Positions 1 to 27,593 of a stretch of 27,593 nucleotides of DNA are shown here, piece by piece. The position numbers and the translations under genes were made by a program. The stretch lies in the IMG/VR virus record IMGVR_UViG_3300017727_000116, positions 1 to 27,593 of that record. One strand, given 5' to 3'. The first letter of the stretch is position 1, and every line of letters starts with the position of its first letter. The DNA comes from a virus. A model generated the notes under the pieces. It did not search any database and was not told where the DNA came from. It saw only the letters and a program-made list of their open reading frames with translations.

Positions 1-46
1 CAACAGATTTTAAGTCTGGTGCGTCTACCGATTCCGCCATACTCGC
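1..46 (-). tRNA. tRNA-Leu(UAA), 3' part outside window
   Basis: The minus strand reads as the 5' half of a leucine tRNA: acceptor strand GCGAGTA, a D-arm containing GGTAGACGC, and an anticodon stem-loop CAGACTTAAAATCTG with anticodon UAA. The variable arm, T-arm and 3' acceptor strand lie before base 1. It is the last of three tandem tRNAs in the early unit that starts near base 604. It is a typical phage-borne tRNA; reading UUA codons would suit the AT-rich phage genes. Confidence 0.9.
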
Positions 47-49
47 GGA

Positions 50-122
50 TGCTTCCTGAGAGGATCGAACTCTCCTTAGGCAAATTATGAGTTTGCTGCA
101 TTCACCAGATTGCTAAGGAAGC
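50..122 (-). tRNA. tRNA with CAU anticodon (Met elongator or Ile2)
   Basis: A full 73-nt cloverleaf is visible on the minus strand. The acceptor GCTTCCT pairs with AGGAAGC, followed by discriminator A. The D stem is GCA/TGC, the anticodon stem GCAAA/TTTGC with loop CTCATAA, the variable loop 5 nt, and the T-arm GAGAG-TTCGATC-CTCTC. The anticodon is CAU. Sequence alone does not separate elongator tRNA-Met from tRNA-Ile2 with a lysidine-modified CAU. It lies 3 nt from each neighbouring tRNA, so the three are probably processed from one transcript. Confidence 0.92.
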
Positions 123-125
123 AGA

Positions 126-213
126 TACCCGTGGATGGATTTGAACCATCTCAAAGCCTCTAATCTGGAGGAAAAGGTTTATAAAACCTCTCTGACTACC
201 AAGTCTCACGGGC
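126..213 (-). tRNA. Class-II-like tRNA with apparent UAU anticodon, isotype unclear
   Basis: On the minus strand GCCCGTG pairs with CACGGGT (one G-U), with discriminator A. The T-arm is canonical (GATGG-TTCAAAT-CCATC). The anticodon stem GAGGT/ACCTT (one G-U) encloses the 7-nt loop TTTATAA, which gives anticodon UAU (Ile, AUA codons). Between anticodon arm and T-arm are about 23 nt containing a CCTC/GAGG hairpin, a long variable arm normally confined to Leu, Ser and Tyr tRNAs. Position 8 is A rather than U and the D-arm is very short. It may be a functional unusual tRNA or a decaying one; the isotype is not settled. Confidence 0.6.
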
Positions 214-223
214 TGATGATGAA

Positions 224-397
224 CTACTGAGCTTCGTTATTATTCTCAGTGTGTATTCGTATTAGTTCATCATCGGCAGGCATCATCACTGCTGCCTTAC
301 CATCTTCTCTTACAATACCTATAGTTTCGCCTTTTTCGACTCTTTCTAAGAGTTCGTCAAAATTGTCTTCCCATTCTTTTAGGGTAAAAATCTCCAT
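224..397 (-). CDS. Phd/YefM-like antitoxin-type small protein (57 aa)
   Basis: This 57-aa ORF begins MEIFTLKEWEDNFDELLERV and continues with a segment resembling the Phd/YefM fold (EKGETIGIVREDGKAAVMMP). That fold has a helix with regularly spaced acidic and Leu residues, then a beta-hairpin 'G..I.I....GK..AVM.P'. A GGAGG ribosome site lies 6 nt before the ATG, and the ATG directly follows the stop of the upstream 62-aa gene. Family members neutralise a toxin and bind their own operator as dimers. No toxin gene is visible here: upstream is the 62-aa protein and downstream are the tRNAs. The fold assignment is by motif and moderately sure; an antitoxin role is inference. Confidence 0.75.
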   Translation of the reverse strand: MEIFTLKEWEDNFDELLERVEKGETIGIVREDGKAAVMMPADDELIRIHTENNNEAQ

Positions 398-586
398 TTA
401 CACCTCCAGTGGTTCTGCATAAACCAAAGCATCTTCTGGGCAAGTATTACGAATGACCTCAAGAACATCCATGAACTGATCTACAGTATCACAAACAATT
501 TCTTTAGTATCTCCTTCACTGGAATAGATGTAGAATGTACGTTTTGTGGGGTCTACAACACAACGTGTGAGAAACTCGTCTTGCAT
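398..586 (-). CDS. Conserved cyanophage-type hypothetical protein (62 aa)
   Basis: A small acidic protein, MQDEFLTRCVVDPTKRTFYI onward, ending in EDALVYAEPLEV. The open frame extends further upstream, but a consensus promoter (611-639) lies inside that extension. The ATG at 586 is therefore the most upstream start the transcript would contain, and it has an AAGG ribosome site 5 nt away. The layout (short N-terminal strands and a C-terminal helix 'VDQFMDVLEVIRNTCPED') recalls small hypothetical proteins common in T4-like cyanophages, but no function is known to me. It is the first gene of the early unit that also encodes the Phd-like protein and tRNAs. Confidence 0.8.
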   Translation of the reverse strand: MQDEFLTRCVVDPTKRTFYIYSSEGDTKEIVCDTVDQFMDVLEVIRNTCPEDALVYAEPLEV

Positions 587-610
587 GATGCCTTGGTTGC
601 TTACCTTATT

Positions 611-639
611 ATTATAAGGCATCCAGGTGCTAGTGTCAA
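611..639 (-). promoter_or_regulatory. Early sigma70-type promoter for the 62-aa / Phd-like / tRNA unit
   Basis: The minus strand has TTGACA (639-634), exactly 17 nt, then TATAAT (616-611): both hexamers are perfect consensus. The predicted start is near 604, about 18 nt before the ATG at 586. It begins 9 nt after the stop codon of the late adhesin gene (648), so it opens a new early unit behind a late block. Confidence 0.88.
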
Positions 640-647
640 CTGTGCCA

Positions 648-2375
648 CTAAGAGAAGCGGTTCTTAACGCCATTATACAAAGATTGAATTTCATTTGATG
701 TTAGTGCTTTGTTATATACACGAAACAAGGATAATTCCATTGGAATTCGATAAAGATTATTATTTTTCCATCCAGCAATTCTTCCGTTGCCAGAATTAAA
801 GTTTCTATCAGATGAAGATTCATTATTAGGTAAAATTTTTGTCAATGATTGAATTGAACCATTAATATAGATTTTATTATTTGTATAAGAAACATCAGAT
901 CTCATTTCAAATACATAATGAACAAAATTACCAATCAGACCTAAATTATTAACATTCGTAGAATTAATACCATAAAGATCGCTGTTACCAGTATTAAATC
1001 CCAATGCAATTGGTGTTCCATTGCCCGAAATTGGACCAGACCATACATCATACTTATCCCAACCAAATAATACGTGTCCTTCCAGATCAGTGGTATCAAT
1101 ATCAGATTTTAATTTTGCAAGTAATTCTACCGTAACTGTAGGTGTATTAGATGTGACATTAGCAACTGTAAAGTCTACAAAATCATCAATACCATCAAAA
1201 TTAAAGCGATCTCGTTCCTCTGATACAGGATCTGCTATAAAATTTGCTGGTGGATTACCATCAAGATTTGAATCATTATTATCAGTCAAATCATACCAAA
1301 TAGTTCCTGATCCATAATATGAAGAATTATTTGATGCATCCAAATGAAGGAAAAGACCTTGAGGAGTAGGTAATCCTCCTGGAGTATCTAAATTTTGAAT
1401 TGCTCTAATTGCAGAAGCATTTTTTGTTTTTCTTATGTTAACTTCATTTTTAGTATTTTGTATCCCCCAATGAGTTAATTCCTTTTCCGATTTATTATCT
1501 TTTAAAGTATTAAGTGTATCACGAAGTGAATCTCGTTCTATTCTTTTTTCTATAATTTGGTCGTAAAGAGAATTAATTTCAGTTCTAATTTCAACACATC
1601 TATTTTGTGCTGCTACACCTGTAAGAGACGTATCTGTTGCTAAAATCCCACCTGCTCCAGGATAAGTAAATCCAACAGCCGCAATTCCTGGACCATGTGT
1701 TGCTGCTGGAGTTGTAAGATCAAATCTTCCATTACCAATATTGGCACCACTACCATCAGTTCCCAGACCAGTTATAACACCAGAAGTATTTTTAAATTCT
1801 TTATTATCTCTTACATTTCTATATCCATATCCAGAATATGATGAATCTAATATTACAGTGCTATCTGGATCAAAAGGATTTTCTGCTCCGGCATCATAAC
1901 CAGGTCCTGCCATTTTTTCATATATTTTTACAAATTCAACATCATTATTAATAGTAGTAGCTGATGAGAATGATGATGTAACACCTACATCTCCAGTGCT
2001 ATGTGCAAGTCCAGGGTTACAGTTACGTCCCGTTGCTTCGGTTGATAAAGTTACTATTTGTTGTTTTAATAAATTAATATCATTATTAAAAGTAATGATT
2101 TTATTGTCAACCGATGCACATAGTTTTCGTAAAACCTCTGCGTTATTTTTTACTTCTCTTTCTTTATCAGAAATTACATTTTCATCATAAAAAGTTTCCT
2201 TTGGTGTATATTGTGTTTTTGACCAAGTCCCATCTTCAGATTGTTCAATCTTATCAAATGTAAGACCTTCTGGTGCTGTTTCGTCCGATTGCTTATCAAA
2301 GGCACCATCTAAAGAGTTTTGCTCATTCTCAAGAATTGTTATCCCTTGCCTTCTTAGGGTATCATCAATATCCAT
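648..2375 (-). CDS. LamG/concanavalin-like virion adhesin (575 aa)
   Basis: The C-terminal ~235 residues (about 340-575) look like a LamG/concanavalin-A-like lectin domain: 'GLFLHLDASNNSSYYGSGTIWYDL', 'RFNFDGIDDFVDF', a long strand-rich core, then 'ELSLFRVYNKALTSNEIQSLYNG'. These are typical start and end motifs of LamG_3 domains in phage tail proteins. Residues ~60-110 and ~260-330 are charged and heptad-like, consistent with a coiled-coil stalk that trimerises. The middle is Gly/Ser/Asn-rich. The ATG has GGAG 8 nt upstream and directly follows the S74 tail gene. Likely role: side tail fibre or baseplate adhesin binding cell-surface glycans. The domain is fairly sure; receptor binding is inference. 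Confidence 0.82.
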   Translation of the reverse strand: MDIDDTLRRQGITILENEQNSLDGAFDKQSDETAPEGLTFDKIEQSEDGTWSKTQYTPKETFYDENVISDKEREVKNNAEVLRKLCASVDNKIITFNNDINLLKQQIVTLSTEATGRNCNPGLAHSTGDVGVTSSFSSATTINNDVEFVKIYEKMAGPGYDAGAENPFDPDSTVILDSSYSGYGYRNVRDNKEFKNTSGVITGLGTDGSGANIGNGRFDLTTPAATHGPGIAAVGFTYPGAGGILATDTSLTGVAAQNRCVEIRTEINSLYDQIIEKRIERDSLRDTLNTLKDNKSEKELTHWGIQNTKNEVNIRKTKNASAIRAIQNLDTPGGLPTPQGLFLHLDASNNSSYYGSGTIWYDLTDNNDSNLDGNPPANFIADPVSEERDRFNFDGIDDFVDFTVANVTSNTPTVTVELLAKLKSDIDTTDLEGHVLFGWDKYDVWSGPISGNGTPIALGFNTGNSDLYGINSTNVNNLGLIGNFVHYVFEMRSDVSYTNNKIYINGSIQSLTKILPNNESSSDRNFNSGNGRIAGWKNNNLYRIPMELSLFRVYNKALTSNEIQSLYNGVKNRFS

Positions 2376-3176
2376 TTAATTCTCCAATGTAGTAATTCTT
2401 GTTTTCAATAATCCTATTTCTTTTTGTTGCTCTTGTAGCGCACCAACTAGTAATGCGGTCAGTTTATCATATTTTATTGATTTATATCGTATATCATAAA
2501 TTGTTTTAGATCCAGTTAGTTCTGGAATATATTTTTCAACTTCCTGTGCAATCAAACCAACTTGTCTTTTTAATTGATCGTCTTCATCGCGATGCTCGTT
2601 TAAGAATGCGGAAGGTAATTTTTCCTCTCTCCAATCATAAGAAACTGGGTTTAGTTCCATAATTTTATTCAAACAATCTAGATCATCAAGTCTTTTAATA
2701 TTTTTTTTCAGTCTAATATCGGAGGTATTATCAGGTTCTACTGATAACGGAATACCGTTGAAAAACCAAACACCATTCAAGTCACCTTTAGGTGAATTAT
2801 TAGATGATTTTGGAGTTGTTTCGGTTGCTTTTGGAACAATACTAGCAATTAATCCAGTAATATTTTGTTTGATGGCAGTATATGCTGCTTCTAGAGCACC
2901 CAATTTTATGTTAGATCCTATTACAATCTCAGAACCCGTTATATTATAAATTCCAACATGATTATTCAATCCAATGGAATTAAAAGTTAGCGGACTTGTA
3001 ATAGAAGGTCCAGCAACTAATGATCCAGTGAATGGAATTGCAGTAGCACCTGCACCAAAGTGACCCTTATGTGCAGAAAGTGATCCTGGTTCCCAAAGAC
3101 CAAGAGGTAATTGTAAAGCACCACCACCAAGTGGAGTTATTACATCGATACTACCTACTGTCAGACTATCAATCAT
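2376..3176 (-). CDS. Tail fibre/spike protein with S74 intramolecular chaperone domain (266 aa)
   Basis: The C-terminal third is a Peptidase_S74 intramolecular chaperone domain. It begins 'SDIRLKKNI' (Ser near residue 156), continues 'LNPVSYDWREE' and 'QVGLIAQEVEKYIPELTG', and ends in a heptad-like helix (ALQEQQKEIGLLKTRITTLEN). In this family the chaperone trimerises the fibre and cleaves itself off before the conserved Ser. Residues 1-155 are a short, Gly-rich, beta-prone fibre part with no recognised receptor domain. The gene follows the beta-helix protein at 3190-3765 and precedes the LamG adhesin without gap. A GAGGGA ribosome site precedes the ATG. Confidence 0.88.
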   Translation of the reverse strand: MIDSLTVGSIDVITPLGGGALQLPLGLWEPGSLSAHKGHFGAGATAIPFTGSLVAGPSITSPLTFNSIGLNNHVGIYNITGSEIVIGSNIKLGALEAAYTAIKQNITGLIASIVPKATETTPKSSNNSPKGDLNGVWFFNGIPLSVEPDNTSDIRLKKNIKRLDDLDCLNKIMELNPVSYDWREEKLPSAFLNEHRDEDDQLKRQVGLIAQEVEKYIPELTGSKTIYDIRYKSIKYDKLTALLVGALQEQQKEIGLLKTRITTLEN

Positions 3177-3189
3177 TTTGTTTCCCTCG

Positions 3190-3765
3190 TTATTTGCAAG
3201 ATTGTAAGATAGAATTCGTAATAGATGCCCAGTTTCCTGAAAGAATGGCTTTCAAAAATCCTGCGCTAGCAACAGAACTTCCTTTAGAGAAACCACCACT
3301 AATCATAACTGAACCTACAAAATTTATATTGCCTTCACTTATAATACACATTCTACTTGCAGCAACTCTAAACTCACCACCAGTAGCTAATTGTAAATAT
3401 CCATTACATTCTGCCATTATATTACCTTTACCTGCATCACCATCACTGGCAGTAAAGTAAATATTTCTAGCTTTCAGAAAAATATCTCCTGCTTCTGCGG
3501 TTAAAACAATATCTCCAGACTTAGCAACAATTGCTTTACTAGTTAGACCTTGCTTAGATGGATCTCCTTTAACACCAACTACTTCTCCACTAAATCCTTG
3601 AATAACTTCTTTATAATTACCGTTTTTTGCATGTGTAAGAGTATTTCCACCAGAAGTTATAGTTGTCAAATCACGTTTATGATCAACACTATCCACTTCA
3701 AGTGGTCCACAATGAATAAGTGCATGTGGATTTCTTGCTAATGTATAATCGGGTGCATTTGCCAT
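3190..3765 (-). CDS. Beta-helix needle-like virion protein (191 aa)
   Basis: Residues ~80-160 carry short alternating repeats such as 'KSGDIVLTAEAGDIFLKARNIYFTA', 'GYLQLATGGEFRVAA' and 'ISEGNINFVG'. These resemble the triple-stranded beta-helix repeats of T4 gp5C and VgrG spikes. A PxxTLARNPHALIHCGPLEV N-terminus precedes them. The protein is encoded apart from gp5 (6654-7205), with the 940-aa protein between them. A late-type box AATAAATA (3785-3792) lies 19 nt before the ATG. Likely role: central spike or needle extension, or another baseplate part. The fold is inferred from repeat spacing only. Confidence 0.65.
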   Translation of the reverse strand: MANAPDYTLARNPHALIHCGPLEVDSVDHKRDLTTITSGGNTLTHAKNGNYKEVIQGFSGEVVGVKGDPSKQGLTSKAIVAKSGDIVLTAEAGDIFLKARNIYFTASDGDAGKGNIMAECNGYLQLATGGEFRVAASRMCIISEGNINFVGSVMISGGFSKGSSVASAGFLKAILSGNWASITNSILQSCK

Positions 3766-3784
3766 ATTATATTATTATTTTAAG

Positions 3785-3792
3785 TATTTATT
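3785..3792 (-). promoter_or_regulatory. Late-type promoter box AATAAATA
   Basis: The minus strand reads AATAAATA, 19 nt upstream of the ATG at 3765. T4 late promoters (gp55/gp33-dependent) have TATAAATA as the sole -10 element, and cyanophages are reported to use NATAAATA. No -35 element is expected. Confidence 0.6.
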
Positions 3793-6613
3793 AGTAACCA
3801 GAATATCCGGAGGAGGAAGATACATCACTAGATGATGGAGAACTAGTACTACTAGATGTGTTTGAATTAGTAGATGATGGAGAACTAGTACTACTAGATG
3901 TGTTTGAATTAGTAGATGATGGAGAACTAGTGCTACTAGATGTGTTTGAATTTGTATATGATGCTGAAGTAGATCCAACGACTCTTTGTATATTCTCTAA
4001 ACTTTCTAATACAGTATCATAAATTATTTGATGGGATTGGATAGTATGGACCGCACCAACCATTTTTCTTTTAGTATCAGGATGATAATGAAATGGACCT
4101 GAATATGCATCCCCATTTACATAACCAATATTTGGTCTAGTTTTTCCAACACAATCAATAACTTGAACTAATTTATTGGGATCGACAAGTTTATCATTTT
4201 CATTTTTTAAGAAAATATTTAGTGGAATAAACTTCAATCTTGCCCTAAATTCTGCACCTGCTCCACTTTTACTAATTATAGAAATATTGGGTATAGTTGT
4301 GTATCCGTATCCAGTTTCAAGAATATTAAAAGCAACAATTTGCCCCAATGGATTAACATCAACATTAAATTCTCCACTATCACCATCACTCATAACAACC
4401 GTATCACCACCAGTATATCCAATACCAGTTGAAATAATATCAACATCGCTAATAATTGCAACAGTATCTCCAGTGCCTGGTTGAGTAGTGTCAGAACTAC
4501 CGGGATCTGTAGGATTCGTAGGATCTTCAATTATAACTGATGGGGGATCTGTAGGATCTACTGTTGGATTATTAGGATCTATTGTTGGATTATTGGGATC
4601 TGTGGGATCCGTTATTGGGTTATTGGGATCTGTGGGATCCGTTATTGGGTTATTGGGATCTATTGTTGGATCATTAGGATCTATTGTTGGATCATTGGGA
4701 TCTGTGGGATCTGTTATTGGATTATTAGGATCAAGTTGTTTAGATACAACTATATTGAGTGTTCTAACATCAGTTTGAATAATCGATCCTTCATTCTGAC
4801 TTTTAATACCATTATCATTTTCTGCTGCTAATCTATAAGTTAAAGTAACTCCATTTCCATTTGATGGAATCACTATATCTTGTGGAATAACTACTGTTAA
4901 AGATCCATTTGCAGGGATTTTGGTTATAGTGTTATCAAAAGTAGTATTTTGTAAAGTAGTTTTTTCAGAATTTGTCGTTTTCCAATCAAGTGTTACAAGA
5001 TCACCAGGAGTAACTTTATATGATGTTGCTTTAAACAGTGTAATTTTTGGTGGAAGTATATTAATTGGTTCATCTGCTTGTCTATTTCTTAAAACAGTTA
5101 TAATAATTGTTTTTTCTGAGACTTGAGTTGAAGAATTTTTATTATTATTGCTAGCAACTAAAGTTATCTTCTTTGTTGTTAAATTTTCTTCGGGACCGAA
5201 AGAGACATCTGATTTTAAAATTGGGAAACTTACAGTACCAACACTAGGTAAATCATCATATAATTCCATACCTTTTATATAAATTTTATCAGCATTTACC
5301 ACACTCCAATTTAAACTTATAGTTCCATCAACTTGTAATGGATTTGGTGATCCAAAAAATGTTTCAATAATTGGTGATCCACCGTTATAACTATTATCAT
5401 AATCCGATCCTGGATTGTCTATTACAATCTCTGATATACTTCCAGTTTGATATCCATCTGCATCTAATTCCATAATAACAAATCCAGATGCATTAGATCC
5501 ACAACCTGCTGGATCAACAATTTGCACAAAAGGTGGTGTCGTATAATCACTTCCACCACTTATAAGATTTGTCCCTATAACTTGCCCGACTGTATTAACA
5601 ACAGCATCTGCAACCGCACCAGATCCACCACCACCAAAAATCTTAACCTGAGGTAATCCACATTCAAATGTTCCCGTATAACATTCACCTGGACTTTGTG
5701 ATGAATTACTATCTTCGCCAAAGAAATCATCTAATAAACCATTCGCACCTTCAGTGATTTCTCCTGCAAATGATGGGGAAATACCAAAATTAAAATTAGA
5801 AAAATTATCTACCTCCGATTTGGTTGGTCCACCCCAAGGAGATAGTGAAAATTCTTTAATTTCTGGACACTCTGGACCACCACAAAGGAATCCCTGGAAT
5901 CCTAAAATCATGTCAATTGCACTGGATACAGATCCAAAGATTTTACCAACACCACCTAAAATATCATTAATGTTATCAAAAATAGGTGCTAATATTTTAT
6001 CAATATCATCAACTAACCTATTAATGAGTGCATTAGTCCATTGTTCTATAGCACAAAGAGGTGTCTGTATAATTTGCCCGATAAGTGAGTATAAGAAATC
6101 ACCAACTAATCCAAATAATCCTTTAATTATTTTTTCAAAAGAACAGAAAATTTGATCTACGATTGCAGAAACAACAGATTCCTTAATTGTTTTCAAAAAA
6201 TTTGTCATAATCATTTCAAGAGCTGCACTAATAAGTGATTTAATCTTATTAAGAATCCAATTTCTCAATCTTTGAACTAATGATTTTAGAACTCCAGCAA
6301 TAGCACCAGTAATAGCATAAATTGTACTCTTTAAATTTGAAACAGCATTTGTTGCTGCATTAATATAGAAGTTACCATACTTTTGAATACCACGTAAGAC
6401 AACAAAAATTTTCTGTATATTAGTATTAATTTCGCCCAATTTCCCTTTAGATGAACATGGATCACCCTTTTGAAAAATTTCATCATCGTTTTGTCTCTGT
6501 AGATAGGCAGATACTGTATAACTATATGGTACTCCAAATCGGTCAGACCAATCGGAAGGAGATCCATCACCACTATAAGATTGTTGACTAACTGCCGCAT
6601 TTGGTTTTGTCAT
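3791..6613 (-). CDS. Large repeat-containing virion structural protein (940 aa)
   Basis: I do not recognise a T4 counterpart. Residues ~60-220 hold several amphipathic or hydrophobic helices ('ITGAIAGVLKSLVQRL', 'IIKGLFGLVGDFLYSLIGQII'). The central part has Gly-Tyr turns (SGGSDYTTPPFVQI, GYGYTTIPNISI) and an Ig-like segment (PPKITLFKATSYKVTPGDLV). Asp-Pro-Thr/Asn repeats fill ~627-690, then comes a segment 'FHYHPDTKRKMVGAVHT'. The C-terminus is a Ser/Thr-rich 14-residue repeat (~887-927) ending in SGYSGY. Its position between gp5 and the needle-like protein, with a late-type box and AGGAGG ribosome site upstream, supports a tail/baseplate decoration or fibre-attachment role. Specific function unknown. 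Confidence 0.85.
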   Translation of the reverse strand: MTKPNAAVSQQSYSGDGSPSDWSDRFGVPYSYTVSAYLQRQNDDEIFQKGDPCSSKGKLGEINTNIQKIFVVLRGIQKYGNFYINAATNAVSNLKSTIYAITGAIAGVLKSLVQRLRNWILNKIKSLISAALEMIMTNFLKTIKESVVSAIVDQIFCSFEKIIKGLFGLVGDFLYSLIGQIIQTPLCAIEQWTNALINRLVDDIDKILAPIFDNINDILGGVGKIFGSVSSAIDMILGFQGFLCGGPECPEIKEFSLSPWGGPTKSEVDNFSNFNFGISPSFAGEITEGANGLLDDFFGEDSNSSQSPGECYTGTFECGLPQVKIFGGGGSGAVADAVVNTVGQVIGTNLISGGSDYTTPPFVQIVDPAGCGSNASGFVIMELDADGYQTGSISEIVIDNPGSDYDNSYNGGSPIIETFFGSPNPLQVDGTISLNWSVVNADKIYIKGMELYDDLPSVGTVSFPILKSDVSFGPEENLTTKKITLVASNNNKNSSTQVSEKTIIITVLRNRQADEPINILPPKITLFKATSYKVTPGDLVTLDWKTTNSEKTTLQNTTFDNTITKIPANGSLTVVIPQDIVIPSNGNGVTLTYRLAAENDNGIKSQNEGSIIQTDVRTLNIVVSKQLDPNNPITDPTDPNDPTIDPNDPTIDPNNPITDPTDPNNPITDPTDPNNPTIDPNNPTVDPTDPPSVIIEDPTNPTDPGSSDTTQPGTGDTVAIISDVDIISTGIGYTGGDTVVMSDGDSGEFNVDVNPLGQIVAFNILETGYGYTTIPNISIISKSGAGAEFRARLKFIPLNIFLKNENDKLVDPNKLVQVIDCVGKTRPNIGYVNGDAYSGPFHYHPDTKRKMVGAVHTIQSHQIIYDTVLESLENIQRVVGSTSASYTNSNTSSSTSSPSSTNSNTSSSTSSPSSTNSNTSSSTSSPSSSDVSSSSGYSGY
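3830..3955 (-). repeat. 42-bp tandem repeat, three copies, in coding sequence
   Basis: Three copies with a 42-bp period start at 3830, 3872 and 3914 (plus-strand motif AGATGATGGAGAACTAGT). They encode a 14-residue Ser/Thr/Pro/Asn unit at the C-terminus of the 940-aa protein. Near-identical DNA, including third codon positions, points to recent slippage or recombination and possible copy-number variation. Confidence 0.95.
4543..4733 (-). repeat. Asp-Pro-rich coding repeats, 30-bp and ~21-bp units
   Basis: GGATCTGTGGGATCC-type units recur. Two exact 30-bp copies lie at 4595-4654, flanked by shorter GGATCTATTGTTGGATCA units. They encode a DPTDPNNPIT / DPTIDPND linker in the 940-aa protein. The acidic, Pro-rich linker is probably extended and flexible. 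Confidence 0.93.
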
Positions 6614-6638
6614 CTATAATTTTACCTCCTTATGTTCG

Positions 6639-6646
6639 TATTTATC
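6639..6646 (-). promoter_or_regulatory. Late-type promoter box GATAAATA
   Basis: The minus strand reads GATAAATA, 25 nt before the ATG at 6613. The intervening sequence contains AAGGAGG, a strong ribosome site. It fits the NATAAATA late motif of T4-like cyanophages. Confidence 0.6.
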
Positions 6647-6653
6647 AATCATA

Positions 6654-7205
6654 TTATGTTCCAGTAAGTGTTGGTGGTAAAGCAGCTCGTGTTGGTTTTT
6701 TCGTATAAAAATCAGTCTCTGGAAGTTGAGCTGGAGATTGAGAATCAGTCCCCTTTCCACCTGCGGTCACGAATGGAGCAGGTTTTATATCATCCCAATA
6801 TGGATATAATTGCTTAAATCCAGTACTTTGATTCTTTCCAGCTTCATCGGCAGTTAAAAGGATATCATTACCAAATGTTGTAGGTAAAGATCCCATAATA
6901 ACGGGATCTTTTAAAGTAGTTCCATCCATACGGAGAAACATACCAATAACCATTTCACCACCTATAAGTGCAGTTGACATCATATTCAAATTTCCATGAC
7001 TATTTGGATGCAACACATGTGCATAATCTAGTGTGGAGTCGGGATTTATATTTCCATCAGGAGAATGTATCCCCATGATTCTAACTCGCACTCTAGATCC
7101 TAATCTGGTTAGATCTCTTTTATTTTTTTCTTGTTTTGGTGCAACTTGTCCAATAAAAAATATTGGAGTAGATCTAAGAAGACCGTTATTTCTTTCTATT
7201 GTCAT
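6654..7205 (-). CDS. gp5: gp5-like baseplate hub OB-fold protein (183 aa)
   Basis: The protein matches the N-terminal OB-fold of T4 gp5: 'LGSRVRVRIMGIHSPDG', 'LDYAHVLHPNSHGN', 'GGEMVIGMFLRMDGTTLKDPVIMGSL'. In T4 this domain sits under the gp27 trimer at the tip of the tail tube. Unlike 575-aa T4 gp5, no lysozyme domain or beta-helix follows; the chain ends at 183 aa after a Pro-rich tail. I chose the ATG at 7205, giving MTIERNN. The longer open frame overlaps the upstream gene, whose stop lies 4 nt before this ATG, with a GGGGGA-type ribosome site. Domain assignment is fairly sure. Confidence 0.85.
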   Translation of the reverse strand: MTIERNNGLLRSTPIFFIGQVAPKQEKNKRDLTRLGSRVRVRIMGIHSPDGNINPDSTLDYAHVLHPNSHGNLNMMSTALIGGEMVIGMFLRMDGTTLKDPVIMGSLPTTFGNDILLTADEAGKNQSTGFKQLYPYWDDIKPAPFVTAGGKGTDSQSPAQLPETDFYTKKPTRAALPPTLTGT

Positions 7206-7209
7206 TGGA

Positions 7210-8553
7210 TTAATTATCCCCCGAACTATATATTCCATCAGTATCACGAACGATGGTCATATGAGTTAATGATCCAGTTTGTCCAGTTCCATTAAACTTA
7301 TGTGATAAATGCATAATTAAATATCTTCCACTAAGTTTTTCATCACTCGCACCTTGTTCTGGTTTCGCGGTTTTTTTCATCCAAGCACAATCAATAACTT
7401 GTCCAACACGTAACTCAAGATTACAAGGAACAACGATATCAATAATTTTATTTAAAAGAGAATTATATCTTGTTAATGCTTGAACTCTCCATATTTCTGG
7501 ATTATTGTTTATTTCTGAAGAAATACCAACATTACCGCTATCAAATCCCTGCAAATCAAAATATGTTGGGGCATTCACCATTTCTTCTACAATCTCAGTT
7601 TGAAGAGAGTTTCCACCAAGATTAAATCCACCATCTTCTACTACTTTTAATGTTTCTTTCCAGGTAAAAGTTATTGGATCAAATGTTGTATGATTCATTG
7701 CCTCACCATAATTAAATGATTTGAATAAATCTCTCATACTAGATTTGACTTGGTATTCTAATATTCTAAAATTAGATCCTTCACAAAATGTTGCTGTCCC
7801 ACCACTAACATAAGCAAATGCTGATGGTTGGTTAATTAAATTATCAATACCCTTAAAATTGAAACCATCTTGAGTTTCAAAGAAAAAACATCCAGGTTTT
7901 GCATTAGCAGGAATTGCAGGAATTGCCTGCCGTGCTAAAGAAATAATTACATCAAAAGGTTTTCTACCTTGCCCACTTTCAGTGCATTTATTTACAGTGT
8001 CATCATATCTTTCCATACCTCCAGGATTTATACCAAGTCCACCATCTTCGGGTGAACCTGCTATAAGATCAATTATGTTATCCCGAATTTTATTCACATA
8101 TGTTTTATATGCTTTAGTTTTTTCATTATTAATTGCATATTGAGGTCTTAATTTAAATGTTAAAACTTCCACCTTATCAGAATCAAGTACAAGAGGTATA
8201 TCTAAAATCTTCCATGGATTATCTGCACTAAACTCTAAACCATCACCTTCAATACCAGATTCTTTTGATGGATGAGATATTTTAACTGTTAAAGTTTTTC
8301 CCTTCAATGTCTCCGTAGACGACCGCATTGTTCCTAATCTTTCTTGGAGATCTTCTTGAGCACCTGCCAAGACAGCATAACCGGTATCAATAAAAAGTAA
8401 ATTTGCAGTAGTGTATGGTGATAACAACGATTCAAAGTATTCAAATTGTAAAAATCCACCAAGAAGTTCTATTTTTTCATTCTCACCTGTGGTAATATTT
8501 AAATCATCTATACTTAATTGTGTTATTGTTGCGGGGTTTGACCAGTTTGACAT
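7210..8553 (-). CDS. gp27-like baseplate hub protein (447 aa)
   Basis: The position directly upstream of gp5 and the length (T4 gp27 is 391 aa) suit the hub ring that caps the tail tube. The N-terminus ('ELLGGFLQFEYFESLLSPYTTANLLFIDTG') and the middle ('FFFETQDGFNFKGIDNLI') resemble the tube-like domains of gp27/VgrG hub proteins. The C-terminal 'ELRVGQVIDCAW..LSGRYLIMHLSHKF' resembles the terminal beta-domain of phage late-control (gpD/VgrG) proteins. An AAGGAG ribosome site precedes the ATG. The family link comes from motif pattern and gene order; the exact T4 number is not proven. Confidence 0.7.
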   Translation of the reverse strand: MSNWSNPATITQLSIDDLNITTGENEKIELLGGFLQFEYFESLLSPYTTANLLFIDTGYAVLAGAQEDLQERLGTMRSSTETLKGKTLTVKISHPSKESGIEGDGLEFSADNPWKILDIPLVLDSDKVEVLTFKLRPQYAINNEKTKAYKTYVNKIRDNIIDLIAGSPEDGGLGINPGGMERYDDTVNKCTESGQGRKPFDVIISLARQAIPAIPANAKPGCFFFETQDGFNFKGIDNLINQPSAFAYVSGGTATFCEGSNFRILEYQVKSSMRDLFKSFNYGEAMNHTTFDPITFTWKETLKVVEDGGFNLGGNSLQTEIVEEMVNAPTYFDLQGFDSGNVGISSEINNNPEIWRVQALTRYNSLLNKIIDIVVPCNLELRVGQVIDCAWMKKTAKPEQGASDEKLSGRYLIMHLSHKFNGTGQTGSLTHMTIVRDTDGIYSSGDN

Positions 8554-8559
8554 TACTTA

Positions 8560-10461
8560 TTATCTCCTTATGTATCTAGTCGGACCAGGAATAATGATCG
8601 GTTGAGTGCTATTAATTATTATCACTTCAGTCGCACCTTCACCATCAAATGTTTGTGTTAGTTGCTCAGATCTTCTTAGTCCACCATCTTTACCACCAGA
8701 AAAATGCTGTTTCTGATATGGTGTAAGAGGTTCTAGTAATCCTTCTGGTACAGGTATAATCTGTTTTGGTTTTATCTTTCCTCCACCTTTTGGTGTTAAT
8801 GTGGAATTGACAACTACACCATTAACCCAAGCATTTTCAACATTATTTAAAATTTCTTGAGGATTTCCACCATCTAGAGCATTAATATGCGTAGTAACAT
8901 GAGGTCCACTAGCACTACCAGTCGTCCCTTGAGTGCCAAGTGTCTGCCCAGATCCTAATATTTGACCTTTATTAACAGAAATTGTATCCAAATGTCCAAT
9001 CAGTAATTCATATTTTTTGCCATCTATGAACGTTGTTCCAGTAACATAATTACCAAATCCAGATCCATCAGGATTAATTTGCTCACCAGTGCTTGTAATT
9101 TCTAAAGATTTAAATGGATTTTGAATTATTGCTCCAGTATTATAATCTCCATTAGAATCTTTTAAAGCAATATCAATACCAGTATCTTGGCGATCTGGAT
9201 CATTTCTTTGAGTTACATAACCACCTCCTTTTAGTGATGTACTCGTAGTAGGTGGTGATGGAATTGTTGGTCCCTGAGCACCTGGTGGAACTGAATATGG
9301 ACTAGTGCTACTTGGTCTTGTTGTTTGTGGTCCCTGAGAATTTGGTGGCAGTCTATCCAGGAAAGATGATGATATGTCATCATCTCCTTTTGTTAAATCT
9401 AGATATGTTTCATAATTTTCAGTGAGTTTTTTAAATTGATTATTATTTTCACCTTGTTGATCTAATACTCTAGATGATATTAATGCAGACTCTTTGAGAT
9501 TTAAGAATGATTCTGCATCTCTCATAGCAACTTTTTCTTGACCCGTAGCACCTTGTCTTACTAAACCACCTTGTGCCAGTTTTAAGAAATCATCTTTAAA
9601 AGATTCGCCTTTATTCTGTCCAACTGCCGTCAATACTCTTTCATCGAATGTTTTTGGAGTTATTTCTCTACCAAAAGTATCTTTTGTTACTACTTTTGTT
9701 CCCATACCTAAAAGTCCACCACTAGTTCTTTCATATGAACCTACACCAGGAACTTGAATTGGTTCAGCAGTTTTTTTATTATTGTTTATTGATGTTCGAT
9801 AATCATTAAGTGATCGGTTAAATTCCTTTTGAGTTATTTTTTGATCTTTAATAGCACTTTTTATGTCTACTTTAAGTTCATCATCAGTTCTGTTTATTGG
9901 TTCATCAGGTTGTTCATCAAGTTCTTCTTTCAATTCTTTTTCTACAGCACCTGCTTCTTTATCTAATGCATCTATATTACCAGTTAAAGCATTAAGTTTT
10001 GCTTTTAAATCTTCCTTGGTTTTTTCATATTCTTCTTGTTTTGCAGGGTTAAAGATCTTAACTATTTCTTTAAAAAGTGGTACAACAAATTCAAGGGAAG
10101 CAAAAACTGCTTTAATAGCATCAAATAACCATTTACTATCTTTTATAAAATCTTGAACTTTTTTTATTGCTTGTGGTAGATTATTTACAATAATACCTAA
10201 TAAAACAAGACTAAAAAATTCTTTTATTTTATCAAGAAAACCCATTGCGGGTGCCATTATTTTTTTAGCACCACTAGCAATCTTTGATGATCCAAGTTTA
10301 TTTTCTACAAATTTTTCTTTTTGCATTTTTTGTGCTTCTCTCTTTCTGCCAGATAAGAAGGATTTTTCTTGAGAACGAATTTTTCTCAGGTCTGCATTTC
10401 CTTTGATAAGGATGCTCTTAATATTATTAACGTTGAGTTTTAGTGTTTTTACTTCTTGCAT
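8560..10461 (-). CDS. Tail hub/tape-measure-associated protein with degenerate M23-like domain (633 aa)
   Basis: Residues ~45-130 (KEKFVENKLGSSKIASGAKK through LDKIKEFFSLVLLGIIVNNL) resemble a segment of the neighbouring 684-aa protein. A charged coiled-coil region follows (~130-230), then a linker rich in Pro, Ser and Thr. Residues ~415-525 look like an M23/LytM endopeptidase domain: 'DTGIDIAL', 'LIGHLDTISVNKGQ', 'LGTQGTTGSASGPHVTTHI'. The usual metal ligands are altered: the first His appears as Asp, and the HxH motif reads HVTTH. Lytic activity is thus doubtful and a structural role is possible. The gene lies between the tape-measure-like gene and the gp27-like gene. The ribosome site is weak. 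Confidence 0.72.
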   Translation of the reverse strand: MQEVKTLKLNVNNIKSILIKGNADLRKIRSQEKSFLSGRKREAQKMQKEKFVENKLGSSKIASGAKKIMAPAMGFLDKIKEFFSLVLLGIIVNNLPQAIKKVQDFIKDSKWLFDAIKAVFASLEFVVPLFKEIVKIFNPAKQEEYEKTKEDLKAKLNALTGNIDALDKEAGAVEKELKEELDEQPDEPINRTDDELKVDIKSAIKDQKITQKEFNRSLNDYRTSINNNKKTAEPIQVPGVGSYERTSGGLLGMGTKVVTKDTFGREITPKTFDERVLTAVGQNKGESFKDDFLKLAQGGLVRQGATGQEKVAMRDAESFLNLKESALISSRVLDQQGENNNQFKKLTENYETYLDLTKGDDDISSSFLDRLPPNSQGPQTTRPSSTSPYSVPPGAQGPTIPSPPTTSTSLKGGGYVTQRNDPDRQDTGIDIALKDSNGDYNTGAIIQNPFKSLEITSTGEQINPDGSGFGNYVTGTTFIDGKKYELLIGHLDTISVNKGQILGSGQTLGTQGTTGSASGPHVTTHINALDGGNPQEILNNVENAWVNGVVVNSTLTPKGGGKIKPKQIIPVPEGLLEPLTPYQKQHFSGGKDGGLRRSEQLTQTFDGEGATEVIIINSTQPIIIPGPTRYIRR

Positions 10462-10471
10462 ATTTCAGTAC

Positions 10472-12526
10472 CTATACGTCAATACCGTAATTTACATATG
10501 AATTCGCAATATATGGATTACTAGAATCTGTAGACCTAATTGTAATCGATGATTGGGATTTTTCACTTACTTGAGTTGGTGTTTCATCTGGTGTTTGTTG
10601 AGCAGAAACATCAATTGGTGGTTGTACAAGCGGGAGTATTGTTGTTGAACCCTCGGATGCATTACCACCAGTTCTACCGCCACCACCCGTTCGTCCACGA
10701 TAAACTTTAATTTCTATTGGAATTGGTTTAAATTTTGGTTCTATTAGTGATTGATTAGAATTAGATTGAGTTGAGTTTGGATGACTTGTTCCGCCACCCG
10801 TTGCCGGTGGAGTTACTCTTTCTAATTCTTTTCTCTTCTTTTCCCTTTCTCTTTCAACCAATTCCTCAACTTGTTTATTGAGTTTTTTAACCATCACAAA
10901 TTGTATTTTTGTAAGTTCTTCAGATAATTCATTATTTTTCTTCATTAAATTGACGCCTTCAATGAACTGTTTGAACAATCTTCCGGCGTTATTGTTTATT
11001 GCATACAAAAATGGTTTGAACATTTTTGTAGACATAGAATTCATAACAAATTCACCCTTTGCAAGTAAGGCATGAATCGTATCTTGCATTGATGGAGCAC
11101 CAGGAATGATGCCACCTCTACTTAATTTTTGTGGTTCTAATACACTATGTTTTTCTTTTAAAATGGATTCCGCTGCCATTCGTTCAGCAAGTGGTGTATC
11201 CTCATTTTTATATAATTTTACTAATTCATCTTTATCAGTATCATTGTATTTGTTTATACCTTCTTCTACACTTTTCTGTGATGGTAATTCAGAAGCACCT
11301 ACTGGAGATAATGTTGAATTTGTTAATATTGCTGCAGCTGCAGTTGCTATTGTTATTTTCGCTGCCGCACTACTTAAAAGAGTAGCTCCTACAGGACGCA
11401 TACCTGGTATCGGTACAAACATCGCTCCCACACCAGCTGCTACCACTAACCCTGCCAACACACTAGTCGGAATACTAAATTCTGGTTGTTGGATAGGTGA
11501 GTTGTTAGGATCAAACGTTCGTCTCCCTTCACCTCTTCCTGAATATGTTGGATCAGGTGCAACGATCGGGTTAACAGGTTGTCCTATAGGTGGTGCTACC
11601 AAACCTGGTGTTACTGGTGGTGCAACCAACCCTTTTCCTAATAATGCTGCTGCTAGTGCAGTTAATGTTAATGCTCCAATTCCTAATGCTGCCGTTACAC
11701 AACCCAATACTGGTCCACAACCACCTCCCAGTCCTCCACCTTTTCCTCCACCTGGTTTATTTCCACGGAAAAGATTAAATAATTTTCGTAATCTATTTGC
11801 AAATACGATTAATGATACGATCTTTTTTATTACTGCCAGTGTAAGAATAGTAAAGAATATTTCTTTCCAATAGTTTTTTAGGAATGCAAATACTGCAATT
11901 ACTTTGTCTCTATTTTCCTTATCTTGCAACCATTTCCAAACACTATTAACAAGTATTCCTGTACCCACTAAAGTCAAGAATTCTATTATCTTATCAAAGA
12001 TACCTTTAATAGGTGTTACTGCTTTAGTAACAAATCCTTTTATACCAGATCCAGAATCTTTACCTTTTTCTACAAATTTTTCTTTTTCACCTAATTTTTT
12101 TGTTCTTATCTTTTTCTTTTCTATAGCAAGTTTATCTTTTCTTTCTTCTATTCTTGCAGCAAAATCTAATGCAAGTTGTTTTTGAATTTCTACTAGAATT
12201 GAATTAGTTTCTGCAAGTTCAGAACCAATTAAATTTGTGCCATTTATCTCTGGTTTATCAATTCCTTTCGATTTTTTTGGTTTTAAAACTATTTTATCAA
12301 CAATTTTTAAAGTATTCGTTGATATAACTGGTTTTTCAACAGTCTTTAAAGATTCTGCTGTGATAATTGAAATTCCAAGTCCTTTAATAAAGGACATTTT
12401 GGATGTTTTTAAATCTGGTCCTTTAACAACAGAATCAATTTTTTGACTAGAGGAATTCAATGGGGAAGAATTTTTCCCCATTTTTGGAAGTGATGGTGCT
12501 TTATAAATTTGAGATTGTATTGCCAC
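10472..12526 (-). CDS. Tape-measure-like tail protein (684 aa)
   Basis: Several long hydrophobic segments are visible ('IIEFLTLVGTGILVNSVW', 'EIFFTILTLAVIKKIVSLIVF', 'VTAALGIGALTLTALAAALL', 'VLAGLVVAAGVGAMFV'). Near residues 470-500 is the motif 'SRGGIIPGAPSMQDTIHALLAKGEFVMN', which matches the 'GG.iPG....D.v.AlL..GEfV.n' signature of phage tape-measure proteins. Helical Lys/Glu-rich regions flank it. The start is a GTG immediately after the stop of the 57-aa gp51-like gene. Likely role: sets tail length or fills the tube lumen, as gp29 does in T4 (590 aa). The signature is a good sign; identity with gp29 is inference. Confidence 0.75.
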   Translation of the reverse strand: MAIQSQIYKAPSLPKMGKNSSPLNSSSQKIDSVVKGPDLKTSKMSFIKGLGISIITAESLKTVEKPVISTNTLKIVDKIVLKPKKSKGIDKPEINGTNLIGSELAETNSILVEIQKQLALDFAARIEERKDKLAIEKKKIRTKKLGEKEKFVEKGKDSGSGIKGFVTKAVTPIKGIFDKIIEFLTLVGTGILVNSVWKWLQDKENRDKVIAVFAFLKNYWKEIFFTILTLAVIKKIVSLIVFANRLRKLFNLFRGNKPGGGKGGGLGGGCGPVLGCVTAALGIGALTLTALAAALLGKGLVAPPVTPGLVAPPIGQPVNPIVAPDPTYSGRGEGRRTFDPNNSPIQQPEFSIPTSVLAGLVVAAGVGAMFVPIPGMRPVGATLLSSAAAKITIATAAAAILTNSTLSPVGASELPSQKSVEEGINKYNDTDKDELVKLYKNEDTPLAERMAAESILKEKHSVLEPQKLSRGGIIPGAPSMQDTIHALLAKGEFVMNSMSTKMFKPFLYAINNNAGRLFKQFIEGVNLMKKNNELSEELTKIQFVMVKKLNKQVEELVEREREKKRKELERVTPPATGGGTSHPNSTQSNSNQSLIEPKFKPIPIEIKVYRGRTGGGGRTGGNASEGSTTILPLVQPPIDVSAQQTPDETPTQVSEKSQSSITIRSTDSSNPYIANSYVNYGIDV

Positions 12527-12700
12527 TTACTTATTCTGCTGTGCTTTTAGGTTTTCTTCTTCAATATGCTGTTGAAGTAATGTCACATATACTTCCCGCT
12601 CCCACGGAATCATATTTTCAAGTTCTGTTAATGAGTATTTATGATATTGAAGTAAGGCAAAATTTGTCTTGTAATATACTTCAAGACTAGTATGCGACAT
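12527..12700 (-). CDS. Small baseplate hub assembly protein, gp51-like (57 aa)
   Basis: This short ORF encodes a 57-aa protein with 'YSLTELENMIPWEREVYVTLLQQHIEEEN'. The 'L..MIPWER..Y..LL...I.EE' pattern is that of the small proteins annotated as gp51 (hub assembly catalyst) in cyanophages. It starts 2 nt after the gp26 stop and ends directly before the GTG of the tape-measure-like gene, so the three are surely co-translated. An alternative view is a tail-assembly chaperone partner of gp26. The coding call is strong; the gp51 name is moderate. Confidence 0.75.
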   Translation of the reverse strand: MSHTSLEVYYKTNFALLQYHKYSLTELENMIPWEREVYVTLLQQHIEEENLKAQQNK

Positions 12701-12702
12701 GC

Positions 12703-13425
12703 TTAGTTGAAAAAAGATGCTAATCCCTCAAGTGTTATCTCATTAGTCTTCTTAGTATTTGGATTTTTAACTTTAACAACATGAGAAAGTTTAGGCATAG
12801 ATGTAAAGAAATTCTCAATTTCTTTAAACTGCTTTGTGCTCATTTGATCTACAAAATCATGCATTTCCTGTTTAGTACAGTCAGAAGAAGACCAACATTC
12901 ATCTTGATTGTAAACCATTTCAATACAAGAACTAATCATATCGAGAGATTGGTCCACACCATTTAGATTATTTTCAACTTCAAAATTATTTTCAATAAAC
13001 TGATCTATAGATGGATACTTCATCTTCATAGAGAGTGAATCATCAAGTTTAATAATATTATTATGGTCTTTATTTTTTAAAACTTTAATCAAATCAATGT
13101 CAATTTCTGTTTGAACTTGCGTTTCTTCATCATCTGGACATGTCACATTAACTTCAATTGTTTCACCAACGGATTTTCCACGGATATTTAAGAATAAGTA
13201 TTCAATATCAAATGTGGCGAGATCAGCAACTTTTACACCTTTAGAGAGAATACATTCAGATAAAATATCAATGATAGCGTTTGTAATTTGCTTCATATCT
13301 TCTGATTCTAGTGCCATTACTAGGATCTTTTCTTCCTTTACTAGAAAAGGTCGATATCTAATTTTTTTCCCAGTTGAAGGAATCTCCAATTCATATGTTG
13401 GAGTACTAATTTTTGGTAAAGGCAT
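12703..13425 (-). CDS. gp26: Baseplate hub subunit gp26 (T4 baseplate-protein family)
   Basis: The 240-aa protein starts MPLPKISTPTYELEIPSTGK and continues 'IRYRPFLVKEEKILVMALESEDMKQI', the typical beginning of the gp26 family of T4-like phages (T4 gp26 is 208 aa). The C-terminal half, with 'SCIEMVYNQDECWSSSDCTKQEMHDFVDQM', is the helical part common in marine homologues. In T4, gp26 is needed to assemble the central hub. I chose the ATG at 13425 over an in-frame TTG at 13434. A late-type box (13452-13459) lies 26 nt upstream. Confidence 0.88.
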   Translation of the reverse strand: MPLPKISTPTYELEIPSTGKKIRYRPFLVKEEKILVMALESEDMKQITNAIIDILSECILSKGVKVADLATFDIEYLFLNIRGKSVGETIEVNVTCPDDEETQVQTEIDIDLIKVLKNKDHNNIIKLDDSLSMKMKYPSIDQFIENNFEVENNLNGVDQSLDMISSCIEMVYNQDECWSSSDCTKQEMHDFVDQMSTKQFKEIENFFTSMPKLSHVVKVKNPNTKKTNEITLEGLASFFN

Positions 13426-13451
13426 AATCTGCAATACAATTCAGTTATTTT

Positions 13452-13459
13452 TATTTATT
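13452..13459 (-). promoter_or_regulatory. Late-type promoter box AATAAATA before gp26
   Basis: The minus strand reads AATAAATA, 26 nt before the gp26 ATG and just after the stop of the gp54-like gene. It matches the NATAAATA late-promoter pattern and could restart late transcription for the hub genes. Confidence 0.55.
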
Positions 13460-13463
13460 ATGG

Positions 13464-14315
13464 TTATCCAGATACACCAGTTGGTTTACCATCAGGACTA
13501 TAAATGAATGAACCAATACCATTATAATTAGGATTATTTTGTGCTTGAACTATAGCATCCTGTGCAAGACCAAGTTGTAAATCTGCTTGTTGTTGTCCTG
13601 TATATACTACAGGAGTAATATTCTGTCTCCAAACTCTATACCTATCATAATACATGGTAACAGTTATTTTACTTACTTCAGAATCTCCATATTGAAGTGG
13701 TATTGAAGATACTGATTTAGGGAACGCATCAATTAATTGATATGTAATTTGAGTTGACCCTGCTACATTATAATTTTTTTCAAATTTTGTTATATACACT
13801 CCACTGGCATTTTTATAAAATTTTGGATACTGAAATCTACGATAATAATTACTAGTAATTTGTTCATCATATAAACTTGGTTCTCTCAATTCAGCACTAT
13901 TACCACCAGAAACGAAATTCATCCATGCTTCAAAAAACATTAGGACTTTATAATCTCTATCAACATAAAATGAAAAATCTATATCAGTATTAATTCTAGT
14001 ATGAGCAAATTCTTGAACAATACCTTGAAAATTATCTTTTACTTCCCCAGTAGCATATGTTGATGATGGCAAAGTTGCATTTGCACAAGAAAATGATAAA
14101 AGTTTTTTAAAATCATTATCCCAATTAAAACCATAAATTGGTGATAATGATGGAATCTTAAGGTGCTCTACAAAAGGTTGTTTTCCAGATGTATCAGTTC
14201 CCCATCCATTTTCAATATAAACTTGATATAAATTACTCCGCGCAAATCCACCCTGCCCTAATGTTGATTGAACATTTTGAGAAGTGAGGGTTTGTATATT
14301 TGGTATATTAGGCAT
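13464..14315 (-). CDS. Tail-tube-fold baseplate protein, gp54/gp19-like (283 aa)
   Basis: The core resembles the gp19/gp54 tail-tube fold: 'LLSFSCANATLPSSTYATGEVKDNFQGI', 'DIDFSFYVDRDYKVLMFFEAWMNFV', then 'YQLIDAFPKSVSSIPLQYGDSEVSKITVTMYYDRYR'. The last part is the characteristic tube-protein signature (F P..i......Y........f.V.f.Y..w). The N-terminal 'GFARSNLYQVYIE' is also typical. T4 gp54 (320 aa) starts tube polymerisation on top of gp48, and gp48 is encoded just across the divergent promoter. The tube fold is fairly sure; choosing gp54 over a gp19 paralogue is inference. It lacks a clear ribosome site. Confidence 0.75.
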   Translation of the reverse strand: MPNIPNIQTLTSQNVQSTLGQGGFARSNLYQVYIENGWGTDTSGKQPFVEHLKIPSLSPIYGFNWDNDFKKLLSFSCANATLPSSTYATGEVKDNFQGIVQEFAHTRINTDIDFSFYVDRDYKVLMFFEAWMNFVSGGNSAELREPSLYDEQITSNYYRRFQYPKFYKNASGVYITKFEKNYNVAGSTQITYQLIDAFPKSVSSIPLQYGDSEVSKITVTMYYDRYRVWRQNITPVVYTGQQQADLQLGLAQDAIVQAQNNPNYNGIGSFIYSPDGKPTGVSG

Positions 14316-14316
14316 T

Positions 14317-14324
14317 TCTAAATA
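14317..14324 (+). promoter_or_regulatory. Late-type promoter box TCTAAATA for gp4 (plus)
   Basis: TCTAAATA lies 30 nt before the gp4 ATG (14355) and begins 1 nt outside the start codon of the divergent minus gene. It is one base off the NATAAATA late consensus. The same box at nearly the same spacing occurs at 14348-14355 (minus) and 15151-15158 (plus). Confidence 0.55.
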
Positions 14325-14347
14325 TTAATACAGCCTTTGTTATTAGT

Positions 14348-14355
14348 TATTTAGA
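14348..14355 (-). promoter_or_regulatory. Late-type promoter box TCTAAATA for gp54-like gene (minus)
   Basis: The minus strand reads TCTAAATA, 32 nt before the ATG at 14315. It overlaps the first base of the divergent gp4 start codon. It is the mirror image of the plus-strand box at 14317-14324. Confidence 0.55.
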
Positions 14356-14792
14356 TGTCATATAAGGGAAAATTCCAACCATCATATCCTCAAAAATATA
14401 AGGGAAATATTTCAACTATCATCTATCGTTCCCTTTGGGAAAGAAAGTTTATGGTATATTGCGATTTGAATGAAAATATTATTGAATGGGGATCCGAAGA
14501 AATTGCTCTTCCATATCGATCTCCACTAGATAATCGAGTGCATCGATACTTTCCAGATTTTTATATTAAAGTTAAAGAAAACACTGGAGTAATAAAGAAG
14601 TATCTAATTGAAATAAAACCAAAAAAACAAACTGTAGAACCAAAAATTCAAAAAAGAAAAACAAAGTCATACATCTATGAAGTTACAGAGTATGCAAAGA
14701 ATATGGCAAAATGGAGAGCAGCAGAAGAGTTTTGTAAAGATAGAATGTGGGAATTTAAAGTTTTAACCGAAGATGAACTAGGTATCCGCTAA
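14355..14792 (+). CDS. gp4: Head completion protein gp4
   Basis: The 145-aa protein (T4 gp4 is 150 aa) begins 'MSYKGKFQPSYPQKYKGN' and has 'IIYRSLWERKFMVYCDLNENIIEWGSEEI.IPY' and 'RYFPDFYIKV..KKYLIEIKPKKQT'. The last part has the D...E.K pattern of an endonuclease-like fold (TnsA-type). In T4, gp4 (with gp50) finishes the filled head so that the tail can join. The start is directly at the late box region and lacks a visible ribosome site. Its stop overlaps the next ATG (TAATG). Confidence 0.9.
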   Translation: MSYKGKFQPSYPQKYKGNISTIIYRSLWERKFMVYCDLNENIIEWGSEEIALPYRSPLDNRVHRYFPDFYIKVKENTGVIKKYLIEIKPKKQTVEPKIQKRKTKSYIYEVTEYAKNMAKWRAAEEFCKDRMWEFKVLTEDELGIR

Positions 14793-15163
14793 TGGTAAAT
14801 CCAACAGACGATAAATCAAATCGTATTCGTTCTGTAATAGATAATGTTATTGGGATGGAAGATCCTGATGATTTAATGATTGAATTAATGTCCGTATTAG
14901 AAGAAGGGGGCAAGATACCAGAGTCTGGAAAATACTATGTTTTTGTGTATAAACCCAAAACTCCTAATATCAGATATGATCAGAATCCTTTAGTAGCAGT
15001 TACTGATATATTCTCGTGGGGATTTAGAGGCATTAACTATCATTGGGGTAAAGTGCGCCAATATACTTGGAATGAAATTATTGGACAGATTTATGAAATA
15101 TCATCAAACGAACTTGCAGATGCACGAGAGATACCTTTTGGAAAATTCCGTCTAAATAGTTAA
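14792..15163 (+). CDS. Conserved virion-cluster protein of unknown function (123 aa)
   Basis: The protein is located between gp4 and gp48. Residues ~45-100 form a distinctive strand-rich block: 'YYVFVYKPKTPNIRYDQNPLVAVTDIFSWGFRGINYHWGKVRQYTW'. The pattern 'YxPK....YDxxPLV......GF.GiNxHW...RqYTW' recurs in T4-like cyanophages as I recall, but I cannot attach a function. No signal or membrane segment is visible. It overlaps gp4 by one base, so they are probably co-translated. A head-completion or tail-related role would be a guess from position. Confidence 0.85.
   Translation: MVNPTDDKSNRIRSVIDNVIGMEDPDDLMIELMSVLEEGGKIPESGKYYVFVYKPKTPNIRYDQNPLVAVTDIFSWGFRGINYHWGKVRQYTWNEIIGQIYEISSNELADAREIPFGKFRLNS
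15151..15158 (+). promoter_or_regulatory. Late-type promoter box TCTAAATA before gp48
   Basis: TCTAAATA lies 29 nt before the gp48 ATG (15188), within the last codons of the upstream gene. The spacing matches the box before gp4 (30 nt). Confidence 0.5.
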
Positions 15164-15187
15164 TAATAGACTAATCGGTTATATTAG

Positions 15188-16240
15188 ATGCCATCTCCTG
15201 CTTCTCCCTCTGGAATATTAAGATATCCATATGAGGCAATAACAGAAACAACTGATTTTTTGCAATTGACTATTTTTAGATATGAAACTAATGCAAATAA
15301 GAGTGGTGATAATCAACTAATTACAAAAGATACAACTAATACAAATCCATTTTCTACTCTAAATATTGCTAAATCAGTAGATAAAGCTAAGGTGCTGTCT
15401 CAAAACGGTGTAATTGCTTTACCGATGCCATCCAATATTCAAGATTCTAATGCAGTTTCTTATGAATCTGGTGAGATGAATGAACTTGCTGCAGCGGGAC
15501 TGGAAATAGTAGGGAGTGCAATGAATACTAATTTATTTACTCCCAATCTTGGAAAAGATATGACTAGAAAAATAGAAGAGATCAGCGACAAAATTGGAGG
15601 TTTAGTAAAGGACGAAAATACTCTAAAATTGATAAAACAATCATTAGCTGTACAAGCAGTTAATGTATTTGGTGCTAATGTTTCTCTTAATTCATTATTA
15701 GCAAGAAGCGAAGGTAAAATTCTCAATCCGAATATGGAATTGCTGTTTAACAATGTAACTTTGAGAACTTTTAGATTTTCTTTTAAAATGACTCCACGAG
15801 ATGAAAATGAGGCAACATCTATCAAGTCTATCATTAGAACTCTAAAAAGAAATATGGCAGCAAAAAACAAAAGTGGAATATTTCTAGAAACACCAAATAT
15901 TTTTGAACTTCAATATAAAAAAGGAAATAGACCTCATCCATTCTTAAACTTATTTCAACCATGTGCCCTTAGTGACATGAGTGTAAATTATACTGGTGAA
16001 AATGTTTATGCAACATATGCAGACGGAACACCAATTTCTATGATTATGACTCTAACTTTCAAAGAATTATTTCCAATCTATCAAGAAGATTATGGAAAAT
16101 ATAATGATAAAACTCAGACGTGGGAGGGTGGAAAAGCATCTTTTGATGGTAAAACAGGTGGAAACTTCAAAGATACTGATCTAATTTATGGCGTTACTGA
16201 TGACACCCAAAACGACAATGTTCAAGGAGTAGGATTATAA
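15188..16240 (+). CDS. gp48: Baseplate tail-tube cap gp48
   Basis: The 350-aa protein (T4 gp48 is 364 aa) begins 'MPSPASPSGILRYPYEAITETTDFLQLTIFRY' and has the conserved 'LNPNMELLFNNVTLRTFRFSFKMTPRDENEA..IK.IIRTLK' block. It ends with 'SMIMTLTFKELFPIYQEDY'. These are hallmark blocks of gp48 in marine T4-like phages; the C-terminal part carries a tube-like fold. gp48 sits on the baseplate hub and, with gp54, templates the tail tube. It is followed after one base by gp53. Confidence 0.88.
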   Translation: MPSPASPSGILRYPYEAITETTDFLQLTIFRYETNANKSGDNQLITKDTTNTNPFSTLNIAKSVDKAKVLSQNGVIALPMPSNIQDSNAVSYESGEMNELAAAGLEIVGSAMNTNLFTPNLGKDMTRKIEEISDKIGGLVKDENTLKLIKQSLAVQAVNVFGANVSLNSLLARSEGKILNPNMELLFNNVTLRTFRFSFKMTPRDENEATSIKSIIRTLKRNMAAKNKSGIFLETPNIFELQYKKGNRPHPFLNLFQPCALSDMSVNYTGENVYATYADGTPISMIMTLTFKELFPIYQEDYGKYNDKTQTWEGGKASFDGKTGGNFKDTDLIYGVTDDTQNDNVQGVGL

Positions 16241-16241
16241 A

Positions 16242-16946
16242 ATGGGATATTTCAGAGAACTACCGAATTTTGAATATCTTTCACCTCTTTCTGATCGCAA
16301 CTCAGCATCAGAATATATTGAGGCAAAAAATTTATTTAAAAGAGTAAAACTTAGAGAAGATTTTTATAATTCAATAACTAATTTTGAAAAATATTATATC
16401 AAAGGTAATGCAAGACCAGATCAAGTTGCAAACGATTTATATGGATCATCAGATCTTGATTGGGTTGTTTTAATTAGTGCAAATATTGTTAATGTAAGAA
16501 ATCAATGGCCATTAAGCACAAATGATTTATATGAGTATGCAAAAGATACTTACGGTGATACTCTCACGCATACTAGATATTATGAAACTATAGAAGTAAA
16601 AGATAGTAAAGGAAGAACAATTCTTCCCAAGGGACAAATTGTTGATTATAACTTTAAATCGCCAAAACCAAAAATTGATACTGCAGTAACATCATCTTAT
16701 GTGCAATATTGGGATAGTGGATTAGATTCTGCGGTTACTAAAACAAATATAACAAAATCGATTACAAATTTTGATTATGAGACAGATTTGAACAATGAGA
16801 AAAGAGGAATTTTTGTACTACGTCCAAGTTATCTACAATCATTCTTAATAGATCATAGAAGAATTATGGGGTATAAAAAATCCTCTAGTCAGTATATTAA
16901 TTCTAAGACTAAGAGATCAGAAAATATTAGAGTTAAATCACCATAA
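16242..16946 (+). CDS. gp53: Baseplate wedge subunit gp53
   Basis: The 234-aa protein has the gp53 signature 'GNARPDQVANDLYGSSDLDWVVLISANIVNVRNQWPLS' at residues ~63-100 and the N-terminal 'MGYFRELPNFEYLSP'. T4 gp53 is 196 aa and finishes wedge assembly so that wedges can join round the hub. The C-terminal part ('NEKRGIFVLRPSYLQSFLIDHRRIMGYKKSSS') is also usual. It starts one base after the gp48 stop. It is the last plus-strand gene before the convergent gp32. Confidence 0.92.
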   Translation: MGYFRELPNFEYLSPLSDRNSASEYIEAKNLFKRVKLREDFYNSITNFEKYYIKGNARPDQVANDLYGSSDLDWVVLISANIVNVRNQWPLSTNDLYEYAKDTYGDTLTHTRYYETIEVKDSKGRTILPKGQIVDYNFKSPKPKIDTAVTSSYVQYWDSGLDSAVTKTNITKSITNFDYETDLNNEKRGIFVLRPSYLQSFLIDHRRIMGYKKSSSQYINSKTKRSENIRVKSP

Positions 16947-16950
16947 GACA

Positions 16951-16978
16951 TAAAAAAACCGCAGAAGTAAATCTGCGG
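16951..16978 (-). terminator. Intrinsic terminator of gp32
   Basis: On the minus strand the stem CCGCAG/CTGCGG with an 8-nt loop is followed by TTTTTTT. It lies 38 bp past the gp32 stop. The plus side lacks a T-run, so termination of gp53 readthrough is less certain. Confidence 0.9.
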
Positions 16979-17016
16979 TATAGAATTTGATTACACTGTT
17001 ATTCTACAATTAAATT

Positions 17017-17952
17017 TTACTCTTCAGCAAGTTTCTGGAAATATGAGAGTGCATCATCATCTTCATCGAGAGAAGATGAGGAACTAGAACTCAAAATATC
17101 TTCAGCATTGAAGTCACCAGGTGTAGAAGTTACCTGAGGTGCAGGACCACGGTTAGAAGCACGGAAATCTTCCTCTGCCTCAACAGTTTCCTGATCTTGG
17201 AAACGAGGAGTGCCTTTGTTACCAAGAACATAATCGAGACGCTTCTTCAGTTCATCATAGGTCTTGAACTGATCAGCAGCAACAAACTCTTCCAGAGAAT
17301 ACTGCTTCTTCCAGATTGCTTCCATGGCATCATCATCATCCAACAAGGCACTCTGTGCAGCAAATTCGGATGAATCATAGTTGCGGTAACCAGCAACGTT
17401 CTTTGCCTTCAGTTTGAAGTTAGCACCCTGCCAGAAGTCAAATGGATCAATTGCTTCCTCGTCCTCAAACTCGGGTTGCATTGCTGCAGTGATCTTATCA
17501 AAGATCTTCTTACCGAACTTGTAAAGCATTGCTCTACCTTCATTGGAAGGATTAGCAGGATCTTTTACAACATAGATGTTAGCAACGTAGGTCAGTTTAC
17601 GCTTTTGCTTACGTGCAGCATCTTTACCAGCATCAGTGCCGTTGTTCCACAACAAAGAATTATATTCAGAAACGGGATCTTTCTGACCGAGAGTGGTGAG
17701 TGAGTTCTCGATAAACCAACCACCAGGACCTTGGAAGGCGTGGGAGTATAGTTTCACGAATGGAAGATCTTCGCCGTTGGGAGCAGGTAGGAAACGAATA
17801 ACGGCATAACCATTGCCGCCTTTATCACATTCAAGTTTCCAGAGACGGTCATCTCCTGAACCGCCAGTATTATTCATTTTTTCAACTTCTTTAACCAGTT
17901 TAGCGGTCAAAGAACCAAGTTTGGATTGCTTTTTAAGGTCTGCGAAAGACAT
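17017..17952 (-). CDS. gp32: Single-stranded DNA-binding protein gp32
   Basis: The 311-aa protein (T4 gp32 is 301 aa) coats ssDNA in replication and recombination. The N-terminal basic arm is 'MSFADLKKQSKLGSLTAKL'. The OB-fold core has 'GNGYAVIRFLPAP', 'GPGGWFIENSLTTLGQKDPV', 'KLTYVANIYVVKDPANPSNEG' and 'YKFGKKIFDKI'. An acidic Ser-rich C-terminal tail ends 'DEDDDALSYFQKLAEE'. In T4 the core binds zinc through H64, C77, C87 and C90. Here the matching stretch (ENSLTTLGQKDPVSEY) has no Cys or His. It has its own consensus promoter and a repeat-bearing leader, and a terminator follows. Confidence 0.95.
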   Translation of the reverse strand: MSFADLKKQSKLGSLTAKLVKEVEKMNNTGGSGDDRLWKLECDKGGNGYAVIRFLPAPNGEDLPFVKLYSHAFQGPGGWFIENSLTTLGQKDPVSEYNSLLWNNGTDAGKDAARKQKRKLTYVANIYVVKDPANPSNEGRAMLYKFGKKIFDKITAAMQPEFEDEEAIDPFDFWQGANFKLKAKNVAGYRNYDSSEFAAQSALLDDDDAMEAIWKKQYSLEEFVAADQFKTYDELKKRLDYVLGNKGTPRFQDQETVEAEEDFRASNRGPAPQVTSTPGDFNAEDILSSSSSSSLDEDDDALSYFQKLAEE

Positions 17953-17961
17953 TAGATACCT

Positions 17962-17983
17962 CGGATGGGTTGGATGGGTTGGA
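17962..17983 (-). repeat. 9-nt direct repeats in the gp32 leader
   Basis: GGATGGGTT occurs twice in tandem on the plus strand, followed by GGAT. On the minus strand the gp32 leader therefore reads AACCCATCC repeats just before GAGG and the ATG. T4 gp32 represses its own translation by binding its leader; this unusual pyrimidine/A-rich repeat could serve that role, which is inference. Confidence 0.6.
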
Positions 17984-17994
17984 TTTACTTAGGT

Positions 17995-18023
17995 AGTATA
18001 GCAAAAATGCGCTCAACTGTCAA
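17995..18023 (-). promoter_or_regulatory. Sigma70-type promoter for gp32
   Basis: The minus strand has TTGACA (18023-18018), exactly 17 nt, then TATACT (18000-17995). It overlaps the last codons of the DUF1825 gene and gives a leader of about 36 nt. It allows gp32 to be expressed apart from the upstream replication unit. Confidence 0.85.
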
Positions 18024-18345
18024 TCTGATTTTTGAGCGAATCAATGGTTTCTTTCATGCTATTGAAAAGCATATTCAAATCGGTTCCAGGGGGAAACCCC
18101 ATAGTAATAACCGATTTACGCAAATTCTCTTTCATCTCAACCGCTTGAGGGTCATCTGAAAGAGATAATCTAGTATACATCACTTTTTGCTTTTCTAATA
18201 GTCGTGATAACTTTTCAACGTTTTCCAATTGTTCTTTAGGATCCATCATAGAAAAAGTTAAAAAAGTTCCATAGATCTCCTCTTGAAGATCATTGATCTC
18301 TTTTAACTCTTCTTGAATTATATTTGAATCAAAAAATTCACTCAT
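18013..18345 (-). CDS. DUF1825-family protein (110 aa)
   Basis: 'MSEFFDSNIIQEELKEINDLQEEIYG' and 'LLEKQKVMYTRLSLSDDPQAVEMKENLRKSVITMGFPPGTDLNMLF' match the DUF1825 pattern (FFdSeIVQeE..., then an 'ryrif..RleLSdDp.A.em...L...' block). This family is found in nearly all cyanobacteria and in their T4-like phages, and has no established function. It is all-helical by appearance. It overlaps the gp59 stop by 8 nt and ends where the gp32 promoter lies, so it belongs to the replication/late-transcription unit. It supports a cyanobacterial host. Confidence 0.82.
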   Translation of the reverse strand: MSEFFDSNIIQEELKEINDLQEEIYGTFLTFSMMDPKEQLENVEKLSRLLEKQKVMYTRLSLSDDPQAVEMKENLRKSVITMGFPPGTDLNMLFNSMKETIDSLKNQIDS

Positions 18346-18940
18346 GAACTATGGACCGTAATATTTTTTTATATTGGAATACATTGATATTTATGAAAGG
18401 ATCATATTTTTTTATTTTTAATCCTATAGTTTCCCATATAGGATCATTTAATTGTTTATCGAATTTTTTTGAAAAATGAAAAATTCTTTCGTATATTACG
18501 AATGTTTCTAGAGATAATTTCCCGCTTAGAAGTTTTTTTAGTATAATCGGATGTCCTTTGGAACATTTGAATAGTTCTTCCAATTCGATCTCCGATAGTA
18601 ATTCGGTGCTTTGTTCTTTGAACAAGTAGCTCAAACTCTGTTGTCGTCTCATCCATTCGGCGTAAGTCCTTTCGCCAGAATTGATAATTTCTCCAATCCA
18701 TAGATTTTGTGGGTTATCGGTGGAAACAAAATTAGATACAAGAAAGTTGACAACTTCTTTATCAGAATATTTACGGGAGGTTTTTTCAAACCAATACTTA
18801 TCTTTTCTTTTATTAAAAGATGATACAGTTGCACGGGTTTTAGCACCATACTTAAAAAAATCATACTTTGGATTAGTAAAGTGATTTTTCAGAGACAAGT
18901 AGTGTTGATAAGCATCAAATGGAGTCACTTTCAGTTTCAT
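18338..18940 (-). CDS. gp59: gp59, loader of gp41 helicase
   Basis: The 200-aa protein (T4 gp59 is 217 aa) begins 'MKLKVTPFDAYQHYLSLKNHFTNPKYDFFKYGAKTRATVSSFNKRKDKYWFEKTSRKYSD', the well-conserved N-terminal domain of gp59. 'FVSTDNPQNLWIGEI' and a Lys/Ile-rich C-terminal helical domain follow. gp59 binds fork DNA and gp32 and loads the replicative helicase. The ATG at 18940 is preferred over an in-frame TTG at 18961 because homologues start near 'MK..PFDAY'. It overlaps the upstream 65-aa gene by 26 nt. Confidence 0.9.
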   Translation of the reverse strand: MKLKVTPFDAYQHYLSLKNHFTNPKYDFFKYGAKTRATVSSFNKRKDKYWFEKTSRKYSDKEVVNFLVSNFVSTDNPQNLWIGEIINSGERTYAEWMRRQQSLSYLFKEQSTELLSEIELEELFKCSKGHPIILKKLLSGKLSLETFVIYERIFHFSKKFDKQLNDPIWETIGLKIKKYDPFININVFQYKKILRSIVHE

Positions 18941-19112
18941 CAATTCTTTCAAATTCTTCAATCATATTAACAGGAACACTATGCGTATCAGAAATACGAT
19001 ACCAATGAGTTCCCTCACTAGGACCAATATACTTGATCTCAGTTTCGGGAATATTGTGTTCTCTTATAGCAGCTTGCATTTTGAGATGCAAGAGTTCATC
19101 ACGAGAAATCAT
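18915..19112 (-). CDS. Conserved hypothetical protein (65 aa)
   Basis: A small acidic protein: 'MISRDELLHLKMQAAIREHNIPETEIKYIGPSEGTHWYRISDTHSVPVNMIEEFERIDE'. No family recognised. An N-terminal helix is followed by two or three strands ('GTHWYRISDTHSVPV'). Its ATG overlaps the gp33 stop (ATGA), and its end overlaps gp59, so it is translated within the replication/late-control operon. Confidence 0.8.
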   Translation of the reverse strand: MISRDELLHLKMQAAIREHNIPETEIKYIGPSEGTHWYRISDTHSVPVNMIEEFERIDETESDSI

Positions 19113-19369
19113 ATAGGAAGTTTAGCACGAGATGTTTTTTTCATGAAATTAAGACGAATAGCGTCCCATTTCAAACGTTCTTTTAAGGATTTTGAAACTA
19201 GTTTCGTTACAGAATCTACTTCAAGTTCATTGATTTCACAATAATGACAGATAGCATCAATATAATTGAATTTCTCTTCTGCCACAATTTTTTCAATTTC
19301 TAAAGCAAATTTTGATGGAGTTAGAAATTTACTCGCAATTGCCTTTTCCAGTTCTTTATTCGGTTCCAT
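19109..19369 (-). CDS. gp33: gp33-like late-promoter transcription accessory protein (86 aa)
   Basis: 'MEPNKELEKAIASKFLTPSKFALEIEKIVAEEKFNYIDAICHYCEINELEVDSVTKLVSKSLKERLKWDAIRLNFM' follows the gp33 pattern seen in T4 ('IEKMVEEF.MSYLEA...FLEENSI....AKFI...I.EKI..EAI..NLL'). T4 gp33 (112 aa) links sigma gp55-RNA polymerase to the sliding clamp for late transcription. The ATG at 19369 overlaps the nuclease stop by 14 nt; the longer open frame would run deep into that gene and was not used. It sits upstream of gp59 as in T4. Confidence 0.8.
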   Translation of the reverse strand: MEPNKELEKAIASKFLTPSKFALEIEKIVAEEKFNYIDAICHYCEINELEVDSVTKLVSKSLKERLKWDAIRLNFMKKTSRAKLPI

Positions 19370-20036
19370 AGAGTTCCAATTTATCTGTAACAAACTTTCT
19401 AATGTATTCGGTGAGAAGTTTGATGTACTTTGATTTGTCTCTTTCTTCATAGACGACGCATTCTCCATTTTCACAAGCCATAATGATTACAAATTTTTTA
19501 ACTGGAATACCAGTCATTTCGTATAGCATACATGCATATGCTGCACATTGGACAAAATAATTTTCGATCCAATTTCTTGGTTTCGGTTTTTTAGAAGTCT
19601 TAAAGTCAATTATTGCTAATTCACCCTCGTATTCCGCAATACAATCGACGGTTCCAGCAATACCTAACTGCTTACTATATAGGGAAGTTTCCAGAGCATG
19701 AATATTATTAATATTATTTAAAGTTCCTTTAGAAATCTTAAATAAAAAATCGGAAATAGGACGAACTTTTGGAAGTTTTTCATTCTTGAGATGATACTCT
19801 ACAAGTGTATGCATATCAGTGCCACGACCAGTTGCAGCCTTTGTGACACGATTTGCTTCTTCCTCACCTACTTTTTTACGCCATTTAACAAAGATTTCTT
19901 TATTATAATGACTAGTTACTGAAGTAATAGAAACTAATTTTAAAAGTTTTTCTTCGTTAGGAACAGAATAATATCGGACTCCATCAATAGTCTCCCTCTC
20001 AAGTTGAGGAAGATTCAAATCAACATGATTAAACAT
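19356..20036 (-). CDS. PD-(D/E)XK exonuclease, MGME1/RecB-like (226 aa)
   Basis: The nuclease core is visible. 'TGRGTDMHTLVEYHL' (~residues 69-83) is the first helix; 'GIAGTVDCIAEYEGELAIIDFKTSKKPK' carries the catalytic D..(12)..D-x-K (~125-150); 'NYFVQCAAYACMLYEMTG' is the Q-x(3)-Y helix. This order matches the PD-(D/E)XK exonucleases of T4-like cyanophages related to mitochondrial MGME1. It probably trims DNA ends in replication or recombination, or helps recycle host DNA. It overlaps PhoH by one base (TAATG) and gp33 by 14 nt. Confidence 0.85.
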   Translation of the reverse strand: MFNHVDLNLPQLERETIDGVRYYSVPNEEKLLKLVSITSVTSHYNKEIFVKWRKKVGEEEANRVTKAATGRGTDMHTLVEYHLKNEKLPKVRPISDFLFKISKGTLNNINNIHALETSLYSKQLGIAGTVDCIAEYEGELAIIDFKTSKKPKPRNWIENYFVQCAAYACMLYEMTGIPVKKFVIIMACENGECVVYEERDKSKYIKLLTEYIRKFVTDKLELYGTE

Positions 20037-20791
20037 TAAAAACCTGCATCAATTTTTGCAACGATGTATTCTTTGACCAAACCAGAACGAACAATATCAT
20101 CAAGACCAAACTCAATAATATCAAAAGAAGGCATTGCTCTCAAAATTCTCATAAAGTCAACAATACCATTTCTTTCATTAGTTTTTTGCAAATCAGATTG
20201 AGTTGCATCACCACAGAAACAAATGCGGGTATTTTCGCCAACTCTTGTAATTATACTATCAAGTTCATGAAAATTCAAGTTTTGAAACTCATCAACAATA
20301 ACAATAGCATTATCTAACGTTGTTCCACGAAGAAATGATGTGCTCCAGAATTTAATTGATTCCTGTGCTTTTAAATTGCCATAGAGCATTTCAAAATCTG
20401 CATCACTAGACATCTGGAACATATACTTCACCATATTCTTATATGGTATTTGATAGATGTCTGCCTTATCTTCATGAGAACCAGGAAGAAAACCAATCTC
20501 TCTGGTTGCTACAAGAGATCTTACAAGATAAATTCTTTCATATGGAGTAGTATCACTTAAAACATCTTGAAGAGCATTATAAAGTGTAATAAATGTCTTA
20601 CCCGTTCCAGCACAACCATAAGCAATTAAATGTTTTCCTTCTTTATATGAAGAAAATAATTTTTTTTGATTCTCAGTAAGAGGATCAATATTAACGAGAA
20701 GATCAGTATTAATTGGTTTTTTTCTTCTCATTTGCTTGGCAGTCATGCCAATTCCGATTGGAGAATCATTCTTTCTTTTTCTAGTTGCCAT
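20036..20791 (-). CDS. phoH: PhoH-like P-loop ATPase (251 aa)
   Basis: Walker A is 'YGCAGTGKTF', Walker B 'NAIVIVDEFQN', and the terminal 'RICFCGDATQSDLQ' and 'VRSGLVKEYI' motifs are those of PhoH (SF1-helicase-like core). The family is very common in marine phages; its role is unsettled (RNA metabolism or phosphate stress). I chose the ATG at 20791 ('MATRKRKNDSPIGIGMTAKQ'). The longer frame runs through the upstream 82-aa gene, whose stop is 7 nt earlier. The C-terminus overlaps the nuclease start. Confidence 0.92.
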   Translation of the reverse strand: MATRKRKNDSPIGIGMTAKQMRRKKPINTDLLVNIDPLTENQKKLFSSYKEGKHLIAYGCAGTGKTFITLYNALQDVLSDTTPYERIYLVRSLVATREIGFLPGSHEDKADIYQIPYKNMVKYMFQMSSDADFEMLYGNLKAQESIKFWSTSFLRGTTLDNAIVIVDEFQNLNFHELDSIITRVGENTRICFCGDATQSDLQKTNERNGIVDFMRILRAMPSFDIIEFGLDDIVRSGLVKEYIVAKIDAGF

Positions 20792-20798
20792 AAGTTGT

Positions 20799-21047
20799 TT
20801 AGATCTTTTTGACAGTTGAACGAGGCGCTTTTGATGCTTTTTCAAGTACATCATTCCAACCAGGATTCTTAGCAACGAGTTTATCTCGCCACTCTCCAAC
20901 TTCTCCAGGTTGTGGACAAGTTGAAGGATCCGACCAATCCCTTTTCCATTCGGGATTGTCTTTACACCATTGAGGCCAGTCGTGAACACTAAGAACTACT
21001 TCTTTTTGTTCACCTGATTCTTTGTTAATTATAGGATATGTCGCCAT
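20799..21047 (-). CDS. Conserved hypothetical protein (82 aa)
   Basis: 'MATYPIINKESGEQKEVVLSVHDWPQWCKDNPEWKRDWSDPSTCPQPGEVGEWRDKLVAKNPGWNDVLEKASKAP'. The opening 'TYPIINKESGE..E' and 'DNPEW' recall small phage proteins distantly like FmdB-type regulators, but the paired CxxC zinc ribbon is absent. I cannot assign a function. It is encoded between thyX and phoH, with a possible late-type box (21079-21086) 31 nt before its ATG. Confidence 0.8.
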   Translation of the reverse strand: MATYPIINKESGEQKEVVLSVHDWPQWCKDNPEWKRDWSDPSTCPQPGEVGEWRDKLVAKNPGWNDVLEKASKAPRSTVKKI

Positions 21048-21078
21048 GAGTTAAGAAATAATAAAATTCATATATTTT

Positions 21079-21086
21079 TATTTAGA
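21079..21086 (-). promoter_or_regulatory. Possible late-type box TCTAAATA
   Basis: The minus strand reads TCTAAATA across the thyX stop, 31 nt before the ATG at 21047. That is the same box and spacing as before gp4 and gp48. It may be chance in AT-rich DNA, since the stop codon supplies part of it. Confidence 0.3.
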
Positions 21087-21717
21087 CCCACTCAAGTGCT
21101 TCTGCACAAGTTGGGAATTGATCTATAAAGATCTTTTTGCAACCTTCTGCAAGATCCATATGCTCTTTCTGAGTCCCGTTTGCAGTTCTTAAATTTATAT
21201 AATGGATCCATGACCGAACTGAGCCACTCATGTAGATTTTTGTGGGTGTGGCGAGTGGAAGCACAAAACGAGCACATTCCTTTGCAATACCTGATCCTAA
21301 CATTTCCTGATAGAGTTTCATTGCATCATTAAAATGCCGTTGAACCTTTAACTCAAAGTCCTGACGCATATGTGGGTCAATATCATCAATAGAATTCTGA
21401 CGATTCTTAGTGTCTTGGCGGCGAAGATCGAACAAAGGAATTGTTTCGGCAAGCATAGATGAATCTGCATACCGTTGAGAAAACTCTTGATATGTGAAAG
21501 ATCTGTGCCTCAGAACTTGAGCTGCCAAACCCCTAGTAGTTTCTAGTTCCAAAGTCATAAATGCCTGTTCAAACACTGACCAATGATTATGCTTGATGCA
21601 GTATCCTAACAATTTTGCATAATTTGGATTCTCTTGATTGTTGGGATTTGACACACGCGCAACGTATGCCATCATTTTCTCCGCATCGGGAGTTACACTA
21701 ATAAGTTTTACAGTCAT
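21082..21717 (-). CDS. thyX: Flavin-dependent thymidylate synthase ThyX (211 aa)
   Basis: The ThyX signature RHRx7S is present as 'RHRSFTYQEFSQRY' (~residues 72-85). 'HNHWSVFEQAFMTLELETTRGLAAQVLRHRS' precedes it. 'YMSGSVRSWIHYINLRTANGTQKEHMDLA' near the C-terminus carries substrate- and FAD-binding residues typical of the family. It makes dTMP from dUMP using methylene-tetrahydrofolate and reduced FAD, supplying DNA precursors. The ATG at 21717 is preferred over an in-frame TTG at 21723. The 60-aa gene upstream ends 2 nt before this ATG. Confidence 0.95.
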   Translation of the reverse strand: MTVKLISVTPDAEKMMAYVARVSNPNNQENPNYAKLLGYCIKHNHWSVFEQAFMTLELETTRGLAAQVLRHRSFTYQEFSQRYADSSMLAETIPLFDLRRQDTKNRQNSIDDIDPHMRQDFELKVQRHFNDAMKLYQEMLGSGIAKECARFVLPLATPTKIYMSGSVRSWIHYINLRTANGTQKEHMDLAEGCKKIFIDQFPTCAEALEWV

Positions 21718-21719
21718 AA

Positions 21720-21902
21720 TCAATTAGAATAATTATCATCGTCGTTAAAAATTTCATCATAATCTTGTATGTGTTGAGATATTTCAACATATTCAGATTC
21801 GGATGGTTTATATGAACCTACATCAGAATATACTTCTGCTTTAAGACCATCAACTAAAAGTTCCAAATTGCGGACAATAAGTTTTAAACGTTCTTTATCC
21901 AT
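21720..21902 (-). CDS. Conserved acidic hypothetical protein (60 aa)
   Basis: 'MDKERLKLIVRNLELLVDGLKAEVYSDVGSY' (a long helix) is followed by an acidic tail 'DYDEIFNDDDNYSN'. It resembles a small helical protein recurrent upstream of thyX or replication genes in T4-like cyanophages, from memory; function unknown. It is the first gene of the operon running to DUF1825, with an extended -10 promoter 20-28 nt upstream and a terminator just before that. Confidence 0.78.
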   Translation of the reverse strand: MDKERLKLIVRNLELLVDGLKAEVYSDVGSYKPSESEYVEISQHIQDYDEIFNDDDNYSN

Positions 21903-21921
21903 GAAAAAAGTTCTTTCAGTA

Positions 21922-21930
21922 ATTATAGCA
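21922..21930 (-). promoter_or_regulatory. Extended -10 promoter for the thyX-phoH-gp33-gp59 unit
   Basis: The minus strand has TGCTATAAT: a perfect -10 with the TGn extension. The -35 region overlaps the terminator of the upstream unit and is poor (TGATCA at 17 nt). It would start transcription about 13 nt before the 60-aa gene. Confidence 0.6.
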
Positions 21931-21931
21931 C

Positions 21932-21955
21932 AAAAAAAGGGGGTTGATCACCCCC
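21932..21955 (-). terminator. Intrinsic terminator after the 58-aa gene
   Basis: On the minus strand the stem GGGGGT/ACCCCC with a 5-nt loop is followed by TTTTTTT. It separates the 58-aa early unit from the thyX-phoH unit. Confidence 0.92.
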
Positions 21956-21971
21956 ATTATGGTTTTTTAAA

Positions 21972-22148
21972 TTAATCTGATACTAGTATGTCTCTACAAA
22001 TACGTTTACATTTGGACTGATCTTCATCACATTCTATCAAACAACCAAAATAATCATTTACCAAATCTATTTCATCAGTGCAACGATTTAATGTTTTCTC
22101 AAAATGATTCCATTCTGCTAATTGATTGTGAGAAATAATATTATGCAT
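21972..22148 (-). CDS. Small Cys-rich early protein (58 aa)
   Basis: This ORF begins MHNIISHNQLAEWNHFEKTL and contains five cysteines, among them CLIEC and CKRIC (two CxxxC pairs, residues 36-51). These could bind a metal or form disulfides between two helices. GGAGG lies 4 nt before the ATG. The gene is alone between a consensus-like promoter (22230-22258) and a strong terminator (21932-21955), so it forms a single-gene early unit. No family is known to me. Single early transcripts of this kind in T-even phages often encode host-takeover factors, but that is only a suggestion. Confidence 0.8.
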   Translation of the reverse strand: MHNIISHNQLAEWNHFEKTLNRCTDEIDLVNDYFGCLIECDEDQSKCKRICRDILVSD

Positions 22149-22229
22149 AATACCTCCATGGTACAGAACTTATGGTCACATGATTTAAGATTAAGAATTT
22201 CAAACCATTGATCACCTCATAATTCTATC

Positions 22230-22258
22230 ACTATATAGATGATTTGTGTGTAAATCAA
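22230..22258 (-). promoter_or_regulatory. Sigma70-type promoter for the 58-aa gene
   Basis: The minus strand has TTGATT (22258-22253), exactly 17 nt, then TATAGT (22235-22230). The predicted leader is about 75 nt and includes GGAGG before the ATG at 22148. Confidence 0.75.
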
Positions 22259-22291
22259 TACAATTGAGAAACAAAAATTTATGCCTACGAG

Positions 22292-22309
22292 TTTATACTC
22301 AAGTATAAA
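22292..22309. repeat. Inverted repeat sharing a 16-bp element with 25109-25124
   Basis: TTTATACT-CA-AGTATAAA is a perfect 8+8 inverted repeat downstream of the HNH gene. On the minus strand it is preceded by CTTTTCTTTTATACTT, which recurs exactly at 25124-25109 and is there also followed by AAGTAT. Its role is unknown. Confidence 0.65.
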
Positions 22310-22346
22310 AGAAAAGAAAGAATTTGCAACCTTTTTATAACTTAAG

Positions 22347-22715
22347 TTAATAATTTATATTTTTTCTTTTTTTCATGTGATATAGAATAGGTGCTGGTGG
22401 ATCAATCCAGTCTTCTATTCTATTAAAATTGTTCTCATCATAAAAATCTTGTTGAATATACCATAACTTCCAGTGTTCATGTCCCTTTGATTGGTTACAC
22501 GAACTGCAACAACATACAATATTTTTTGTTGTATCTGCTCCACCTCTACAATGTGGAATAACATGATCTAGTGTTAGATTTTCTTCCGAACCACAATATG
22601 CACATTTATGGTCCCAACTTTCTTTTATTCGGTCTTTCCATAATCGTCGAGCTTCAGATGAACTTGATGTGTATAGATTAAACAAGTATTCATCAGGCGA
22701 TTGGAGAAGATCCAT
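22347..22715 (-). CDS. HNH endonuclease (122 aa)
   Basis: The HNH fold is clear: 'CAYCGSEENLTLDHVIPHCRGGADTTKNIVCCCSSCNQSKG' (~residues 34-74). Two CxxC pairs form the structural zinc site; LDHVIP holds the catalytic His and NIV...CNQSKG the Asn/His part. A short helical N-terminus and a C-terminal 'W' rich tail flank it. The ATG at 22715 is used; an in-frame TTG (22727) would add four residues. It lies alone between a terminator and the next early promoter, as a free-standing (possibly homing) nuclease gene. The upstream ACTAAATA box may serve as its late promoter. Confidence 0.88.
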   Translation of the reverse strand: MDLLQSPDEYLFNLYTSSSSEARRLWKDRIKESWDHKCAYCGSEENLTLDHVIPHCRGGADTTKNIVCCCSSCNQSKGHEHWKLWYIQQDFYDENNFNRIEDWIDPPAPILYHMKKRKNINY

Positions 22716-22735
22716 AAGTGTTCGCAACTTATGAG

Positions 22736-22743
22736 TATTTAGT
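22736..22743 (-). promoter_or_regulatory. Possible late-type box ACTAAATA before the HNH gene
   Basis: The minus strand reads ACTAAATA, 20 nt before the ATG at 22715 and 10 nt past the upstream terminator. It is one base from the NATAAATA motif. No sigma70-type -35/-10 pair is seen here, so this may be the only promoter of the gene. Confidence 0.35.
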
Positions 22744-22753
22744 TTTTAAAGAC

Positions 22754-22782
22754 AAAAAAAGAGAGGGTATGTAACCCTCTCT
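22754..22782 (-). terminator. Intrinsic terminator after the DUF4278-like gene
   Basis: On the minus strand the perfect 8-bp stem AGAGAGGG/CCCTCTCT with a 7-nt loop runs into a T-run. It lies 18 bp past the stop at 22801. Confidence 0.93.
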
Positions 22783-22800
22783 GAAATGTAAGTTAATGAA

Positions 22801-22968
22801 TCACTTAGTATAAGTGCGACCACGATAGCAGAATGTACCGTGAGACTCTTTGTTTTCTACACAACGAGTAGAATACTCAACACCGCGATATGAAGTGTGG
22901 GTAATCTGTGCGTTATGTAATGCAGATGCTTTATTGATCTGCTGCTTTACCATTTGAAGGGTGTTCAT
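22801..22968 (-). CDS. DUF4278-like small protein (55 aa)
   Basis: Residues ~24-54 read 'THTSYRGVEYSTRCVENKESHGTFCYRGRTYTK'. The paired 'YRGv.Y....' and 'yRGrtY' strands are the DUF4278 pattern of cyanobacteria and their phages; no function is established. The ATG at 22968 has AGGAG 7 nt upstream, whereas the longer frame starts inside the upstream 55-aa gene. It is the second and last gene of the riboswitch-controlled unit, followed by a strong terminator. Confidence 0.82.
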   Translation of the reverse strand: MNTLQMVKQQINKASALHNAQITHTSYRGVEYSTRCVENKESHGTFCYRGRTYTK

Positions 22969-23009
22969 GTTGTTACTCCTGAAGTTAGGGTGGTTTAATC
23001 CCCGTTCCT

Positions 23010-23177
23010 TCAGTCGTTTGCGTCCCAATACCACTCACATTCTGGAGCAGAATCCTTTAAGGTTTCTACTAACTCAACCTTTAGTAAATTACTAAGGTTT
23101 GGATTTGCCTCAATCTTTAGCATGATAGCATCAGTTTGAGTGCAAGTGAGTGTTGTATAGAATAATAGTTCTAGCAT
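23010..23177 (-). CDS. Short ORF under the glutamine-type riboswitch (55 aa)
   Basis: The ORF encodes 'MLELLFYTTLTCTQTDAIML' followed by 'KIEANPNLSNLLKVELVETLKDSAPECEWYWDAND'. The Downstream-peptide riboswitch is known for preceding conserved short ORFs of unknown function in cyanobacteria and cyanophages; this fits. The first 12 residues are hydrophobic but lack a basic start, so a signal peptide is doubtful. The rest is an amphipathic helix and a Trp/Asp-rich end. No ribosome site is distinct from the RNA fold: the ATG lies 6 nt after the inverted-repeat strand CCGTTC, so translation is probably what the RNA controls. Confidence 0.78.
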   Translation of the reverse strand: MLELLFYTTLTCTQTDAIMLKIEANPNLSNLLKVELVETLKDSAPECEWYWDAND

Positions 23178-23233
23178 GGGATGAACGGCTCCGTTCCGCG
23201 ACTTACTTGCGTCCGATCTCTCGGATGAACGAC
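23178..23233 (-). promoter_or_regulatory. Glutamine-II (Downstream-peptide) riboswitch
   Basis: On the minus strand the order is as follows. CGTTC (23231-23227) is the 5' side of P1. TCCGA-GAGA-TCGGA is a perfect GNRA-capped hairpin. CGCAAGTAAGTCGCG is the conserved core. GAACG (23196-23192) is the 3' side of P1, and then comes GAGCCGTTCATCCCATG. This is the pattern I know from the Downstream-peptide RNA, which binds L-glutamine. GAACG can pair either with the upstream CGTTC (P1) or with the downstream CGTTC next to the start codon. That gives two exclusive folds suited to translational control. Transcription should start within a few nt of the P1 strand. Confidence 0.85.
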
Positions 23234-23239
23234 AGGTCT

Positions 23240-23268
23240 ATTATAGACCTCATACAGTATTTAGTCAA
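23240..23268 (-). promoter_or_regulatory. Sigma70-type promoter driving the riboswitch unit
   Basis: The minus strand has TTGACT (23268-23263), exactly 17 nt, then TATAAT (23245-23240). The expected start at about 23233 is right at the riboswitch 5' end. The perfect inverted repeat AGGTCTA-TTA-TAGACCT (23234-23250) overlaps the -10 and could bind a repressor. Confidence 0.88.
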
Positions 23269-23355
23269 GAGTAAATGTAATATGAGATACGGTTTTTTTA
23301 TAAAATCCTGAGAAGGTGAAAATTTTGCCGGGAATTTTTGCCCCGATATTTGGAA

Positions 23356-23562
23356 TTAAGAGTCTATTTTAGTTTCAGTATCATCAGCGAGATCTTCAAC
23401 ACCCTTTAACAATTTACTAATAACCTTTTCATTATCATCCATCTTTTTGATTTCAAATAAAGGAGACTTCATATATTTTTTAAGTTTCTTATATTTTTTT
23501 ATCACTTTCTTCATCTCATCTGGATCGATGTTGACGTTCAGTGGTATAGAATTTTCACTCAT
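23356..23562 (-). CDS. Small charged hypothetical protein (68 aa)
   Basis: 'MSENSIPLNVNIDPDEMKKVIKKYKKLKKYMKSPLFEIKKMDDNEKVISKLLKGVEDLADDTETKIDS': a Lys-rich amphipathic helix in the middle, acidic ends. No family recognised. Its ATG overlaps the stop of the upstream 84-aa gene (ATGA). It is the last gene of the glutaredoxin-led operon. No convincing terminator follows; a weak CGGG/CCCG hairpin lies about 20 bp past the stop. Confidence 0.75.
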   Translation of the reverse strand: MSENSIPLNVNIDPDEMKKVIKKYKKLKKYMKSPLFEIKKMDDNEKVISKLLKGVEDLADDTETKIDS

Positions 23563-23813
23563 CGTTTTTTCACTTCTTTTTTTGGTTTGTTACCCCATAG
23601 TTTAGGACTAATTCTTCCCTCTGCTTGTGTTATATTCTTGAAATCACTACGATAGTTGTCATAATAATGATCAAAAATATCAGTTTGTTTTGTTGCTATA
23701 ACAATATCAAATTTAGTTACTCCATCCTGAAGATATTCAATTAGAAATGCACTAGTAGGTAACGAACGATCCTGTGCTTGTGTAGGATCACAATCTTGAT
23801 GTATGATTTTCAT
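23559..23813 (-). CDS. Conserved hypothetical protein (84 aa)
   Basis: 'MKIIHQDCDPTQAQDRSLPTSAFLIEYLQDGVTKFDIVIATKQTDIFDHYYDNYRSDFKNITQAEGRISPKLWGNKPKKEVKKR'. The central strands 'SAFLIEYLQDGVTKFDIVIATKQTDIFDHYYD' and a basic tail are visible; no family is recognised. The ATG at 23813 with an AGAGG site starts 1 nt after the DUF6433-like stop, so the two are co-translated; the longer frame overlaps that gene. Confidence 0.78.
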   Translation of the reverse strand: MKIIHQDCDPTQAQDRSLPTSAFLIEYLQDGVTKFDIVIATKQTDIFDHYYDNYRSDFKNITQAEGRISPKLWGNKPKKEVKKR

Positions 23814-23814
23814 A

Positions 23815-24378
23815 CTAACCTCTTCCACCCCACTTAATATCACTATATGCTTGACTTACAATTTCTTTTGAAATTTTGTATTTTTCTTCAAGTTTCTTAT
23901 CCTTTACAAGGCAAAGAATTTCTGCTTCTAGAGGATGCAAACCCTGAAGAACGTTGATAAACATAGTTTCTCTACGAAGAGAACTTAATGAATCATTTCC
24001 ACCACGAATGAAATTATAAAACTTTTCAAATTCTTTACGAATAGATGAACGACCTTGATCTTGAGATCCAAGAGAGTTTGATCCGAGTTCATTCATCATA
24101 CCAACTGCATCGCTGATATTACCCGTAACAGTGCCGCTAAAAGAGTTTTGCTCTCCTACACTGGCATAAGGAACTTCGCCTGGTGGAAGGGCAGATACAA
24201 GGGTCTCATCAAAGTTCCAGATGAACAATGCTTTAAGAGATGGATGCTCATATTTTTTGAGAAGTTCAACCTTCTTTGCTTTTGATCTTTGCTTTGATAC
24301 AAGTTGAAAAACTTCAAATGCAAAGGGATTAACTGCCAATTCAGTGGTGGAAGTTGTTTTTGTTTTTGTTGTGGGCAT
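23815..24378 (-). CDS. DUF6433-like conserved phage protein (187 aa)
   Basis: 'NPFAFEVFQLVSKQRSKAKKVELLKKYEHPSLKALFIWNFDETLVSALPPGEVPY' is the characteristic beginning of a protein family widespread in T4-like marine phages (DUF6433 as I recall). The second half carries 'IRKEFEKFYNFIRGGNDSLSSLRRETMFINVLQGLHPLEAEILCLVKDKKLEEKYKISKEIVSQAYSDIKWG'. The function is unknown. The 'LHPLEAEILCLVKDKKL' helix followed by 'YKIS.EIV..AY' could be a helix-turn-helix-like end, but I would not claim DNA binding. It belongs to the glutaredoxin-led operon. Confidence 0.82.
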   Translation of the reverse strand: MPTTKTKTTSTTELAVNPFAFEVFQLVSKQRSKAKKVELLKKYEHPSLKALFIWNFDETLVSALPPGEVPYASVGEQNSFSGTVTGNISDAVGMMNELGSNSLGSQDQGRSSIRKEFEKFYNFIRGGNDSLSSLRRETMFINVLQGLHPLEAEILCLVKDKKLEEKYKISKEIVSQAYSDIKWGGRG

Positions 24379-24412
24379 AACTTATAATTAATAAAAAAAA
24401 TTTATTGAGAGG

Positions 24413-24643
24413 TTAATCCTCTTCATCTTCTGCTTCATCGGAAGAAAAGAATCCTTCTTCAAAACGGAGAGCTAGAACTTCGTCAGGAACAACATTACCA
24501 TGTTCATCAAAAAATTCTGGATGCAATCTAGGAGTATCCTGATAATTCATCAAATATTCCCTAGCAACCCACCCACCAATAACACCTATGATTAAAAAAA
24601 GAACGGATACAAGTGAACCGAAAACTAAACTTACTGCTAACAT
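24413..24643 (-). CDS. Small membrane-anchored protein (76 aa)
   Basis: One N-terminal membrane segment (residues ~3-27: AVSLVFGSLVSVLFLIIGVIGGWVA) is followed by 'REYLMNYQDTPRLHPEFFDEHGNVVPDEVLALRFEEGFFSSDEAEDEED'. The 'LHPEF.DE.GN..PDE.LA.RF' stretch recurs in cyanophage hypothetical proteins as I remember; function unknown. The acidic tail is probably cytoplasmic or exposed. A CGGAG site precedes the ATG. It could act at the host membrane during infection. Confidence 0.8.
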   Translation of the reverse strand: MLAVSLVFGSLVSVLFLIIGVIGGWVAREYLMNYQDTPRLHPEFFDEHGNVVPDEVLALRFEEGFFSSDEAEDEED

Positions 24644-24660
24644 TGTTCTACTCCGAGAAA

Positions 24661-24879
24661 TTACTTAATTTTCTTTATATTCAAAGAAAATTCGAAATAG
24701 ATATTTACTTCTCGATTGAAAAAGCAAACTATCTTATTCAAAATTATATGAAATGGTTTTGGTTGCTTTTTTTTACCCTCGTTAAGAATGAATTCAATAC
24801 CACGATTAAAGTGATCTGTAGACTTATTTATGCCTTCTTCAGACGATTTGATGTTTTTTGAGGAATCTGATTGTGTCAA
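24661..24879 (-). CDS. Hypothetical protein with TTG start nested in the glutaredoxin gene (72 aa)
   Basis: 'MTQSDSSKNIKSSEEGINKSTDHFNRGIEFILNEGKKKQPKPFHIILNKIVCFFNREVNIYFEFSLNIKKIK'. The charged N-terminus is followed by strands with a basic end. The frame overlaps the last 41 nt of the glutaredoxin gene. The start is TTG, with AGGAGG 5 nt upstream inside the glutaredoxin coding sequence. An ATG just before it is followed at once by a stop (ATG CGT TGA), so it cannot be the start. It fills the gap between two clear genes in the same direction, which supports it over the opposite-strand frame. Confidence 0.7.
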   Translation of the reverse strand: MTQSDSSKNIKSSEEGINKSTDHFNRGIEFILNEGKKKQPKPFHIILNKIVCFFNREVNIYFEFSLNIKKIK

Positions 24880-25075
24880 CGCATCCTCCTAAATTTTCTT
24901 GATCACATTGTACCTGGGGAAATGTAGATCCTTCTCCAAATTGAGAATAAAATTCTTTTTTGTTGAAGTCTTCATCTAAAGTATAAACTGTAAAGTCTCT
25001 ACCTGTTAATTCTAACACTTGTTTGATTTTATAGCAATGGGGGCAATCACTTTTTGAATAAATTGAAAATTTCAT
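24839..25075 (-). CDS. grx: Glutaredoxin (78 aa)
   Basis: The family is evident: 'MKFSIYSKSDCPHCYKIKQVLELTGRDFTVYTLDEDF' with redox-active CPHC at residues 11-14; 'STFPQVQCDQENLGGCVDTIRFLKK' holds the cis-Pro (TFPQV) and the glutathione-binding GGC-D motif. Size is typical. It supplies electrons for phage ribonucleotide reductase or host redox targets. It is the first gene of a six-gene early operon. Its leader carries the structured RNA and terminator at 25115-25211, so expression may depend on readthrough. No clear ribosome site is seen. Confidence 0.93.
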   Translation of the reverse strand: MKFSIYSKSDCPHCYKIKQVLELTGRDFTVYTLDEDFNKKEFYSQFGEGSTFPQVQCDQENLGGCVDTIRFLKKHQIV

Positions 25076-25108
25076 ATCAACTAAAAAAATTTAAACACAA
25101 TACTTTTT

Positions 25109-25124
25109 AAGTATAAAAGAAAAG
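25109..25124. repeat. 16-bp element also present at 22301-22316
   Basis: AAGTATAAAAGAAAAG occurs exactly in both places (plus strand). Here its minus-strand form supplies the U-rich tail of the terminator and then ATACTT, which can pair with the following AAGTAT. Confidence 0.75.
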
Positions 25125-25139
25125 GGAGGAAAACCTCCC
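25115..25139 (-). terminator. Intrinsic terminator upstream of glutaredoxin
   Basis: On the minus strand GGGAGG-TTTT-CCTCCC is followed by TTTTCTTTT. It ends the candidate small RNA and lies 40 bp before the glutaredoxin ATG. Confidence 0.88.
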
Positions 25140-25211
25140 GAATCTTTCACCAACTACCTTTCTCACCACAGAAAGGATCTTTATTCCCAAAGATACAAGG
25201 ATTATAAAGAT
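25115..25211 (-). ncRNA. Candidate structured small RNA or leader attenuator (~97 nt)
   Basis: Between a perfect promoter and an intrinsic terminator lies no ORF, but three perfect stems follow one another on the minus strand. They are ATCTTT-GGGAAT-AAAGAT (25194-25177), CCTTTCT-GTGGTG-AGAAAGG (25176-25157, directly adjacent), and GGGAGG-TTTT-CCTCCC (25139-25124, the terminator). A 17-nt single-stranded linker (TAGTTGGTGAAAGATTC) joins the last two. It could be a stand-alone small RNA of about 97 nt, or a leader that attenuates the glutaredoxin operon 40 bp further on. I recognise no known RNA family. Confidence 0.55.
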
Positions 25212-25217
25212 ACGAAT

Positions 25218-25246
25218 ATTATACTCTATAAAAAACTAAGTGTCAA
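25218..25246 (-). promoter_or_regulatory. Consensus sigma70 promoter
   Basis: The minus strand has TTGACA (25246-25241), exactly 17 nt, then TATAAT (25223-25218): both hexamers are perfect. The start is expected near 25211. It drives the structured RNA and, on readthrough, the glutaredoxin operon. Confidence 0.92.
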
Positions 25247-25256
25247 CCGGTTGACA
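25241..25256. promoter_or_regulatory. 16-bp palindrome over the -35 (possible operator)
   Basis: TGTCAACCGGTTGACA is a perfect 8+8 palindrome. Its half-site contains the -35 hexamer of the minus promoter and, by symmetry, a TTGACA on the plus strand. It may bind a dimeric regulator, which is inference. Confidence 0.6.
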
Positions 25257-25314
25257 ACATAGAAAATGTTGAGTAGAGTTGCTTTGTTAGTTTTCAAGAC
25301 CAGGTATAGCTTTT

Positions 25315-25902
25315 TTATTCTCTCTTAATCTCTGTTGCCATAAGAAATCCACCAGGTCCATAAGATGTATTATGCATATTGACGTCATGTGCTGCAGTTT
25401 GTGCTTTTGCTTCAATTTTATATGTTACTTTTCCAGTTGTTCCTGGAGTATCAAATCCAAAGATTGGTTTATTTCCCATTGATCTTTGTGTAGTGGTAGA
25501 AACATAAATTGATTCATCATAATTTCCCCCTGACATCAGGGTTTCAATTAATACATCATCTACATATTTTGCTATTCTATATATTACTCCACTCCAATCA
25601 GGAGCACTAGTATTACTAACAATATACCAATGACTAGATCCTTGAATAATAATTCTACTTGTTGCTAGTCTAGGATAAATTGTTATTTCAAAATTAACAC
25701 TATCAGAATCAACATGAGTTCCACCTGTAATTTCGGCGTAATTTTGGTCAAGAGTTTGGCCACCTGAGCTTCGTCTATGCCTTACTGTAGCAATTTGAAG
25801 TACACTACCAGGGGGCATTTTCTCATAAGGAACATGAGCATAGTCAAGTTCTGAGAGTTTCTCTCTCAGATTAAAACTATCTTTATTAACTCTGACTGTC
25901 AT
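25315..25902 (-). CDS. Tail fibre-like structural protein (195 aa)
   Basis: 'MTVRVNKDSFNLREKLSELDYAHVPYEKMPPGSVLQI' is the N-terminal block typical of many cyanophage tail-fibre-like proteins. A strand-rich, Ser/Thr/Gly-rich domain follows ('INFEITIYPRLATSRIIIQGSSHWYIV', 'MGNKPIFGFDTPGTTGKVTYKIEAKA'), ending with 'GPGGFLMATEIKRE'. This layout suggests a short trimeric fibre head. It follows the LamG adhesin gene by 3 bp on the same strand. Role in host binding is inference. Confidence 0.78.
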   Translation of the reverse strand: MTVRVNKDSFNLREKLSELDYAHVPYEKMPPGSVLQIATVRHRRSSGGQTLDQNYAEITGGTHVDSDSVNFEITIYPRLATSRIIIQGSSHWYIVSNTSAPDWSGVIYRIAKYVDDVLIETLMSGGNYDESIYVSTTTQRSMGNKPIFGFDTPGTTGKVTYKIEAKAQTAAHDVNMHNTSYGPGGFLMATEIKRE

Positions 25903-25905
25903 TGA

Positions 25906-27593
25906 TTATTGCTCCGCTACAAGTCCGTTGGATGCCGATATAGCGGTAGTAACTGCATCCGTTGTATTATTTATTCGGCGTAGTCCTTGGAATTCACTGC
26001 GTCCTGCTGATGTTCCTACGTGTAATAAATTGGTAGTATCATCATATGTAAGTGCAGTCACAGCATCAGAAGAACCATATAAAGTTGCCTTTGCATTCTC
26101 TTGGAAGAGAACCTTCTCATCCTCATACATCTTTTTGACTTGTTCTGGTGATGGGAAACCAGCACCAACTCTTGCTAATGCAATTGAACCCCTAAAATAA
26201 TTAGTAGTTCCAGTATTACTTCTACCAATTTCTAGAGTAGTTCCTACACCAAAACTAAGATTCCTAGAAACATTTGTATTTGAACCTGTTCCAGATTCGG
26301 ATTTTCCATTTACATACATTTGAAGTGTACCCCCACTTCTTCCGACAAGATAACACAACCAAACATCTTGATTAAATTCGGTTGTTGATTGTAGATATGA
26401 CTGTCCAGCAGAACTTTGTGTAAACATTTGAACAACGTTACCTGCAGTATAAAATTGACATCTATTACTGTTGTTCAAATCTCTTGTTATAATTTTTTGG
26501 TTGTTAGTATTATCATTATTCTTTATCCACGCCATCATATAAAAATCATCAGTTCCAAATTCCATATCACTATTGTATGGTTGTTCTAGATAATTACTAG
26601 CACTAAACCCACTATAAGCAACCAACTCTGCACCAGTTGCAACAGCACTCTTGGTGATTGTTCCGTAAACTGCGAGTCCTTTGTTGTTTACTGAACGGTC
26701 TGCAACACCATCAAAGATAGTAATATTATCAAATGATGCTGTTCCACTAACGTCTTGGGTTGCACTAAAATCAAGTCTGGTGGATGTTGATGTAGCAGTA
26801 AATGTAAAATAGTGTGTTCCAGTAGTATTAACTGCACCTTGACTCATTGTAATATTTGCTGATGATGGTGATTCGCCAGCATAAACTTGGAATCCATTAC
26901 TAACAGCACTTACAAGAACACCAACTGTATATGTTCTTCCTACTTCTGTTGTAATTGTTTGATAACATTGACCAGTAGCACCACCACCATTTCTACCAAC
27001 AGATGCAACACCTCCACCACTTACAGTAAATGTTGGTGTTGCATCATTACTCCAACCAGTTGTTCCATTACTAAAATCTCCATTAGTTATTAGATTGAGG
27101 TTAGTAGCAGATACATTCGTGGTAGAAGTATCAGACAGGAAAGCACCTTTGATGTCTCCGTGCATATATCCTGTGTTGTAGGAGGCGGTGGCATAAGCAG
27201 ACATTCCATCATTCAGACTTTGCTTGTTTACATCAACAAAAGTAAGTCCTCTATTATCTCCAATACTTAAAGATGCACTATCTGGAGTGGTGATAGCATT
27301 TGGTGCAATACCTGCATTTCCCAAATAACTAGAATTATTACCAATTCCATCAGTTGCATACCAAAAAGTAGAACTATTTGAATATGTTCCCAAATTTACT
27401 CCAGATATTCTTGTATATGGAAAATTATAATTAACTCCTTCATTAGAACCACTTCCTTGACGATGATATAATTCTCCAGATGGAAAAATTGATATCTCAA
27501 ATATATCATAAGACGTATTAGAAGCTGAACTAATAATAGAACGATAATGTTTAATCACACTTAGACGACCAGCAGGCGCAACGGCAATGGAAG
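25906..27593 (-). CDS. LamG/carbohydrate-binding tail adhesin, 5' end outside window
   Basis: The frame stays open to the last base of the window ('SIAVAPAGRLSVIKHYRSIISS...'), so the internal GTG at 27558 need not be the start; at least 561 residues are encoded. Counted from that GTG, residues ~155-280 look like a carbohydrate-binding beta-sandwich ('NLITNGDFSNGTTGWSND', ending 'TASFDNITIFDG'). Residues ~330-475 form a LamG domain ('FYMMAWIKNNDNT', 'LYMVNGK'-like 'LQMYVNGKSESG', 'YFRGSIALARVGAGFPSPEQVKKMYEDE'). The C-terminus has 'YDDTTNLLHVGTSAGRSEF'. Likely a receptor-binding tail fibre or spike. Confidence 0.82.
   Translation of the reverse strand, partial: SIAVAPAGRLSVIKHYRSIISSASNTSYDIFEISIFPSGELYHRQGSGSNEGVNYNFPYTRISGVNLGTYSNSSTFWYATDGIGNNSSYLGNAGIAPNAITTPDSASLSIGDNRGLTFVDVNKQSLNDGMSAYATASYNTGYMHGDIKGAFLSDTSTTNVSATNLNLITNGDFSNGTTGWSNDATPTFTVSGGGVASVGRNGGGATGQCYQTITTEVGRTYTVGVLVSAVSNGFQVYAGESPSSANITMSQGAVNTTGTHYFTFTATSTSTRLDFSATQDVSGTASFDNITIFDGVADRSVNNKGLAVYGTITKSAVATGAELVAYSGFSASNYLEQPYNSDMEFGTDDFYMMAWIKNNDNTNNQKIITRDLNNSNRCQFYTAGNVVQMFTQSSAGQSYLQSTTEFNQDVWLCYLVGRSGGTLQMYVNGKSESGTGSNTNVSRNLSFGVGTTLEIGRSNTGTTNYFRGSIALARVGAGFPSPEQVKKMYEDEKVLFQENAKATLYGSSDAVTALTYDDTTNLLHVGTSAGRSEFQGLRRINNTTDAVTTAISASNGLVAEQ

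Follow-up and report, generated by a model that had tools for sequence, protein, structure and literature searches.

Analysis of the window (the whole 27,593-nt stretch of viral DNA, positions 1 to 27,593 of IMG/VR virus record IMGVR_UViG_3300017727_000116) reveals, on the minus strand upstream of a glutaredoxin gene (grx), a transcription unit that almost certainly specifies a conserved, structured, non-coding RNA. Comparison of sequences shows a conserved promoter, structure, and terminator and the lack of a conserved open reading frame (ORF), and the unit probably encodes a stand-alone early phage small RNA rather than an attenuator of the grx operon. We infer that the RNA is made early, acts in trans, and has a partner; the target and mechanism proposed below are likewise putative.

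The preliminary description of the unit, made from the window alone, comprised a perfect TTGACA-17-TATAAT promoter, a 16-bp palindrome over the −35 element, perfect hairpins of 6 and 7 bp, and an intrinsic terminator, with no ORF, together supplying everything needed to transcribe a non-coding RNA of ~97 nt. Except for the first hairpin, these elements are as described (Table 1), and their comparison among homologues indicates that promoter, structure, and terminator are conserved. The window contains just two perfect (12/12) matches to TTGACA-N17-TATAAT, one of which is this promoter (25246–25218), whereas 100 shuffled windows contain none. The other perfect match, at 611–639 on the minus strand, lies ahead of an operon of short genes (224–~600). 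The 97-nt RNA has a predicted folding energy of −32 kcal/mol (z = −3.4 relative to shuffled sequences). In particular, the outer arm of hairpin P1 begins at the predicted RNA 5′ end, the P1 inner helix is UCC/GGA, the 7-bp hairpin P2 follows directly 3′ of P1, and the terminator comprises GGGAGGTTTTCCTCCC (25139–25124; GGGAGG-TTTT-CCTCCC) followed by TTTTCTTTT. The 6-bp hairpin had been drawn with ATCTTT at 25194–25189 paired to AAAGAT at 25182–25177; this pairing is possible on paper, but its 5′ arm is not supported: both in the fold of lowest energy and in the homologues, AAAGAT pairs instead with the ATCTTT further upstream (25211–25206), and the second ATCTTT falls inside the conserved P1 loop in homologues.

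Table 1. Features of the RNA unit and its surroundings in the window
Feature	Position	Strand	Description
−35 hexamer TTGACA	25241–25246	minus	17-bp spacer to −10
−10 hexamer TATAAT	25218–25223	minus	17 bp after −35
16-bp palindrome TGTCAACCGGTTGACA	25241–25256		exact; overlaps −35
Predicted ~97-nt RNA	25115–25211	minus	start placed by spacing from −10; both ends predicted
P1 hairpin	25177–25211	minus	25211–25206 with 25182–25177; inner 25201–25199 with 25187–25185; conserved 11-nt loop
P2 hairpin	25157–25176	minus	7 bp, 25176–25170 with 25163–25157; near-invariant GUGGUG loop 25169–25164
Single-stranded linker with UUGGUG	25140–25156	minus	between P2 and terminator
Intrinsic terminator	25115–25139	minus	stem 25139–25134 with 25129–25124; U-run to 25115
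TATACTTA, window version of conserved TATAAATTA box	25108–25115	minus	3′ of terminator
Glutaredoxin gene (grx)	24839–25075	minus	nearest downstream gene

The unit recurs in divergent phages. A first set of 80 IMG/VR loci was recruited by glutaredoxin protein, and inspection of their upstream DNA revealed the RNA unit; a core-pattern scan gave at least 119 stretches (at least 70 distinct sequences, including loci already collected), nearly all of which contain the full unit, and a second sequence pattern yielded further copies. The result is at least ~90 distinct homologues, present in contigs of T4-like cyanophages and in one isolate, Synechococcus phage S-SRM01, which excludes a chance origin of the unit. 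All counts derive from redundant metagenomes and refer to the matches listed, and the hosts of most contigs are predicted from gene content and DNA similarity to Synechococcus phages. S-SRM01 is the sole isolate among the matches listed, and its unit, with a predicted RNA from about 10976 to 11076 of the record, is unannotated and located between two annotated genes. Seven other cyanophage isolates (S-SKS1, S-T4, S-CRM01, S-SSM7, P-SSM2, P-HM2, and Bellamy) have no convincing copy. A covariance-model comparison, suggested in the preliminary description, was carried out with a model made from 61 copies, including the window copy (89.5 bits) and excluding S-SRM01, which scores 83.8 bits. The same model gave no match in 291 cyanobacterial genomes, a weak negative because only 14 candidates were scored per genome. 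Candidate cellular homologues (four pattern matches among 84,980 genomes) were rejected; all lack hairpin 2 and the terminator.

Two altered forms of the locus were also observed. Truncated copies in two contigs (L105, 12585–12650; L206, 6437–6502) comprise the promoter, P1, and half of P2 and then pass straight into Gly-rich coding sequence, as if the RNA had served as a recombination junction. In two other contigs (L061 and L063), the same promoter lies upstream of grx, but the leader that follows it is AU-rich, has diverged strongly, and shows no clear terminator; it may be a degenerate RNA or a different RNA at the same site.

Compensatory changes among homologues, the absence of which had been proposed as the refuting observation, favor the RNA. 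In an alignment of 68 distinct rows fitted to the covariance model, 98.9% of cells pair, and there are 96 two-sided compensatory cells, versus a mean of 26 for shuffled alignments (0 of 500 as high) and 3–25 for slid structures. An unfitted MAFFT alignment agrees (50 compensatory cells versus 19.5 shuffled). The changes are located mostly in P2 and the terminator, with a few in P1, which is itself nearly invariant. Specifically, the P2 stem is variable among homologues, and its GUGGUG loop is near-invariant, as is the P1 loop UUGUANCUUUG; the linker UUGGUGG is conserved. The −35 and −10 hexamers, the greater part of P1 with its loop, the GUGGUG loop, the U-run, and the TATAAATTA box are each ~90% or more conserved, compared with only 20–60% for the sequence that precedes the promoter. 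The σ70 promoter is present at a constant distance in 89 of 90 distinct copies among those listed, 67 of them with a perfect match, and each of the 61 copies has a strong terminator (−7.7 to −15 kcal/mol). Homologues share no conserved coding frame (at best, 40 of 61 copies are open in one frame), and an encoded peptide was rejected, the frame being disrupted by P2 length variants. A pseudoknot between loop 1 and the linker, considered by eye, was also rejected, since loop 1 varies between A and U where the linker is constant.

The palindrome had been taken to suggest tight control of the promoter, and this proposal is not supported for the family: of 71 distinct −35 regions among the copies listed, only 12 contain the dyad GTCAA-N4-TTGAC, and by this comparison the palindrome over the −35 element is not a family feature. 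In the window, the palindrome also yields a promoter-like site on the plus strand (25251–25279; TTGACA-17-TAGAGT, 10/12) directed against the upstream fibre-like gene. The same TGTCAACCGGTTGACA recurs ~40–55 nt from the contig ends of unrelated phages (L082, L084, L085, L087–L089, L091, and L093–L096), where the small genes beside it share a recurring RQAVSKAI motif that resembles a helix-turn-helix, and it may serve there as a separate operator.

The TATAAATTA box on the 3′ side of the terminator resembles a T4-type late promoter, which in S-PM2 is NATAAATA (PMC2984593). Assignment of the box as an ordinary late promoter was rejected: in S-SRM01, TATAAATT is not enriched before ORFs (1 versus 1.3 expected), unlike TATAAATA (27 versus 1.2 expected). 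In the whole window, TATAAATA is absent (~3.9 expected) and ATAAATA is enriched before genes; this phage may use a late promoter in which a different first base is preferred.

Most copies are adjacent to grx: among those listed, 107 of 127 are located 111–133 nt before it, and the operon behind most copies is grx-DUF2973-DUF6433-...-thyX-phoH. Attenuation of this operon, raised in the preliminary description, is thus a serious alternative: in a leader transcribed from the early promoter, P1 and P2 would bind a ligand or factor, as in an attenuator or riboswitch, the terminator would be bypassed, and grx and the nucleotide-metabolism genes would be transcribed. The tight linkage suits such control in cis and counts to that extent against a stand-alone RNA. 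RNA-bearing phages, moreover, have no σ70 promoter of at least 10/12 between the RNA and grx, so that grx might depend on read-through. In some relatives without the RNA (L006, L015, L019, L062, and L066), a σ70 promoter and a short hairpin resembling a terminator lie immediately ahead of grx, and the retention of both elements at grx in L006, L015, and L062 is also in keeping with an attenuator. A mutually exclusive terminator and antiterminator, as expected of an attenuator, is not seen, however; P1, P2, and the terminator are mutually compatible and can all fold at once, and neither an antiterminator nor any other alternative pairing is conserved. The separate conserved box 3′ of the terminator also speaks against an attenuator.

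Copies away from grx also argue against an attenuator. One lineage, represented by several contigs (G004, G005, and G010), has grx placed 4 nt after a different gene, with an intact but promoterless RNA copy ~6.7 kb upstream. In G004 and G005, a complete RNA copy precedes another operon, which keeps its own TTGACA-17-TATAAT and resembles the short-gene operon at the left end of the window, where the related genes are preceded by such a promoter but not by the RNA. In another contig (L151), the gene 3′ of the terminator has its own σ70 promoter, and in three (L145, L151, and L188) inserted genes separate the RNA from grx. One separated copy (L121 group) has lost its promoter, which speaks against a stand-alone RNA. 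Because the hairpins do not compete, no antiterminator is found, and copies off grx stand ahead of operons with their own promoters, we regard the stand-alone RNA as the probable reading and the attenuator as possible but rather unlikely. The stand-alone RNA is further favored by the fixed distance of the promoter, the compensatory changes, the conserved loops, linker, and terminator, and the lack of an ORF. It is improbable that the unit is just an insulator that bars early transcription from the grx operon and yields the RNA as a by-product: the strong conserved terminator is well placed for this, where the tail-fibre region meets the grx operon, but the compensatory changes in P2, the near-invariant loops and linker, and a near-perfect promoter aimed at a terminator would be left unexplained.

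To our knowledge, few non-coding RNAs besides tRNAs have been described in T4-like cyanophages. Within the literature covered, which comprised open-licence papers, the RNA is a new family of phage-encoded structured small RNA, so far known only from T4-like cyanophages; none of the 4227 families of Rfam 15 gives a gathering-score match, in line with the preliminary statement that no RNA family was recognised. By sequence comparison it has features of this class, namely its own promoter at a constant position, a structure backed by compensatory changes, an intrinsic terminator, and no conserved frame. Palindromic CRISPR repeats of the GTTTCAATCC..GGATTGAAAC type are faintly like P1, and P1 could conceivably mimic a host repeat. 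Small non-coding phage RNAs acting as RNA anti-CRISPRs (Racrs) do exist (PMC10651486), but a search of 390 cyanobacterial genomes gave four single matches and no array-like multiples, and the Rfam matches include no CRISPR repeat family, making such a function very improbable.

CfrI (Millard et al. 2010, as reported in PMC2984593) likewise is a non-coding RNA from a T4-like cyanophage, S-PM2, but by that report it is an antisense RNA of ~225 nt complementary to psbA and to a gene for a homing endonuclease, whereas the window RNA is ~97 nt, intergenic before grx, and equipped with its own terminator. Cyanophage S-CREM1 carries members of the Rfam families wcaG, manA, and glnA (cis-regulatory) and abiF (sRNA) (PMC9964418); these also are conserved structured RNAs in cyanophage genomes, but their covariance models do not match the window RNA, and their context and structure differ. 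Trans-acting phage sRNAs are small and exert their effects on transcripts other than themselves (review PMC12197685), and the window RNA has a layout that would suit this class (5′ structure, single-stranded linker, terminator), with a candidate target described below.

For the stand-alone RNA, we propose that host RNA polymerase would transcribe the ~97-nt RNA early from its own consensus σ70 promoter and would stop at the intrinsic terminator, short of grx. P1 and P2 would form the scaffold of the RNA, and the loops UUGUANCUUUG and GUGGUG, together with the linker UUGGUGG, would probably provide the surfaces that touch a partner, either RNA or protein, inside the infected cell. A scan for base-pairing targets, which covered S-SRM01 only, indicated that base pairing is possible between the P2 region UUCGGUGGUGUGAA and UUCACACCACUGAA, which may itself form a hairpin and is positioned just before the start codons of gp179 (89,334) and an unannotated ORF (90,318); the pairing narrowly exceeded the best of 20 shuffles. 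The only trace of the UUCACACCACUGAA motif in the 21 other records searched is one match with three mismatches, and a near match in contig G002 is inside a long ORF. The complementary hairpin before these two genes is a candidate partner and only a lead. In the same part of S-SRM01 (L271; 88000–91500), several consecutive genes have similar GC-rich leaders (near 88,770, 89,334, and 90,318); these place CACCAC in a hairpin loop close to the start codon, and segments upstream are repeated.

The RNA is widespread in metagenomic phage contigs, and the isolate S-SRM01 allows testing. The consensus host-type promoter suggests strong early expression, and the covariance model and near-invariant loops make tests of expression, partner pull-down, and mutation straightforward. 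We tentatively suggest that, in many T4-like cyanophages, the GUGGUG loop and UUGGUGG linker of a trans-acting early RNA may seize either an RNA-binding protein of the host or phage or host mRNAs, the latter for example by kissing interactions with start-codon CACCAC hairpins of the kind seen in the S-SRM01 lead. If so, a trans-acting RNA would reprogram the cell early in infection.
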